The notes under the pieces: generated by a model
Told to the model about the DNA's origin: nothing
Seen by the model: the letters and a program-made list of their open reading frames with translations, nothing else
Databases searched by the model: none
Shown: in pieces, positions 1 through 64,000 of the stretch
Numbering within the stretch: the first letter of the stretch is position 1
Layout: the number at the start of each line of letters is the position of its first letter
DNA from: Myxacorys almedinensis A
Lineage (GTDB): Bacteria; Cyanobacteriota; Cyanobacteriia; Leptolyngbyales; Leptolyngbyaceae
NCBI RefSeq assembly: GCF_010091945.1
Contig: NZ_WVIE01000003.1
Location: 62,001 to 126,000 of the forward strand
Direction of reading: 5' to 3'
DNA length: 64,000 bases
Translations under genes and position numbers: made by a program

Positions 1-74
1 GCAACTTGCACAAAGTAAGCTACAGTTGGAGTCAAATTTTTAAGGCGTTAATTCCCCCTTTGGCGTGACCTCAA

Positions 75-1079
75 ATGACAACTCAATCCCCCGCTAAATC
101 TTTGACTGTTGACCCGTTTGCTGTCGATACCGATGTTGATACGATTGATGTCGATACTTCTGATATAACCGCCCTTGAAGATGAAGATCTTTCTCCCGAA
201 GGATTAGCAAAAGCATTGCGCGGTAAAGCAGGCGAGTATATGGGTCTATCAGATGACTCGGTTGGAATGTTTTTACGGGAAATGGCTCGCTACCCATTGC
301 TTACTCAAGCTCAAGAAATTGAACTGGCGCGAGAAATTGCCAAAGGCGGCATCAAAGGTGAACAGGCAAAACGGAGATTAGTTAGAGCAAACCTTCGCCT
401 TGTGGTGTCGATCGCTAAGAAGTATCTCAATCGCGGCGTGCCGTTTTTAGATCTCATCCAAGAAGGAGCGATGGGATTGATGAGAGCGGCAGAAAAGTTT
501 GACTATGAGCGGGGCTATAAATTCTCAACCTATGCATACTGGTGGATTCGCCAAGGCATTACCCGTGCGATCGCATCTCAATCTCGGACGGTGCGGTTAC
601 CGGTGCATATGGTTGAAAAACTGAACCAGGTGCGGAAGGTGCGGCAATCGCTGTCTCAAACCTTGGGACGCAAGCCCAATAAGGCAGAACTCGCCGCCGC
701 GCTTGATATGGATGAAGACAAACTAGAACAGGTTCTAGATGTCAGTCAGCGCACGTTGTCGCTTCATGCGTGGGTTGGGCGAGACGAAGATACGGAACTG
801 ATGCAGTTGATCGAAGATGCCGACAATGTTGCCCCCAATGACAACTTAGACCACAAATTGTTGTGCGATCGCCTCGGTTCTGTTCTCGAACATTTAAGCG
901 ATCGCGAGCGGGAAATTATCAAGCTCAGATTTGGCTTAACCGATGGTCAGCACTATACCTTGAGTGAAATTGGGCAAATTTATGACTTATCGCGGGAGCG
1001 CGTGCGCCAGATTCAGGCAAAGGCGATGCGTAAGCTACGTCATCCTCGCCGCCAAGCCTTGCTAAAAGACTGGATGTAA
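75..1079 (+). CDS. RNA polymerase sigma factor, group 2 sigma-70 (SigB/C/D-like)
   Basis: This is a non-essential-type primary-like sigma factor that directs RNA polymerase to -10/-35 promoters. At 334 residues it lacks the long region 1.1 and spacer of the housekeeping RpoD. Region 1.2 lies near residues 62-90 ([12 protein letters not shown]). Region 2 is near 105-165, with the strongly conserved [18 protein letters not shown] and [14 protein letters not shown]. Region 3 follows, and region 4 at the C-terminus has the helix-turn-helix [19 protein letters not shown]. The length and these motifs match cyanobacterial group 2 factors used in stress, carbon/nitrogen or dark responses. Which paralogue (SigB, C, D or E) cannot be told from this window. 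The start ATG has no clear Shine-Dalgarno site. The acidic N-terminus (residues 12-45, rich in D, V and T) is variable in this family. Confidence 0.95.
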
Positions 1080-1693
1080 ATGAATGGCGGCTTCAGGTTT
1101 AAGGTGATTTCGACGGTACGAATGCTGGTGTAATAGCCATATTTTGTCCCGATCGATTCAGTGCAAATAAGATACTCAGACTCCATTTCACCGTTGGCTG
1201 ATCTAACTGCTTTGCTCTCAAGCTTGAGTTCTAAGTTAGTTGCTAAGAGTAATGTAGAGCGTTGCCTGAGTTGCCATTAGTCAACAATTACCATTAGGCA
1301 GTTCGCTAAAAAGGTTGTAGTTCAACCAAATCGACAATTCAAATCGACGGTTCAAATTGGCTTTTTTCTGCGATCGCGGCGATCAGATTAGCAGTTTGTC
1401 CCTAGAAATGCTCAGATTATGGTGGCTTGACCAGACTGATCAAGCGATCGATTTCAATTCATGCTTGCAAAAAATTGCTGCTCTTAGTTCGATTTCAAAC
1501 CTATAAATGGTTTTTCAACTAACCCAATCAAGGAAGCTTCATAGACTATTTACATCGGGGCTAAACTGCGGTTACATCTACGCCGAATTGCGTAACTTTA
1601 CGGCTTTTGGGGCAGCTTCTTGCAACACCTAAATTAACGTAATCCCTTCGGTAGAGGACTGCAAATGCACAAAGTTCTACACTTTTACAACGA
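1080..1693. other. Intergenic, 614 bases, nothing identified
   Basis: This gap lies between the sigma factor and the response regulator. I see no convincing open reading frame, tRNA or strong terminator. A short imperfect direct repeat around AAATCGAC occurs near 1328-1350. The last 200 bases presumably hold the promoter of the downstream response regulator, but no box is clear. Confidence 0.5.
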
Positions 1694-2128
1694 ATGAGTA
1701 ACTCTGCCCGATTGCGTCCTATGTTGTCTTGTGAGCAAAAAGTGTTGCGTGTCTTAGTTGTCGATGATCATGAGCTAACCCGCTTTAGCCTAAAGTTAGC
1801 TCTTCAAAGTCAAGCCGATATTGAATTGGTAGGCTTGGCGAGTAATGGTCGAGAGGCTGTAGAAATGGCGAACCGCTATTCGCCAGATGTGATTATTCTG
1901 GATCTGCAAATGCCAGTGATGGATGGACTCACCGCTTCGTCAGAAATCAAGACTCTGTATCCCAACACCCGCATCCTTGCTTACTCGTCTCTCGAAGACC
2001 CCCAAACCGAAGTGATGCTGCAAACCGCGAAGGTAGATGCATTTTGCAAGAAAGATACAGCAATGAAAGATCTCATCGCTATGGTGAATAAGCTAGGCAA
2101 CCACACAGACGATGGGGCGAGCCGATAA
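1694..2128 (+). CDS. Single-domain response regulator (NarL-type receiver without output domain)
   Basis: This is a phosphoacceptor receiver of a two-component system. The 144 residues hold only the receiver. The acidic pair is D24-D25 in LVVDDHE, the phosphorylation site is D70 in VIILDLQMPVMDG, the conserved Ser/Thr is around S98, and the lysine is at 119-120 in FCKKD. The sequence resembles NarL/FixJ receivers, but it stops before any LuxR-type DNA-binding domain. It therefore probably acts by protein-protein interaction or as a phosphate sink. No histidine kinase is adjacent, so its partner is unknown. The convergent gene downstream ends 19 bases away. Confidence 0.9.
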   Translation: MSNSARLRPMLSCEQKVLRVLVVDDHELTRFSLKLALQSQADIELVGLASNGREAVEMANRYSPDVIILDLQMPVMDGLTASSEIKTLYPNTRILAYSSLEDPQTEVMLQTAKVDAFCKKDTAMKDLIAMVNKLGNHTDDGASR

Positions 2129-2147
2129 GGTCTACAAAACACTTGCT

Positions 2148-2573
2148 CTACCGTTTCTGCGGCGCAATTGAGAGTGTATAAGGGTTTTGCCCTTGAGCAC
2201 GATCGCCAACAAACACAGAGTAAGTGCCTTTCGTCCAGCGTCCCGGAATTTCGATTTTGCCTTTCGAGAGTTTGTCTGCCTGTAGGCAAATATTTTGTCC
2301 TTGAAGCCCAGTGATGAGCAGCGTTGGCGCACCTGCACCTTGCAAACTGAGACGGAGATTGGTGTCGGCAGTCACCTGAATGGTATGGTTTGGCATCTTT
2401 GCAATGTAGCCAGCGCAGCCCGCGTCTTTCCTGGTGCCTCCAGAGGTGCCGCTCAAGGAAATAGATTGAGAGCCAGGCGAAATAGAAACGGGTTGGCTTG
2501 CCGCCAATCCTGACAGCGCAAACACGGTCGCGATCGCGGTTGGAATAATTGACCACTGAGCAGAGAGTTTCAT
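2148..2573 (-). CDS. Small secreted protein, function unknown
   Basis: The likely start is the ATG at 2573, which gives 141 residues beginning MKLSAQWSIIPTAIATVFAL. This is a typical signal peptide ending near the Ala-rich stretch before QPVSISPG, so the protein is exported. A longer reading frame to 2627 adds 18 residues before the signal and is less likely. The mature part is rich in Ser, Gly and beta-prone stretches (TIQVTADTNLRLSLQG, GTYSVFVGDR). It has two cysteines and resembles small beta-sandwich secreted proteins that bind at the cell surface or in the periplasm. I do not recognise the family. It stands alone, convergent with the response regulator. Confidence 0.7.
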   Translation of the reverse strand: MKLSAQWSIIPTAIATVFALSGLAASQPVSISPGSQSISLSGTSGGTRKDAGCAGYIAKMPNHTIQVTADTNLRLSLQGAGAPTLLITGLQGQNICLQADKLSKGKIEIPGRWTKGTYSVFVGDRAQGQNPYTLSIAPQKR

Positions 2574-2689
2574 AAGTGTTCCGGGGCTAACTGAGCTATT
2601 TTCAGTATGAACAGTTACGAAAAGCAACTCATGGTGAGATGTTCATCTTGTTTAAGTGGCACCTACTGAGAAGGCGGCGGGGTGGAACG

Positions 2690-4546
2690 TTAAGACGTTT
2701 GATAGCGATCTAAAAGTTGGGGGAGATAGTCGTATCCGTCTACGCCAATTTCTGAGATCAGCCGCGATCGCTGCTCCGTTAAAATTTGCTGAAATTGCTC
2801 GCCTAGCTGACCGCGCAAAATGCTGAGTAAGCCTGCGGTTTGTCGCCACTCGGCTGACCCCATTTGCTCTAGCTGGTAGGTAGACAGCGCCCCACACACG
2901 ATGGCACTGTCATAGGTTTTGAGTTGGTAGAAGGCTTCGGCAAAGGTCGCAAGGCTCACCGCCTGGAGGTAGGCATCTCCGGCGGCGGCGGCTAACTGTC
3001 TGCCGTTTTCGAGGTGAAGTAGGGCTTGGTCTGGCTTGCCCAACGTCACATAAGCGCTGCCTAAACTGATAGAACAAAGGGCTTTACTTTGCCCATCTCC
3101 CAGGCGATCGCTGAGGGCTAATCCTTGTTCTAGATAGGCGATTGCCTGTTCATAGCGCTCTGGTTCGGCTTCTAAGTGTTGGGCTTGGAACACTTCGCTG
3201 TAGCCTAGGTTGGCAAGCGCGTTGGCTTCTCCCATGCGATCGCCGGTTTGCCGACTTAGCACTAGCGCACGCTGAGCATACCTGATCGCTTCAGTGTAGT
3301 TTTTCTCGTTAACATAAATGCGGCTGAGATGATTTAGGTTTGCAATCTCGCACCTGCGATCGCCTGCTTCTTGAGCAATGTCTTTAGCCGTGACGTGTAA
3401 TTCTTTTGCCGTTTCCAAAGCGCCGACGACGCGCTGAGTTGAGCCAAGCAGGGTCAAGATTCTGGCTTGTTCTTGGGTGCCCTCGGCGCGTTTGAGGGGT
3501 TCGCTCAAATAGTTCATGGCATCTCGGAAATAGTCTCCGGTAAACGAGGCAAAAAAGGTGCCATACAGTGGAAAATAATCGCGCTGGGCAAAGACTCGCA
3601 GCCCTTGGATGGTCATCCGAAAGGAGGCTTCCGTAAACCGCTCACGGTTGATCGAATTTAACAACGCCGATTGCTGAAACCCGTTGGCAAGCTGTGACCA
3701 AAGAATCCCAAAGGTGAGAAAGACCGACACCGAGAGTTGAGTTCCGATTTTGGAACTGTACGCCTGATTTTCTGCCCAATTGACCAAACCCCGTTGAAGG
3801 GTTTGCAGCGCGATCGCAGCTTCGATCCAGTCTGCCAGGGTCACGTCTGATCGATGAGATGCCCACGCGATCGCCGATTCTTCTCGGTTCAACGCTTCAA
3901 AAAACGACTTGAGAAACTTTCCAACAGGCTGCTTTGACCAGAGTTCCCACGGTTTGACTCCTGGCGTGCTCCCAAAGCCCATTTGCTCTTGTCCATACAT
4001 CCAACTAATCAAATAGGGCTGGAGGTGAGACCACGAGGCTAACCCGCGAGTGATGCCTTCAGAAATTTGCGCCAGTTCGTGCTGGGTGGCGGCATCAGAA
4101 ACTGGATATTGGCGCAGGGTGGTTGCGAGGTGCTGAAGGGCTTCGGCGTTGAGGCTGTGAGGGCGGTTGGGATCGCTGATGCTGAGAACTGCCAGCAAAC
4201 GGTCTGAGGGGTCGGCTTGCAGAATTTGATTGACCGCCGCCGCGATCGCACCGCGTGCCTGATTTTCGGTTTGCCACCGTTCCCATTCGCCTTGAATCGT
4301 TTTGATCGCGCGCAAACTGCGAGTGGCTTTCGCTTGTTTTAGTTCATCGTCTGACTTGGCATCGCGCTCTAGGGTAGTGGTGCGATCGCGCAAACTAATT
4401 TCAAAACTGTCTCCGCTATTGGGTTCAATATCTTGCACCAGCAGTTGATAGACCTGCTCTTTTGAACGAATGTTGCCCTTGAGAGTTTGCTGAATGATGT
4501 GGTTGAGCAATTCGGTATAGCGATCGCGTAGGGCTTGGTCAGACAT
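2690..4546 (-). CDS. TPR-repeat protein
   Basis: This 618-residue cytoplasmic protein has no signal peptide. The N-terminal 370 residues are helical and unrecognised, with an acidic or charged start (MSDQALRDRYTELLNHIIQQ). Residues about 370-560 form tandem tetratricopeptide repeats with the NLGYSEV, ALSDRLGD, SLGSAYVTLGKPDQAL and AIRYAQRAL signatures, which build a protein-interaction solenoid. Such long TPR proteins are abundant in cyanobacteria and usually serve as scaffolds. No enzyme domain is visible and no operon partner suggests a pathway. The frame and start ATG are clear. Confidence 0.85.
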   Translation of the reverse strand: MSDQALRDRYTELLNHIIQQTLKGNIRSKEQVYQLLVQDIEPNSGDSFEISLRDRTTTLERDAKSDDELKQAKATRSLRAIKTIQGEWERWQTENQARGAIAAAVNQILQADPSDRLLAVLSISDPNRPHSLNAEALQHLATTLRQYPVSDAATQHELAQISEGITRGLASWSHLQPYLISWMYGQEQMGFGSTPGVKPWELWSKQPVGKFLKSFFEALNREESAIAWASHRSDVTLADWIEAAIALQTLQRGLVNWAENQAYSSKIGTQLSVSVFLTFGILWSQLANGFQQSALLNSINRERFTEASFRMTIQGLRVFAQRDYFPLYGTFFASFTGDYFRDAMNYLSEPLKRAEGTQEQARILTLLGSTQRVVGALETAKELHVTAKDIAQEAGDRRCEIANLNHLSRIYVNEKNYTEAIRYAQRALVLSRQTGDRMGEANALANLGYSEVFQAQHLEAEPERYEQAIAYLEQGLALSDRLGDGQSKALCSISLGSAYVTLGKPDQALLHLENGRQLAAAAGDAYLQAVSLATFAEAFYQLKTYDSAIVCGALSTYQLEQMGSAEWRQTAGLLSILRGQLGEQFQQILTEQRSRLISEIGVDGYDYLPQLLDRYQTS

Positions 4547-4990
4547 AGCACTTCATCTTTTAGGATTAATCACGCTCTTTTATTCTATAAACCTTGCACC
4601 AATTCATTGCCGATTCATTGCCGAAGCGATCGCATTGAATAAGGGTTGATTTGCCTATCCAATCGTCGTAATATCTCGTTAGTTGCCCGACATATCAAGT
4701 TTTTTGGCTGTTTTGCGGTAGCTTTAGCAAGCCTTTTAGAGGCTATATTTTTTGAAACTGGGTCACAAATTTAGGACGCTTTGAAGCTGTCGGTTAACCC
4801 GCTTTTTTCAACCTTTTGGCACACGCTGTACTCTTCTATTTGTGCCTTTTGGTAATTGTCAATTCCCTGCCTAAAGTTTACAAAGTTTGAGTATTATGAG
4901 TAATAAGTTTTAGACCCTTTGGGCGGATCAAAACTACGATTTGCATCGTCCAAGCTTCTAAACGGTGATGGGTGAATGAGGAGTGAATGA
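4547..4990. other. Divergent intergenic region between TPR and outer-membrane-like genes
   Basis: The genes on each side are transcribed away from this gap, so it should hold two promoters. A perfect tandem duplication of an 11-bp unit (ATTCATTGCCG) lies at 4602-4623, about 55 bases upstream of the TPR gene start. A good ribosome binding site GAGGAG (4978-4983) precedes the ATG at 4991. I identify nothing else. Confidence 0.55.
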
Positions 4991-5530
4991 ATGAACTACG
5001 ATAAATCGTCTGGTCTGCATGTTCAACTGAAAGCGCTCTCAGCCAAGCTGGTTTTGTTTATGGCGGCAGGGTTGGCTGTGGTCGGTTATCAAACGTCTGC
5101 CTCTGCCCAAGCTGCCTATGGAAGCTACATTGGGGTCGGGCCAGCCTTTGGGCTAACCGAAGGGAGTCAAGAAGATGAAAATCGGCAGGTTGCGGGGGTT
5201 GTTGCGGCTCGCTACAAGTTCCTGAGATCTCCGATTTCTGCCCGTGCCCAAGCGTTTATTGGAGATGGGCTAACGCTGGTTCCCACCGTTTCTTATGATT
5301 ACCCCCTTAACTGGCAAACAGATGTGTATTTGGGGGCAGGGGCATCGATTCCGATCGGCGGCAGTACCGTTTTAGGTAACAAAACCAGCTTTGCGCTTCA
5401 ACCTGGGATTGACTACACGTTGCCAAACAGCAATTTGGTTGTGTTTGGAAATGCGGTCATTTCGTTTGGTGGCTATCGAAGTGGTGGAGCCGCAACATCG
5501 TTGCAAGGCGGTGTGGGTTTGCGCTTTTAA
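4991..5530 (+). CDS. Probable outer-membrane or secreted beta-barrel protein
   Basis: This 179-residue exported protein has a signal peptide of about 39 residues (hydrophobic LVLFMAAGLAVVGY, cleavage near SASAQA). The mature chain is dominated by amphipathic beta-strand patterns (ARYKFL, ISARAQAFIG, TVSYDYPL, DVYLGAGASIPIG) and ends GGVGLRF. A C-terminal Phe after alternating residues is the classical outer-membrane insertion signal. The size would fit an 8-strand barrel. I do not recognise a named family. The start is fixed by the GAGGAG site 7 bases upstream of the ATG. It is followed by a compound palindromic element and the convergent hopene cyclase gene. Confidence 0.75.
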   Translation: MNYDKSSGLHVQLKALSAKLVLFMAAGLAVVGYQTSASAQAAYGSYIGVGPAFGLTEGSQEDENRQVAGVVAARYKFLRSPISARAQAFIGDGLTLVPTVSYDYPLNWQTDVYLGAGASIPIGGSTVLGNKTSFALQPGIDYTLPNSNLVVFGNAVISFGGYRSGGAATSLQGGVGLRF

Positions 5531-5570
5531 AAGGACGATATTTGTTGCCGTTCGTAAAATGCTGAGTGTT

Positions 5571-5646
5571 GCCCTCACCCTACCCCTCTCCCACTGGAGA
5601 GGGAGCAGGACTCTGGTTCTAGGGTCTGGTTCTAGGGGGTGAGGGC
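5571..5646. repeat. Compound palindrome (cyanobacterial-type repeat/terminator)
   Basis: Outer arms GCCCTCACCC(TA) at 5571-5582 and (TA)GGGGGTGAGGGC ending at 5646 enclose an inner perfect hairpin, CCCTCTCC / GGAGAGGG (5584-5591 and 5596-5603, loop CACT). A 13-bp unit TCTGGTTCTAGGG is tandemly duplicated inside (5612-5637). Elements of this GAGGGG/GGGTGAGGG style recur between genes in many cyanobacterial genomes. Here it sits between convergent genes and could act as a bidirectional terminator. Confidence 0.7.
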
Positions 5647-5672
5647 TTCCGTTTAATTGTGCCTAATTGCAC

Positions 5673-7676
5673 CTACTGGTTTACCCGCGATTTAGCCTTG
5701 GCGGTTTGATATCGCCCCAACGCCGTCAATGGAAAGTGCTGAAAGTAAAGATGATATTTTAGGTAGAAGTGCCCCGGAAAGCCGGTTCCGGTGAAGTAAT
5801 CTTCGCGCCATGCGCCATTGTCTCCCTGCGTCTTGATCAACCATTCAACGCCTCGATCGATCGCGCCCCAAACAGACTCTCCCAAGGCTTCTGCGGCGGC
5901 GAGCAACCCACTCACGGCCCAAGCGGTTTGCGATGCGGTGCTTTCTCCTTTGCCTTTGAGAGCGGGATTTTTATAGCTCTCGCAGGTTTCGCCCCACCCT
6001 CCATCGGGGTTTTGGCACTGCACCAGCCAAGTTGCACCCCGGTAAATGGCTTGCCGATGGGTGGTTGGAGCTACGATCGCAAGGGCTGATAAAGCGCCAC
6101 TCGTGCCATAAATGTAGTTCACCCCCCACCGCCCAAACCATGAGCCATCGGGTTCTTGGGCGCGGGCGAGGTAGGTTAGGGCACGCTCAGTTTGTGCCGG
6201 ACTCAGCCCTGCAACCAAACTCGGATCGAGGGATGCCGTTTCCAATCGTCCTAACATTTCTAAAACTCGTGCCGTAACATCTGCTGTGTTGGGATCGATC
6301 ATGGCTTTGAGATCGCCGTAAGGAACGGCATTGATCCAGTCTTGATCGTTATCGAGATCAAACGCTGCCCAGCCTCCCGGTTTGCACTGCATGGTGCTGA
6401 TCCACTCTACGGCACGTTTGATGGCTTGTTCGGTCGATCGGGGGTTGGGCATGGCGAGGTTAGCGAGTGCCATCACCACCACCGCCGTATCATCCACGTC
6501 GGGATAAAATCGATTGTCAAATTCAAATGCCCAGCCTCCTGGCTTGCCGACGGTGTTTTTTACTGCCCAATCGCCATAGTCGAGAATTTGCCGATCTAGA
6601 AGCCACTGTCCGGCTTTGGTCAGGGCGGGATGGTCGGCAGCCATGCCCGACTCGACGAGCGATCGCATCACCAACGCCGTATCCCACACCGGAGAAACAC
6701 AGGCTTGCATGCGGTAGGTGTCGTCTGTTTCGAGGGCAAAGTTGTCGATCGCGTGGAGTCCTCGTTCCACGATTGGGTCAGCAGCATCGTAGCCCAAGCA
6801 GCGCAATGCCAGCATCGAGTTCAGCATTGCCGGGATAATGCCGCCCCAGTCGCCTGTGGGTTCTTGCCGCTCTAAAATCCACTGTTCCGCCGCGTTTAGC
6901 CCCGCTTCCCGAAACGGAACTAAATTCCAGTCTTCTGCAACCTTAAATGCCTTGTCTAAACTGAGAAACACATCTGACCAGTCAGAATTGCTCGGCAGTT
7001 CGTAGTTTGCGTGGGCAATGCCTTCGACATAAAGTTCATCTAAGGTGATGGTTGGGCTGGTGATAAACACAGGCTTGCGATCGAACACCACCAGCAGCGG
7101 AACCGTACTCCCCCGTGCCCAACTTGACATTTCATAAATGCTGAAGCTATGCCCTGAGAAAAATGGCTCTGAGCCAAACGGATTGGGCAGTTCGACCTTC
7201 AGCGACGGCAGCAGCATAAGCCAGGGTGGAATCGACGGTAGCCCGCGCCAGTCGTAGCAGCCAATTAGGGCTAGGTGAAACTTGGTGAAGATTCGCGTTT
7301 GGGTGATGCCACCACGCGATAGAATGACCTCTTTTGCCCGCAGCAGTGCCGGATCGTGGGCAGGAACGCCTAGCAACCGCAGCGCCATGTAGGTTTCTAC
7401 GGTGACGTTGAGATCGCCACCATCCCCATACCAAAGTTCCCAACCGCCATGATCACGCTGCTGCGATCGCAGGTATTTCTCTGCTTTATCGAGGGGGCGA
7501 GACTGATCGGTGCCCCAAATCTTATGCAGCAAAACTGCTTCTGCTGTCATCGTTACGTTTGATTCGAGTTCTGCCCACCAATGCCCTTCCGGTTTCTGAA
7601 TTGATAATAAGTAGGTTTGGCTAGCGTTGATAGCGCGCTCTAAAAGCGAGATTTCCGCTCGATTCTCTAATTGCAT
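5673..7676 (-). CDS. shc: Squalene-hopene cyclase
   Basis: This enzyme cyclises squalene to hopene, the committed step of hopanoid synthesis, at the cytoplasmic membrane. The catalytic acid motif DVDDTA lies at about residue 393, decoded at 6481-6500. Several QW motifs of the prenyl-cyclase fold are visible (QKPEGHWW, QEPTGDWGG, QCKPGGWAAFD, QNPDGGWGE, QGDNGAW). The length of about 667 residues matches the family. I chose the ATG at 7676 because GGGGAG lies 4 bases upstream; a GTG at 7688 would add four residues. The neighbouring genes are not terpenoid genes, so it is probably monocistronic. Confidence 0.97.
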   Translation of the reverse strand: MQLENRAEISLLERAINASQTYLLSIQKPEGHWWAELESNVTMTAEAVLLHKIWGTDQSRPLDKAEKYLRSQQRDHGGWELWYGDGGDLNVTVETYMALRLLGVPAHDPALLRAKEVILSRGGITQTRIFTKFHLALIGCYDWRGLPSIPPWLMLLPSLKVELPNPFGSEPFFSGHSFSIYEMSSWARGSTVPLLVVFDRKPVFITSPTITLDELYVEGIAHANYELPSNSDWSDVFLSLDKAFKVAEDWNLVPFREAGLNAAEQWILERQEPTGDWGGIIPAMLNSMLALRCLGYDAADPIVERGLHAIDNFALETDDTYRMQACVSPVWDTALVMRSLVESGMAADHPALTKAGQWLLDRQILDYGDWAVKNTVGKPGGWAFEFDNRFYPDVDDTAVVVMALANLAMPNPRSTEQAIKRAVEWISTMQCKPGGWAAFDLDNDQDWINAVPYGDLKAMIDPNTADVTARVLEMLGRLETASLDPSLVAGLSPAQTERALTYLARAQEPDGSWFGRWGVNYIYGTSGALSALAIVAPTTHRQAIYRGATWLVQCQNPDGGWGETCESYKNPALKGKGESTASQTAWAVSGLLAAAEALGESVWGAIDRGVEWLIKTQGDNGAWREDYFTGTGFPGHFYLKYHLYFQHFPLTALGRYQTAKAKSRVNQ

Positions 7677-8112
7677 ATTGCTCCCCACTTACTCAATATT
7701 TATTGCAGTTGCTTATACATTTATAGATAGATTAATAGGTCTTATGCAATTGAGAAGACAGCCCTCGTGAAATGGAGTAAAAACGAACGAGAGAGCCTTG
7801 AGCTATACCTTAAGTCGATGAACTCAATTAAATAAATTTGCAATAAATTTGCTTTGTCATCCTCAAACAAACTATGCGCCCAAGTTACGAATCTTTTCCT
7901 CGAAAATTTTATAACTTTTAATTAAGTTTATGAAGATAAAAAGTACCTGAGTACGGTCTTGTACTGACGGCTGCATAAAGACCAAACTATTCTTGGGTCA
8001 GACGGAGATCTGTTCCATTATCGATTTCTTATAAAACATTCCGAGACTATGAGAGGCTGCTAGGCGGCAATGCCCCAACCTAGCTATTAGGAACCTTTAG
8101 CATAAAATTGCA
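7677..8112. other. Divergent intergenic region, no gene seen
   Basis: This 436-base AT-rich gap separates the divergent hopene cyclase and receiver genes. It must contain promoters for both. No open reading frame, repeat or clear operator is visible. Confidence 0.5.
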
Positions 8113-8577
8113 ATGGATAATTTTTCTTTGCTGCTCGATGGGCTGCAAGTGCTAGTCGTTGATCCCCACGCCGACTCCAGACGGTTGTTGTCTACTTTGT
8201 TTGCTCTGTATGGTGTTGAGACCTTTGAGGTGGAAACCGCGCAACAAGCCATAGACCTTCTAAGCCATACTCAGCCCTACATGGTGATCAGCGAACTTTA
8301 CTTGCCTGATCAAGGGGTTTATTCCCTGATGGACACGGTGAAAAAGATTGAGCACGCGCGCCATATTCGGTTGCCTGCCATAGCCCTGACTTCCTTTGCC
8401 AGAGATTGCGATCGCAGCAGCGCGATCGCGGCTGGGTTCTCCCGATATGTTTCAAAACCCTGCAATCTTGATGACCTCCTGGAAATTGTGGCAGATCTAG
8501 CCCATCGAGAGCCATATACCTACGAGACCGATTTTCTTACAGAGGATCTAATTTCCGCTTTGAGATACGCTCAGTAG
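8113..8577 (+). CDS. Atypical receiver-domain protein with Glu in place of the phosphoacceptor Asp
   Basis: This 154-residue single receiver has the fold of cyanobacterial CheY-like domains (QVLVVDPHADSRRLL at 12-26, Thr93, Lys115 in YVSKP). Two key residues differ. The second acid of the active-site pair is Pro18, and the phosphoacceptor position in VISELYLPDQG is Glu61 instead of Asp. Such pseudo-receivers generally cannot be phosphorylated, and Glu can mimic the phosphorylated state, so the protein is probably constitutively signalling or regulated in another way. A Crp-type regulator starts 23 bases downstream on the same strand, so the two are likely cotranscribed and may act together. 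Confidence 0.85.
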   Translation: MDNFSLLLDGLQVLVVDPHADSRRLLSTLFALYGVETFEVETAQQAIDLLSHTQPYMVISELYLPDQGVYSLMDTVKKIEHARHIRLPAIALTSFARDCDRSSAIAAGFSRYVSKPCNLDDLLEIVADLAHREPYTYETDFLTEDLISALRYAQ

Positions 8578-8600
8578 ATCCTCGTTTTAAGGGAACGCTT

Positions 8601-9302
8601 GTGACCGATGAAAACCGTCTCCTTGGGTTGCTACCAAAGGAGATATACGAACACCTTAACCCCGATCTAGAACGAGTTTCCCTAACACGAGACACTATCC
8701 TTCATCATCCGGGTCAAGCTATTCAATATGTCTATTTCCCGATTGATTGTTTGCTATCCGTCACAATGACGATGAACAATGGCGCAACGACCGAAGTTGC
8801 ACTGCTGGGAAAGTTTGAAGCGTTGGGCATCCAAGCTGTGATCAGCAGCAGACCAACCGTTGCTCAAACGACAGATCTGGTTCAAAAAGAGGGCGACGCG
8901 TTCCAAATCAAGGCTGAAATCCTTCGTCATGAGTTTAACCACAGCCAAGAACTGCGAGATCTCTTGCTAGATTACACTCAAGCCCTGATCGCCCAGATTT
9001 CTCAAACATCTGCCTGCAACAGCCTCCATACGCTAGAGCAACGGTTTGCGCGCTGGCTGTTAGAACTGCAAGACCGGATTGAGTCAGACGATATCAAGAT
9101 CACACAAGAGTTTATCTCCCACATGCTGGGGGTGCGGCGAGCAGGGGTGACTCAAGCGGCTCAAAAGTTCAAAGAGAAAGGCTTGATTTCCTATCGGCGG
9201 GGACACATTCAAATTCTCGATCAACAGGGGCTAGAATCAACCGCCTGTGAATGCTTTGGCTGCCTCAAGAAAGAGTACGATCGCTTGCTTGGCGGAAAGT
9301 AG
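8601..9302 (+). CDS. Crp/Fnr-family transcriptional regulator
   Basis: This 233-residue DNA-binding regulator has an N-terminal cyclic-nucleotide-binding-like beta-roll (residues about 15-130) that lacks the conserved cAMP phosphate-binding Arg-Ala signature. It belongs to the large cNMP-like group of unknown ligand. The C-terminal winged helix-turn-helix is at about 160-220 (ITQEFISHMLGVRRAGVTQAAQKFKE split across the recognition helix). The C-terminus carries a Cys cluster, CECFGC. Whether it binds metal or a redox signal is unknown. The start is GTG, preceded by AAGGGA. It lies 23 bases after the atypical receiver gene. Confidence 0.9.
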   Translation: MTDENRLLGLLPKEIYEHLNPDLERVSLTRDTILHHPGQAIQYVYFPIDCLLSVTMTMNNGATTEVALLGKFEALGIQAVISSRPTVAQTTDLVQKEGDAFQIKAEILRHEFNHSQELRDLLLDYTQALIAQISQTSACNSLHTLEQRFARWLLELQDRIESDDIKITQEFISHMLGVRRAGVTQAAQKFKEKGLISYRRGHIQILDQQGLESTACECFGCLKKEYDRLLGGK

Positions 9303-9420
9303 GAATATTACAGCGATTTTCAGATGATACGTTTAATCTAACAGGTGAATGATTAATGAGGCGCGATCGCGAGGCGTCATACCTAATTAATTTTTCACGG
9401 CGACAGATCTCTCGGTTCCC

Positions 9421-9503
9421 CTGCCTACGGCATCCCCCCTGGGTCAGGAGAGACTTTCCGGCTCCTCTCCTGACCAAAGGAGGAGTTGGGGGAGGTCGCA
9501 GGT
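9421..9503. repeat. Nested inverted repeat downstream of the Crp-type gene
   Basis: A perfect 11-bp inverted repeat, GGTCAGGAGAG (9443-9453) and CTCTCCTGACC (9466-9476), is nested inside C-run/G-run arms (9435-9440 with 9489-9493) and outer CCTGC/GCAGG arms (9421-9425, 9499-9503). The nested architecture resembles the element at 5571-5646. It lies between convergent genes, so it may terminate transcription of the Crp-type gene. Confidence 0.65.
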
Positions 9504-9565
9504 CTATAGCGTTTACAGATTAATTTGGTATCAAGTCTGTCAACACCTGTAAGTAACCACCTAAA

Positions 9566-9605
9566 AAAAAGCGGGTGACCTCCTTTCAGAAACCACCCGC
9601 TTTTT
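9566..9605 (-). terminator. Rho-independent terminator of dnaK
   Basis: A perfect 12-bp stem AAAAAGCGGGTG / CACCCGCTTTTT (9566-9577 and 9594-9605) has a 16-base loop. On the minus strand the hairpin is followed by a run of eight T (complement of 9563-9570). It lies about 45 bases past the dnaK stop. It is symmetrical enough to also work on the plus strand. Confidence 0.85.
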
Positions 9606-9647
9606 AACAGTTAGACCTCAAGTGCTAGGACTGACGATTGGTTAACG

Positions 9648-11549
9648 CTACTTCGACTCGGTAAAGTCAGCGTCAATCACATCATCTCCGCTCGGAGGCG
9701 AATCTCCGCCCGGAGCCGCGCCTGCATCAGATCCCGGAGCTTCGCCGCCCGATTGCTGATACAGATTAGTCGTGATGCCATAGAGCGCTTGTTGTAGATC
9801 GGTGGTCATCGTCTTGATGCGATCGAAGTCTTCTGATGCGATCGCTTCTCTAAGATCCTTCACCAATCCATCTACCTTGGTCTTGTCGTCTACCGGCACC
9901 TTATCGCCCAGTTCGCTCATTTGCTTCTCAGCTTGGTAAGCCAGCGAGTCGGCTTGGTTCTTAAGGTCGATGCGCTCACGCCGCTCTTTATCGGTCGAGG
10001 CATTTTGTTCTGCATCGCGCACCATCCGCTCGACGTCATCTTTAGGCAACGTAGACGCGCCCGTGATGCTGATCGACTGCTCTTTACCCGTGCCTTTGTC
10101 TTTTGCAGAGACAGTCAAGATGCCGTTTGCATCAATGTCAAACACCACTTCGATTTGCGGAACCCCACGAGGAGCCGGAGGAATACCGTCTAGACGGAAC
10201 GTTCCGAGGCTCTTGTTGTCGTTCGACATTTCGCGCTCACCTTGCAGCACATGGATTTCTACATTGCTCTGTCCATCCACAGCGGTAGAAAACACTTCAG
10301 ACTTCTTGGTCGGAATCGTGGTGTTGCGAGGAATAATTTTGGTCATCACGCCACCCAAGGTTTCCACCCCCAGCGAGAGCGGAGACACATCAAGTAAAAG
10401 AATATCCTTTACTTCTCCAGCCAACACACCCGCTTGAATGGCTGCCCCGATCGCTACCACTTCATCCGGGTTCACGGTCTGATTTGGGGCTTTGCCAAGC
10501 ACCCGCTTCACCACATCTTGCACCGCCGGAATCCGAGTGGAACCCCCAACGAGCACCACTTCATCGACCTTACTTTTGTCGAGCTTAGAATCGCGGAGCG
10601 CCGCTTCGACTGGCACCCGGCAGCGATCGATTAGATCGGCGCACAACTCTTCAAACTTGCCACGGGTCAACGTAGTGTCGAGGTGCTTTGGGCCGTCTTG
10701 CGTAGCAGTGATAAATGGCAAGTTGATTTCAGCTTGAGTCACGCTAGAAAGCTCCATTTTTGCCTTCTCAGCCGCCTCGGTCAAACGTTGCAGCGCTTGC
10801 TTGTCTTTGCGCAAATCGATGCCTTCTGCCTTCTGGAACTCAGCCGCAAGGTAGTCTACGATCTTTTTATCAAAGTCGTCACCGCCTAAGTGAGTGTCAC
10901 CAGAGGTTGCCAGCACCTCAAACACACCATCGCCTACTTCTAGGATCGACACGTCAAACGTGCCGCCCCCCAAGTCAAAGACGAGGATTGTTTCATTGCT
11001 TTTCTTATCGAGACCGTAGGCTAAGGCGGCTGCCGTTGGCTCGTTGATAATCCGCAAAACCTCAACCCCAGCAATCTTGCCAGCATCTTTGGTAGCTTGG
11101 CGCTGAGAGTCGTTAAAGTAAGCAGGAACTGTGATCACGGCTTGGGTCACGGTTTCGCCCAAGTACTTGCTGGCATCTTCGATCAGCTTACGCAGCACTT
11201 GTGCAGAAATTTCTTCGGGTGCAAACTGCTTGCCTGCGGCTGGGCAGTCAAGCTTAACGTTGCCCCCTGCATTGAGAACTTTATAAGAGACTTCAGTCGC
11301 TTCGTGGGTTACTTCGTCAAACCGGCGACCGATAAAGCGTTTGACCGAATAGAACGTGTTTTCCGGGTTCATAACGGCTTGGCGCTTTGCAATCTGACCG
11401 ACCAAGCGATCGCCGTTTTTCGCAAATGCCACAACCGAGGGTGTTGTACGGAACCCTTCTGCGTTGGCAATAACAGTGGGCTTGCCACCCTCCATAACTG
11501 CAACACAAGAGTTTGTCGTACCTAAATCAATTCCAACAACCTTTGCCAT
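9648..11549 (-). CDS. dnaK: Molecular chaperone DnaK (Hsp70)
   Basis: This ATP-dependent chaperone folds and protects proteins with DnaJ and GrpE. The nucleotide-binding domain spans residues 1-380, with phosphate motif [42 protein letters not shown] and [11 protein letters not shown]. The linker [13 protein letters not shown] leads into the substrate-binding domain, and the C-terminal tail ends [12 protein letters not shown]. The 633-residue length fits the main cyanobacterial DnaK (DnaK2 type). It lies about 300 bases downstream of hsp20 on the same strand, forming a heat-shock pair, and ends at a strong terminator. No CIRCE operator is visible upstream. Confidence 0.97.
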
Positions 11550-11846
11550 ATGAGTGCTTTGGCTCCATCAAATTCAGCGTGTTTAATATTTGGGGATTGG
11601 CGAGTCGTGCCAGAACAGGCAGGAGGGCGGCGCGGACTCCAACGGGTTTGCGAGAGAGTAAAACCTAATTGCCGAAAGCAACACAAATCCCCCTCTCTAT
11701 ATACTGTTCAGGTTCGGCACTTCCATGAAGGGGTATTTACCGAACCTTTTTTGGTGGGGTGGAGTAGGGAGCGGGGTGAAGAAATAGCTGAAAACAGCCT
11801 CCCTATCTATCTTCTAACTCCAACGCTTCCCTACTGCCGATCCGGC
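11550..11846. other. hsp20-dnaK spacer with a long hairpin
   Basis: The spacer contains inverted arms AGGTTCGG (11710-11717) and CCGAACCT (11740-11747) with a nested CTTC/GAAG in the loop, followed on the plus strand by six T. There is no plus-strand gene for it to terminate, so its role is unclear. On the minus strand it could be the 3' processing hairpin of hsp20 mRNA. The TATATAG-like box on the minus strand next to it is a weak candidate dnaK -10 element. Confidence 0.45.
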
Positions 11847-12437
11847 TTAGCTTTGCCAAGCATCGTTACTGCTATTGGCGGCTTCGACCTGATTGTGCTC
11901 TGCGTCGATCGCTTCGGCAGAGCCGTTCTCTGAAGGTTGCTCAGCCGGAGCAATGGCTTCAGAAGTAGTGGTTCCTGCCAAGGTCACTTTTACAACCGAA
12001 GGCTTGAGAGCTTCGACTCGCGGCAGCGTCAGGGTCAAAATGCCATCTTTGAACTCGGCTTTGACCTGATCGTTTTGTACCGGGACAGGAAGCGCAATCA
12101 CGCGATTGAAACTGCCGTAGCGGAACTCAGAGTGGAAGTAGCCATTTTCGTCGGTTTTGTTCTCAAACGTGTGCTCACCAGAAATGGAGACTGCCTTGCG
12201 ACCGACTTGGATATCGAGATGTTCAGCGTCGATTCCGGGAAGCTGAGCGCGAAGGGTCAACTCGGTGTCTGTGCTGGTGAGTTCGATCGCGGGTATCCAG
12301 GGTTGCTCATCAGAGTTAAGCAAGGCTTCGCGCGCTGGGATCATGTCTTCAAACATGCGTACTGCTTCACCAAAGGGCGCAAACTGACGACGAAGAGTTT
12401 CCATTTCTTGCCAAGGTTGCCAACGAAGAGTCATCAT
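11847..12437 (-). CDS. hspA: Small heat-shock protein Hsp20 (alpha-crystallin)
   Basis: This ATP-independent holdase prevents aggregation and, in cyanobacteria, also protects thylakoid membranes. The alpha-crystallin domain covers about residues 45-140 (IELTSTDTELTLRAQLPG, then the signature ILTLTLPR near 130). The N-terminus MMTLRWQPWQEMETLRRQ is the cyanobacterial HspA type. A 60-residue Ala/Glu/Ser-rich C-terminal tail after the IXI-like region is longer than usual. The start was taken as the ATG at 12437 (with a second ATG at 12434) because AAAAGGTG lies 6 bases upstream; this ribosome site can be paired with upstream bases (see the RNA-thermometer entry). Confidence 0.93.
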   Translation of the reverse strand: MMTLRWQPWQEMETLRRQFAPFGEAVRMFEDMIPAREALLNSDEQPWIPAIELTSTDTELTLRAQLPGIDAEHLDIQVGRKAVSISGEHTFENKTDENGYFHSEFRYGSFNRVIALPVPVQNDQVKAEFKDGILTLTLPRVEALKPSVVKVTLAGTTTSEAIAPAEQPSENGSAEAIDAEHNQVEAANSSNDAWQS

Positions 12438-12445
12438 TACAATCA

Positions 12446-12506
12446 CCTTTTAGATTCATTAAAGAGAGTAGTAAAGACAACGAGTTGTTTAAGAAAGAAA
12501 GAGGTG
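12446..12506 (-). promoter_or_regulatory. Candidate RNA thermometer in the hsp20 leader
   Basis: In the minus-strand leader, CTCTTTA (12466-12460) can pair with TAAAAGG (12452-12446) across a 7-base loop, with one mismatch and one G-U pair. This covers the Shine-Dalgarno AAAAGGTG. A second, longer-range option is CACCTCTTT (12506-12498) with AAAAGGTG. Weak imperfect hairpins hiding the ribosome site are known for cyanobacterial hsp17/hspA mRNAs, which makes this plausible. The transcription start is not known. Confidence 0.45.
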
Positions 12507-12912
12507 TAAATCAACTGCGCTTGTCTGTATGTATCTACTGTAAGGGGAGCGCGCGATCGCGGCATTGAGGCAAACCGTAATCTTGATGTTGGGGTTCCCG
12601 ATGGCAGCAAAATTTAACGGAGGTGGGTTTACCGTTTAACGGGTTGGGTTTACCGTACAGAGAGGCTTTTGCGCGGCTTTAGCTTCAGCCTAATATCGAA
12701 GAAAACTGCCCATTGCTAAGCTCTAAAGTTGCACTCGCGATCGCAGATTTTACAATGCTTTCTAAAACGTAATAGGTGATGTTTTGATCATCAACTTGAA
12801 GAATCAGAAAAACTTACTGTTTGCTTATCACAGCGATCGTAAAAACCTTTACCAAAAAACCGCACTGATGATTACAGAAATTCAAGCCCTACGCTGTTAA
12901 AGCAGGAGCCTG
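12507..12912. other. Gap upstream of hsp20 with a 22-bp tandem duplication
   Basis: An imperfect tandem duplication (22 and 21 bp, unit TTTAACGG...GGGTTTACCG) occupies 12613-12655. The hsp20 promoter should lie near 12510-12600 on the minus strand, but no sigma box is convincing. I see no gene. Confidence 0.5.
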
Positions 12913-14052
12913 CTAGCCTACGATCGTAATTCCTTTGATACGTCCATCTGCTCTTAGTAGCTCTGCGATCGCGCCGCCCGTTGCTGTTGCCCCTCTGGGC
13001 GTATGGGGAGGCTCACCATCAAACGCTTCTGAAATGGTGTGAAGGCAGACCTTGTTCTCAACGTGAGTGGCTAAGGGTTGCAAATCAAAGCCCAACGGCA
13101 GATCAGAGCAGGAGCGATACCACGCCCGTAAAAAGGAATCTAACAGCCAACTCCAAACGGTGCCCTGATGGGCAGACTGAGGCATGCCATCGTAGTGACC
13201 AATGTAGGTTGGATGAGCGGGATCTAGCGATCGCAACCCATACGGGGTTAACAAGCGATCGCGGGCAATCTGCAAGACTCGGCGTGCTTGCTCTGGGGCA
13301 AAGGCACAGTGCTGTAGAGCCAGCGCCAATACTGCATTCGGGCGAATTGCCGGATCACAGCGGTCATCAGGTGAGATCGCATCAAATAAATAGGAAGCGT
13401 CTCCATTCCAAAATCGTTGAAGGGACTGCTTCACCTGCTCTGCTTGCTGACCATAGCGACGGGCTTGATTGCTCAGCACGCGAGGATCGGGCGCTTGCTG
13501 GCTCAGTCGTTCTGCCCACTCGCTCGCCCAACACAAGGAGGAATACCACAACGCATTCACTTCAATCGGTTTACCGCATCGCGGCGTCACCGGAGTGCCA
13601 TCTACCGTCGCATCCATCCAGGTTAGTGCCATGGTGCGATCGCTCCAAGTCAGCAACCCATCAGAGGCATCTACGTGAATGCTATGGAGCGTTCCGGCAG
13701 TAAAGGCTTTATAAATCTGGTTGACCACCGCATACTGTTCCTGGAGAAAGCTCCAGTCTTGGCTGGCTTCAAGATACAGCCCCAGGGTTTCAATCCACCA
13801 CAGTGATGTGTCGATGCTGTCGTACATCGGTTTGCCATCGTGCTCTGCAAACCCAGTGGGAATCAACCCCTGATAGCAGTAATCGCTTAACATCGTCAGA
13901 ATGCGACGGGCAAGCGAAAACCGGTGAGGGGTAAGAGCAACGCTAGGCAGAGAAATTAGCGCATAGCGTCCGTTGGTTAAGCGCCATTCGCGAGGATCTG
14001 ACAGCGAAGAATCTGACAGTGAAGAAAAAGGGGGATTAACTGAAGGGGACAA
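12913..14052 (-). CDS. Internally deleted glycogen-debranching-type protein (GDE_C domain)
   Basis: The 379 residues match the C-terminal catalytic (alpha/alpha) domain of bacterial amylo-alpha-1,6-glucosidases, which trim branches of glycogen. Visible motifs are MYDSIDTSLWWIETLGLYL, DGLLTWSDRTMALTWMDA, GKPIEVNALWYSSL and YDGMPQSAHQGTVWSWLL. Full-length relatives are about 650-700 residues. Here the first residues (DPREWRLTNG) resemble the start of the N-terminal GDE domain and run straight into LISLPSVAL, the start of the C-terminal domain, as if some 250 residues were deleted in frame. The start is TTG at 14052 with an in-frame stop 17 codons upstream. A 15-bp tandem duplication (13996-14025) encodes the repeated SSLSD near the N-terminus. 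Activity is doubtful. Confidence 0.8.
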   Translation of the reverse strand: MSPSVNPPFSSLSDSSLSDPREWRLTNGRYALISLPSVALTPHRFSLARRILTMLSDYCYQGLIPTGFAEHDGKPMYDSIDTSLWWIETLGLYLEASQDWSFLQEQYAVVNQIYKAFTAGTLHSIHVDASDGLLTWSDRTMALTWMDATVDGTPVTPRCGKPIEVNALWYSSLCWASEWAERLSQQAPDPRVLSNQARRYGQQAEQVKQSLQRFWNGDASYLFDAISPDDRCDPAIRPNAVLALALQHCAFAPEQARRVLQIARDRLLTPYGLRSLDPAHPTYIGHYDGMPQSAHQGTVWSWLLDSFLRAWYRSCSDLPLGFDLQPLATHVENKVCLHTISEAFDGEPPHTPRGATATGGAIAELLRADGRIKGITIVG

Positions 14053-14300
14053 GGGTAGATGCTTCCGAAACCGTTCTATTATCAGCTATACCTTGTTTTT
14101 GCCACTGCGTCTCTATCCTCACGGTTTCTTCATTCCCAGGCTGCGTTTTCTCATGTCAAAATCGTTATGACTATGATATAGTTGTAACAGTTCGTTAACT
14201 ACAGATCTGCGATAAACTTAGCGGCAGGTTTGGCTGCTGTGGTGCGATCGTACCTGTAGATCTACGTGACTAGATACACTGTTAAGGAGAACCTTTTCCC

Positions 14301-14900
14301 ATGACCCAAGAAGGATGCTTGCGCGTCGGTCAGGCTGCCCCCGACTTTACTGCAACCGCCGTGGTTGACCAGGAATTTAAAACGATCAAGTTATCTGACT
14401 ATCGCGGCAAGTACGTGGTTCTATTCTTCTATCCGTTGGATTTTACCTTCGTTTGCCCAACTGAAATCATCGCTTTTAGCGATCGCTACGATGAATTTAA
14501 GACCCTCAATACCGAAGTGTTGGGCGCTTCGATTGATAGCGAGTTCTCGCATCTTGCTTGGATTCAGAGCGATCGCACAACAGGCGGCGTAGGTGATCTC
14601 AACTATCCGCTTGTGTCTGATATCAAGAAAGAAATTAGCACCGCTTACAATGTGCTTGATCCGGATGCTGGAGTCGCATTACGGGGTTTGTTCATCATCG
14701 ATAAAGATGGTGTCATTCAACATTCAACGATCAATAACCTTTCGTTTGGTCGGAGTGTCGATGAAACCCTTCGCACTCTGCAAGCGATTCAGCATGTTCA
14801 AACCCACCCTGACGAAGTGTGCCCCGCAGGATGGCAACCCGGTGAAAAGACGATGAACCCTGACCCGGTGAAGTCGAAAGAGTTCTTTGCCGCCGTTTAA
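14301..14900 (+). CDS. 2-Cys peroxiredoxin (AhpC/Prx1 type)
   Basis: This enzyme reduces hydrogen peroxide and organic peroxides using thioredoxin. The peroxidatic Cys is in [10 protein letters not shown] (about residue 53) and the resolving Cys in [11 protein letters not shown] near residue 175. The GGVG motif and C-terminal FFAAV correspond to the GGLG and YF motifs of overoxidation-sensitive 2-Cys Prx proteins, as in chloroplasts and cyanobacteria. The length of 199 residues is typical. The ribosome site AAGGAGA (14284-14290) precedes the ATG by 10 bases. It is transcribed divergently from the debranching-type gene across a 248-base gap. Confidence 0.96.
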
Positions 14901-15028
14901 TGGCACGAGTTAACAAGGAGTGAAGGGAATGAAATTCCTCATCAGGGTCTAAGTTCCCTCCACGTCTACCTTTCATTTTTTATAGATTTTGAGTTCTCAG
15001 GCGCATTTCAGCCCTAGGAATTTGCTTT

Positions 15029-16201
15029 TTAAGGCTGAGTGGTGATTAAGGTAATTTGATCCATCGCAGCCCGATATCGATCTCGATTGGCGAATTGGGA
15101 ATAAACTTTTGCTGCCTGTTTAAAGTCAGCGATCGCAGCTTTTTTATTGCCTTGCTGAGATTGAAGCCGACCTCGGCGGTAAAATGCATCTCCCAAGGTA
15201 ATAGGGCTGCCCCATTTCTGATTAATTCTAATGGCTTCGCTGTAATCTTTGATTGCCTGTTGAGGTTGTTTCAGGTCTGATTCATAGAGTACAGCTTGGT
15301 TGAAATAAGCCATAGAACTGGGTCTAAGCTGAATGGAGCGGGTAAAGTCCTTTAGGGCACCTTGATGGTCTCGCAGAAAGCGTCTTGTGATTCCTCGGTT
15401 TGAGTACAATGTGGGATCGCTTGGATACTGTTGAATTCCTGCGCTAAATACCTGTAATGCTTTCTGAAAATTGTTTTGTCTAAATTGAAGCAGCCCTACT
15501 GTGATGTAGTGGTTAATTTGTTGGACTTGTACTCCGGCTGTGCTTCGCCGCCCAGGGAGAAGATTTACTGCGCCTACTGGAACTGCAAAATTGAAATTTG
15601 TTCCAGGAGCACCTGATCTCACAATACCGACAACATAGCCATCCTCATTGAGTAAGGGACCGCCAGAACTTCCAAAGGTAACCGATGCTGTAAATTGAAT
15701 CAGACCACTTTCATCGATCCGGCTCACGATTCCATCACTAAGGCTTCTATCTAGCATTCCAGTTGCCTTAGAACTGGGATTTCCGATCGCATAAACTTTC
15801 TGCCCAATTTGAGGTGGCACAGCTTGAATTCTCAGGCTTGGAAGCGGTTTCTGAGGCTGGATCTGAATCATTGCTAAATCAACATTAGGATTGCGAGATA
15901 CGACAGTGCCCTGATAAACTGAACCGTCTGCTAACTTAATCCGAACTTGTCGGTTATTTCCAACAATATGCTGATTGGTCAGAATAAAACCTTTGGAACT
16001 CAAAATGAACCCGCTTCCGCGATTGAATGACTTGCCGTTTGGTGCTTCTATCACAGCAACCGCAGGGCTAGACCGTTGATAGATTGTTACTGGATCAAGG
16101 GCAAAAGCACCATGGGTGGCACCTAGCGCGATTAGCGCTGCCAAGCTCCGAAGGATCGCAGCAGAATTCAAAACGGTAACAGTCTTTGCAAGAAGTTTCA
16201 T
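15029..16201 (-). CDS. Secreted trypsin-like serine protease with C-terminal TPR repeats
   Basis: This 390-residue exported protein begins with a signal peptide of about 34 residues ending THGAFA. A DegP-like S1C protease domain spans about 40-210. Its catalytic triad is His in LTNQHIVGNN, Asp in NPNVDLAMIQ and Ser in TFGSSGGPLLN. Residues about 245-380 contain three or four tetratricopeptide repeats (ITVGLLQFRQNNFQKALQVF, TLYSNRGITRRF, AFYRRGRLQSQQGN). There is no PDZ domain, so substrate or partner choice is probably by the TPR part. This protease-TPR layout is frequent in filamentous cyanobacteria. A truncated copy of its first 48 codons lies upstream at 16812-16958. Confidence 0.9.
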   Translation of the reverse strand: MKLLAKTVTVLNSAAILRSLAALIALGATHGAFALDPVTIYQRSSPAVAVIEAPNGKSFNRGSGFILSSKGFILTNQHIVGNNRQVRIKLADGSVYQGTVVSRNPNVDLAMIQIQPQKPLPSLRIQAVPPQIGQKVYAIGNPSSKATGMLDRSLSDGIVSRIDESGLIQFTASVTFGSSGGPLLNEDGYVVGIVRSGAPGTNFNFAVPVGAVNLLPGRRSTAGVQVQQINHYITVGLLQFRQNNFQKALQVFSAGIQQYPSDPTLYSNRGITRRFLRDHQGALKDFTRSIQLRPSSMAYFNQAVLYESDLKQPQQAIKDYSEAIRINQKWGSPITLGDAFYRRGRLQSQQGNKKAAIADFKQAAKVYSQFANRDRYRAAMDQITLITTQP

Positions 16202-16434
16202 GGCAGTTCACTTAGCGCAAGGCACAATTATTGAATTTCTCAAGTACTTTTGATTGTCTTCGGTTGGTGAAAAGCAAGTCAGGGAAACGATGTCCAGCGA
16301 CCCCATGACCACGCTCAATGTTAGAAGCGCTCTTGAGCGAAAATCTACTTCGGCTTGGTAGCGATCGTAATTTGTAGGATGCACTGCCACTGGTTTCTAG
16401 GTGGGATGTCAGCAGAGCCTATCCGTGTATGAAC

Positions 16435-16767
16435 CTAACGACGGCAGAGTCTACCAGTGTAGTACGCGTTCCTAATATGACTATATGGACCGAGTCCAAT
16501 CGTGCCAGGTTTGACGCAGATGACCCGACCGCGCCCTCTCCAAGTGACAAGCTGAACCTCAACGATCGTATATACAGGACCAGTGCAGTGCCTATAGAAC
16601 GACCAGCCTGACCAGACTCCTCGCCCAACATAAAACCCGCACGCTGACGCTTCGGACTTTGCAGTTGGAACAGTCACGAAGCCAAGTGCTAGTCCGACAG
16701 CGATCGTTGCACCAGCAAGCAGTTTTACAATCTTCTTCGACTTGTTCACCATTGTCGTAAACCCCAT
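16435..16767 (-). CDS. Small four-cysteine secreted protein (DUF6355-like)
   Basis: This 110-residue precursor has a signal peptide (IVKLLAGATIAVGLALGFV, cleavage near SEASA). The start may be the ATG at 16767 or at 16752. The mature part of about 67 residues has four Cys (ACGFYV, RHCTG, RVICVK, GRLCRR), suggesting two disulfides. The pattern CGFY...YxHC...V.VE...PG...LG....I.NAYY.G.LC resembles DUF6355 proteins, which I associate mainly with actinobacteria. That assignment is from memory and not tested. It sits between the intact protease gene and the decayed protease fragment, on the same strand. Confidence 0.7.
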   Translation of the reverse strand: MGFTTMVNKSKKIVKLLAGATIAVGLALGFVTVPTAKSEASACGFYVGRGVWSGWSFYRHCTGPVYTIVEVQLVTWRGRGRVICVKPGTIGLGPYSHIRNAYYTGRLCRR

Positions 16768-16811
16768 TTGATTGTTTTTCTAGTAAGCGAAAATGTAGCA
16801 ATTGAAGCGGT

Positions 16812-16958
16812 TCAAACCGCAGGGCTAGACCGTTGATAGATTGTTACTGGATCAAGTGCAAAAGCGATATCAGTGACCCCTAGCGCGATTGGCACTGCCA
16901 AGCTCCGAAGGATCGCAACAGAATTCAAAACGGTAGCGGTCTTTGTCAAAAATTTCAT
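16812..16958 (-). pseudogene. Decayed duplicate of the 5' end of the TPR-protease gene
   Basis: Read on the minus strand from the ATG at 16958, this encodes 48 residues almost identical to residues 1-48 of the protease at 15029-16201. It covers the signal peptide and DPVTIYQRSSPAV, then hits TGA exactly where the similarity ends. The differences are scattered substitutions without frameshift (for example KFLTKTATV for KLLAKTVTV). It is a truncated duplicate. It might still be translated as a short signal-peptide-like product, but there is no reason to think so. Confidence 0.9.
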
Positions 16959-17302
16959 GACACTTCACTAAACTTTTGTTTGTGTGTTTTTAACCTTTCG
17001 TTCCGGTTATTAAATGGGGGCAATGGTTGAAAGGTTGCGATCGCAGGTGATGAAGGACAACCTCTCTGGGCGATCGCGTCCACATGAGTAAGTTGATGCA
17101 AAGGTTTAAGCGATTTCTTGTGCCCTCAAATATCATCTAACGAATAGCAGGTTGCATCAGAGCCTAGCGACTCACCTTGACTGGCGTTCGAGGACTAGCT
17201 TTCGAGGGACAATCCTTTCTGATAGCACTGATCAATTAAAATATCAGAGCCAAATAGTAGGAAAACTAACCCTCGAAAGCAGTTCTTTCAGAAAGCTCAC
17301 AC
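16959..17302. other. Gap holding a long inverted repeat
   Basis: Perfect 11-bp arms GCTTTCGAGGG (17198-17208) and CCCTCGAAAGC (17270-17280) face each other across 61 bases. The interior has further partial symmetry (TGATA...TATCA). It looks like a small non-coding mobile or structural element. No target duplication or transposase is visible. The rest of the gap holds nothing I recognise. Confidence 0.5.
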
Positions 17303-17725
17303 TTAGTGAACATAGTGGCACTGTTTGGCAACCAGCACCCGCCACCTCTTAGCCCAAAGCTCGGCGCAAGCATCCCCTTTCGGAACGTTTGCATTAATTT
17401 TGTATTTCCATTGACCTACACGACTGCATCCCCGATGGATATTGCCATTGATACGACGCTTACCGTATCCATAGGTGAACCTCATCGACGAATCGCAGAT
17501 ATTCGCCGCAGATCCGAAATTTGCACCTTGCCAATTAATCCGGGTTCCTTTGCCGTTAATTGCATGATGAAGCTGACCCGCCGGTATTCCCACTGATTGT
17601 CCACCAATGTTAGCGGTGAAGCCTCCCCAATACTGGTAGCCGGATGCGGATGCTAGGCTCACCGTCGGCGCAGCAACAAGACTAGCAAGCGTTATCAGAG
17701 TCGCCGTAACCTTCTTGTTTGGCAC
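17303..17725 (-). CDS. Small secreted protein with four cysteines, unknown family
   Basis: This 140-residue precursor has a clear signal peptide (KKVTATLITLASLVAAPTVS, cleavage near LASAS). The mature region is Gly-rich and aromatic-rich (YQYWGGFTANIGG, FTYGYGKRRINGN), with Cys in NICDSS, HRGCSRVG, DACAELW and KQCHYVH. It ends in HYVH. I do not recognise the family with certainty; similar short exported proteins are more familiar from actinobacteria. The ATG is preceded by an AGGAGG-like run (AAAGGAGGATAGC), so it is well positioned for translation. It lies in the same orientation as the other small secreted gene and the protease. Confidence 0.75.
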   Translation of the reverse strand: MPNKKVTATLITLASLVAAPTVSLASASGYQYWGGFTANIGGQSVGIPAGQLHHAINGKGTRINWQGANFGSAANICDSSMRFTYGYGKRRINGNIHRGCSRVGQWKYKINANVPKGDACAELWAKRWRVLVAKQCHYVH

Positions 17726-18134
17726 AATGCTATCCTCCTTTAGTAAATCTTTGCTTGTATCTAAAACAGGTGTTGGTTCAGCAGTGAAGCATGAACTTTG
17801 AATACTCGAACTTTAAATCGCATTTCGCATTGAAACAAAGAGCAAACGGGAGCAGATAGGCGCAGTTAAACAGATTGGTGATGATGGCAAATCGACGGTT
17901 GAGCGGATGGCAACCCACGATCGCTTGATCTGATCAGCACGTGCGCCCAAGAACTTGCGAACAATCTTTTTTGCAGGCGTGTTTTAGTAAGCATGCATTC
18001 GCGATCGCAGCGACACGAGCAACGCTAACCCAGCTTAAACAGCAAGAACCTGGTTTGTAGCCACAAGTCAACCAACGCATGACTGAGGTTGCACAGAATC
18101 AACCAAAGCGTTGCTTTACAAGTACATCTAAAAA
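17726..18134. other. Gap before tRNA-Thr, nothing identified
   Basis: This 409-base stretch holds the presumed promoter of the small secreted gene on the minus strand. There is no reading frame, repeat or RNA gene that I can support. Confidence 0.5.
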
Positions 18135-18206
18135 AGCCCGTGGCGAGGATCGAACTCGCGACCTCACCCTTACCAAGGGTGTGCTCTACCACTGAGCCAC
18201 ACGGGC
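18135..18206 (-). tRNA. tRNA-Thr (GGT anticodon)
   Basis: A 72-base cloverleaf reads on the minus strand. The acceptor pairs GCCCGTG with CACGGGC. The anticodon stem is CACCC/GGGTG with loop TTGGTAA (anticodon GGT), and the T-arm contains GTTCGATCC. The 3' CCA is not encoded. It follows tRNA-Tyr by 62 bases on the same strand, and the two are probably cotranscribed. Confidence 0.97.
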
Positions 18207-18268
18207 GATAAAAGCTAAGGTAGGTAGAAGAAAAATGTGTGCTTTTACCTATCTTGATTTGTTGTGGA

Positions 18269-18350
18269 TGGGCCGAGCTGGATTTGAACCAGCGTAGGCG
18301 TAGCCAGCGGATTTACAGTCCGCCCCCATTAACCACTCGGGCATCGACCC
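18269..18350 (-). tRNA. tRNA-Tyr (GTA anticodon)
   Basis: This 82-base class II tRNA has a long variable arm. The acceptor pairs GGGTCGA with TCGGCCC (one G-T pair). The anticodon loop is CTGTAAA (anticodon GTA), and the T-arm contains GGTTCAAATCC. It lies upstream of tRNA-Thr in transcription order. Confidence 0.97.
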
Positions 18351-18418
18351 TTGCTCTCCACAGTTATTGATATTAGCACAACAAAGAAATGAAAGTAAAA
18401 GGCAAATTGTAAAACGTT

Positions 18419-20014
18419 TTATTCTGTGCCAATTTGGGTCTGCCGAGCCAGGGCAGGAATCAAGAAATTGGTTAGCGTATGGGCGTCAACTCCAAGCTCT
18501 GTGCGCTTTCGAGCGGCTAAGCATCCTGCCTGTGCGTGCCACCATGTCCCAGCTTGCACGACATCCAGCAGGGTTGTAGAACTGGGGGCAGCAAATTTTT
18601 GAGCCACCAAACCGCCTAGCAATCCGGTTAGGACATCGCCACTTCCACCCCGTGCTAGCGCTGGTGTACTGGTTGGGTTAACCCGGACGCTGCCGTGGGG
18701 ATCAGAAATTACAACTCGCGCCCCTTTCAAAAGTACGATCGCAGTGCTGTGTTTTGCAGCCCTCTGAACAGCCGTGACTCGGCAATCCATTCCGTCCGCT
18801 ATTTCTGGAAAGAGCCGCTTGAATTCGCCCAAATGAGGAGTCAAAACAGTTGGAGCCTGGCGCTTGTGCAGCGTAGGAATCGTGCCGTGATGCGCCACAA
18901 TATTTAAGCCATCTGCATCTAACACAAGAGGGCACTCGCTGGTTAATACTTGCTCAACGACCGCCGTTGCATCAGTGGTAAGACCCGGACCGCACGCGAT
19001 CGCATTAAACGACGACAGCGTTACCGAAGCAGGAAGCTCTGCGATCGCGCCGTCTTCGGTTTCGGGGCAGCCCACAATCAGTGCTTCTGGCAGTTGCACC
19101 GAAAGGGCAGACTTGAGCGATTGAGGAACCGCGATCGACAGCATTCCAACGCCACTGGCTCGCGCTCCTAACCCCGTTAATAGCGCCCCACCCGCATAGC
19201 GCCGAGACCCACAAATCAGCAACACATGACCCATTTTATATTTATGAGTGGAAGCGGGGCGAACCAGAGGCAGCGCTGCGATCGCGCATTGAGGTGTCAC
19301 ACGCTGTACAGAGGGCATCTCGCCTAGCACCGCAGCAATATCTGCAAGCGGGATATCAAAATCGATCAATTCTGCTTGTCCAACATAGTGTAGGGCGTCG
19401 TCTTGCAGCAACCCAAGTTTCCACAATCCTAAACATAGGGTATGCGTCGCGCAAATTGCCGTTCCCAACACTTGCCCCGTGTCAGTGTGCAAGCCAGAAG
19501 GAAGATCAATACTCAAGCGAGGAATATCCCACTCGTTTACCACATCGACGATCGTGGAAATGGGTTTAGTGAGCACCCGATCTAAGCCAAAGCCGAAAAG
19601 TCCATCCAGCAGCAGATCACACTCTGCCAAAGGGTCTACCGACTGATAGCAAGCAATGCCCAAATTTTCAAGGTAGTGTAAGTGGGTTGCCGTCAGGTCT
19701 TTGAGTCGCGAGACTGGGCAACAGAGCATAATTTCGTATCCCTGAAAATAGAGTTCGCGAGCTACGACTAGGGCATCTCCGCCGTTGTGCCCAGGTCCGA
19801 CCAGCACCCCGATCCGGTGGGTTGAGGGTTGGGGATAGAGCGCCTGAATTCTTAGCGCAAGGCGTCCTGACACTTTCTCCATCACCGCCGCGATTGGCAT
19901 TCCGGCATCAAAAATGCGCTGTTCGATCGATCGCATTTGTGCTGCCGTGACGATCATGCGTTGCAGGTATTCTAACCGATGTTGAGGAGACATTTTCATG
20001 GAGCCAGTCCACAT
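18419..20014 (-). CDS. nnr: Bifunctional NAD(P)H-hydrate epimerase / ADP-dependent dehydratase
   Basis: This is a metabolite-repair enzyme. The N-terminal YjeF_N domain (residues about 20-230) epimerises damaged NAD(P)HX, with the motif GPGHNGGDALVVARELY. The C-terminal ribokinase-like domain (about 245-525) dehydrates it with ADP, with motifs HKYKMGHVLLICGSRRYAGG, CGPGL, LTPHLGEFKRLF and ARGGSGDVLTGLLGG. The 531-residue fusion is the usual bacterial form. Possible starts are 20014, 19999, 19993 and 19957; none has a decisive ribosome site, and many relatives start near MIVTAAQM at 19957. The tRNA genes lie downstream on the same strand. Confidence 0.95.
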   Translation of the reverse strand: MWTGSMKMSPQHRLEYLQRMIVTAAQMRSIEQRIFDAGMPIAAVMEKVSGRLALRIQALYPQPSTHRIGVLVGPGHNGGDALVVARELYFQGYEIMLCCPVSRLKDLTATHLHYLENLGIACYQSVDPLAECDLLLDGLFGFGLDRVLTKPISTIVDVVNEWDIPRLSIDLPSGLHTDTGQVLGTAICATHTLCLGLWKLGLLQDDALHYVGQAELIDFDIPLADIAAVLGEMPSVQRVTPQCAIAALPLVRPASTHKYKMGHVLLICGSRRYAGGALLTGLGARASGVGMLSIAVPQSLKSALSVQLPEALIVGCPETEDGAIAELPASVTLSSFNAIACGPGLTTDATAVVEQVLTSECPLVLDADGLNIVAHHGTIPTLHKRQAPTVLTPHLGEFKRLFPEIADGMDCRVTAVQRAAKHSTAIVLLKGARVVISDPHGSVRVNPTSTPALARGGSGDVLTGLLGGLVAQKFAAPSSTTLLDVVQAGTWWHAQAGCLAARKRTELGVDAHTLTNFLIPALARQTQIGTE

Positions 20015-20251
20015 TTACTGTTCAAATAGTGTTCAAACTAAAATATATTCTGGGTTCTGGCGTCTCTCTGGCAGAAGAAATGTGCGATCGCATTGAAACA
20101 TCTATCTGAGTCAGGTTATCTGTGTAGGGTTGTTTGAATAAATAGCGCTAGCAGTTATTAAAAATGTTTGATGAAACGTTTTATTTTTCCGTTTTATTTT
20201 TCCTATGTCCGATGTTGATTTTATTTTGAAATTTCATTGCCACTATCACTA

Positions 20252-21736
20252 TCATTCAGGTGCAGAATTTTTATGTATTGCTTGTCCTTTTCGATTGTGT
20301 AAATCTAATTTAGCCCGTAGCTCATCCTTAATTCGACTCAAGATCGATTCTTCATCTAAAGAAGCCAGAATAGCGGTCACAACGGCTTTTGGACCTTCAG
20401 GGCCCCAAGATGCACCATTGGCAAGGTACGCTTTAGTGACTTGCCCGATCCCGTAGGATGACACCCCTGCAACCCCGGCTTGTGTCAGCGCAACCGACAC
20501 ATAAGCACCGAGCGATAAACCCCCCGTAGCCGGAGCAGATAAACCAAGCAATCCTTTGAGAGAACTGAGTCCAAGATTGGCTAAAAGTTCGCTGGCGGTG
20601 ATGCCTCCCATGGCGATCGCGATCCTTTGCAATAGTGCGATCGCGCCTTGTTGCGTCATCCCAATTCCGTATAACTTCGAGAGTGCCAAAATCATTGCCA
20701 CATCGATCGCTGCACTGCTGAGAATATCTAACACGGTGATCGGATTGACCGCCGTTGCCACTGCTTTTGTGATCACGGCATTCCAAATCACCTGGTTAGC
20801 GTTTTGCTCGCGAATGGTCATCTTGCGGTGAACTACGCGATCGTTGATATTATCGGCATAGAGCATCGTGTTGAGCGCCACCAGCGATTTTCCTTCTCGA
20901 TGCAACACCTCTAAAATTTTGAGTTTCAGTTCTCCGATCTGCGGTTCCCCTTGAGTCCGTTGCACGGTGGTGCGCCCATCGGCACGCTTGATGGCTCTCC
21001 CCACAATTGGAGAGGCTGCAACCATCACAATTTCATCAGGTGACAATAAATTTTTGACGCGCTCATCGCGAATTTTGTGATAAATACTCAAGCGGTCTGT
21101 GTCTGGATATTGATCAATTTTGTTAAATACTAAAATGATCGGCTTCCCCACATTTCGCAGGTCTGAAAGGGCTTGGTATTCTACTTTTGTCATATCGCCA
21201 GAAATCACAAACAGCAGCAAATCGGCTTGTTGAGCCACCTGCCTCGCTAGGGCTTCTCGTGCTTCTCCATCTACCTCATCAATGCCCGGAGTATCGATCA
21301 GTTCGATTTGCGATTGAGACATGCCGGGGAGTGTTACCCGTTCGATGGCGCGATCGCTATTGCCCACTGGCTCTCGCGAAATGCTCCAGTTTGCCGTTTG
21401 CCGAACTTGAGTAACTCCGTGAATCGGCCCGGTCTCAAAAATAGGTTGTCCCAGCAGCGCATTTAGCACCGACGATTTACCCCGCCCTACCATACCAAAC
21501 GCGGCAATATGAACCACAAGCCGATCGAGCTTTCCCAGCATCGTCTCTAGCCCATGAATATCAGCGTCAAGCCCCGTGCGCTCTTGAGGGGTGAGATCAA
21601 GATTCTCAACCAAGGTGCGGAGCGTGGTTTGGGCTTGGCGATAGTTTAGCTCTGCCTGAATTTCGTCAAACCCAAGAATGGCGTCTTCAAGTTCTTGATC
21701 AAACGTTTTCGGGGAATCAGCAAGCGGATCAGACAT
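20252..21736 (-). CDS. Era/YcjF-like GTP-binding protein with C-terminal DUF697-like membrane region
   Basis: This 494-residue GTPase has a P-loop GMVGRGKSS at 81-89, G3 DTPGIDE near 150 and G4 NKID near 210. The C-terminal 200 residues hold several hydrophobic helices (ILSSAAIDVAMILALSKLY, GGLSLGAYVSVALTQAG), as in DUF697 proteins that attach to membranes. These are found across cyanobacteria, and their role (membrane remodelling or envelope stress) is not settled. It is transcribed alone. Confidence 0.85.
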   Translation of the reverse strand: MSDPLADSPKTFDQELEDAILGFDEIQAELNYRQAQTTLRTLVENLDLTPQERTGLDADIHGLETMLGKLDRLVVHIAAFGMVGRGKSSVLNALLGQPIFETGPIHGVTQVRQTANWSISREPVGNSDRAIERVTLPGMSQSQIELIDTPGIDEVDGEAREALARQVAQQADLLLFVISGDMTKVEYQALSDLRNVGKPIILVFNKIDQYPDTDRLSIYHKIRDERVKNLLSPDEIVMVAASPIVGRAIKRADGRTTVQRTQGEPQIGELKLKILEVLHREGKSLVALNTMLYADNINDRVVHRKMTIREQNANQVIWNAVITKAVATAVNPITVLDILSSAAIDVAMILALSKLYGIGMTQQGAIALLQRIAIAMGGITASELLANLGLSSLKGLLGLSAPATGGLSLGAYVSVALTQAGVAGVSSYGIGQVTKAYLANGASWGPEGPKAVVTAILASLDEESILSRIKDELRAKLDLHNRKGQAIHKNSAPE

Positions 21737-21873
21737 GAGCGATGAGGAGAAACAGATTTACCCAAGATAGCTACTTCTTCTCAATCCTAACAATGCCAGT
21801 CTCAACCGTTGACCATGATTTTTCCTAAAAAAGAATCGATCCTTGCCTAAAGAATCGACTTCAACCCAACGTT

Positions 21874-22053
21874 TTAACGGTAGCGGCGATTGCGGCGAGC
21901 CAGTGTCTCTTTGCGCTTCCGTTTTTCGAGCGGCGTTTCAAAATGACGATGCGATCGCAAGTCTGCCAAAATGCCTGCCTTAGACACCTGACGCTTAAAT
22001 CGACGCAATGCAGAATCAATTCCTTCGTTTTCGCCTAAAACCACTTGGGTCAT
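21874..22053 (-). CDS. rpsU: 30S ribosomal protein bS21
   Basis: This is a 59-residue basic protein of the small subunit, helping initiation near the anti-Shine-Dalgarno end of 16S rRNA. The translation begins [20 protein letters not shown] and ends with the basic ARRNRRYR. It contains the family pattern [16 protein letters not shown] and [16 protein letters not shown] lies about 9 bases upstream of the ATG. Its short length means it is easily missed. Confidence 0.95.
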
Positions 22054-22496
22054 CCTCAGAGTCTCCTGTGAAATACAAAAAGATAGGTGAGAAAATTAAC
22101 GTATTCGACGCCTTGAACAGAGGTCTGTTAGGAGACTCAATCCAATTGCTGAACGTCAACGGCTCGTGGGTGCCTCCTAAAAATGTGCATAGATATCCCA
22201 GCATTTATAACCTACCTTTCGCAGATTAGCATAAAACACTGAAAGTGTTGTACCGAGAGTCATGCGTAATCCCAACTTGCTGAGTTAGGGTGGGGCAACT
22301 AGGCTAAACGAGCACCAAAAATAGAGCAAGACGCCCCCAAGTTTGCGCTTAAATTCATCCCCCATGGGCAGCCAAACCTTTTTGGCAAAATCATGCCTAA
22401 CCAGAACGAAAATTCCTGCTGTTTGCTGATCATTTTTGGTTTCTGTTGGGTCTTATGTCGCGAATGAGCAAAGTGGCGGTACTCCGCTTAGCTGGG
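22054..22496. other. Gap upstream of rpsU, nothing identified
   Basis: This 443-base gap separates rpsU (minus) from the 3' end of the next minus-strand gene. It holds the rpsU leader and promoter. No gene or repeat is supported. Confidence 0.5.
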
Positions 22497-23750
22497 CTAG
22501 CGAACGAGTTGATTCACGAAACACAGGTTGACAGTGCTGAAATTTGTGCTGAGCGCCAGATGAAGATTTTCCATCGCCACGATCAGCCATTGAACTTGTT
22601 CGCGGCTATGGGATTCGTAATGATTGAATAAAATAGAAAATCGTTTTTCTAGATAGGGCTTGACCCGACTGCACAACAGCACAATCTTGAGTAAAAGTCG
22701 GGTTGTAGACGTTGCCCCTAAATTAGAGAGCAAATCGACAAAAACAAAATGTTGCGGACGTTTTGGGCTATCTACCACCAGAAAATTGAGGAGTTGACTA
22801 CAGGTTCTCACGACCAGAAAATCGGTCAACGGTAGAGAATCAACATCGGACAGCGTGTGTTTTAGATATTGAGATAGCTGGCTGTTGAACTGGCGCTTTC
22901 CATACTCTGAATCGACCGATGCTGTAATGTATTGATACAGTTCGCTTTTAAATTCTCCATAGCAGCGAATCTGGTTGCTGTGGGAGATGAACCGTTGTGC
23001 AACATCTCGGCAGGTTGCAGATCCTTCGACATTGCCGACAAATTGTTGAAGCGCCAACCCCAAGTCGCGATCGCTAAGCAAGGTGGGATTTTGAATCAGT
23101 CCCGTTGGGGTGGGGTTCCGCCGCGCTTGGTGAGTGACATATTTTGACAGGTCAAGCTCAAACTGGCGCTGTACCTGAGTTTGTAGGTGGCGAATCGATG
23201 CCTGATGCGCGCTGGGCGTCCCTTCTGCAACCAGGCAATGTTCGTAGAGGTAAGGGTAGCGGCGAATCAGCGTGACGAGGGGCTGAGCCGGGCTATGATC
23301 GCACGATTGGCTCACCACTTGCCCTAGCCGCCGCAGCGTCAGGAATTGCTCGGTATAAACAAACTGTTTGACGAGTTCGCGCAAGCGTCGAATTGATCGC
23401 GATCGCGTGTAGTCTGTGATCGGGCGGGTGGGTGCTGAGGTCAGCGAGTCGATCAATGCTGCGATCGCGGGATACAACTGCGGGCGAGTTTGCCAACGGT
23501 TGATCAAAATGTGACAGCAGCGATTTAAGATAAACCGAAATTCTTGGTCAGCCGTGGTGGTGTTAACGATGTGGTCTAGCGATCGCGCGATCGCGCCATC
23601 CGGGTAACCGACGCCTTCGATGAAGAGCAGCCGAAAGCGCTCGACGAGTTGCCGAGGCGGTTCAGTTTGCACCACATTCAGCAGGTGCTCATACAGTCGC
23701 TGTTCTGCTTGCGTGATGTCCCCAGTGGGGTAGGGTGTCCAAGTACTCAC
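22497..23750 (-). CDS. Protein of unknown family, helical, 417 residues
   Basis: This is a long uninterrupted frame with typical codon use. There is no signal peptide and no obvious membrane span. The composition is mostly helix-forming with many Arg, Gln and Leu (LRRLGQVVSQ, YRSRSIRRLRELVKQFVY-like stretches). A conserved-looking start runs MSTWTPYPTGDITQAEQRLY. I recognise no catalytic motif. It is probably a conserved cyanobacterial hypothetical protein. It stands alone, with large gaps on both sides. Confidence 0.75.
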   Translation of the reverse strand: MSTWTPYPTGDITQAEQRLYEHLLNVVQTEPPRQLVERFRLLFIEGVGYPDGAIARSLDHIVNTTTADQEFRFILNRCCHILINRWQTRPQLYPAIAALIDSLTSAPTRPITDYTRSRSIRRLRELVKQFVYTEQFLTLRRLGQVVSQSCDHSPAQPLVTLIRRYPYLYEHCLVAEGTPSAHQASIRHLQTQVQRQFELDLSKYVTHQARRNPTPTGLIQNPTLLSDRDLGLALQQFVGNVEGSATCRDVAQRFISHSNQIRCYGEFKSELYQYITASVDSEYGKRQFNSQLSQYLKHTLSDVDSLPLTDFLVVRTCSQLLNFLVVDSPKRPQHFVFVDLLSNLGATSTTRLLLKIVLLCSRVKPYLEKRFSILFNHYESHSREQVQWLIVAMENLHLALSTNFSTVNLCFVNQLVR

Positions 23751-24478
23751 CTAATTAGCACTCCTGATCGCTAAATACGGGCGCGATCGTATCGGTTGAA
23801 GATGGATGAAAGACCCATTTAATTGATGAATGTGATACATCCGACCCTTCCCAATCTCACTCTTGGTCAGGTGATGACATACTAAATGCAGGGTGGAGTT
23901 AACTGTGAAAATCGCCATTTAAATTGGTATAAGAAGTCTTTACACAGTCAGGCAATTAAGCCGTAACTCTACGGGGCAAGACATACCGGGGGACAGCAGC
24001 GCGGTTGGAGCTAATCCTAACGAAACTACTGAGGGTCTGAGTGTAATTCATGTCACTTCACATCGCTTAAACATATTTTGCGGAATCTACTTAATTAGAA
24101 CTTTACAGACATTTTTCTGATTAGTGAAAATACAGAGCAAAGTTCTGACAGTCCTTGTTCTGACAGCCCTTAAACCAGAGCCGAAAGTGGTTTGCGAAGC
24201 AACTTCCCTTGCAGTGGTCGCCGCTTTGGTATAACCCTTAGTAAAATTTGATACAACAGTTGTCTTCTCTATTCCGCGATCGCACCCCAAATCAGGAGCG
24301 TTTAGAAAAACGTGCCTCGCTCCACTTATGGTCAAGGGAACTCGTGAATCAGCAACTTACAGTCCTTCTCCCTTGCTTAAGCCCCGCGCCTACCCATGCA
24401 CCCATGCACCCATCTACCCACGACTGTGGCTTATTCACCGGTTTATTCACCTGAAAATCGCTGTAATAATGCAGTCCA
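23751..24478. other. 728-base gap with two short tandem duplications
   Basis: A 15-bp unit GTTCTGACAGTCCTT is duplicated with one change at 24142-24171. An 8-bp unit ACCCATGC is repeated about four times with decay at 24392-24423, followed by a duplicated TTATTCACC. I see no convincing gene, although weak frames exist on both strands. Confidence 0.55.
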
Positions 24479-26755
24479 CTACCCTTTCTCAACCTGGCTG
24501 ACGCGGCGCAGATTCAAAACATCAGTCATTTTCCTAATCTGGGCGAAGGTGCGCTCTAGCTGAGCGTGATCGCAAATATCAATACCCAATTCAATCATTG
24601 CCGTTTGGTCAGAGAAAGTCTTCACTTGGGCATTGCGGACGTTGATGTTGTTGTCGGTAAGGCGAGAGAGCAAATCTTTGAGAACGCCAACCCGATCGAT
24701 GACCTCAATTTGAATTTCTACGGGATACACCTGCGGGCGTCCGGTGGGCGGCTCAGCCTGATTCCAACTCACCGGAACGAGGCGATTTCCGGGAATCGTG
24801 TCGAGATTGGGGCAGCCCTGACGGTGAATCGAAATGCCACGACTATTGCGAGTCACAACGCCGATAATTGGCTCACCAGGGACGGCAGTACAGCACCCTG
24901 CTATGTGATGCAGCAACCCTTCAACGCCCACGATGGGAGACTTTGTAGAAGGACTTGGAACAGCGCGAGGAGTAGTCGGCGCGAGGGGAAGAATGAGCGA
25001 GTCTGCCAAAACCCCGCCTTCGATCGGATTGAGCACTTCCTGCTGGTCTTTCACTGCATCACGAATTCGGTTGATGGCAAGATTGAGAGTAACTTCGCCG
25101 TAGCCTACCGCCGCCAAAAAATCTTCAACGCTGTGGTAGTTGCATCGCTCGGCGGCTGCCAGCATTGGATCAGACTTAAGCAAAGCCTCAAAGCCGCTCT
25201 TTCCAAGATTTTTCTCTAGCATCTCGCGACCACGGATAATATTTTCGTCTTGGTGCGATCGCTTATACCATTGGCGAATTCGATTTCGAGCACTGGGCGT
25301 CACCACAAAATTGAGCCAATCGAGACTCGGATGAGCATTCTTCTGCCGAATGATCTCAACAATGTCACCATTTCGTAGCTTTGTATCCAAGGTGACGATG
25401 CGCCCATTTACTTTCGCCCCTGCACAGTGATTGCCAACCTCGGTATGAATGCGATAGGCAAAATCAACGGTTGTAGAGTCTGGATTGAGAGCGACAACTT
25501 CACCCTTGGGCGTGAATACAAAAATATCACCATCAAACAAATTATCTTTGATGCTCTCTAGGTATTCCTGGGCATCTTTCATATCGTTTTGCCAGTCGAT
25601 TAGCTGCCGCAACCAGGTAAACTTCTCGTCGGTTGTGGTTTGCTGCTCGGTGCTAGAACCGCCCGATTCTTTATACTTCCAGTGAGCCGCAATCCCATAC
25701 TCGGCAACGTGATGCATCTCAAGGGTACGAATTTGAACTTCTAGGGGGCGTCCGGTGCTGCCAATGACAACCGTGTGAAGAGACTGATAGCGGTTGGGTT
25801 TGGGTAGCCCGATGTAGTCCTTAAAGCGTCCGGGGATCGGTCGGAACATATCATGCACGATCGCTAAGGCGCGATAACACTCGTCGTTACTTTCGACAAT
25901 CATCCGGATAGCGGCTACGTCGTAAATTTGCTCATAGCCCTTCTGCTGACGCTGCATCTTTTCGTAGATGCCGTAGAGATGCTTGGGGCGACCGCTCACC
26001 TCAACCCACCGGATGCCCATCTGAGACAATCGCTGTTTAAATGTTTCGGTGACGTTGCTGAGTCGGGCTTCGCGATCGCCGCGTTTTTCAGCAACAAGCT
26101 GCTGAATTTCTCGATACGAATCATTCTCAAGATATTTGAAGGCGAGATCTTCTAATTCCCATTTGATGTTTCCGATGCCAAGACGATTGGCTAACGGCGC
26201 GAAGATTTCGCGGGTTTCCAACGCAATGCGGCAGCGTTTCTCATCGCACAAATGTTCGAGGGTTCGCATATTGTGCAATCGATCTGCCAGCTTGACGACG
26301 ATTACCCGAATATCTTGTGCCATTGCCAAAAACATGCGACGAAAGTTTTCAGCTTGACGCTCGGTTTTGCTAGAAAAATTAAATTTTGAAAGCTTGGTAA
26401 CCCCTTCGACCAAACATCGGACTTCGATGCCAAATTGGGCTTCGATCTCGTCAGGTGTGATGTCAGTGTCTTCTACAACGTCGTGCAGAAAGCCTGCGGC
26501 GATCATGGTGCTGCTGCCCCCCAAATCCCGCAAAATTCCGGCAACCGCGACAGGATGAGCAATATACGGTTCTCCAGAGGCGCGATATTGACCTTCGTGG
26601 AGTTGGTAGGCAAAGTTAAACGCTTTGCAAATTAGCTCGCCATCGCTAGCAGGCAAACTAGACGGATCAGGCGGCGATAAAGGCTTAACAAAGCATTCTC
26701 GTAACCAATCTGGGAGAACAAAATCCTGGGTGGAAATAGGTGCCGCTACGTTCAT
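24479..26755 (-). CDS. relA/spoT: Bifunctional (p)ppGpp synthetase/hydrolase, RelA/SpoT family
   Basis: This enzyme makes and degrades the stringent-response alarmone (p)ppGpp. The 758 residues contain, in order: an HD hydrolase domain with HDVVEDT at 91-97; a synthetase domain with RFKDYIGLPKPNRYQSLHT near 295; a TGS domain near 410-470 (VFTPKGEVVALNPDSTTVDFAYRIH split over strands); and a C-terminal ACT domain at about 680-750 (RVGVLKDLLSRLTDNNINVRN). Both catalytic centres look intact, so it should be the main Rel enzyme. The ATG at 26755 is the natural start. It is transcribed alone. Confidence 0.97.
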   Translation of the reverse strand: MNVAAPISTQDFVLPDWLRECFVKPLSPPDPSSLPASDGELICKAFNFAYQLHEGQYRASGEPYIAHPVAVAGILRDLGGSSTMIAAGFLHDVVEDTDITPDEIEAQFGIEVRCLVEGVTKLSKFNFSSKTERQAENFRRMFLAMAQDIRVIVVKLADRLHNMRTLEHLCDEKRCRIALETREIFAPLANRLGIGNIKWELEDLAFKYLENDSYREIQQLVAEKRGDREARLSNVTETFKQRLSQMGIRWVEVSGRPKHLYGIYEKMQRQQKGYEQIYDVAAIRMIVESNDECYRALAIVHDMFRPIPGRFKDYIGLPKPNRYQSLHTVVIGSTGRPLEVQIRTLEMHHVAEYGIAAHWKYKESGGSSTEQQTTTDEKFTWLRQLIDWQNDMKDAQEYLESIKDNLFDGDIFVFTPKGEVVALNPDSTTVDFAYRIHTEVGNHCAGAKVNGRIVTLDTKLRNGDIVEIIRQKNAHPSLDWLNFVVTPSARNRIRQWYKRSHQDENIIRGREMLEKNLGKSGFEALLKSDPMLAAAERCNYHSVEDFLAAVGYGEVTLNLAINRIRDAVKDQQEVLNPIEGGVLADSLILPLAPTTPRAVPSPSTKSPIVGVEGLLHHIAGCCTAVPGEPIIGVVTRNSRGISIHRQGCPNLDTIPGNRLVPVSWNQAEPPTGRPQVYPVEIQIEVIDRVGVLKDLLSRLTDNNINVRNAQVKTFSDQTAMIELGIDICDHAQLERTFAQIRKMTDVLNLRRVSQVEKG

Positions 26756-27325
26756 ACTATTTAGACTTTAGAGGATTCGGAGGTTTGGGCAAGGATGAAG
26801 GGTTTAGAAATTAATGATGTAGTTCGATATACAAAATATGGATTAATAAAAAATGAGTCTAGCAGAGTAAAGCCTACGGCTACTAGACAGAGATAGAAAT
26901 TTTCTGAGAGAAATGTGCAGTGATTGGGCAACCCTCGAAAACTGTAGCGATAAGCTATGCAATTTTGAAGGATCGCTCAAAACGGTTTTTATACTGTTGT
27001 AGAAAAGGTCTAAAACTTTGAACCTGGATCAACGATCTCAAGTTGGCTAAAACTTAAGCCCATCCTTATTTTATCAAGAGGAACACATTTCTTCATGTGC
27101 AATTTGGAAGGGGTTCAAAAGCCTCTGTACCGTCAGCAAAACTGCTAGTCAAGCGCATCGGCTAAAGCACCCTTGCTCCCCCAAATTACGTATTATGAGA
27201 TGACCTTATATCAAAATCATACAAAGCGAAATTGCTCTATTGCCAAAGTTTTTTCTATAAGATTGCTTTAGCAGAATGATCCCGCACCATACCCTCTCGA
27301 AACCATGTCCAAGGAGATGATGCGA
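26756..27325. other. Divergent gap between relA/spoT and the PatD-like gene
   Basis: This 570-base AT-rich gap must hold the promoters of both neighbours. I see no gene, repeat or RNA. AAGGAG at 27311-27316 serves the downstream gene. Confidence 0.5.
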
Positions 27326-27709
27326 ATGATACCTGAATTTCATCGATCGATCTATCAATCTTTTAAAGGTGATGTAGAGCAGTTTCAAACTAGGCTTTTG
27401 CAGGTTGAGTCTACTCCTGGCGAGGCTAGAGAAGACACGGCTTCTACAGATTTATCTGTGAGGCTGAGCGCCCTTCAAACCAAGTTTGAGATCGACATTT
27501 GCCCATTAGATCTTGACCAGATTTCTGATAGGGAGGCGCAGCAGATTCGATCGATTTGGGTAGAGATAGATAAGCAGTTGCGATTGCTACGAGTGGATAT
27601 TGGTTATATAAAAACAGCAAAACAGCCCGAAACGATGCAGCGACGGTTAGAGCAGGTGAAAGGGCGACTTGAGCGGTTGATTGCTTACTCTGAGAGACTG
27701 CTGGACTAG
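27326..27709 (+). CDS. PatD-like small helical protein
   Basis: The gene encodes 127 residues from the ATG at 27326, chosen because AAGGAG lies 9 bases upstream; ATGs at 27305, 27317 and 27320 are alternatives. It is an all-helical, soluble protein. The C-terminal half (VEIDKQLRLLRVDIGYIKTA, then KQPETMQRRLEQV and LIAYSERLLD) matches my memory of PatD, a protein that controls heterocyst frequency in Anabaena and occurs widely in filamentous cyanobacteria. If correct, it hints at a filamentous host but does not prove heterocysts. Confidence 0.55.
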   Translation: MIPEFHRSIYQSFKGDVEQFQTRLLQVESTPGEAREDTASTDLSVRLSALQTKFEIDICPLDLDQISDREAQQIRSIWVEIDKQLRLLRVDIGYIKTAKQPETMQRRLEQVKGRLERLIAYSERLLD

Positions 27710-28076
27710 AACCAAAATGTGTTGTGTGGGAGGCAAAGCCGGGTTCGGTTTCACGCTCAGCTTGTTTTGAACCCAGAAAAGTTGCTTTGAATCATGGAAT
27801 ATTAACGGCAATTTGGGGCAGGTGTTGCGATCGCACCAGGTTGTCCTGAATGTCAGGGAATCTGGATTTCTTCTTTGCGTAGAATACATAAAACGGGGCT
27901 TGAGGTGTGCGGAGGTGCGATCGCACAGATGAACGGCTCTCCGATGCATCGGGTTGCATGGGGTCAGGAACGCAACATGACAGTTGACCGTCTGGGCAAA
28001 GATTCAGATCAATCGTCCCCAAACCCCTTAAACTCTACTGATAAAGTAGCTGAACACGAGTCGATCGCTGCCAACT
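27710..28076. other. Gap upstream of the ABC ATPase, nothing identified
   Basis: This 367-base gap has no supported gene. It contains two HIP1-like GCGATCGCA sites (27827 and 27917 regions) and no terminator. Confidence 0.45.
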
Positions 28077-29720
28077 ATGAATGAGCCTCTATTGAGTGTC
28101 GAGAATTTACGGGTCGCATACCGGAACGGACAGCCGCAAGTTGTGGAGGACGTATCCTTCTGGCTCAATCCTGGAGAGCGGTTGGGCTTAGTGGGTGAAT
28201 CGGGGTGTGGTAAATCGACCCTAGGACGAGCAGTGATGCGGCTTTTGCCTGATGCTGCCCAGGTTGAGGGTCGCGTTAAGTTTCAAGGTCAATCGGTGTT
28301 TGATCTAGATGGGGCAAGCCTGAGGCGGTTTCGAGGTGAAGCGGTGGCAATCATCTTTCAAGATCCGATGACGCGCCTTGATCCCCTCATGACGATCGGA
28401 GATCACTGCATTGAGACTCTCAAAGCTCACGAACCCGGCTTATCGACTCGCTCGGCCAAAGAACGCGCGATCGCAACCCTAGAAGCGGTCAACATTCCCG
28501 AAAATCGCTGGTCGCAGTTTCCCCACGAGTTTAGCGGCGGCATGCGACAACGAGTTGCGATCGCCCTAGCTCTTCTCCTCAATCCCAAACTGATCGTGGC
28601 AGACGAACCCACCACAAGCTTGGATGTCACCGTTTCTGCCCAAATTTTGCAAGAACTGACGCGCCTATGCAGCGAACGAAACATGGCGCTGATTGTGATT
28701 TCCCACGATCTGGCGATGATTGGGCAATACTGCGATCGCATCGCCGTGATGTACAACGGCAAAATCGTAGAAACAGGCAATACGGCTTCGGTGTTTAGCA
28801 CTCCGCAACACGGCTACACCCAGACACTCTTAAATTCAGCGTTGCTACTGCAAGCAGAACAAGACATCAGCATCGCAAAAACCAACCCGATTTTGAAATT
28901 ACACGACCTTAAACAGCACTACACGATCGAGCGGAATTTCTTTTCGCAAATTTTTGACAAACGCGACTTCACCATCCGAGCGGTTGACGGCATTGATCTA
29001 GAGCTTTTCGCGGGGGAAACCTTGGGGTTGGTTGGGGAATCGGGGTGCGGCAAGAGTACCCTGTCTCGAACAATTCTTCAGCTACTCCGTCCCACAAGTG
29101 GCAGTGTCACCTTTCAAGGACAGGAATTAACAACCCTTGGGCGGCAGCAACTTCAGCAGCAACGGCGGCAGATTCAGATGATTTTTCAAGATCCGCACGC
29201 TTGCCTCAATCCCAGAATGACGATCGCGCAGATCGTTGCCGATCCGCTGTTGGTTCATGGTTTGGCAACTCCGGAAAAAGCCAAGCAAGACGTAGAATTT
29301 ATCTTAGAGCGAGTAGGCTTAAACCCTGCCGAATTTGCTCAGCGCTATGCGGGCGAACTGTCGGGTGGGCAACAGCAGAGAGTTGCGATCGCGCGGGCAC
29401 TGATTACTCGCCCAAAACTGGTGATTTGCGATGAGCCAGTGAGCATGCTCGATGCCACCGTGCGGACTCAGGTTTTAGACCTGATGCAAGCGTTAAAAGA
29501 CGAATTTGAGTTGACCTATTTATTCATCACCCATGACCTGTGGGTTGCACGATATTTCTGCGATCGTATTGCTGTCATGAACGGCGGAAAAATTCTTGAA
29601 CTTGGTATGGCAAAAGAGGTGTTCAGTCATCCTCAGCATCCTTATACCCAGACCCTTTTAGGCGCTGCACCTTTGTTAGCCCAGATGAGTGTTAAGCCAA
29701 ATGATCCGTTGATAGGATAG
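28077..29720 (+). CDS. Peptide/nickel-type ABC transporter, fused double ATP-binding protein
   Basis: This is the energising subunit of an oligopeptide/dipeptide-type importer, with the DppD-like and DppF-like ATPases fused into 547 residues (as in YejF or GsiA). Each half has a Walker [10 protein letters not shown] (near residues 38 and 318), a signature [11 protein letters not shown] or [11 protein letters not shown], and a Walker B with ADEPTTSLD or CDEPVSMLD. Each half also carries the C-terminal oligopeptide-transporter extension ([24 protein letters not shown]). No permease or binding-protein gene is nearby, so it must pair with subunits encoded elsewhere. Confidence 0.93.
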
Positions 29721-29887
29721 GTTCTCTTTGATGGGGTTAGACCTCAGATATTGCTGAAATTGGGGATAGAGCGAGACACGTTCATCCCTAATTTTCTATT
29801 GTCAATGTAAATGCTAAAAGGCATGCTCCTCACAGTTCTGTCAATTGAAGCTAAAATGCAAAACAGTGCGCTGATCTTTAGAATTAT

Positions 29888-29954
29888 CTAACCACGAATT
29901 GTTTAACCACGAATTGTCTAACCACGAATTGTTTAACCAAGAATTGTCTAACCA
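29888..29954. repeat. 15-bp tandem repeat (4.5 copies) in the leader of the muramidase-like gene
   Basis: Units alternate CTAACCACGAATTGT and TTAACCACGAATTGT, so the real period is 30 bp repeated twice, with a partial fifth unit. The fourth unit has one change (AACCAAG). It ends 6 bases before the ATG at 29961 and therefore replaces the normal Shine-Dalgarno region. Copy-number change could affect translation. Confidence 0.9.
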
Positions 29955-29960
29955 TAGCCA

Positions 29961-30647
29961 ATGGCAAAAACAGAGTCAAAGCCTGATTCGCCCACAAAGT
30001 TTGCTGAGAATTTACTCGTTCGGGGTCTTATCGTTCTAGGCGTCTTGTTTCTAGTCACCCAGTTTCAAGGCAAACGTTCTTCCTCACCCTTGCTCAACAG
30101 TTCGGCACGCGGGGCAGATGCGCCCCTGGTTATGCAGGGCGGCGATCCTTACATCCGCGCCTTGATGCGAACCATCTCTGCTAGTGAATCTAACGTGAGC
30201 AATCCCTATTCGGTGGTGTATGGCGGCGAGCGAATCAGTGATTTGAGGCAGCATCCCGATCGCTGTATTACGATTGTTGCCGGTCCTAACATCGGAGATT
30301 GCACAACAGCCGCAGGGCGCTATCAGTTTATTACAACGACGTGGCTTTCAAAAGCCAGACGATATCATCCATCACCCTATGGTTTTATGGTCTGGTCAGG
30401 CTATAGTTTTGAGCCAGAATATCAAGATGAAGTTGTCTATCGTTGGTTGAACGATCGGGTCGCCTGGGGAGATGATGTGCGTCAGCTATTGAAAGACGGA
30501 AAGATCCATACGGTGCTTGAAATGCTGTCAGGCACATGGACAAGTTTGGGCTACGGCATCGAAGACAATTCGATGAGTTCTGAGTTGCCTCGTGTGTATC
30601 AGCGTGTTTTGCGAGAAGAATTGAAGCAAACGGCAAGTCGTTCATAG
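29961..30647 (+). CDS. Membrane-anchored lysozyme-like glycoside hydrolase (GH104 type)
   Basis: This 228-residue protein has an N-terminal membrane anchor (LLVRGLIVLGVLFLVTQF, residues 19-36). An extracytoplasmic domain follows, related to the lambda-endolysin/muramidase group that cleaves peptidoglycan glycan strands. The motifs are MRTISASESN (likely catalytic Glu), YSVVYGGERISD, TTAAGRYQFITTTW and QDEVVYRWL. Similar single-anchor proteins are encoded in cyanobacterial chromosomes and probably act in wall remodelling; prophage origin is possible, but no other phage gene is present. Its leader consists of a tandem repeat and lacks a clear ribosome site. Confidence 0.82.
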   Translation: MAKTESKPDSPTKFAENLLVRGLIVLGVLFLVTQFQGKRSSSPLLNSSARGADAPLVMQGGDPYIRALMRTISASESNVSNPYSVVYGGERISDLRQHPDRCITIVAGPNIGDCTTAAGRYQFITTTWLSKARRYHPSPYGFMVWSGYSFEPEYQDEVVYRWLNDRVAWGDDVRQLLKDGKIHTVLEMLSGTWTSLGYGIEDNSMSSELPRVYQRVLREELKQTASRS

Positions 30648-30798
30648 TAGATCATGTTGGAGGTGACGTAACACCATAGACGCCCTGATGGACAGGGGAA
30701 TGCTGTAGATGTTTTTCGCTGCTATGATCTGCATGTCTACTTGCTTTGACATCTTTCTTTGACCTACGCTGATGTACAAGAATTAAGGAGCGATCGCA

Positions 30799-31401
30799 AT
30801 GAACCTCCAAACCCGCCGCTATACGCCAGAAGAGTATCTAGAGCAGGAAGAAACTGCCGACTATAAAAGCGAATATCGCGACGGGGAAATCATTCCGATG
30901 ACTGGCGGCACAACGAACCATAATGAAATTGCGCTAAATTTGGCATCCTACTTAAAACTGCATCTCAGAAGGCAAAACTATAAGGTTTACATTGGCGACG
31001 TGCGGTTATGGATTCCCAGGTATCACCTGTACACCTATCCAGACGTGATGCTAATTCAGGGCAGACCGATGTATATGGGCGCTAACACAACAACCGTCAC
31101 CAATCCGCTGCTCATTGCCGAAGTATTGTCAAAATCCACTCAAAATTATGACCAAGGCGATAAGTTTGCTGCTTACCGCTCCATTCCTGAACTGCAAGAA
31201 TATATTTTGATCGATCAGGCGCAGTTTTGGGTAATGCAGCACACCAAGACTGAGGAAGGAAACTGGCTGCTGAGCGAATGCAAAGGCGAACAATCTCGAT
31301 TGCGATTGAGCAGCGTTGAGTTTGAAATTGATTTCCGCGATATATATGAGGGAGTCGATTTTGAGGAACCAGGACATCACGACCCAGATAAAGAGGGGTA
31401 G
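30799..31401 (+). CDS. Uma2-family protein (DUF820, PD-(D/E)XK fold)
   Basis: This 200-residue cytoplasmic protein is a nuclease-like fold that is highly amplified in cyanobacteria, with no proven substrate. The family motifs are YTPEEYLEQEETADYKSEYR, RDGEIIPMTGGTTNHNEIA, YTYPDVMLIQG (catalytic Asp) and PLLIAEVLSKSTQNYD (catalytic Glu-X-Leu), then QEYILIDQ. The putative catalytic residues are all present. GGAGCGATCGCAATG places a ribosome site 8 bases before the ATG. It is probably an independent gene. Confidence 0.93.
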   Translation: MNLQTRRYTPEEYLEQEETADYKSEYRDGEIIPMTGGTTNHNEIALNLASYLKLHLRRQNYKVYIGDVRLWIPRYHLYTYPDVMLIQGRPMYMGANTTTVTNPLLIAEVLSKSTQNYDQGDKFAAYRSIPELQEYILIDQAQFWVMQHTKTEEGNWLLSECKGEQSRLRLSSVEFEIDFRDIYEGVDFEEPGHHDPDKEG

Positions 31402-31572
31402 GGGTTTTCAACAATCTTGCCCCATTCATGGTGTAGTGAGCCATGAGGTATGGCAACAAATCAAAGCTGACTGGTCTATCGCAACCATGAGCCGCGATCG
31501 CAGATCTTCCACGTCCGATCGCTGTTTTCTGAATGTACTAATCTGGTAGTTATCCCGTACTCCGTTTTGCCC

Positions 31573-32883
31573 ATGACTGCTTCACAGGTTCATACCGAAG
31601 ACCTTCCTCTGGTTGCTTTGGCGCAACAGACCCGCAATGCTGCCCCTCATCTAGCAGTTCAGCCTGCTGAGGTAAGAAATCGTGCTTTAGTTGCGATCGC
31701 AGAGTCTCTCACTGCCAATGCCCCTGAAATTTTAGCGGCGAACGCTGCCGACTGTGCCACCGCCGAGGCTGAGGGAACGTCGTCTGCATTATATGCTCGA
31801 TTGAAGCTAGATGAAGCAAAACTGGAGGGCGCGATCGCGGGGGTGCGCGATGTTGCCAACCTGGCTGATCCGGTTGGTGCAGTTCAGATCCATCGCGAAT
31901 TAGATACGGGACTGGTGATGAAGCGAATCACCTGTCCGTTGGGTGTGTTGGGTGTCATTTTCGAGGCGCGCCCTGATGCGGTGATGCAGATTTCAAGCTT
32001 AGCGATTAAGTCTGGAAATGGTGTGATTCTCAAGGGCGGAAAAGAAGCCGTTCGATCGTGTGCAGCGTTGGTTAAAGCAATTCATCAAGGATTATCAGAA
32101 ACAGAAATTGATCCGTCAGTAGTGCAGCTTTTGACAACACGAGAGGAAACACTAGCGTTATTAAAACTCGATCAGTATGTAGATTTAATTATTCCTAGAG
32201 GATCGAATTCGTTTGTCCGGTTTGTGCAAGACAATACTCGCATTCCGGTGTTGGGTCATGCAGATGGCATTTGTCATTTGTATGTTGATCGCGCGGCTGA
32301 TATTGCCAAAGCAGTCAAGGTTGCTATCGATTCTAAAACTCAATATCCGGCGGCTTGCAATGCGATCGAAACGCTGTTGGTACACCGAGCGATCGCATCA
32401 GAATTTTTGCTAGAAGCTGCCCCTGCCTTGCAAGCTAAGAACGTCGAACTACGAGGCGACAATGGCACAAGAGATATTCTTAACATTGCTCCTGCTACGG
32501 AAATAGATTGGTCAACGGAATACAGTGACCTCATATTAGCGATCAAGATTGTTGATAGCTTAGAAGATGCGATCGCACATATTAATATTTACGGATCGAG
32601 ACACACTGAAGCGATCATGACAGAAGACTCAACATCAGCGCAGATATTCTTGGCTCAAGTCGATGCCGCAGGCGTTTATCACAACTGTTCGACTCGCTTT
32701 GCCGACGGCTTCCGCTATGGTTTTGGTGCAGAAGTTGGAATCAGCACACAAAAAATGCCGCCTCGCGGACCTGTCGGGTTAGAAGGACTCGTGACCTATA
32801 AGTACACGATCGTGGGAGATGGTCACATTGCCGTGACCTATACTGGCACAACCGCAAAACCGTTTACTCACCGGAATTTGTAA
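31573..32883 (+). CDS. proA: Gamma-glutamyl phosphate reductase (proline biosynthesis)
   Basis: This enzyme reduces gamma-glutamyl phosphate to glutamate semialdehyde with NADPH, the second step of proline synthesis. The 436-residue aldehyde-dehydrogenase-fold protein has the motifs [45 protein letters not shown] and the catalytic Cys in [18 protein letters not shown]. The ATG at 31573 is chosen; a TTG two codons upstream is unlikely. proB is not in the window. A gap of about 330 bases precedes the heme oxygenase gene. Confidence 0.97.
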
Positions 32884-33210
32884 ATCATGTTTCATTTTGT
32901 TCGTGCCTAACAACAAAATAGACACGACCCATCTCATCACGTTCGAGTCTCATCAGATTGGGCAACAGACCGAAACCAAAACGCTACGACACACTCCCGG
33001 AAATGCGGTGGCAGAATGCATCGAGACATCGATCTATCGCTTGCCAGAAGCATCCTCCAATCCGCTTGAAGCTGTTAGTTGTAAGAATTTGTAATAAAAA
33101 GGCGGATCAAATCGGATTAACGTAACGAATAGTGCAGTTTTTCGCTGCGCCTCTCAGGTCAAACCGATCGATACGCCAGCAGACCACTATTTAGTGTTGG
33201 GAAGTTTAGA
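32884..33210. other. Gap upstream of heme oxygenase, nothing identified
   Basis: This 327-base gap contains a weak 65-codon frame that I do not accept as a gene. It should hold the ho1 promoter; no operator is recognised. Confidence 0.45.
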
Positions 33211-33927
33211 ATGAGCAATAATTTAGCAACAAAACTTCGTGAAGGAACCAAGAAATCTCACTCAATGGCTGAGAATACTGGGTTTATCGCGTGTTTTTTG
33301 AAAGGCACAGTAGAGAAAAACTCTTACCGCAAGCTAGTTTCAAACCTCTATTTCGTGTACTCCGCGATGGAAGAGGAAATGCAAAAGCATCGGAATCATC
33401 CTGTGTTGTCCAAGATGTACTTCCCTGAGCTAGAGCGCAAAGAGAGCCTAGAGCAAGATTTGGCATATTATTTTGGGGCAAACTGGCGAGATCAGGTCGC
33501 TCCTTCTGCGGCAACCCAAGCCTATGTCGATCGCATTCATGAGGTTGCCAAAACCGATCCTGAATTGATGATTGCACACCTCTACACTCGGTATTTGGGC
33601 GATCTCTCTGGTGGTCAGATTCTCAAGAAAATTGCCCAAAACGGCATGAACTTGTCGGATGGAGAAGGCACAAGCTTCTACGAGTTCAGCCAAATTCCAG
33701 ATGAGCGGGAGTTCAAAAAGCACTATCGCGCTACTTTAGATGAGTTGCCGATCGATGATGCCAAGGGCGATCGCATTGTGGACGAAGCCAATGATGCGTT
33801 TGGCTCAAACATGAAGATGTTCCAAGAACTTGAAGGTAACTTGATCAAGGCGATCGGGGTGGCATTGTTCAATGTTCTAACTCGCAAAAACAAGCGCGGC
33901 AGCACCGAACTCGCAACGGCTGACTAG
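33211..33927 (+). CDS. ho1: Heme oxygenase (Ho1 type)
   Basis: This enzyme opens heme to biliverdin using ferredoxin and oxygen, releasing iron and CO. It is the first step of phycobilin chromophore synthesis. The proximal haem-ligand His is in GTKKSHSMAEN (about residue 17), and the distal-helix signature is YLGDLSGGQILKKIAQ near 131. The length of 238 residues matches cyanobacterial Ho1 and Ho2. It is followed by a 42-base hairpin (33950-33991). No neighbouring bilin gene is present. Confidence 0.96.
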   Translation: MSNNLATKLREGTKKSHSMAENTGFIACFLKGTVEKNSYRKLVSNLYFVYSAMEEEMQKHRNHPVLSKMYFPELERKESLEQDLAYYFGANWRDQVAPSAATQAYVDRIHEVAKTDPELMIAHLYTRYLGDLSGGQILKKIAQNGMNLSDGEGTSFYEFSQIPDEREFKKHYRATLDELPIDDAKGDRIVDEANDAFGSNMKMFQELEGNLIKAIGVALFNVLTRKNKRGSTELATAD

Positions 33928-33949
33928 ATCCAATTTCATATTTCCGTCT

Positions 33950-33991
33950 GAATCCTGAGGGCTTGGTGACAACATCACGTCCCCAGGATTC
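33950..33991 (+). terminator. Hairpin downstream of ho1, possible terminator
   Basis: Arms GAATCCTG (33950-33957) and CAGGATTC (33984-33991) extend by GGG/CCC with one bulged A, and an inner GTGA/TCAC pairing closes the loop. No T run follows, so it may be a 3'-end stabiliser rather than a canonical terminator. Confidence 0.5.
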
Positions 33992-34081
33992 GCAGTTACA
34001 CGGCTTAACTAGGCATAATTAACCCGAAGATCCTCATCCCCTGATCGAAATTGAAATTGTTTCTTCAGTTCAAAAAATAGT

Positions 34082-35140
34082 ATGGCTGCAAAGATTCCGG
34101 TTACGGTAATTACAGGTTTTCTTGGAAGCGGAAAAACAACGCTCATTCGTCACTTGTTGCAAAACAATGGCGGCAGACGCATCGCTGTTTTGGTGAATGA
34201 ATTTGGCGAACTGGGCATTGATGGAGAGTTGCTAAGATCTTGTGAAATTTGTCCAGAAGATGCGCCCCAATCTAACATCGTTGAACTGACAAACGGGTGT
34301 CTCTGCTGCACGGTTCAAGAAGAGTTTCTGCCAACGATGCTAGAGTTGCTGAAGCGGCGCGATCGCTTGGACTGCATTCTGGTTGAAACCTCTGGTTTAG
34401 CTTTGCCAAAACCTCTGATTAAGGCATTCCGCTGGCACGAGATCCGCAATGCGGCAACCGTAGATGGTGTGATTACGGTTGTAGATTGTGAAGCGGTGTT
34501 GTCGGGGAGGTTGGCAACCGATTTGGACGCGATCGCGGCTCAGCGCCAAGCCGATCCCAACCTCGACCACGAGACCCCTCTCTCTGAACTGTTTGAAGAC
34601 CAGCTTGCCTGCGCCGATCTTGTGATTCTCAACAAAACAGATTTGGTTGATCCCCAGGCTCAAGCCAAGGTGAGAAATCGGGTCGAACAGGAGCTTTCTA
34701 GAGCCGTCAAAATCGTAACTAATGGACGCCAAGGTGACACCATTCAGTTTGATCCCAATTTGCTTTTGGGCTTTAATGCGGCAGTAGAAGACGCTTTAGA
34801 GAGCCGTCCGAGCCATCACGATACGGAGGAAGAACATGATCACGATGACACAATTGAATCGACGCATATCGTGGTTGATCGGGCTTTTAATCCGGAAGCG
34901 TTGAGAGCGCAACTCGAAAAATTGGTTGAAGAGCAAGAAATTTATCGAGTCAAAGGTTTTGTGTCTGTTCCTAACAAATCGATGCGGCTGGTGGTGCAGG
35001 GCGTTGGCGCTCGATTTGAACAATTCTACGATCGTCCTTGGCAAGCAGACGAACTTCGGCAAACTCGGCTGGTTTTTATTGGGCGGGATCTCAACACAAC
35101 GGAATTAGCATCTCGTCTAACTCAACTTGCTGAGTCCTAA
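34082..35140 (+). CDS. CobW/COG0523-family GTPase (metal chaperone type)
   Basis: This GTP-driven metallochaperone is usually zinc-linked in cyanobacteria, despite the old cobalamin name. The P-loop is GFLGSGKTT at 12-20. The metal-binding CxCC motif is in ELTNGCLCCTV near residue 75, and the G4 NKTD near 190. A His/Asp/Glu-rich metal loop lies near 245-255 (HHDTEEEHDHDD). A C-terminal CobW domain ends at 352. An isolated gene without a recognisable Zur box, so the metal is not proved. Confidence 0.93.
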   Translation: MAAKIPVTVITGFLGSGKTTLIRHLLQNNGGRRIAVLVNEFGELGIDGELLRSCEICPEDAPQSNIVELTNGCLCCTVQEEFLPTMLELLKRRDRLDCILVETSGLALPKPLIKAFRWHEIRNAATVDGVITVVDCEAVLSGRLATDLDAIAAQRQADPNLDHETPLSELFEDQLACADLVILNKTDLVDPQAQAKVRNRVEQELSRAVKIVTNGRQGDTIQFDPNLLLGFNAAVEDALESRPSHHDTEEEHDHDDTIESTHIVVDRAFNPEALRAQLEKLVEEQEIYRVKGFVSVPNKSMRLVVQGVGARFEQFYDRPWQADELRQTRLVFIGRDLNTTELASRLTQLAES

Positions 35141-35175
35141 GGTAATCAGACTGGGATTTAATCAGACTAATTAGA

Positions 35176-35451
35176 CTAAATTGCCTCGCCGCATTCATCG
35201 ACCAGATAGCAAAGAGAGCGGAAACGCAGCCCTACAAACTGGTCGTAGAGAGGGTTGAGCTTGCACATGGGAGGAATGTGCGCGATCGCATGTCCAAATA
35301 AACTAATGTCACGTTCAAACGGGCATTGAGCGGGGATCAGCTTGCAGAGCGTGCGGGCAACCTTGCGATCGCGAATTTCGATCGAGTCTAACCAAGAGCG
35401 GACTGGTTTTAGGGGATCAAAACCAGGTTTTTGTAGAGAATAAGAATGCAT
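35176..35451 (-). CDS. Orphan Mo-dependent nitrogenase C-terminal-domain protein
   Basis: This 91-residue protein consists almost entirely of the domain named for the C-terminus of a Mo-nitrogenase-associated protein. Its pattern is PLKPVRSWLDSIEIRDRKVA, then LCKLIPAQCPFERDISLFG, IPPMCKLNPLYDQFVGLRFR and LCYLVDECGE. Four conserved Cys could bind metal. The start is set at 35451 because GGAG lies 8 bases upstream; a frame to 35520 would add 23 residues. No nif genes are in the window. Such free-standing copies are common in cyanobacteria, including non-fixers, and their role is unknown. Confidence 0.85.
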   Translation of the reverse strand: MHSYSLQKPGFDPLKPVRSWLDSIEIRDRKVARTLCKLIPAQCPFERDISLFGHAIAHIPPMCKLNPLYDQFVGLRFRSLCYLVDECGEAI

Positions 35452-36184
35452 AGCAGTAGCTCCAAAAATCAATTCAGATTCAGCCAGATGGCTTTCCTTT
35501 GTGTGTAGTGAAGATGGCATTGTTTGGATAGTTCCAATTCGCGTTTACTTGTGATTAGTTGCGATCTGTAGAGTGGTTTTCTCACTACAAGATACCCATT
35601 AAAAGCCGCGATTCCGTAAAGTTCGGAAGGAAAATTAGCGGGTCTTGTTTAAGTTCTAATAAAGTCGGAAGGGGCGATTGGGACAGTTTGTGAGTTGTCC
35701 TAACCCGAGTCAGGAACTTTGTTGCCGATCTCTACTAGATCTATATGTACAGAAGTTTTGGCTTATGCAAATTTCAGAGGTGACCTTGAGGGAAAAAATA
35801 AGAGAATAGTGCAAATCCCATGAAGAAGATTTAGAGAATTGCGGCTTTATCTTAGCCCTAGTTTCATTAAAAAGATCCCCAGTGAAACTACACAGTATCC
35901 GAGGGGGTGATATTTCTTCACAATTGAGTTATCTCTCTTTCTTCGGATATTAACCATCAGATAGAGAAAGAAGATTTGCCAACAAATGTAGGGCTTTTTG
36001 TAGCTAAAACTACAATATTTTTTGATCTAAAGTTCAAGACTTTCTGCTAATAATTTGGGCTTTGATTCGCCAACACAGCCAACTTGACAAGAAGTTTCTA
36101 CCTGTAGAAAATCAGCAGTAGGACTGAGACTGCTGCGATCGCAAGTGCGGTAGAGTCTCAAGGGTTTGTTTTTCGGGAATCGCC
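35452..36184. other. 733-base gap with terminator-like hairpin, possible small RNA
   Basis: The hairpin TTGTAG/CTACAA (35998-36003 and 36010-36015) is followed by TATTTTTT on the plus strand. No plus-strand gene precedes it for over 850 bases, so a short untranslated RNA ending here is possible. The rest of the gap shows no reading frame. A promoter for the tocopherol methyltransferase gene should lie near 36080-36170. Confidence 0.4.
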
Positions 36185-37021
36185 ATGACCTCAACGCTCT
36201 CTCAGCAAATTCAGGAGTTCTATGATGCATCGTCTGGTCTGTGGGAGCAGATCTGGGGTGAACACATGCACCACGGTTACTACGGCGCGGATGGACAACA
36301 AAAGAAAGACCGACGGCAAGCCCAGATCGACCTGATTGAAGAGCTTTTGACATGGGCAACCCTATCTCACGCCTCAGATATTCTAGATGTGGGGTGCGGC
36401 ATCGGTGGAAGCTCGCTGTATTTAGCCCATAAATTTAGCGCAACGGCAACGGGGATCACCCTTAGCCCGGTGCAGGCAAATCGGGCGATCGAGCGGGCAA
36501 AGGCAGCGGGGATCGCGGCTCACTTTCAGGTGGCTGATGCCTTGAACATGCCGTTTGCCGATCACTCGTTTGATCTAGTCTGGTCGCTAGAGAGCGGAGA
36601 ACACATGCCCGGCAAGGCAAAGTTTTTACAAGAGTGCTACCGGGTTTTAAAGCCCGGTGGGACGTTCATCATGGCAACTTGGTGTCATCGGGCAACCTCT
36701 CAAACGCCCCTCACATCAGACGAGAAGACCCATTTAGAGGATATTTACCGCGTCTACTGCTTGCCTTACGTGATTTCGTTGCCAGAGTATGAGCAGATTG
36801 CCCAGAACGCTGGCTTCCAGAAATTACGGACAGCCGACTGGTCAACGGCAGTGGCTCCCTTTTGGGATAAAGTGATCGACTCGGCGTTTAGTTGGGATGC
36901 GATCGTAGGTTTGCTCGGCTCTGGTTGGACAACGATTCAAGCCGCCTTGTCCCTAGGACTGATGCAGCGCGGCTATCAGCGTGGGCTGGTTAAGTTTGGC
37001 TTACTCGTGGGTCATAAATAA
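36185..37021 (+). CDS. Gamma-tocopherol methyltransferase-like SAM-dependent methyltransferase
   Basis: This enzyme methylates gamma-tocopherol to alpha-tocopherol (vitamin E) using S-adenosylmethionine at the thylakoid or envelope membrane. The N-terminal signature is IQEFYDASSGLWEQIWGEHM followed by HHGYYG. The SAM site is DILDVGCGIGGSSLYLA near residue 65, and post-motif residues are DLVWSLESGEHMPGKAKFL. The 278-residue length and HHGYYG motif fit gamma-TMT (slr0089-type); a close relative, the plastoquinone-related methyltransferase, is the alternative. The homogentisate phytyltransferase gene follows 60 bases later, which supports the assignment. Confidence 0.85.
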   Translation: MTSTLSQQIQEFYDASSGLWEQIWGEHMHHGYYGADGQQKKDRRQAQIDLIEELLTWATLSHASDILDVGCGIGGSSLYLAHKFSATATGITLSPVQANRAIERAKAAGIAAHFQVADALNMPFADHSFDLVWSLESGEHMPGKAKFLQECYRVLKPGGTFIMATWCHRATSQTPLTSDEKTHLEDIYRVYCLPYVISLPEYEQIAQNAGFQKLRTADWSTAVAPFWDKVIDSAFSWDAIVGLLGSGWTTIQAALSLGLMQRGYQRGLVKFGLLVGHK

Positions 37022-37081
37022 CGCGCGCACCCAAGTAATGCGATCCTAAGTAGGGTTACGGTATTTAAGAGCAGTATATCA

Positions 37082-37999
37082 ATGAGCCGAATTTCTTCAT
37101 CGTCCGCCAATCCGCTCCAGAAATATGCACCTTGGCTCTATGCCTTATGGAAGTTCTCCCGCCCCCACACGATTATTGGAACGTCGCTGAGTGTGGTGGG
37201 CATGTATTTGATCGCCGTGAGCGGAGGTCAGGTGTTACCGTTAGGTGTCGTGCTGCTGCCGTTGCTGGCTTGTCTGTGTGGCAACGTCTATATTGTGGGG
37301 CTAAATCAGCTTGAAGACATCGGCATCGATCGCATCAATAAACCGCACCTGCCGCTTGCGTCTGGAGAATTTTCAATCGGGCAAGGTCGGGCGATCGTGG
37401 CAACGACTGGCATCTTTGCGATCGCTCTTGCCGCGTTCCAAAGTTCCTATCTCTTTGCCATGGTTGCGGCGAGTCTGGCGATCGGCACAGCCTATTCCTT
37501 GCCTCCAATTCGGTTAAAGCGATTTCCGTTCTGGGCATCGCTGTGTATTTTTAGCGTGCGAGGCGCGATCGTTAATTTAGGCTTGTTTTTACACTTCAAT
37601 ACTGGCTTGCCGATCCCCGTGAAGGTTTGGGCGCTGACCGCGTTTGTGTTGGTCTTTACCTTTGCGATCGCCATTCTCAAAGATATTCCTGATGCCGATG
37701 GCGACAGGCAATATCACATCAGCACCTTTACCCTCAGGCTCGGACAGCGCCCCGTATTCAATCTGGCGCGCCAAGTGATTAGCGTATGCTATGTGGGGGT
37801 GATCGCAGTCTCGCCCTTTTTATCTGGCGTTAATCTGCCGTTCTTGGTTCTAACTCATGGGCTAGGCTTGGGCTTGCTGTGGTGGCGCAGCCGCATCGAC
37901 CTCCAAGATAAGCGAGAAGTCACCCAGTTTTACCAATTTGTGTGGAAATTGTTCTTCTTGGAATACCTAATTTTTCCAGCCGCGTGTTTATTGCGATAG
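37082..37999 (+). CDS. Homogentisate phytyltransferase (tocopherol biosynthesis)
   Basis: This UbiA-family membrane prenyltransferase joins phytyl diphosphate to homogentisate, the committed step to tocopherol. It has eight or nine hydrophobic helices and 305 residues. The first allylic-diphosphate motif is NQLEDIGIDRINKPHLPLAS near residue 80 and the second is KDIPDADGDRQY near 200; both are Asp-rich. The start LWKFSRPHTIIGT is typical of the HPT group. It lies between the tocopherol methyltransferase and a CobA-HemD fusion gene on the same strand. Confidence 0.92.
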   Translation: MSRISSSSANPLQKYAPWLYALWKFSRPHTIIGTSLSVVGMYLIAVSGGQVLPLGVVLLPLLACLCGNVYIVGLNQLEDIGIDRINKPHLPLASGEFSIGQGRAIVATTGIFAIALAAFQSSYLFAMVAASLAIGTAYSLPPIRLKRFPFWASLCIFSVRGAIVNLGLFLHFNTGLPIPVKVWALTAFVLVFTFAIAILKDIPDADGDRQYHISTFTLRLGQRPVFNLARQVISVCYVGVIAVSPFLSGVNLPFLVLTHGLGLGLLWWRSRIDLQDKREVTQFYQFVWKLFFLEYLIFPAACLLR

Positions 38000-38029
38000 G
38001 CTGGAATCCGTAGTCTGTCGGACGGCAGC

Positions 38030-39652
38030 ATGACTTCAACCGGCAAAGTATATTTGGTGGGTTCTGGACCAGGAGACGTGGGAAACCTTACCGTGCGAGC
38101 ATACCGCCTTCTCCAACAGGCAGAAGTGCTAGTGTATGATGCGCTGGTCGATGCTGAGTTTCTTGACCTTGTGCCAGAATACTGTCTCAAGTTGGATGTG
38201 GGCAAACGCGGCGGGCAGCCCAGCATGAAGCAAGCTGAAATCGATCGGCTGCTGGTGAAACATTGCCAGCAACATCAGCAAGTGGTGCGCTTGAAAAGTG
38301 GCGACCCGTTTATTTTCGGGCGGACGACCTCGGAGATTGAGGCACTCAAAGCTGCCGCCTGTGAGTACGAGGTGATCCCTGGTCTTTCTTCAGCCTTGGC
38401 AGCCCCGTTGCTGGCTGGCATTCCCCTGACCGATCCGGTACTGAGCCGGGGCTTTGCGGTGATTACCGCCCACGAGCCAGAGCGGTTAAACTGGCAGGCA
38501 TTAGCTCAACTCGATACTCTGGTTGTGCTAATGGGTGGAAAACATTTGCCGCTGATCGTAGAGCAACTGCAACGGCAGGGAAAATCGCCAGACACCGCGA
38601 TCGCGATTATTCGCTGGGCTGCCCACCCCAATCAAGAAATTTGGATCAGTAATTTAACGGAAATTCTGTCACACGTCACCCCCCAACGGCTCTCGCCTTG
38701 TGTGATCGTGATCGGTGAAGTGGTTGGGTTACGCCCCTTTTTGACCCCAAACCATAAAATCGAGAATTCAGACCCGAAGCAAGACGTTTCTGTTGCCTCG
38801 GAGCCTGCATTCGTCATCCCACCCCAACCTCAAACAAATCCTGAACTATCTGTGTCTACCCCGTTCTCTGGTAAAACGATTCTTGTGACTCGTGCCGCAG
38901 GTCAATCTGGGCACTTTAGCCGTTTGCTCGAACAGCAGGGCGCGACGGTGATCGAAATGCCGACGCTGGAGATTGTCCCCCCCTCTAGTTGGGAAGAGCT
39001 AGACGACGCCATCTCCCAACTGAGCGAGTTCGACTGGCTGATTCTCACGTCTACCAACGCTGTCGAATATTTCTTTGATCGCTTAGGTTCCCAGCTTCAA
39101 GATGTGGCAGCCCTGACGAATATTAAGATTGCCGTGGTGGGTGAGAAAACTGCCCTCAAGCTCAAGCAGCGTGGGATGCAGCCTGACTTTGTCCCGCCCG
39201 ATTTTGTTGCCGAGGCGATGATTGTGAATTTTCCAGAGTCGGTTGAGGGCAAGAAACTGCTGTTCCCCAGAGTTGAAACGGGCGGACGGGAGACGCTAGT
39301 TAACGAATTTAAAGCGCAGGGTGCCAACATTACGGAGGTGGCGGCTTATCAGTCTGCCTGCCCACAGGAGGCGGCTCCTCATGCGATCGCGGCGCTCAAA
39401 AATCGGACGGTCGATGTCATCACCTTCGCCAGTTCCAAAACCGTCAAACATTTTTGCGAGTTGCTTGATCAGGCGATGGGAGAAGGGTGGCGGGATTATT
39501 TAGAAACCCCTGGCATAGCTTCGATCGGTCCGCAAACCTCGAAAACCTCTAAAGCGCTGCTCGGTCGCATCGATATTGAAGCTGAGGAGTATACGCTAGA
39601 AGGGCTAATTAGCGCGATCGCACTGTGGATCGACAGAAACCCTAAAATTTAG
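38030..39652 (+). CDS. cobA-hemD: Fused uroporphyrinogen-III C-methyltransferase / uroporphyrinogen-III synthase
   Basis: This 540-residue two-domain tetrapyrrole enzyme is encoded in one frame. Residues about 1-240 are CobA/SUMT, which methylates uroporphyrinogen III toward siroheme or cobalamin. Its motifs are VYLVGSGPGDVGNLTVRA, VRLKSGDPFIFGR and EVIPGLSSALAAPLLAGIPLT. After a linker rich in Pro, Gln and Ser (about 240-275), residues 280-535 are HemD, which closes hydroxymethylbilane; motifs are FSGKTILVTRAAGQSGHFSR, LILTSTNAVEYFFDRL and DVITFASSKTVKHF. It starts 30 bases after the prenyltransferase gene, so the three genes may form one operon. Gene fusion of these steps is known in several bacteria. 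Confidence 0.93.
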   Translation: MTSTGKVYLVGSGPGDVGNLTVRAYRLLQQAEVLVYDALVDAEFLDLVPEYCLKLDVGKRGGQPSMKQAEIDRLLVKHCQQHQQVVRLKSGDPFIFGRTTSEIEALKAAACEYEVIPGLSSALAAPLLAGIPLTDPVLSRGFAVITAHEPERLNWQALAQLDTLVVLMGGKHLPLIVEQLQRQGKSPDTAIAIIRWAAHPNQEIWISNLTEILSHVTPQRLSPCVIVIGEVVGLRPFLTPNHKIENSDPKQDVSVASEPAFVIPPQPQTNPELSVSTPFSGKTILVTRAAGQSGHFSRLLEQQGATVIEMPTLEIVPPSSWEELDDAISQLSEFDWLILTSTNAVEYFFDRLGSQLQDVAALTNIKIAVVGEKTALKLKQRGMQPDFVPPDFVAEAMIVNFPESVEGKKLLFPRVETGGRETLVNEFKAQGANITEVAAYQSACPQEAAPHAIAALKNRTVDVITFASSKTVKHFCELLDQAMGEGWRDYLETPGIASIGPQTSKTSKALLGRIDIEAEEYTLEGLISAIALWIDRNPKI

Positions 39653-39707
39653 TACTCATGTACTAAAACTGTGGTATCCTCTAAGTCACCGAACATAGAG
39701 GAGCGGC

Positions 39708-40277
39708 ATGAGCGTAGAACAGACAACCCAAATTATTCAGCTAGTTCTCAATTCTGTGCTAATGGTATTGGCATGTGCTTTTGTCTTGGGCGGGTTGCTG
39801 CTGCGGCGTAGCGTGTTAGAAAATCGCCTGCAAGCCACCAGCATCGAATATTTTCAGATTTTGCACCGGCTCGACGACTCGCGCCACAGTTCTAACGAAG
39901 CGCTACAGCACCATCGCCTACTTTTTCTCAAAAAGCGGTTGCGCCATTTGCAACACCACGTCAAGGCGTCACGCACCAGTATCTTAGGTCTTTACTATGC
40001 CCTCATGGTCTTTGCAGCCAGTGTATTTGCCCTCTCCTTGCGGACGGTGTTCAGCGCATCCTGGCTAGTTTCAGGGGCAATGGCGCTGTTTATGGTTGGC
40101 GTGGCGGTTCTTTTGGCTAGCGTGGCGTTGGTTGTCTTAGATCTGCACCAGTCTGAAAATCCGTTTTGGCAAGAGATGCGCGACACGCTAATGCAAGGCA
40201 AAGCCGAGATTAGAGAATTTCGAGGACGACGATCGACCCATCAGCCGGAATCGCCCCGGAGAATCAAAGCAAGTTAG
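39708..40277 (+). CDS. DUF2721-family membrane protein
   Basis: This 189-residue membrane protein has a first span near 15-35 (LVLNSVLMVLACAFVLGGLLL) and two more near 110-160 (LGLYYALMVFAASVFALSL, ALFMVGVAVLLASVALVVLDL). The layout and N-terminus EQTTQIIQLVLNSVLMVLAC fit DUF2721, a family of unknown function in bacteria. The basic C-terminus ends RRIKAS. Its last 4 bases overlap the convergent small gene. It is a separate unit after cobA-hemD. Confidence 0.75.
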   Translation: MSVEQTTQIIQLVLNSVLMVLACAFVLGGLLLRRSVLENRLQATSIEYFQILHRLDDSRHSSNEALQHHRLLFLKKRLRHLQHHVKASRTSILGLYYALMVFAASVFALSLRTVFSASWLVSGAMALFMVGVAVLLASVALVVLDLHQSENPFWQEMRDTLMQGKAEIREFRGRRSTHQPESPRRIKAS

Positions 40278-40561
40278 GGGTGAGGCGCAATTACCGTCGC
40301 GGTTTGAGCAGAGCGATCGACTACTACCCAACCTACCGATGGGTCGAGGTTGTCGGCGCTCTCGCTGACTTTAAAGGAAAACTTTTCGCCTTTCGTCGTG
40401 ATCGAAAAATCTGCGTTCTGAGCAGGAGTCACCATAAAGCCTCGATCTCTGAGACAAAACATAACCCAGCCTTTGAGCGTCTGATTTGCGGGGTTAAACG
40501 GAGCAGGAGGGCGATTGAATACATCCTGCATGACTTGAATGAGTTGCATATTATTTAACAT
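40274..40561 (-). CDS. Small conserved-looking protein, unknown
   Basis: This 95-residue soluble protein contains MQDVFNRPPAPFNPANQTLK, WVMFCLRDRGFMVTPAQ and VGWVVVDRSAQTATVI. It has an alpha/beta appearance and no signal peptide. An internal ATG at 40549 could be the start. I do not recognise a named family, but the composition and tail-to-tail 4-base overlap with the DUF2721 gene look like a real gene. Confidence 0.6.
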   Translation of the reverse strand: MLNNMQLIQVMQDVFNRPPAPFNPANQTLKGWVMFCLRDRGFMVTPAQNADFSITTKGEKFSFKVSESADNLDPSVGWVVVDRSAQTATVIAPHP

Positions 40562-40828
40562 TTAAGGTTTCATATCTTTTCTCATTGGTCTCACCATTAT
40601 TTAGTCAATAGGGTAATAACTCTAATAATGACTCTAACCAGTAGTGAGAAGGCGATCGGGGGAATTGGAGTAGCAGCGACAGGTAGGAAAATTGCGGGAG
40701 TGCACGGCATTTCTTAAATTAGGTCTCGATCTGTGCGATCGCACCCTTCAGGCTCTATTCAAACGGTTCTATGGCAGGCTATCTTCATATTGGTCTAGCT
40801 GTTGCAGCACAACTTTATTAGAACTCTT

Positions 40829-42016
40829 ATGAAGCCCTCTTTCAAGCCCTCCGTCCTGTTTCTATCTTTTCTCATTGGAACACCGCTCACCAGTTGTGCC
40901 GCAATTGGCGATCTAAATCGGGTTCAGGAGCCGCCTCAAGCAACCCCTACCCAACAACCTGCTCTGCCTCAAGGGATACCTAGCCAAACCCCAACAACCG
41001 CCGCCATTCCCAACAATCTAAGCGCTGTTATGCCTGTGGTTGAGCAAGTTGGGCCTGCCGTAGTCCGCATCAACTCAACCCGCACGGTGCGCGAGTCTGT
41101 CAATGAGTTTGATATTGATCAGTTTTTTGGTCGGCGAAGACCTCGCCAAGAGCAGATTCAGCGCGGTACAGGGTCGGGGTTTATCACGAGCGCAAATGGA
41201 CAGGTGATCACCAATGCCCATGTGGTAGAAGGAGCCGATAATGTAACGGTCATTTTGAGAGACGGGAGACGCTACCCTGGCAAGGTGCTAGGAGCCGATC
41301 CATTGAGCGATGTTGCGGTTATTCAGATCGATGCGACCAATTTACCCATAGTTCGATTGGGCAACTCAGATCAACTCGTCCCCGGACAACTTGCGATCGC
41401 CATTGGCAACCCTTTAGGTCTAAGCAACACTGTGACTCAGGGCATCATCAGCGCTACAGAACGCTCGACCAGCGATATTGGCATTCCAGATAAGCGGATT
41501 AACTTTATTCAGACAGATGCCGCCATCAACCCAGGTAACTCAGGGGGACCCTTGCTCAACGGGGCAGGAGAAGTCATTGGCGTGAACACGGCAATTATTC
41601 AGGGCGCTCAGGGGTTAGGATTTGCGATTCCGATCAACACGGTGCAAAAGATCGCCCAACAGTTGGCAACAACGGGACGGGTTGAGTATCCCTACATTGG
41701 GGTGCAGATGACTGAGCTAACCCCAGAACTGCGATCGCAAATCAACCAAAGCAATCTCGGTTTTCAGGTGAAGCAGACAGAAGGCATCGTGGTATTGAAA
41801 GTCTTGCCCAATTCGCCCGCCGCCCAAGCAGGGTTGCGCCCTGGCGATGTGATTGCCAGCGTGAATGGCGCAGCAATTGAAAATACGAAACAAGTGCAAC
41901 AGCAAGTAGATGCAACAGGCATCAACAATTCAATGCAAATTACAGTCAATCGCAATGGGCAAACCCAACAACTTACGATCAGACCGCAAGCCCTCCCAGA
42001 GCAAAATGCTCAATAA
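40829..42016 (+). CDS. HtrA/DegP-type serine protease, predicted lipoprotein
   Basis: This 395-residue periplasmic protease takes part in envelope quality control. The signal sequence LFLSFLIGTPLTSCAAIG contains the lipobox LTSC, so the mature N-terminal Cys is probably lipid-modified. The catalytic triad is His in VITNAHVVEG, Asp in LSDVAVIQ and Ser in NPGNSGGPLLNGAGEVIG. A C-terminal PDZ domain (about 290-385) contains LPNSPAAQAGLRPGDVIASV. The start ATG at 40829 was preferred to the in-frame TTG at 40802. It is the second S1C protease in this window, but unlike the one at 15029 it has PDZ and no TPR. Confidence 0.93.
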   Translation: MKPSFKPSVLFLSFLIGTPLTSCAAIGDLNRVQEPPQATPTQQPALPQGIPSQTPTTAAIPNNLSAVMPVVEQVGPAVVRINSTRTVRESVNEFDIDQFFGRRRPRQEQIQRGTGSGFITSANGQVITNAHVVEGADNVTVILRDGRRYPGKVLGADPLSDVAVIQIDATNLPIVRLGNSDQLVPGQLAIAIGNPLGLSNTVTQGIISATERSTSDIGIPDKRINFIQTDAAINPGNSGGPLLNGAGEVIGVNTAIIQGAQGLGFAIPINTVQKIAQQLATTGRVEYPYIGVQMTELTPELRSQINQSNLGFQVKQTEGIVVLKVLPNSPAAQAGLRPGDVIASVNGAAIENTKQVQQQVDATGINNSMQITVNRNGQTQQLTIRPQALPEQNAQ

Positions 42017-42222
42017 CAAAATGCTCAAAAAATTCAGGCTTTGGCGGTGCTAAATTTAGAGGAAAATGCCGCGATCGTGAGAACTTTGGCGATTTAAAAA
42101 AGTTAGAGTTCTCCAATCGATCCGACACGAGATGGTGCTTCTAACGTTGCTGTTTGCCCCAAAATGGGTCGCGATCGCTCGGTTTTACCTCCCAATGAAT
42201 GCTCAAATTATTTTTACAAGAC

Positions 42223-42690
42223 TCATTGAGCGGGGCGCGTTAGCCATTTTGCTAAAGCAGTATCGATTGAAAAAACGCCCCCTCCCCGGACGGCAAACAG
42301 AAGATAAAACAGCGCATATAAAGAAGCGGTTTCAATAGGTGCAATGTGAAGACCCTCGCCTTTGAGATGAAAATATACCGCGATAGACATCGTAAAGAGC
42401 AATGCTACTGCATCTAGCCGAGTGAATAACCCTAATGCTAGCAAAACAGAACCGCCGATCTCTGTATAAGCTGCACAATAGGTAAAGAAAACGGGATAGG
42501 GCAAACCAATGAGTTTTACAACGCTATCCGCAAAGCCTTGAACATCAGCCAGTTTACTAAAGCCATTATGAATCATGAGCAAACCAACACTCACGCGCAC
42601 AACCAGCCACACCACTTGAAAGCCGGTGCCCTCAGTCGAGCTTGAATCTAAAATTGTGAAACGCGATCGCGGCTCCTGAATACTCGTCAC
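42223..42690 (-). CDS. DoxX-family membrane protein
   Basis: This 155-residue protein has four hydrophobic helices (SVGLLMIHNGFSKLADVQGF, FFTYCAAYTEIGGSVLLALGL, VALLFTMSIAVYFHL, ALFYLLFAVRGGGVFSIDT). These are typical of the DoxX/DoxD family of small redox-linked or solute membrane proteins. The specific role is not assigned. An internal methionine at residue 38 could also start the protein. It is transcribed divergently from the adjacent DUF938 methyltransferase gene. Confidence 0.9.
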   Translation of the reverse strand: MTSIQEPRSRFTILDSSSTEGTGFQVVWLVVRVSVGLLMIHNGFSKLADVQGFADSVVKLIGLPYPVFFTYCAAYTEIGGSVLLALGLFTRLDAVALLFTMSIAVYFHLKGEGLHIAPIETASLYALFYLLFAVRGGGVFSIDTALAKWLTRPAQ

Positions 42691-42772
42691 TAGTTTTCCT
42701 CCTAAATATAAATAAAACGCTTCTCAGGTCAGCCATTATAGATCGATCCCTATCCTTCGCAAAACCTCTCCA

Positions 42773-43444
42773 ATGAGCAAATCAACGAATGAGCGGCACT
42801 ATGCCCCAGCCACAACACGCAATCGCGACCCGATTTTAAATATTTTGCGGCACGTTCTACCCCCTACCGGAACTGTGTTAGAAATCTCTAGCGGCACAGG
42901 AGAGCACGCCGTTTATTTTGCTCCCCGGTTAGCTCCCCACAGGTGGCTGCCGTCTGACCCCAACCCCATCGCCAGAGAGAGCATTGAAGCGTGGCGAAGT
43001 CATGAAGTGGCAGACAATTTATATCCTGCGATCGCGCTAGATGCCAGCGCTCCGGTTTGGAGTATCGAACAGCCCCAGCTACCAGAGGAGTTGCAAAACA
43101 CTAACTTCAAGCGCGAAACCATTAGCGCAATCGTTAATATCAACATGATTCACATTGCTCCTTGGTCGGCTTGCCTTGGGCTGATGAGCGGAGCAAAACG
43201 CCTCCTTCCCCACGGTGGTATTCTTTATCTGTACGGTCCGTTCAAGCAAAATGGCAAGCACACTGCATCTAGCAACGCGGCGTTTGATGAAAGCTTACGG
43301 AGGCAAAATTCAGAATGGGGGGTGCGAGATCTAGACGACGTGATAGCCGTAGCTCGTGCTCAACAGCTTTTGTTGCTCAACACCTACGAGATGCCTGCAA
43401 ACAATCTGTCTGTCGTGTTTCACGTCTCTAGCACTGCTGCGTAA
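42773..43444 (+). CDS. DUF938-family SAM-dependent methyltransferase
   Basis: This 223-residue protein has the DUF938 fold. The SAM-binding start is VLEISSGTGEHAVYFAP near residue 42, after the family N-terminus ERHYAPATTRNRDPILNILR. Later motifs are SAIVNINMIHIAPWS and LLPHGGILYLYGPFKQNGKH. The substrate is unknown. The ATG is preceded by CTCTCCA only, so no strong ribosome site is visible. Confidence 0.92.
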   Translation: MSKSTNERHYAPATTRNRDPILNILRHVLPPTGTVLEISSGTGEHAVYFAPRLAPHRWLPSDPNPIARESIEAWRSHEVADNLYPAIALDASAPVWSIEQPQLPEELQNTNFKRETISAIVNINMIHIAPWSACLGLMSGAKRLLPHGGILYLYGPFKQNGKHTASSNAAFDESLRRQNSEWGVRDLDDVIAVARAQQLLLLNTYEMPANNLSVVFHVSSTAA

Positions 43445-43457
43445 ACAACATCTTTGC

Positions 43458-43512
43458 TGATCAACTCTCGTCGATTAAATCTCACTGATCAATCTCGTTG
43501 ATTAAATCTCAC
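43458..43512. repeat. Imperfect tandem duplication of 28 and 27 bp
   Basis: Two adjacent copies start TGATCAACTCTCGTCGATTA and TGATCAATCTCGTTGATTAA and each ends AATCTCAC. They begin 14 bases after the DUF938 stop and end about 140 bases before the next gene. Confidence 0.9.
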
Positions 43513-43651
43513 TGTCGGCGAAGTATCTGCCCTTGGTTTGGTAGACTCAAAGCTAGCTCAATTTGTCGATAGAGAAAAAATTGAGTTTGCAAAGCCACCC
43601 GTCGAACTTTTCTTCTCAAAATTGCGTCTTGCAGAGATGTGTAAATTAGCC

Positions 43652-44587
43652 ATGAGTACAACAAGCCAGGTTATGAATTTGAGAACGAACGTTTTAATAG
43701 GATTGATATCAGTTTTGGCAGCACTACCCGCTCATGCACAGCAGCAAAAAACATACCAGTTTCAGTGCAATGGCGGCAAAAATTTTCGGGCAACGTTTGG
43801 AGCAGAACGTGCGATCGCAGCCCTAGACGATGGCAAGTCACTTCTGATGCGCCAAGTTCCGGCAGCGTCAGGAACGCAGTATAAAAATGCAGGCTACACG
43901 CTTTCAACCAAAGGAAATGAGGCATTCATTACATTAGACACTCGGACAATCTACCAAAGTTGTTCGACCCCATCGGAGGGGTCATCTAGCCAACCTTCAC
44001 CCAACGTAGATTTGAATTTTCAGACGGCACAGCAGCACGTCAGAGTCTATCGTGATGGCAACCAAGCGGTTCTAAGTGCGACTGCTCTTAGCTCTGGTGA
44101 TGCTTGGCTAAGAAAAATACCGGTCCGAGCCGAAACAACCTCGGCGGGCACAACGTATACCACTCTACAGGGAGAAAATATTGTTCAAGTATTGCAAGGA
44201 CAAGATGGAATGGCAAAGTCGTTTAAAGTTGGTGACAACGCCCCTCAGCCAGTGGTAGCAACTGTTGTGTCAGGCACGGTTAGCTATCTGCAACGCATCG
44301 CTTTGCTTCCTAACGCTGAAGTTCAGGTTCAGCTTCAGGATGTGGGTCGTGCGGATGCCCCAGCCGTGACAATCGCAGAACAAACGATCGTAGCCCAAGG
44401 TAAACAGGTTCCCATTCCCTTTGTTCTGCCTTACGACCCGGCAAAGATTCAGGCAAATGGAAGCTATGCGATTAGAGCAAAAATTTTAGTCGATGGTCAA
44501 CTGCGCTGGACAAGTACAGAGGCTTACCGCGTCATCACGCAAGGCAATCCAACCTCGGTAGATGTGAGGGTGAATCCGGTTAACTAA
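43652..44587 (+). CDS. Secreted MliC-YbaY two-domain protein
   Basis: This exported protein of about 311 residues has a signal peptide (MNLRTNVLIGLISVLAALPA followed by HAQQQ). Residues about 30-110 (after the signal) resemble MliC, a lysozyme inhibitor: YQFQCNGGKNFRATF and KGNEAFITLDTRTIYQSC. The C-terminal region (about 205-310) resembles the YbaY/YscW lipoprotein domain: VSGTVSYLQRIALLPNAEVQ and IPFVLPYDPAKIQANGSYAI. Both domains are usually separate envelope proteins. The frame is open to 43538; starts at 43652 and 43673 both leave a clean signal peptide, and I chose 43652. There is no lipobox. Confidence 0.75.
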   Translation: MSTTSQVMNLRTNVLIGLISVLAALPAHAQQQKTYQFQCNGGKNFRATFGAERAIAALDDGKSLLMRQVPAASGTQYKNAGYTLSTKGNEAFITLDTRTIYQSCSTPSEGSSSQPSPNVDLNFQTAQQHVRVYRDGNQAVLSATALSSGDAWLRKIPVRAETTSAGTTYTTLQGENIVQVLQGQDGMAKSFKVGDNAPQPVVATVVSGTVSYLQRIALLPNAEVQVQLQDVGRADAPAVTIAEQTIVAQGKQVPIPFVLPYDPAKIQANGSYAIRAKILVDGQLRWTSTEAYRVITQGNPTSVDVRVNPVN

Positions 44588-45124
44588 CGTAGATTGGATA
44601 TTGCAAAACTGAAGTTTGAAATCGGGTTGTGCAAAGATGCTGAGGTTCTTTGTGCCATCTGCTTTCTTGCGCTATCCTTTGTACCAATTTTAGTAGTCCT
44701 GGCGATCGCTGCTTTGCTTCTGCCTTTCTTTATTTCTGCCTCACTGTCCCCTGTCGGGGTTCTATACTAGGCGGCGATCGTGAAGCAATCTCTAGAGGAT
44801 CTTGGTCAAGTAGAGCCAGTCACCCTGATCTGAGCCGGAAGAAGAGAGTGTAATCTGGAGGACTTCCGTAAGGCTAATAGCGCATGATAGGATAGTAGAT
44901 TCTGCGCCAGTTTGGTCTTTTTTTTAACAGGGCAATTACGTAGAAACAAGGCGATTGCATGTGCTCAAAATAATGGCGAAATACCAACAAACCTATATTT
45001 AATAAGGGTTTAGCTTTTGCGTGATTTGGCATATGCCCTCTCTCTTCCTTTGGGTCAATTTTCAAAGCGAAGTAAAAAATATATTAAGTAAGTTGCTGCT
45101 ATTATTTGGCGTGAGGAAAAAGGA
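44588..45124. other. Gap upstream of the porin gene, nothing identified
   Basis: This 537-base gap has no supported gene. The promoter of the strongly expressed porin is expected in its last 150 bases. The ribosome region AGGAAAAAGGA precedes the ATG at 45125. Confidence 0.5.
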
Positions 45125-46858
45125 ATGACAGCAACTACAGCGCGGACATCATTTTTTGGTGTTCCAGCCCTGCTTAGTGCAACGTTGACAGTTTCTGCTG
45201 TGGCACTTGCAGCAAATCCTGCAAAGGCGATCGAAGCGTCTGGAGCTTCTCGCCCAGATCTAAACTTAGTTAGCACCTCGGTTGAGCCACTCAAGCTTGA
45301 GGCTACTTCTAAAACCCCGACTGCGATCGCTCAAAACACAGAGCAAAATACCGAGCAAACCCCCTCTCTTCAGCAGGTAAACGTATACAGTGCAGAAGGT
45401 CAAGGAAATGCGATTGATCAGGTGACTTCGGTTTCTCAGCTTTCTGATGTTAGACCCACTGATTGGGCATTCCAAGCCTTGCAGTCGCTAGTCGAACGCT
45501 ACGGATGTATTGCTGGCTACCCAGACAGAACCTACCGAGGAAATCGGGCATTGACTCGCTACGAGTTTGCAGCAGGTCTCAATGCCTGTCTCGATCGCGT
45601 GAATGAGCTAATTGCTGCATCTACCGCAGATCTGGTTAGGAAAGAGGATCTGGCAACGCTGCAAAAGCTGCAAGAAGAATTTGCGGCAGAAGTGGCAACG
45701 TTGCGTGGGCAAGTTGATGCCCTAGAAGCGCGGACAACAACGCTGGAAAGACAGCAGTTTTCCACGACGACCAAGCTGAGAGGAGAAGCAATCTTCGCGA
45801 TCGCAGATACGTTTGGCGATCGTGCTGGCGACACCGAAGATAGAACCAACACCATTTTCTCTAACCGGATTCGTCTCAACTTAGAGTCAAGCTTCACAGG
45901 AAGAGATCGGTTGCGGGTTCAATTAGAAGGTGCCAATACCCCTAGTTTCAGTGGCGCTTTCACAGGAACGAATATGACTCGCCTAGGGTTTGATGGCGGC
46001 AGCAATAACGCTGTTTCTATCTCCGAGTTGTACTATCGATTCCCCATCGGCGAAAACCTGAGGGTGCAAATCGATGCCACCAGAAACGAGTTTTATGATG
46101 GATTGGTTGACCCTATCAGTCCGCTTGCTAGCAGCGGCTCCGGCGCTCTTTCTCGCTTTGGGCGGTTTAATCCGGTTATTCGCAGTGGTGCATCCGGGGC
46201 TGGATTGACATTCGACCTCAAATTGAGCGAAGCCCTTAGCTTCCAAGGGGGTTACATTGCAGATACCAACAGCAACGACCCAGGAGCCAAAAACGGCTTG
46301 TTTAACGGCGCTTATTCTGCGCTTGGGCAGGTTGTTTTTAGACCAGCCAGTGCATTAACCTTGGGGCTAACCTACGTTCGCTCCTTCTATCCTGGTGGTG
46401 AGGTAAACCTCACGTCTAGTACCGGAAGTGCTTTTGCAGCTAGCCCCTTTGGTGGCGTGGCGACTTCTGCCGATTCGTTTGCCGGATCAGTTCAATTCCG
46501 CCTCAGCCCCAGATTGCTCTTGGGTGGTTGGTTTGGTGCGACGCTGGCTGACCAGCGCTCCGGCGGCGGTAGTGAGGCAACCATCTTAAACGGAGCCGTT
46601 TATGCTGCCTTCCCCGATTTGGGACGGGAAGGCAATCTTGGCGCAATCTTGGTTGGTGTGCCGCCTAAGGTTACTCGAAACGATGTCGCTGCCCGCGAAG
46701 ATCCGGATACGTCGTTGCATGTGGAAGCGCTTTACCGGATTCGCGTAAATGACAACATTGCAATTACACCCGGTGTATTTGTGATTTTCGATCCACAGCA
46801 CAATAACGCTAATAGCACTCAGTATGTTGGTACGATCAGAACAACATTCACGTTCTAA
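45125..46858 (+). CDS. Cyanobacterial outer-membrane porin with SLH domain (Som-type)
   Basis: This 577-residue outer-membrane porin has a signal peptide ending near AANPAKA. An S-layer homology domain sits near residues 105-165 (LSDVRPTDWAFQALQSLVER, YRGNRALTRYEFAAGLNACL) and anchors to peptidoglycan-linked polysaccharide. A coiled coil near 175-215 follows (LATLQKLQEEFAAEVATLRG). A 16-strand-like beta barrel fills the remaining length (the OprB/iron-uptake porin family) and ends in VGTIRTTFTF, with the C-terminal Phe. It is a major cyanobacterial envelope protein allowing small solutes and inorganic ions. Confidence 0.95.
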   Translation: MTATTARTSFFGVPALLSATLTVSAVALAANPAKAIEASGASRPDLNLVSTSVEPLKLEATSKTPTAIAQNTEQNTEQTPSLQQVNVYSAEGQGNAIDQVTSVSQLSDVRPTDWAFQALQSLVERYGCIAGYPDRTYRGNRALTRYEFAAGLNACLDRVNELIAASTADLVRKEDLATLQKLQEEFAAEVATLRGQVDALEARTTTLERQQFSTTTKLRGEAIFAIADTFGDRAGDTEDRTNTIFSNRIRLNLESSFTGRDRLRVQLEGANTPSFSGAFTGTNMTRLGFDGGSNNAVSISELYYRFPIGENLRVQIDATRNEFYDGLVDPISPLASSGSGALSRFGRFNPVIRSGASGAGLTFDLKLSEALSFQGGYIADTNSNDPGAKNGLFNGAYSALGQVVFRPASALTLGLTYVRSFYPGGEVNLTSSTGSAFAASPFGGVATSADSFAGSVQFRLSPRLLLGGWFGATLADQRSGGGSEATILNGAVYAAFPDLGREGNLGAILVGVPPKVTRNDVAAREDPDTSLHVEALYRIRVNDNIAITPGVFVIFDPQHNNANSTQYVGTIRTTFTF

Positions 46859-46886
46859 GGATGCGTTGAGTCGCTAATTTTAGCAA

Positions 46887-46918
46887 GAGCCTTGTAGGAA
46901 GCTGGTCTTACAAGGCTC
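46887..46918 (+). terminator. Hairpin after the porin gene
   Basis: A perfect 10-bp stem, GAGCCTTGTA (46887-46896) and TACAAGGCTC (46909-46918), has a 12-base loop and lies 28 bases after the stop. There is no T run, but a strong stem at this position fits a 3'-end structure of an abundant mRNA. Confidence 0.65.
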
Positions 46919-47029
46919 CTTAAATACTAAATGTAATAGAATTTTCTTAATTTAATGGCAAAATCGCCATCACGCGAATGATAGCGATTTATAACGAAAC
47001 AAACTAGGAGAACAATGCTTTAGGCAATG

Positions 47030-47206
47030 CTATGCGATCGCTTGCTCATCGTGCTTAGTTATTGCCCAAACTGCGTGGATAGTTCCTGGAATCCAGCCTA
47101 AGAGCGTTAACAAAATATTGATGAACAATGTTGTGCTCAGCCCGTAGGTCAGAAAAATACCAACAGGCGGTAGAAAAATTCCGAGTAGAAGACGAACAAA
47201 TTTCAT
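47030..47206 (-). CDS. Pmp3/YqaE-family small membrane protein
   Basis: This 58-residue two-helix membrane protein is easily missed because of its size. The sequence begins MKFVRLLLGIFLPPVGIFLT and contains NILLTLLGWIPGTIHAVWAI, the family pattern of a Pro-Pro-Val-Gly first span and the LGWIPGxIHA second span. Members of this family help adjust membrane potential and ion leakage under stress. GAGG lies about 9 bases upstream of the ATG. It is the first member (3'-most in order) of a three-gene minus-strand cluster. Confidence 0.95.
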   Translation of the reverse strand: MKFVRLLLGIFLPPVGIFLTYGLSTTLFINILLTLLGWIPGTIHAVWAITKHDEQAIA

Positions 47207-47230
47207 ACAATGACCTCGTGAACGACGACG

Positions 47231-47800
47231 TTAGAGTTTGGCAGCGGCAGTTTGCAAAAGTTCTCTTAACTGTTGTTTGATCTGCTGTTCTTTCTTAGCG
47301 ATCGCGCTGCCTGCTTCACCCAGTTTGATCTCAACTTCGGCTTGCTTTTGCTGAAGTGAATCTGAGGCTGGAGGTTTGGCGGTTGCGATCGCACCTTTAT
47401 ACCAGATCACTGCCTTACCGACCCGTTGCTTGACGGTTTCGTAGCGATCGCTGTATCGTTCAGTCAACTTTCCATCAACAGATGCGATTTGGTCGCGAAG
47501 TTGAGCAACGAGCCGATCTTTGATGACGGTAAATAGCACTGCCAGACTAGTTTTTAGATTAGGAGACGATGCCCCAGTTTCGGCTTCTGATGGAGGGGGG
47601 CTGTCACTCAAACCTACCGCAGTCGTAGAAAGGGTATCTTGCGCGATCGCACCTAATGTACCAGAACCTTCTTTTAGCTCAACAAAAGTTTGAGATGCAG
47701 CGTTGCGAATAATATCTCGAATGCGTATGGCTCGCGTTTTACCTTCTACTTTTACTTTTTGAAAATCTGTTGCGATTTGTTCGTTGATGGGGTTAGACAT
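47231..47800 (-). CDS. Hypothetical protein with coiled-coil-like tail
   Basis: This 189-residue soluble protein of unrecognised family has a positively charged start (FQKVKVEGKTRAIRIRD), a Ser/Pro-rich middle (GLSDSPPPSEAETGAS) and a helical C-terminus rich in Lys, Glu and Gln (SAIAKKEQQIKQQLRELLQT). It lies 24 bases upstream of pmp3 and 67 bases downstream of the DUF1232 gene, all on the minus strand. The setting suggests a role in membrane or stress adaptation, but this is inference. Confidence 0.8.
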   Translation of the reverse strand: MSNPINEQIATDFQKVKVEGKTRAIRIRDIIRNAASQTFVELKEGSGTLGAIAQDTLSTTAVGLSDSPPPSEAETGASSPNLKTSLAVLFTVIKDRLVAQLRDQIASVDGKLTERYSDRYETVKQRVGKAVIWYKGAIATAKPPASDSLQQKQAEVEIKLGEAGSAIAKKEQQIKQQLRELLQTAAAKL

Positions 47801-47867
47801 TGTTTACCTCCCGTGTGATTAATGGTTAGTTAGATGTATTGAAACATGTGTTGAATCAAGCATTGAA

Positions 47868-48131
47868 TTAAGCAGTTATAACTGCGTTTGCTTTAGCACT
47901 GTTTTCTTTGCGAGTTTTAAGCTGTTCTACCAATATCTGAGAGACTTCTGTTACGAGCAGAGTTGCCACAATTCCATCATCGATCCATCCCAGAACAGGC
48001 AAAAGATCAGTTATCGCATCAACCGGACTGACCAAATAAAGTAAACTGCCTAAAATGATCAACCAACGGTACTTAGAATTGCGTAGCGTAGCACGATACC
48101 AGTTGTAGAGAGGCTGAGTGATAAACTTCAT
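47868..48131 (-). CDS. DUF1232 (YkvA-like) small membrane protein
   Basis: This 87-residue protein has the DUF1232 pattern: YRWLIILGSLLYLVSPVDAI then TDLLPVLGWIDDGIVATLLV. This marks one or two membrane segments around a conserved SPVD...LPxxGxxDD motif. The family is widespread and its function unknown. It is the first gene (in transcription order) of the three-gene cluster that continues with the hypothetical and pmp3 genes. Confidence 0.92.
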   Translation of the reverse strand: MKFITQPLYNWYRATLRNSKYRWLIILGSLLYLVSPVDAITDLLPVLGWIDDGIVATLLVTEVSQILVEQLKTRKENSAKANAVITA

Positions 48132-48353
48132 TTAGGTTACCTTGCGGTTGATACGTTAATCTTGACTTTTTAATCATGCCAAGTTTTGCTCTGCAATGCT
48201 GGTGTGGATAACCCCTTGGTTTAGTCGTAGCATTCCCACCTGTTTCTCACAAAAACCGCAGTTCTTGCACTGTAAGCGATCTAAAAAGCCAACCATTCCT
48301 ACAGTGATTCAGCAATGCCAAAATTTAGGTAGGGCTAAAATTATTTTAGAGAA

Positions 48354-48938
48354 ATGGAACTTGCAACGCTAATTGAACAACGTCGCACCATTCGGGTGAT
48401 TGGATTTGATGACGCACCTTTTGTCCGGAGAACCCCTGATCCGGTTGCGATCGCAGGGGTGGTTTGTGGCGGCACACGGTTTGAAGGCATGGTTTGGGGC
48501 AACCTCCAAGCCGATGGCTGGAACGCGACGGAAACCATCACCAATTTGCTGATCAAAAGCAAGTTTTTACCTCAACTCCATCTTGTTTTGCTCGATGGCA
48601 TCTCCTTCGGGGGCTTTAACGTGGTAGATTTACCTGCTTTGTCGAGGGGTCTAAACCTGCCGTGCATCAGCGTCATGCGCCGCCAACCTAACTTGTCTAA
48701 AGTGGAATATGCGCTTCGGCGTTTACCCGACTCGGAGCGGCGATGGGCGATCGTGCAACGGGCAGGCACCATTTATCAGACGCCGCCCTTCGTCTTTCAA
48801 GTGTGCGGAGCGACCCCTGCGATCGCGGCTCAAGCGCTAGACAAATTAACCGATCGCGGGCATGTTCCCGAAGCGCTGCGGCTAGCTCATCTCATTACCT
48901 CAGCCGTGATCACGGGCGAAAGCGGAAAGCAGGCATGA
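48354..48938 (+). CDS. DUF99-family protein
   Basis: This 194-residue cytoplasmic protein has the DUF99 pattern: FDDAPF near 19, DPVAIAGVVCGG, FEGMVWG, LVLLDGISFGGFNVVD near 85, and PCISVMRRQPN. Members include archaeal proteins tied to deoxyuridine endonuclease activity. Function in cyanobacteria is unproved. The start ATG (AGAAATGGAACTT) has only a weak ribosome site. It is divergent from the DUF1232 cluster. Confidence 0.92.
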   Translation: MELATLIEQRRTIRVIGFDDAPFVRRTPDPVAIAGVVCGGTRFEGMVWGNLQADGWNATETITNLLIKSKFLPQLHLVLLDGISFGGFNVVDLPALSRGLNLPCISVMRRQPNLSKVEYALRRLPDSERRWAIVQRAGTIYQTPPFVFQVCGATPAIAAQALDKLTDRGHVPEALRLAHLITSAVITGESGKQA

Positions 48939-49062
48939 CCTCCAGACCTGGGGGTGCGATCGCACGGGTCATGCCTAAATCCCCTGCTTCTGGGTGGGAA
49001 TAGAGGAGTAAGACTGGTATCCTATTGGCAAAACGGCTTCAGATTGCTTGCAGGGTGATGCC

Positions 49063-50097
49063 ATGACAGAAATTTTGTCTCCTAAATACTCGCTAGTGGT
49101 TCCGATTTACAACGAGGAAGCGACGCTTTCAGAGCTTTATCGCCGGGTGAGCGCCGTGGCAACCCACCTCGACGGTGAGGTTGAAGTGATCTTGGTCAAC
49201 GACGGGAGCCGCGATCGCTCGCTTTACCTGTTGCGAGACCTCTACCAAAAAGACCCGCGCATCTGCTACCTCAGCCTGGCTCGTAATTTTGGGCATCAAA
49301 TTGCCGTGACCGCAGGACTCAATTTTGTGCAGGGTCAAGCGATCGTGGTGATGGATGCAGACCTGCAAGATCCCCCCGAATTGATTCTAGAAATGGTGGA
49401 AAAATGGCAGCAAGGATACGATGTGGTGTATGCCCAACGCAGCGCTCGCCGTAAAGAAGGCTGGTTTAAGCGGATGACTGCCTATTGGTTTTACCGCATT
49501 CTCAAGCGCCTTGCCGATGTCGATATTCCCACCGATACAGGCGATTTTTGTTTGATGGATCGCCGAGTGGTGGATATTCTCAATGCAATGCCAGAGCGAA
49601 ATCGCTATATTCGAGGGCTGCGATCGTGGATTGGCTTTTCCCAAACCGCCGTCCAGTTTGAGCGCAACCCCCGCTATGCCGGAGAGGTAAAATATACGTT
49701 TAAAAAATCCTTATCGTTAGCTATTAATGGGCTGGTTTCCTTCTCCCGCATTCCGTTGCGGCTCTCGACTTACATCGGAGCGCTATCCGCCCTTCTATCT
49801 CTGGTGATGATGCTTTTGGTGCTCTACTGGCGAATTTTTGTGCCAAGCTCTCCCCTCACCGGGCTAACCATGATCATCATGGCGATTTTTTTCTTTGGGG
49901 CAGTTCAGTTAATTAGCATTGGCATTTTGGGCGAATATATCGGGCGAATCTATGAAGAAGTGAAAGGGCGACCGCTCTACACCCTGAGTGAAGTTGCCGG
50001 AGGGTTGCCAGAGCGGTTTACCTCGGAGAACTCTGATTCAGCCCATCAAAATTCATCGCGGTTGGGGCGGCATAACCGACTGCTGCGGCGAGGCTAA
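49063..50097 (+). CDS. Membrane-anchored glycosyltransferase family 2 (DPM1/GtrB-like)
   Basis: This 344-residue enzyme probably transfers a sugar to polyprenyl phosphate at the membrane. The GT-A catalytic domain (1-230) has [20 protein letters not shown] near 10, [12 protein letters not shown] near 45, and the DXD-type [13 protein letters not shown] near 95. Two membrane helices at about 240-310 ([40 protein letters not shown]) precede the [17 protein letters not shown] signature. AGGGTG is 6 bases before the ATG at 49063. The 3' end overlaps the opposite gene by 45 bases. Confidence 0.94.
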
Positions 50098-50361
50098 CGA
50101 TCGCTCAAACAATCGCCTAGGGGCAGCTTGCCGAAAGGCTCCGCAGTAGTGCATCGTCAGCACAGATTTATAGGCCCAGTGGTCGGGAGACACATCCGTA
50201 AAGGGGTTGGGTAAGGTTTCTGCTTGGTTTTGGGTACAGGCTTGGTAAAGGTCGTCTGCGGTGAGCGGCGACTGGGCGGCGGGGCGAGTCTGCGGGAGGT
50301 CGGCGGCTTGGGCAGTGGCTGTCAAACCTAGAAGGGCTAGCGGAATTACTTGGTGCAGCAT
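50053..50361 (-). CDS. Small secreted protein with partial SLH-like motif
   Basis: This 102-residue protein has a signal peptide ending TATAQAA. It contains [20 protein letters not shown] followed by YCGAFRQ, which resembles the first half of an S-layer homology repeat. The last 45 bases overlap the end of the glycosyltransferase gene on the other strand. It starts 18 bases after the pentapeptide-repeat gene stop, so the two may be cotranscribed. There is no clear ribosome site. Confidence 0.65.
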
Positions 50362-50379
50362 AGGATGAGTCTTGCAAAA

Positions 50380-50904
50380 TTATTTACATTCTAGCGATTC
50401 ACGAGTGCTGACTCCGGTCACAGGATTGACGCCACTTGCAGTTTTGCAAAGCTGCACGACTTGATAGCGATCGAGCACAGCAAGGCTGAAATCTGCACCC
50501 GTGATGTTCGCTCCTGTAAAGACCGATCTCAGCATCATGGCAGAGGTCAGTACGGCGTCACTGAGATCAGCGCCAGAGAGGTCGCTTAGGTATGCAATTC
50601 CTTCGCCAAAGTTGACGCCATGGAAGTTGGCATTGCTTAAATCTGCGCCGTTAAACACTGCGCCCCGCAAGTCTGCCCCGCTAAAGTCTGCTTTGGCTAA
50701 CCGAGCATTGCTAAACTCGGCTGAAATCAGGCTTTGCCCTGAGTAATTTTTGTCATTGCCATCGGCATCATCGTAGGCTCGAATTGCCGCAGAGCTTGCC
50801 GCATGGGCTGAGAGTGGTAAAACCGCAATGGAGAAGCCGAGAGCCAGCACAAGCGCAATGAGCCATCGGCAAAGCAGCATTTCAAAGAATCGCAGTACAG
50901 GCAT
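50380..50904 (-). CDS. Exported pentapeptide-repeat protein
   Basis: This 174-residue protein has a signal peptide ([20 protein letters not shown], cleavage after AHA). The middle (about 55-140) is a right-handed beta-helix of A(D/N)LXX pentapeptides ([49 protein letters not shown]). A C-terminal tail follows with two Cys ([14 protein letters not shown]). It belongs to the thylakoid-lumen type of pentapeptide proteins, whose role is uncertain. Confidence 0.9.
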
Positions 50905-51427
50905 ATTTACCAGAGTTGACCTATGGGAGTGAACTTAACACTTCTTAAGCTTATCAGGGCGGGTTCACCCTCCGCGATCGCACTGCTGAATTTCTTTGTC
51001 ATCTGCGGTTAAATTGCCCAACCAACACAAATTGAGAAGCGATGAGCCTGTAAAAAAGCAGACTACAACTCATTCGTTTCTGCTATAGGTTAGTGAGACT
51101 AATAGGCAAGTCGAATACTGTCGAATACTATTTAGAGATATTTTAAGACAGTACTTACTTAAGCCTGATTACATGAATGATTTGATGTTTTCAGTAAGCT
51201 CAAATTTCTCGTTTGATGGGGTGAATTCAACAAATTGCTTGCAATTTTATTCACTTATCTATTGCATATCCTGATTTGCTGCTGTTAAGGCAGTAAGTTT
51301 TTTTACACCCAGGTCAATCCTTTGACGTTATTCTCAATTGAAAAAGTTATCAACAATTTAACGTATACATCAACACATAGCCAAGTTAAACGCGTAATAC
51401 TTGGCTAATAAGCTTTTTCTCACCACA
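50905..51427. other. AT-rich gap upstream of the GT4 gene, nothing identified
   Basis: This 523-base gap is AT-rich and free of reading frames. It is divergent, so it holds the promoters of the pentapeptide gene and of the glycosyltransferase. No repeat is seen. Confidence 0.5.
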
Positions 51428-52579
51428 ATGCAAATTTTGTTCTTGGATCAAAGCGGCAAGCTAGGAGGGGCTGAGTTGAGCTTGCTAGACATTGCAAAAC
51501 GGTTTCCTTCCTCTTGCCTCGTGGGCTTATTTGCCGACGGTGCATTCCGGCAGATGTTAGAAAAGTTTGATATTCCAGTGCAAATTCTTGGCTCTCAGCC
51601 CTGGCAGGTGAGAAAAGACAGTGGCTTGGTGAAAGGGCTAAGCAGCGTAGGACATTTGATTCCACTGGTTCATCAAGTCGCGAGTCTTAGCCGCGACTAC
51701 GATGTCATTTATGCCAACACCCAAAAAGCGCTGGTGGTTGGCGCGATCGCAAGCCTAATCGCGCGTCGTCCTTTGATATATCATCTGCGAGATATTTTAT
51801 CGACTGATCACTTCAGTCGGGTCAATCTTCAAGTTGCGATCGCAGTAGCAAATTGTTGTGCAATCAAAGTAATTGCCAATTCCGAAGCGACCCGTGAAGC
51901 ATTTATCAACGCGGGCGGATGGGCAGATCGAGTGGAAGTGATATACAACGGCTTTGAGCCAACATCTTATAAAACGTCTGCTCAAGACGCGGTTCAACTC
52001 CGGCAACAGTTTGATCTCGAAGGGCGGTTTGTGGTAGGGCACTTTAGCCGCCTGTCTCCCTGGAAAGGGCAGCATATTTTGCTTGAAGCGCTGGCGCAGT
52101 GCCCGGCGGATGTAGTTGCGGTCTTTGTAGGAGAGGCTTTGTTTCAAGAACATGATTATGTTCGCGAGTTGCATCAGTGCGTCCAGCAGTTGGGATTAAG
52201 CGATCGCGTTCGATTTTTAGGGTTTCGTTCTGATGTGCCGCCGCTCATGGCAATGTGCGATGTTGTGACCCATACCTCTACCTCTCCCGAACCGTTTGGA
52301 CGGGTGATCGTAGAAGCCATGCTGTGTGAGAAACCCGTGATTGCAGCAGCAGCCGGAGGAGTGCTTGAACTGGTGAGCCAGGGTCAGACCGGCTGGCTGG
52401 TTCCACCTGACGATCCTGCCAGTTTGGTGGCAGCGATTGGGCACTGTCGTGCTGACCCCGATCGAAGCCATGCGATCGCGCATCAAGCCTATCTCGAAGC
52501 TATCCAGCGATTTGATCTAGACCGAATGCAGCAGCAAATTGTTCACCTTCTTGGGCAAGTGATGAAAAGTAAGATATGA
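51428..52579 (+). CDS. Glycosyltransferase family 4
   Basis: This 383-residue GT-B-fold sugar transferase probably acts in polysaccharide or glycolipid synthesis. The N-terminal Rossmann start is MQILFLDQSGKLGGAELSLL. The middle has the glycan-binding EVIYNGFEP and the hinge LRQQFDLEGRFVVGHFSRLS. The C-terminal donor-binding motif is EPFGRVIVEAMLCEKPVIAA followed by GGVLELV, which is the EX7E signature of GT4. The ATG at 51428 is used; a TTG at 51401 is an in-frame alternative. An IS1-family element lies 76 bases downstream. Confidence 0.92.
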   Translation: MQILFLDQSGKLGGAELSLLDIAKRFPSSCLVGLFADGAFRQMLEKFDIPVQILGSQPWQVRKDSGLVKGLSSVGHLIPLVHQVASLSRDYDVIYANTQKALVVGAIASLIARRPLIYHLRDILSTDHFSRVNLQVAIAVANCCAIKVIANSEATREAFINAGGWADRVEVIYNGFEPTSYKTSAQDAVQLRQQFDLEGRFVVGHFSRLSPWKGQHILLEALAQCPADVVAVFVGEALFQEHDYVRELHQCVQQLGLSDRVRFLGFRSDVPPLMAMCDVVTHTSTSPEPFGRVIVEAMLCEKPVIAAAAGGVLELVSQGQTGWLVPPDDPASLVAAIGHCRADPDRSHAIAHQAYLEAIQRFDLDRMQQQIVHLLGQVMKSKI

Positions 52580-52695
52580 AATCACGGAGACCCCTTAGCA
52601 GACACCCCTTAAACAACCTCTGGCATTTTGAAACTGTAGTTGTTCAACTTGAACGGGGCGTTGCATAATGGAGAGATGAACTGAGGTCAAGCATC

Positions 52696-53079
52696 ATGGA
52701 ATGTCCCGACTGCAATTCGACTCATATTCGTAAAAATGGCAAGCGAAGAGGGAAGCAAAATCACATCTGCGTCGATTGCCATCGTCAATTTCTGGATTGC
52801 TATGCCCCCCCTCCAGGCTATTCGGATGAGGTCAAACGCGAATGCTTGAAAATGTCGGTGAATGGCATGGGGTTTCGGGCAATTGAACGGGTCAAAGGGG
52901 TGCATCACACCACGGTCATCTACTGGCTCAAGCAAGTCGGAGAACACCTCCCGGATAGTTATGCTCCAGAGAGCATTCCTGAGGTTGGGGAACTTGATGA
53001 ACTCGAAACCTTTGTCGGGGCGAAAAAAACAAAATCTGGCTCTGGACAGCCGTTGACCACTTCCGATCTGGAATTTTAG
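52696..53079 (+). CDS. insA: IS1-type InsA (zinc-finger DNA-binding protein)
   Basis: This 127-residue frame has a CXXC zinc ribbon (MECPDCNSTHIRKNGKRRGK, then HICVDCHRQFLD) and a helix-turn-helix (RAIERVKGVHHTTVIYWLKQ), as in IS1 InsA, which binds the terminal repeats. The frame continues past the A-run at 53023-53029 and stops at 53079. The downstream InsB part is reached only by a -1 shift at the seven-A run followed by C. Residues 100-110 (DELETFVGAKK) already lie in the shared fusion region. Confidence 0.9.
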   Translation: MECPDCNSTHIRKNGKRRGKQNHICVDCHRQFLDCYAPPPGYSDEVKRECLKMSVNGMGFRAIERVKGVHHTTVIYWLKQVGEHLPDSYAPESIPEVGELDELETFVGAKKTKSGSGQPLTTSDLEF

Positions 53080-53387
53080 GCTGGGTGTTAGGAGACCACA
53101 GCGCCAAGACCTTTGCGCCCTTGTGGGCAACTGTCGCCCGGTGGCAGTGCTACTTCTATGTCACGGATGGCTGGTCGGTCTATCCAGGCTTCATTCCGGA
53201 TGGAGACCAAATTATTAGCAAGACTTACATGACGCGAGTGGAAGGCGAAAACACACGCTTACGCCACTATCTAGCTCGATTGCATCGCAAGACCTTGTGT
53301 TATTCCAAGTCAGAGGACATGCTGAGACATGCAATTCGCTTGCTCCTGCACTATCTCAAATTCTGGGATGTCCCTGTTCCTGCTTGA
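53022..53387 (+). CDS. insB: IS1-type InsB' transposase part (by -1 frameshift)
   Basis: After slippage on the seven A at 53023-53029 (frame 0 reads AAA AAA ACA, the -1 frame reads AAC), translation continues NKIWLWTAVDHFRSGILGWV and into LGDHSAKTFAPLW. It then carries FYVTDGWSVYPGFIPDGDQI, ISKTYMTRVEGENTRLRHYL and ARLHRKTLCYSKSEDMLRHA. These are the DDE-type catalytic segments of IS1 transposase. The ATG frame at 53085 is only the C-terminal part. The element looks intact and potentially mobile. Confidence 0.88.
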   Translation, partial: EKNKIWLWTAVDHFRSGILGWVLGDHSAKTFAPLWATVARWQCYFYVTDGWSVYPGFIPDGDQIISKTYMTRVEGENTRLRHYLARLHRKTLCYSKSEDMLRHAIRLLLHYLKFWDVPVPA

Positions 53388-53411
53388 TTCATCCCGCTAT
53401 TCAGCAACGCC

Positions 53412-53479
53412 CTTGAACGGTTGTACTTGAACTTGAATGGTTGAACTTGAACGGTTGTACTTGAACTTGAACGGTTGTA
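53412..53479. repeat. 34-bp tandem duplication at the IS1 insertion site
   Basis: Two 34-bp units (53412-53445 and 53446-53479), themselves built from CTTGAACGGTTGTA and CTTGAACTTGAA-like sub-units, lie directly outside the right end of the IS. The left flank ends TTCAACTTGAACG, so the element inserted into this repeat family. The region 53388-53528 around it holds no gene. Confidence 0.9.
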
Positions 53480-53528
53480 AAAGAGGCTACAGTGTTCTCA
53501 ATTCTCCCAACCCACGATCTGAAAACTA

Positions 53529-53792
53529 TTATTTAGCTTCGTTATCTAGCAATCGCTTCATCTTTAAGTAGGCTTGTTCTACGCTTAGTGGCTCACACTC
53601 GCGCTCATTTGGGATATAAAACTCTCGGTTATCGGGAAAATGATGCACGACATAACTGGGAATGAGACCCCGCTTTAGCGCTTCCTTGGCGAGTTCTTCC
53701 ACGGTTTCTGCCAACGTTTCTTCGTTCTGGTAAGGGTGAGGATTCATACTTAAGTAGGTGTCTATCTCTAAAGTTAAAGCAGCGGTGCTCAC
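53529..53792 (-). CDS. Small hypothetical protein, unknown family
   Basis: This 87-residue frame starts with GTG at 53792; an ATG at 53747 (MNPHPYQNEETLAETV) is a plausible alternative start. The protein is acidic-helical with a beta-like segment (SYVVHHFPDNREFYIPNERE). It is the size of an antitoxin, but no toxin partner is adjacent and no family is recognised. It lies between the IS1 repeat and the metallophosphoesterase gene. Confidence 0.6.
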   Translation of the reverse strand: MSTAALTLEIDTYLSMNPHPYQNEETLAETVEELAKEALKRGLIPSYVVHHFPDNREFYIPNERECEPLSVEQAYLKMKRLLDNEAK

Positions 53793-54021
53793 TCAGTTTG
53801 AGTATTTTTTGCCAGAGCAGAGCGATCGCACGGTGCTAGCAAATCGGCTGGGTTGTCGTAAATGGCAGGAGGGGCATCTAACTCGCGATCGCTAGATCCA
53901 CCGCATCGTAGCATGATCAACAAGTGGTAAAAATGAAGGCGTTGAATCTGTGCAGAATCTTGACTGGCGTAAAATCATCGTTAAATCGCTGCTAGATAAT
54001 CCTGTTAACTACCATATTAAT

Positions 54022-54053
54022 AACAAAGTTAAATACCAAAGTTAAATACCAAA
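54022..54053. repeat. 13-bp direct repeat at the 3' end of the metallophosphoesterase gene
   Basis: The unit ACCAAAGTTAAAT occurs about 2.5 times; the stop codon of the phosphoesterase gene lies inside it. A small slippage duplication is the simplest reading. Nothing else is seen in the gap 53793-54041. Confidence 0.85.
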
Positions 54054-55634
54054 GGGCGACAAGGCGCGATCGCTCCATACGCCTCGAAACCATTCCGATA
54101 CAAACGGGCGAATCACAAACCTGACCGGATTCCCCGCCTGCACATCAATTTTGACAAATGAATAAGGACGACGCTTAGCAGAGCCATGTCCTTCGCGTCC
54201 TACAAACAAATGGGACTTTGCCACCAGAGTATTGTCTCCCCACATCCGAAACTGCTCGGTTAATACATCGCCCTCTATTCGCTGTCGGCGCAAACTGTAG
54301 CCGCTTCCCCCACAGACAATCCAATTCACATTGGCATCCCCATGCCCGGTATCAACGGTTCGCAAATATTCAAAACAGTGAGCGTGACCATTGAGAACCA
54401 AGTTAACAATGGGTTGATCGTTAGCGAGATGTTCCACGGCTTCTTTCACGTCATCTAGCACTTGGCGCAACCGAAGACGCACCGCTAGGGTCTGTGCCTG
54501 ATGCCATTTTGTGGCTTCGGTAACATAGGGTGGATGGTGAAAAAACAAAACTCGACCTCGCACATCGGGGTTATGCCAAGATTGAATTAAGCGATCGCGT
54601 AACCAATCTAGCTGCTCTGTGTCAATCACAATGGATCGATCAGCCGTTAACTGTTTATCGATATCGATCTGTACTTCCTCAAGCTGCTGCAATTTTGCCC
54701 GCATATCATCGATCTGCATTTCCTCGTCTGGTTTGCTAGGGTCGAGCAACTCAACCTGTGCCAATAGCTCTTGCATTTCAGTTTCTATGGCTTGGCGACG
54801 TAGTTCTAGCAGTTGCCGGTATTCTTGCCCTGCCGAATTGGTGGGCAGTGGTGCAGGTTCGTTAAACGTGTTGGAATCTAACGCAAAAAAATCAACCCCA
54901 CCATAGCAGAAGGTGTAGTATCGGTTTGGCAAGCGGGTAAAGTGTCCTGGTTCATACTGCAAGCAGCGTCCGGTCGAGGTGGCGGCGCGGTAGTGTTGGT
55001 CGAGGTGTTGCCCTAACTGTCCTTTCATTTCTACCATCCACAAAGGATCGATAAAGGCTTGAGTATAGGCTTTGCCTTGCTGTGAGCCATGCCAACCTAA
55101 ATCTAGCTGAAGCCGCGCGCCTACAGAGCGGGGGGTAGCCAATCGCATCAGGCGGCGAAAGGGGTAAGTCATCTGTGCGATCGCGCCATAAAGCAACGAT
55201 AAATCGTAGTAATCATGATTTCCTGGCACGGGCAGAAACGGCAGCTTAAACACCATTTGGTCGTAGTTTAGCCGCTTGTACTGCTCCCCACCAACCAGTA
55301 ATTCTCGATACGGCTCAATAAAATTTTTTGGATAAAACTCGCTCGACCCAACCAGATAAACAACATCTCCCGTATGCAAAATAAATCGGCACTCTGCTTG
55401 CTGGGCAAACATCTGTTCAGCAATGCGTCGCTGTGGGTTGTGCCCTCGATGTTGTCCAGAACCACTATCGCCAATCACCGAAAACGAAAACTCCTGAGTG
55501 TGGCTCTGCCCATCTGCCAGCACTAAGCGAGTTTGATCGATGCCACGCGTTTGAATCTCCGATGATCCCCACCGGATTCGCTCTTGCATTTTCTGAATTT
55601 TGACGGTTGTTTCTGGATCGGTTACAAATCGCAT
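54042..55634 (-). CDS. Metallophosphoesterase (calcineurin-like)
   Basis: This 530-residue predicted phosphatase or phosphodiesterase has the metal-ligand blocks of the fold in order: VIGDSGSG near 55, ILHTGDVVY near 85, VPGNHDYYD near 135, FFHHPPYV near 385 and LNGHAHCFEYL near 430. These supply the Asp, His and Asn ligands for a di-metal site. A charged helical insert (QAIETEMQELLAQVELLDP) interrupts the fold. There is no signal peptide. The start is at 55634; frames reading further upstream run only through a tandem repeat and are not credible. No Shine-Dalgarno site is visible. Confidence 0.9.
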   Translation of the reverse strand: MRFVTDPETTVKIQKMQERIRWGSSEIQTRGIDQTRLVLADGQSHTQEFSFSVIGDSGSGQHRGHNPQRRIAEQMFAQQAECRFILHTGDVVYLVGSSEFYPKNFIEPYRELLVGGEQYKRLNYDQMVFKLPFLPVPGNHDYYDLSLLYGAIAQMTYPFRRLMRLATPRSVGARLQLDLGWHGSQQGKAYTQAFIDPLWMVEMKGQLGQHLDQHYRAATSTGRCLQYEPGHFTRLPNRYYTFCYGGVDFFALDSNTFNEPAPLPTNSAGQEYRQLLELRRQAIETEMQELLAQVELLDPSKPDEEMQIDDMRAKLQQLEEVQIDIDKQLTADRSIVIDTEQLDWLRDRLIQSWHNPDVRGRVLFFHHPPYVTEATKWHQAQTLAVRLRLRQVLDDVKEAVEHLANDQPIVNLVLNGHAHCFEYLRTVDTGHGDANVNWIVCGGSGYSLRRQRIEGDVLTEQFRMWGDNTLVAKSHLFVGREGHGSAKRRPYSFVKIDVQAGNPVRFVIRPFVSEWFRGVWSDRALSPFGI

Positions 55635-55647
55635 GATGCTGTTTATC

Positions 55648-55727
55648 TGAGTGGGCAATGTCCTGAGTGGGCAATGTCTTGAGTGGGCAATGTCTTGAGT
55701 GGGCAATGTCTTGAGTGGGCAATGTCT
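55648..55727. repeat. Five tandem copies of a 16-bp repeat
   Basis: The unit TGAGTGGGCAATGTCT repeats five times (55648, 55664, 55680, 55696 and 55712), with one change in the first copy. The array ends 14 bases upstream of the phosphoesterase start, in its leader. The 16-bp period is not a multiple of 3, so any reading frame through it shifts at each unit. Confidence 0.95.
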
Positions 55728-55800
55728 CTTACGATGGTAGCGAGATCAGACTGAGTTCCATCTACCGTGGGCTTAAAATTAGCGACAGAGTTCCTTCGCG

Positions 55801-56000
55801 GCGGGATCAGGTAGGCGTTCTGTGAGGTCAAATCCCAAAGCTGCCGCCTATTTCTGCAACTGCTGCATTTACGCTGCTGATGGTGTTGTTCATAGTGTCC
55901 TGCCCCAACATCGGGATAACTCGTTCGGGTTGTCCACATTTGATAAAAATGATAAAAAATACGGGCTAGTTTGTGTACCTTGCTGGGGCAATTGGTTGAG
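55801..56000 (-). pseudogene. Decayed C-terminal end of a transposase (IS110-like?)
   Basis: In the minus-strand frames a transposase-like tail can be pieced together: KVHKLARIFYHF, YPDVGAGHYEQHHQQR, then after a frame change MQQLQK, a stop and AAALGFDLTERLPDP. The pattern (G)xxYYEQxYQxR...LQKxAxxLGFxL is the end of some IS110-type cyanobacterial transposases from memory. Frameshifts and a stop show it is dead. The family assignment is uncertain. Confidence 0.5.
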
Positions 56001-56308
56001 GTGAGATTCAATAGTGTCTTTTGCGCCACGATTCCAGAGCCAGACTCACGATGGGCGAACTCGCACCACTGTTCTATCGGTTCCTGCAAGTGTGCCTTTG
56101 TTGGAGACTCACGTTAAGTTAGAAATTATGGCTCCCTTGCCAGAACATAAGGCTAGCAAAGAAATTATTGGAGATTTGGTAAAAATATTGCTGAAGAATT
56201 GGATGAATTGGATATCGAATTCAGCCTTTAATTCAGCGATCGTTTTAGCCATAGTAGGAGTAGACAAGCGACAATGGAAGCTGTTTATTGTATTTAACGG
56301 GATCTCCT

Positions 56309-57706
56309 GTGACTCAAAATTTAGAATTCCAGTCCATCGAATCCCCGTCAGACCTGTGGCGACAAGGAGAACTGATCGAAGTTACGATCACCGATTTGAG
56401 TGATGGCGGTGATGGCGTCGGGCGATTTGAGCAGCGCGTCGTATTTGTGCCCGACACCGTAACGGGCGATCGCGTGGTGGTGCGGTTGCTGCGGGTGAAG
56501 CCGCAATATGCTCAGGGCAAGCTGCACGAGATTGTTGAGGCGTCGCCCTATCGCATTCGTCCAAGCTGCATCGTGGCAGATAAGTGCGGCGGCTGTCAGT
56601 GGCAGCATGTTAGCTACGACTACCAGCGTGAGGCAAAGCGCAATCAAATCATTCAAGCGCTCAATCGCATTGGTGGATTTGAGCAACCGCTTGTAGGTGA
56701 GGTGTTGCCCTCGGAAGCGTTGGGCTACCGGAACAAAGTCACCTATCCGTTGTCGCGATCGCGCTCTGGACAACTTCAAGCGGGCTACTACCAGAAAGGA
56801 ACCCATCAGATCGTCAATCTCAACCAGTGCCCGATTCAAGATCAGCGATTGAATCCATTTTTGGCAGAGGTAAAGCAAGACCTCTACGATCGCGGTTGGG
56901 GCATTTACGATGAGAAACTTCATCGCGGCAAATTGCGCCACCTCGGCTTTAGAATTGGGCGACGGTCGGGGGAAGTGTTGCTAATTTTGGTATCAAAAGA
57001 TGCCCATTTGGAAGGGCTGGAAGAGCAGGCGCAGCAATGGATGGAGCGCTATCCAAACTTGGTGGGCGTGTCGCTGAATGTGAACGGCGATCGCACCAAC
57101 GCTATTTTTGGAGCAGACACTCACATTGTTGCCGGAAAATCGTACTTGGAAGAAGAATTCGCAGGGCTAACGTTTCAGATTCGGGCAGATACGTTCTTTC
57201 AAGTTCACACCGAATCCGCAGAACGGTTAGTCCAAGTGATGCTCGATCAGTTGAACTTGCAGGGCACCGAGATCATTGCCGATCTCTACTGCGGGGTTGG
57301 AACGCTGACGCTACCCCTAGCGCGGCAGGCGAAACATGCGGTTGGGCTAGAGATTCAGTCAGAAGCGATCGACCAAGCCGAAGCTAACGCCCGGCTCAAC
57401 CACATCGAGAACGTCAAGTTCCACATTGGACCGGTGGAACGAGTGTTTGCGACCTTGGATGTTGATCCAGACATTGTGATTCTCGATCCGCCTAGAAAAG
57501 GCTGTGATGCGTCGATTATCGAAACGTTGCGAGACACGAAACCTCAGCGAATTGTTTACGTCAGTTGTAACCCAGCGACGTTGGCGCGAGATCTGAAGCT
57601 CTTGTGTGCAGAGGGGCAATATCGGTTGATCAAGGTGCAACCAGCCGATTTCTTTCCGCAAACCGCCCATGTCGAGTGTGCTGCCTTTTTAGAGATTACG
57701 GGTTAG
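56309..57706 (+). CDS. rlmD: 23S rRNA (uracil-C5)-methyltransferase, RlmD/TrmA type
   Basis: This enzyme methylates a uridine of 23S rRNA at C5 using SAM. A TRAM domain (about 15-75) is followed by [4Fe-4S] Cys residues in SCIVADKCGGCQWQHVSY near 85, then a SAM-dependent methyltransferase fold with IADLYCGVGTLTLPLA near 315 and DPPRKGCD. The catalytic Cys is in YVSCNPATLARDL near 420. The start GTG at 56309 (VTQNLEFQS) was chosen over an upstream TTG at 56288 because the family begins near this point. The lpxD gene starts 10 bases after the stop. Confidence 0.93.
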   Translation: MTQNLEFQSIESPSDLWRQGELIEVTITDLSDGGDGVGRFEQRVVFVPDTVTGDRVVVRLLRVKPQYAQGKLHEIVEASPYRIRPSCIVADKCGGCQWQHVSYDYQREAKRNQIIQALNRIGGFEQPLVGEVLPSEALGYRNKVTYPLSRSRSGQLQAGYYQKGTHQIVNLNQCPIQDQRLNPFLAEVKQDLYDRGWGIYDEKLHRGKLRHLGFRIGRRSGEVLLILVSKDAHLEGLEEQAQQWMERYPNLVGVSLNVNGDRTNAIFGADTHIVAGKSYLEEEFAGLTFQIRADTFFQVHTESAERLVQVMLDQLNLQGTEIIADLYCGVGTLTLPLARQAKHAVGLEIQSEAIDQAEANARLNHIENVKFHIGPVERVFATLDVDPDIVILDPPRKGCDASIIETLRDTKPQRIVYVSCNPATLARDLKLLCAEGQYRLIKVQPADFFPQTAHVECAAFLEITG

Positions 57707-57716
57707 AGAGGGTTGA

Positions 57717-58760
57717 ATGAAATTTAGCGATCTTGTTAATAAGTTGGAGAATGCTGTCACAAACACTAGTCTCAGCATTAACGACAACGATCCAAACATT
57801 GCAGGAGTTGCCGCGATCGATAAAGCAACGCTCAATCAGTTAAGCTATGCTGAGATCGGGAAATATGCCGCTAGAGTTGCTGATACGCAAGCGAGTGCGC
57901 TAATTTTGCCTGCCAATGAGCCGATCCAAGCCACAGCAACGCAGCGCGGCATTGCCTGGATCGAGGTTCCCCATCCGAGGCTGGCATTTGCCCACGCGAT
58001 CGCACTTTTCTACCAACCCTTCAAACCCTCTCCCAGCATCCATCCTAGCGCTGTGATCGATCCTTCTGTGCACCTGGGTCAAAGGGTAGCTATTGGCGCT
58101 CATGTTGTGATTGGGGCAGGCGTTACGATGGGTGACGATGTGATCATTCATCCCAACGTTGTGATCTATCCCGATTCGCAGATCGGCGATCGCACGGTTC
58201 TCCACGCCAATTGCTCGATTCACGAACGCACCCAAATCGGTGCAGACTGCGTGATTCATTGCGGTGCAGTGATTGGTTCTGAAGGGTTTGGATTTGTGCC
58301 TACCCGCGAAGGCTGGCTCAAAATGGAGCAATCGGGCTATACCGTGCTAGAAGATGGCGTCGAGATTGGGGCAAATTCTAATGTCGATCGACCGGCTGTG
58401 GGTGAAACGCGGGTCGGTCGCCACACCAAAATTGATAACCTGGTGCAGATTGGTCACGGTTGCCAGATTGGTCAGGGGTGTGCGTTTGCGGCTCACGTTG
58501 GGCTAGCAGGCGGCACAACGATCGGCAACCGCGTGATCTTGGCAGGGCAGGTGGGCATTGGCAATGAAGCCACGGTGGGCGATGGTGCGATCGTATCTGC
58601 AAAAGCAGGCGTCCTTAGAGACGTGCCTCCCGGACAAACTGTGTCGGGCTACCCAGCGATGGATCACAAAACGTTTCTAAAATCATCGGCGATCTATAGC
58701 CGGTTGTCTGACTTGCATCAAGCGATCAGACAGTTGCAGAAACGCCTAGATGGGAAATGA
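57717..58760 (+). CDS. lpxD: UDP-3-O-acyl-glucosamine N-acyltransferase LpxD
   Basis: This enzyme adds the N-linked acyl chain to UDP-3-O-acyl-glucosamine in lipid A synthesis. The 347 residues show an N-terminal uridine-binding domain, then a left-handed beta-helix of hexapeptide repeats from about residue 105 to 290 (GAHVVIGAGVTMGDDVII, IGDRTVLHANCSIHERTQIG, HTKIDNLVQIGHGCQIGQG). The catalytic His is in QIGHGCQ. The C-terminal helix ends AIRQLQKRLDGK. It is probably cotranscribed with rlmD. Its 3' end is 16 bases from the convergent sufS gene. Confidence 0.95.
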   Translation: MKFSDLVNKLENAVTNTSLSINDNDPNIAGVAAIDKATLNQLSYAEIGKYAARVADTQASALILPANEPIQATATQRGIAWIEVPHPRLAFAHAIALFYQPFKPSPSIHPSAVIDPSVHLGQRVAIGAHVVIGAGVTMGDDVIIHPNVVIYPDSQIGDRTVLHANCSIHERTQIGADCVIHCGAVIGSEGFGFVPTREGWLKMEQSGYTVLEDGVEIGANSNVDRPAVGETRVGRHTKIDNLVQIGHGCQIGQGCAFAAHVGLAGGTTIGNRVILAGQVGIGNEATVGDGAIVSAKAGVLRDVPPGQTVSGYPAMDHKTFLKSSAIYSRLSDLHQAIRQLQKRLDGK

Positions 58761-58776
58761 GGAGATCGCAAGATTT

Positions 58777-60039
58777 CTACCCGAAAAGTCCGCCAAAAAA
58801 CTCGATCGCATCCTTCAAGGCAGCTACAAACACATCAATTTCTTCACGAGTGTTGTAGAAATATAAACTCGCCCGTGCCGTTGATTGCGCTTTGAGGTAG
58901 CGGTGGAGAGGTTGGGTGCAATGATGCCCCGCCCGAATCGCCACCCCGGCTTGATCCAAAATGGTAGACAAGTCGTGGGGATGCACGCCCCCTGCGGTAA
59001 AAGAGGCAAGCGCCGCGCGACCGCTTCCATCGGCATTAGGTTTAGGACCATAGATTCGCAGTTCTGGAATGGTCGCAAGTTGTCGGAATAGATAACGGGT
59101 CAGGTCTTCTTCGTAAGCGTGGATCTGATCCATGCCAATTTTGGAGAGATACTCTACCGCCGCCCCCAGCGCGATCGCTTCTCCGATCGCTGGGGTTCCC
59201 GCTTCAAACTTGTGGGGCAAATCGGCATAGGTCGAATGATCCAGAAAAACATCTGCGATCATCTCGCCGCCGCCCATAAACGGAGGCTGCGATCGCAGCA
59301 GATCCAATTTGCCATACAAAAATCCAATTCCGGTGGGCGCACACATTTTGTGACCCGATGCCACCAACCAATCGCAATCGAGTTCTTGAACATCGATCGC
59401 CATGTGCGGCACACTCTGACACGCATCGATCAGCACTCGCGCCCCTACCTTGTGCGCCTCGACGCAAATTTCTTTCACCGGATTGATACAACCGAGCGTA
59501 TTGGAGACATGCACAACCGCCACTAGTTTTGTCTTCTCTGACAGCAGCGACTTAAACTGCTCAAAATCAAACTCTTCGGTTTCCGTCAACTCCACATGCT
59601 GCAACACGGCTCCGGTGCGCTGAGCCATCATCTGCCACGGCACCAAGTTGCTGTGATGCTCCATCACCGACAGCACAATCTCATCTCCGGGCTTCAGCGT
59701 ACTCAACGCCCAGGAATAGGCAACCAGGTTAATTGCCTCGCTGGCATTGCGAGTAAACACAATTTCCTGGCGAGATGCCGCCTTCACAAACGCCGCCACC
59801 TGATCGCGTGCCCCTTCATAGGCATCGGTTGCCCGTGAACTTAGGGTATGCACCCCCCGATGCACGTTGGCGTTGTCGTGTTCATAATATTGGCGAAGCG
59901 CTTCTAGCACCGCGATCGGCTTTTGCGAAGTGGCGGCGTTGTCGAGATACACCAACGGCTGACCGTGAATCGTCTGATTCAAAATCGGGAAATCGGGGCG
60001 GGTGCGGGCAGAAAGCGTTTTTTCCTGGATGATAGTCAT
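58777..60039 (-). CDS. sufS: Cysteine desulfurase SufS
   Basis: This PLP enzyme removes sulfur from cysteine as persulfide for iron-sulfur cluster assembly. The 420 residues have the PLP-lysine motif [18 protein letters not shown] near 230 and the catalytic Cys loop [15 protein letters not shown] near 370. The type II desulfurase N-terminus [20 protein letters not shown] is followed by ATSQKP. It is the last gene of the suf operon (72 bases after sufD) and converges with lpxD. Confidence 0.96.
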
Positions 60040-60111
60040 CGTTCAAGAAGAAATAAGGAGTAGTGAAAATGGTGAACTCTGCAAAGCCGCGATCGCTCGC
60101 ACCCTTGCCAA

Positions 60112-61461
60112 CTAGCTCGTTTGAACTCGAATTAATCGGGTCAACGTATCGCGCAGCGATGATACAGAAATTCGATCGATCACGTCGATCGCAAAGGCAT
60201 AGGTCAACAGTTTGCGCGCCTGATCCGCCGGAATGCCGCGACTTTGTAAATAAAAGACTTCATCATCTTCTAACTGGCTCACCGTCGCGCCGTGAGCGCA
60301 CTTCACGTTATCGGCTGTGATCTCTAGCTGGGGCTTCGTATCAACCCGTGCCTTGGGCGACAGCAGAAGATTTCGGCTTAGCTGCGCCGCATTCGTCATC
60401 TGCGCCGCTTTGGGTACCCACACTTTGCCATTAAACACGGCATGGGCGCGATCGCGAACCACCGTCTTATTCACCTGATTTGCCGTGCCATAAGGCTGGC
60501 TCAAGGCAATCAAACTATGAGTGTCTCCCACGCGATCGCCATCTACCAGCGTCAGCCCGTTGAGCGTAGTATCGGTCTGCTCACCCGTCTGATAAATTTC
60601 CAGGTGATGACGCGCCAGTTTTGCACCCAGGCTGACCGCCGTACAGGTGTAACGAGAATCCCGCGCTTGAGAAACTGCCGTTTTGCCAATGTGAAACGCC
60701 GAAACGCTGTCCCTTTGAACTCTAGTATGGCGAACTTCAGCATTCTCCTCAACATAGATTTCCGTCACCGAATTGGTGAAATAGCGACCCTCACTCAAGC
60801 TGACGTACTCTTCGATCAGCGTGACGCAGCTACCGGCTTGGGCAACGACCAAACAGCGAGGATGGCTCAGCGCCTCGGTGGTTGAAACGAACAAGAGATG
60901 GATTGGGGCTTCTACCACGCTATTTTTTGGAACCCACGCGATCGCGCCATCGGTAAAACTTGCCGTGTTCAAGGCGGTGAATACCTCGTCACCCCCCGGC
61001 TGGTTGGCTAAGTAGGCAGGCAGGGCGGGAACCAGTTCCGCTCCGGCGACCAAGTTTCCCACCAACACCCCGTCGGGCAAATCATCCACCGCAGACAGCG
61101 CAGGCGCAAACACGCCATCGACAAACACTAAGCGGCTATTGGTCGATTCGGGCAACAAAAAGTCTTCAAGCTGCGGAAAGCCAATCTCTGAGGGCAAGCG
61201 GGTTTGGAACTGAAGGCGCAGCAGATCCGATAAATCGGTAAAGCGCCATTCTTCATCGCGAGTGGTGGGAATGGCGCGATCGTGAACCAGGGAGAAGGCG
61301 CGATCGCGCCTCTCTTGTAATCTGCCCAACTCCGACGGCAATTCACCCCGCAAGCTCAGCAATCCCAAAAGATAATCAGCGCGATTTACCTTTGTCGTCC
61401 CGCCTAAATTGCCAACATCCGAAAGAGTCGATTCCACAGGGATAGATTCTATAGTCATCAC
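60112..61461 (-). CDS. sufD: Fe-S assembly scaffold protein SufD
   Basis: This subunit of the SufBCD scaffold complex assembles iron-sulfur clusters for delivery to apoproteins. The 449 residues have the SufB/SufD beta-helix core with late motifs [20 protein letters not shown] and [16 protein letters not shown]. The start overlaps the sufC stop by 4 bases (ATGA), so translation is likely coupled. The family usually has no cluster-ligand Cys in SufD, in agreement with this sequence. Confidence 0.95.
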
Positions 61462-62228
61462 GCACCTACCGCCTCGCCTTCCAGCACCCAGTCATAACCC
61501 TTCGCTTCTAGTTCCAACGCCAGATCTTTATCTCCGCTCATCAAAATGCGCCCATCTGCCATCACATGGATCACATCAGGCAGAATGTAATTGAGCAAGC
61601 GTTGATAGTGGGTAATAATTAGCGTTGCATTCTCTGGCTTTTTAAGCGCATTGACACTGCCAGCAACCACTTTCAAAGCATCAATATCAAGCCCCGAATC
61701 AATCTCATCGAGAATGCCTAACCTTGGCTCTAGCAGCGCCATTTGCAGAATTTCATTTCGCTTCTTCTCGCCCCCCGAAAAGCCTTCATTCACACTGCGG
61801 CTGAGAAACGAAGGGTCCATCTTTAGCAAGGTCACTTTAGATTGCACCACTTCATCAAAGTCAAAGGCATCTAACTCCTCTAACCCCTCGTGTTTGCGCT
61901 TGGCATTATACGAGACGCGCAAGAAATCGACGTTACTCACGCCTGGAATTTCTAATGGATATTGAAATGCCAAAAACACGCCCGATTTGGCGCGATCGTC
62001 TGGCTCCAATTCCAACAGATTTTGCCCTAGAAAGACAATCTCGCCTCCGGTCACCGTGTAGGCAGGATGCCCCGCTAAGATCTTAGAAAACGTGCTTTTG
62101 CCCGACCCATTCGGTCCCATAATGGCGTGAATCTCTCCGGCTTTGATCTCTAAATTAAAGCCTTTAAGGATGGGATTACCATCGACCTCAGCGGTCAAAT
62201 CTTGGACTGATAAAATTACATCACTCAT
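61458..62228 (-). CDS. sufC: Fe-S assembly ATPase SufC
   Basis: This cytoplasmic ABC-type ATPase drives conformational change in the SufBCD complex. The 256 residues contain Walker [17 protein letters not shown] near 38, the signature [15 protein letters not shown] near 150 and Walker [19 protein letters not shown] near 170, with D-loop and H-loop (IITHYQRLL). It overlaps sufD by 4 bases. It begins 28 bases after the retropepsin-like gene and belongs to the suf operon. Confidence 0.97.
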
Positions 62229-62256
62229 TTCAACCTCGCTACCTGCTGAGCCATCG

Positions 62257-62691
62257 TTACATCAACATCATCCTTGCAATGTCTGGGCTTTCAGGATTGA
62301 CGATCAGCCGCTCACGCTTGGGATCGATCAAGACATCCATGCCTTCCATTGGAATTGCGCCCAGCAACACCTGTTTCGATTCGGGAGTAACAATCGCTTC
62401 GACCAACGTTCTCCGGTTTTGAAACCGCACTTCAATAGGTCCCACAACGTCTAACTTCACGCTAGATCCATCTGCTAATTCCGCTTCAATGTCTCTAACT
62501 TTTTGCAGGTCTAGCTGTCTTCGCACAAACTCAGGAATCGCCAGCATGGTGGCTCCACTATCTACCATTGCTCTAATCGTGCAGCGATGAACCTGATCGG
62601 GTGGCAGATACCCTCTGCGAACCAGTGCTAAGTCATCGCTTGCAAGTAACTCAATCTCTGCGAATACCAATCCCATGCTTGCCGATTCCAT
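62257..62691 (-). CDS. Retropepsin-like aspartic protease-fold protein inside the suf operon
   Basis: This 144-residue protein has the aspartyl-protease motif [20 protein letters not shown] (about residues 40-59), the D-S/T-G active-site triad of clan AA. Later beta strands match retropepsin-like proteins ([37 protein letters not shown]). It lies 36 bases after sufB and 28 bases before sufC on the same strand, so it is very likely cotranscribed with them. The ATG at 62691 was chosen because GGGAGGGG lies about 5 bases upstream; frames to 62721 exist. No role in Fe-S assembly is established for such proteins. Confidence 0.85.
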
Positions 62692-62727
62692 CTGTTCCCC
62701 TCCCATTGAAGCAGGAATCATACACCC

Positions 62728-64000
62728 CTAACCAACGCTGCCTTCTAGCTTGAGGCTCAGCAGACGATCTGCCTCAACCGCAAACTCCATCGGCAACTGG
62801 TTGAACACATCCTTGCAGAAGCCGCTAATCATCATCGAGATGGCGTCTTCTTGAGAAATGCCACGCTGAGCAAAGTAAAATAGCTGATCTTCACCAATCT
62901 TGGAAGTTGAAGCTTCGTGCTCGACTTTGCCTGCGTTATTTTGCACTTGAATGTAAGGAAAAGTATTGGCTTGAGCATTATCGCCAATCAGCATTGAGTC
63001 ACACTGCGAGTAATTGCGCGCACCTGCTGCCTTGGGATTCATTTTCACCAAGCCACGATAGCTATTTTTTGAATTTCCCGCCGAAATCCCTTTAGAAATA
63101 ATCGTGCTGCGCGTATTTTTGCCCACATGAATCATCTTGGTTCCCGTGTCGGCTTGCTGATAATGGTTGGTCAGCGCTACAGAGTAAAATTCGCCTACTG
63201 AATTATCGCCAATCAACACACAACTGGGATACTTCCAAGTAATAGCCGACCCCGTTTCTACCTGCGTCCAGGAAATTTTCGAGTTGACGCCTTGGCACAA
63301 GCCCCGCTTGGTCACAAAATTGTAGATGCCGCCTTTGCCGTTCTCGTCTCCGGCATACCAGTTTTGCACCGTCGAGTATTTAATATCTGCGTTGTCAAGT
63401 GCCACCAACTCAACAACGGCTGCATGAAGCTGATTTGTGTCATACATCGGAGCGGTACACCCTTCGAGATAGCTGACTTGGCTGCCTTCTTCTGCGACAA
63501 TCAGTGTCCGCTCAAACTGCCCTGAATCGCCATTATTGATGCGGAAGTAGGTAGACAATTCCATCGGGCAGGCAACACCTTTCGGGATAAACACAAATGA
63601 GCCATCACTAAACACTGCGGCATTGAGGGCTGCAAAGAAATTATCGCCCACCGGGACGACGCTTCCTAAATACGTCTTGACGAGTTCAGGATGCTCTTTT
63701 ACGGCTTCCGAGATCGAGCAGAAGATGACGCCTTTTTCTGCCAACTTTTCCTTAAACGTGGTTGCAACAGAAACGCTGTCAAAAATGGCATCGACGGCAA
63801 CGTTCGTCAAGCGCTTTTGCTCAGATAGGGAAATGCCCAATTTCTCAAAGGTTTCTAGAAGCTCTGGATCGACTTCTTCAAGGCTTTTCTTCTTCTCTTT
63901 TACCTTGGGTGCAGAGTAGTAGATGATGTCTTGATAATTGATCGGGGGATAGCCGACCATTGCCCAGTTTGGCTCTTCCATTTTGAGCCACTGACGGTAG
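62728..64000 (-). CDS. sufB: Fe-S assembly scaffold protein SufB (partial, runs off the window)
   Basis: This is the major scaffold subunit of SufBCD. The visible part begins with the frame still open at the window edge ([12 protein letters not shown], where full-length SufB has about 60 more residues upstream). Diagnostic blocks are [77 protein letters not shown] and [20 protein letters not shown]. The last codons are in the window. It is the first known gene of this operon segment, followed by the retropepsin-like gene. Confidence 0.97.

What the first reader, a model, noticed from the sequence alone, without database searches (positions are those of the whole stretch)
16812..16958. Truncated duplicate of the TPR-protease 5' end
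The first 48 codons of the protease at 15029-16201 recur here with scattered substitutions and an intact frame up to an exact breakpoint and stop. A small secreted gene sits between the two copies. This suggests duplication followed by rearrangement, or insertion of the small gene into a duplicate.
Basis: seen in the sequence. Interest (0 to 1): 0.5.

Follow-up and report, generated by a model that had tools for sequence, protein, structure and literature searches.

The report
Tiny mobile repeat inside duplicated leader
The start of a cyanobacterial protease gene is indeed repeated on the far side of a small orphan secreted-protein gene, and both copies carry a 24-letter dispersed DNA repeat that has slipped in frame into the export signal, as the same repeat has done in several other genes of this genome.

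Summary
In detail: 155 nt around the protease start (copy A, 16058-16212) recur at 16815-16969 (copy B), 88% identical, in frame for 48 codons, then TGA. Five relatives have an orthologue, one each, none doubled. Copy B keeps the ancestral upstream sequence (relic of an ABC permease 3' end); the full gene (A) matches relatives only from about 10 nt before its ATG. So a single gene's 5' end was partly duplicated, and a 602-nt piece with an orphan DUF6355 gene lies between the copies. No second full protease is needed. The larger finding is inside both copies: a 24-nt dispersed repeat within a HIP1 octamer (GCGATCGC), adding eight residues in frame to the signal peptide; the five orthologues lack it. 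The repeat occurs 33 times in this genome and 90 in its congener. At 7 of 9 alignable loci (13 of 22 tested) the congener is 24 nt shorter, cysteine desulfurase and PheT included. It fits the published insertion rule of SDR5, a known very small cyanobacterial repeat, but its sequence could not be compared. Ordinary as a duplication; more interesting as a frame-neutral mobile repeat inside protein genes.

The parts
15029..16201 (-). Full protease gene (copy A start plus body), Trypsin_2 + TPR, 390 aa
   Evidence: only full copy in own genome
16058..16212 (-). Repeat copy A: 11 nt of leader plus codons 1-48 of the protease
16815..16969 (-). Repeat copy B: 11 nt of leader plus codons 1-48, at the ancestral 5' junction
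16812..16958 (-). 48-codon ORF of copy B, ends in TGA at the breakpoint
16128..16159 (-). Dispersed repeat in copy A, 32 nt including the two HIP1 halves; codes AILRSLAALIA in the apparent signal peptide
16133..16156 (-). The 24 nt of copy A absent from orthologues (one of four equivalent placements)
16885..16916 (-). Dispersed repeat in copy B, 32 nt including HIP1 halves
16890..16913 (-). The 24 nt of copy B absent from orthologues (one of four equivalent placements)
16213..16814 (-). 602-nt segment between the repeats; no BLAST match to the upstream sequence of the relatives' genes
16435..16767 (-). Orphan gene of an apparent secreted protein, DUF6355
   Evidence: own genome only, in searches of 58 and 291 genomes, own included
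16970..17076 (-). Relic of the 3' end of an ABC permease gene (BPD_transp_1 in ULC007) = ancestral upstream of the protease
   Evidence: BLAST and alignment to L068/L069; permease family

Best explanation
(1) The ancestor had one protease gene, downstream of an ABC permease gene. (2) After the split from its congener a 24-nt structured repeat inserted into a HIP1 octamer (GCGATCGC) in the signal-peptide codons; 24 nt is eight codons, so the frame was kept and the hydrophobic core was lengthened. (3) Later the 11-nt leader plus 48 codons were duplicated and a 602-nt piece with a DUF6355 gene came to lie between the copies. Copy B keeps the ancestral upstream and is now a 48-codon ORF with no protease body; copy A supplies the start of the working gene. 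Shown: the repeats, the ancestral upstream of B, the empty sites, the dispersed family. Inferred: that DUF6355 arrived as the insert that separated the copies, that it came by transfer, that the repeat moves by copying into HIP1, and that A is the expressed gene.
For: Both copies carry the repeat, so insertion precedes duplication. Five orthologues (G001, G020, G028, G008, G017) lack the eight residues (G028 lacks one more nearby); the ULC007 orthologue reads GCGATCGC at the site, the window GCGATC+24 nt+GC. B's upstream aligns to the permease 3' end of L068/L069; A's does not beyond about 10 nt. DUF6355 was found in none of the other 57 and none of the other 290 genomes searched. Repeat family: own 33, G001 90, reversed-pattern control 0. 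Other loci: 13 of 22 further copies were tested against G001; 9 had an alignment across the site; 7 lack a net 24 nt (6 as one gap), 1 is filled in both, 1 unclear. Cysteine desulfurase and a serine-racemase-like protein show an 8-residue gap against their best solved relative, the one alignment shown for each. Pair 18-26 switches G-C to C-G in 12 of 49 distinct copies; 0 of 500 shuffles reach the covariation score. The first 9 nt of the 602-nt piece match A's leader 7 of 9 (0.16% of window 9-mers do), as expected if it landed in a tandem duplicate with a short target duplication.
Against: A-B divergence (15 of 120 sites, repeat left out) equals A-ULC007 (14 of 120), which is high for a duplication younger than the congener split, though signal peptides evolve fast. 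Besides the repeat only two sites unite A and B against both outgroups. No terminal inverted repeats were found in the 602-nt piece, so its entry is unexplained. RNA folding of the repeat is no better than shuffles (z 0.05 to 0.66), and two of five covariation measures (pairs with a change on both sides, further pair types) do not exceed shuffles (154 and 134 of 500). The repeat is not concentrated in genes: 14 of 22 (own) and 17 of 40 fetched (G001) lie in ORFs of 200+ codons, against 0.85 and 0.78 of HIP1 sites in the same loci.
Confidence: 0.72

Rival explanations
1. Whole-gene tandem duplication, then a deletion that removed the body of the first copy and brought DUF6355 next to codon 48.
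For: Leaves the same order of parts; homology includes the leader as well as coding sequence.
Against: No doubled gene in the five genomes with an orthologue; no second piece of the protease body was found in the own genome. Still needs DUF6355 to arrive separately.
Confidence: 0.2
2. Single-crossover integration of a circular DNA that carried a diverged 5' fragment of the protease plus DUF6355, so A and B differ because they come from different strains.
For: Gives the order B, insert, A in one step and explains 12% divergence with an identical 42-nt tail (0.002 if differences are uniform; longest-run permutation 0.03).
Against: The donor would need the same 24-nt repeat at the same site; the five orthologues found lack it, and DUF6355 had no match in the plasmid collection. 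The tail codes the conserved start of the mature protein, so constraint may explain its identity.
Confidence: 0.15
3. Copy B is a functional leader peptide or a stand-alone secreted 14-residue peptide kept by selection.
For: Frame intact over 48 codons with 7 B-specific changes; ancestral upstream retained.
Against: Seven changes are too few to test; 5 of 7 B-specific changes fall at codon positions 1 and 2; seen in one genome only.
Confidence: 0.08
4. The 24-nt repeats are not mobile but old and lost precisely in relatives.
For: One site (L021/L082) is filled in both congeners.
Against: The protease site is empty in five genomes; three other sites lack a net 24 nt in both G001 and G020; copy numbers differ, 33 and 90, between congeners, and 49 of 58 genomes have none at this stringency.
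Confidence: 0.07

Closest known systems
SDR5, a small dispersed repeat of Nostoc punctiforme and relatives (Elhai et al. 2008, not held, abstract recalled; its insertion rule seen as a passage in PMC4390886)
   Same: Repeat of the 21-27 nt class (recalled), inserted precisely inside HIP1; [quoted passage not shown] one stem pair with compensatory changes.
   Different: Sequence identity could not be tested; the window's lineage is near Phormidesmis and Myxacorys, not Nostoc (inference); here copies sit in frame inside conserved enzyme genes. Whether the 2008 paper reports such sites is not known to me.
Rickettsia palindromic elements (RPE; passages in review PMC10969869)
   Same: Palindromic repeats inserted in frame in unrelated protein genes.
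   Different: RPEs are about 150 bp with a conserved coded peptide; this one is 24 nt, lies in HIP1, and is found in all six reading frames.
HtrA/DegP-type serine proteases
   Same: Trypsin_2 domain.
   Different: Far below the NCBIfam cut-offs for DegP/HtrA (98 against 416 bits for the best) and carries TPRs.
DUF6355 (PF19882)
   Same: Small protein, 55.2 bits against cut-off 26.6.
   Different: Found in one of 291 class genomes searched, the own one.

Membership tests
SDR5 | Sits inside a HIP1 octamer | tested here: met
   ULC007 orthologue has GCGATCGC at the empty site; G001 has it at the empty sites of L025 and L026. At L022, L028, L031, L034, and at the protease, the G001 site is a diverged octamer.
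SDR5 | Insertion between nucleotides 3 and 4 of HIP1 (PMC4390886 passage) | tested here: inconclusive
   Compatible; ATC is shared by both ends, so four placements are equivalent.
SDR5 | Length 21-27 nt (recalled) | tested here: met
   24 nt at the protease and, as one gap, at 6 other loci
SDR5 | Structure supported by compensatory changes (recalled) | tested here: met
   Pair 18-26 is GC 34, CG 12, GU 2, other 1 of 49; 12 of the 13 double-change cells come from this one pair, and two of five measures do not exceed shuffles; energy not below shuffles
SDR5 | Consensus sequence of Nostoc SDR5 | not testable with these tools
   Primary paper not held; a 32-nt query hit 8 plasmid records, none cyanobacterial
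Rickettsia palindromic element | About 150 bp with a conserved coded peptide (PMC10969869 passage) | tested here: not met
   24 nt; different reading frames used
MITE | Terminal inverted repeats and target duplication of a parent transposon | not tested
   No parent transposon was sought; the 32-nt unit is itself an interrupted palindrome
HtrA/DegP | Score over the NCBIfam cut-off | tested here: not met
   98 of 416 bits for the best model, others lower
DUF6355 | Score over the Pfam cut-off | tested here: met
   55.2 against 26.6 bits

The most novel reading that the evidence does not exclude
A 24-nt mobile repeat, targeted to HIP1, spreads through protein-coding genes of this cyanobacterial lineage as a frame-neutral eight-residue insertion: it is tolerated in central enzymes (PheT, cysteine desulfurase) and in a signal peptide, where it became the hydrophobic core. 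It would be among the smallest mobile DNA known to rewrite proteins in frame, a natural linker-scanning agent.
Probability: 0.6. Interest if true: 0.72.

Novelty: new variant of a known kind. Interest (0 to 1): 0.5.

Why it matters
HIP1 is very frequent in many cyanobacteria and its role is open (PMC4390886, listing and passage). A repeat whose empty and filled sites can be compared between congeners, inside enzymes with solved relatives, makes two questions testable: how a 24-nt sequence without genes moves, and how proteins absorb recurrent in-frame insertions. The duplication itself looks like ordinary locus decay, but it orders events: repeat first, duplication second.

Tried and rejected
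Six-frame openness of the repeat as a sign of selection: rejected, 501 of 5000 shuffled cores are also open in all six frames. Enrichment of the repeat in genes: rejected, it is depleted against HIP1 sites. Stable RNA fold: not supported. Terminal inverted repeats of the 602-nt piece: two weak inner pairs only. Promoter and terminator scans: one promoter-like and no terminator-like site, no more than in shuffles. DUF6355 source in plasmids: no match. A G001 porin locus with the repeat, used as query, gave only short hits and no orthologue, so no information. Literature: searches (listings only, best rows shown) showed no title or abstract reporting this kind of repeat in frame in cyanobacterial genes; the primary 2008 paper could not be read and most subscription papers are not held, so I do not claim it is unpublished.

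Rows left out: of 24 repeat copies in the own genome, A and B were set aside and 22 used; the 9 or more further places of the looser pattern (33 in all) were not examined. 13 of the 22 were sent for the empty-site test, mostly those in long ORFs; four of the 13 (L017, L018, L029, L030) gave no alignment across the site in G001, and alignments used lenient gap costs. In G020 four had an alignment across the site: three lacked a net 24 nt, one (L022) did not. From G001 40 of 90 places were fetched, taken from the printed list, which ran from fewest mismatches and was cut, and skipping most near contig ends. The alignment for covariation used 56 copies: 24 own and 32 of the 40 from G001. From G090 10 of 44 were fetched.

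Full report
What is there. The protease gene at 15029-16201 (-) codes a 390-residue Trypsin_2 + TPR protein with an apparent signal peptide (signal peptide judged by eye, no predictor was run). A 155-nt stretch around its start, 16058-16212, recurs at 16815-16969 with 19 of 155 differences. The copy is open for 48 codons and stops where homology ends. Between the two lies a 602-nt piece with a small DUF6355 gene. The finding as written is correct.

How the locus arose. Of 57 other genomes searched, five have an orthologue at 61-85% identity, one each (the printed list is cut, but runs by E-value and a second full copy would stand near the top). Two are named through identical 2.2-kb stretches in another collection: Phormidesmis priestleyi ULC007 (G020, L068) and a Myxacorys californica MAG (G001, L069). 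In ULC007 the protease starts 29 nt after an ABC permease gene and is followed by an ABC ATPase gene with a MalK-type domain. In the window a decayed 3' end of that permease lies directly upstream of copy B, not of the full gene: B aligns to L068 through the leader and on into the permease, while A aligns only from about 10 nt before its ATG. So B occupies the ancestral 5' position and A belongs to the ancestral body. The simplest history is one gene whose 5' end was partly duplicated with the DUF6355 piece coming between. The first nine bases of that piece resemble A's leader (7 of 9; 202 of 127,982 window 9-mers do as well), which fits a small tandem duplication followed by an insertion with a short target duplication, but this is suggestive only. 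DUF6355 was found in none of the other 57 relatives and none of the other 290 genomes of the class searched, so the gene looks foreign; its source was not found.

The repeat inside both copies. A DNA search of the own genome with this region returned a series of 28-37 nt hits. They define a 32-nt unit, GCGATCCTTCGGAGCTTGGCAGAGCCAATCGC, whose flanks look unrelated from copy to copy apart from A and B. The five orthologues lack the eight residues at this place; the one in G028 lacks one more nearby. At DNA level the ULC007 gene has an intact HIP1 octamer, GCGATCGC, where the window has GCGATC, 24 extra nt, GC; G001 has GCGATCTC. The extra codons lie in the middle of the apparent signal peptide. 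In copy A the inserted octapeptide is more hydrophobic than the commonest consensus would give (best 12-residue hydropathy 2.17 for A, 1.96 for B, 1.55 for a hypothetical consensus insert, 2.03 for ULC007). That this reflects selection is inference.

It is a family, and it moved. With up to 3 mismatches the own genome has 33 places, the congener G001 has 90, seven further genomes have 1-6, and 49 of 58 have none; a reversed control pattern has none. With 2 mismatches 19 of 388 class genomes have it, one in another family (G090) 44 times. Several own copies lie in long ORFs. Ten such proteins were scanned and eight had a Pfam family: Na/H exchanger, family 38 mannosidase, class-V aminotransferase (cysteine desulfurase), phosphopantetheinyl transferase, GNAT, PheT, a PALP enzyme, an AcrB-type pump. 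Of ten scanned from G001 nine had one, among them GcvP, CbiG, an FGGY kinase, peptidase U32 and a P450. Thirteen of 22 own copies were tested for an empty site in G001: nine aligned across it, six showed one 24-nt gap, one (L027) a split gap of net 24, one (L021) was filled in both, one (L037) was unclear; four gave no such alignment. In G020 three of four lacked a net 24 nt. Against the best solved cysteine desulfurase and the best solved serine-racemase relative the proteins show an 8-residue insertion at the repeat; in PheT the alignment around the site is ragged. Loss in relatives rather than gain is not excluded for sites tested in G001 alone.

Limits. The repeat does not prefer genes: 14 of 22 own copies and 17 of 40 fetched G001 copies lie in ORFs of at least 200 codons, against 0.66 and 0.57 for random places and 0.85 and 0.78 for HIP1 sites in the same loci; in G090 it is 4 of 10 fetched. 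So insertions in genes are common but rarer than HIP1 sites would allow. All six reading frames occur in ORFs of 150 codons or more, but openness in all six is not rare for shuffles of the core (501 of 5000).

How it probably works. A three-way or hairpin structure is supported mainly by one pair that switches G-C to C-G (12 of 49 distinct copies; 0 of 500 shuffles reach the covariation score, but two of the five measures are reached by 154 and 134 shuffles), not by folding energy. The precise 24-nt gain inside HIP1 suggests copying of a folded single strand into a break in HIP1; PMC4390886 (passage) suggests directed cutting at HIP1 as part of the explanation for SDR5. This step is inference, perhaps 0.4.

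Known or new. The insertion rule and size point to SDR5 of Elhai and colleagues; the paper was not held, so sequence identity is untested and I do not know whether it reports sites in genes. In-frame insertion in genes is known for Rickettsia palindromic elements (PMC10969869, passages). What may be new is the combination: a 24-nt HIP1-bound repeat repeatedly adding eight residues to conserved enzymes, with empty sites in a congener.

Noticed in passing
17303-17725 (-): Second small orphan protein with an apparent signal peptide (140 aa), found in none of the other 57 genomes and with no Pfam or NCBIfam match at the thresholds used; it lies upstream of the permease relic.
   Followed up: partly
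L068 784-6330 and L069 upstream of 1721: In ULC007 the protease sits among genes of an ABC transporter (binding protein, two permeases, ATPase); the neighbouring permease has no intact frame in the congener's locus or in the window.
   Followed up: partly
16133-16156 against 16890-16913: Against the commonest consensus reading (ILRSLAEP), copy A has lost the proline and the acidic residue, raising hydropathy; copy B keeps the proline.
   Followed up: partly
16815-16856 and 16058-16099: The last 42 nt of the two copies are identical while all 19 differences lie in the other 113 nt; gene conversion or constraint.
   Followed up: partly
18135-18206 and 18269-18350 (-): tRNA-Thr(ggt) and tRNA-Tyr(gta) just beyond the two orphan genes.
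   Followed up: no
   Followed up: partly
L021 and L082: One repeat site is filled in both congeners with the same repeat, probably an older insertion.
   Followed up: no
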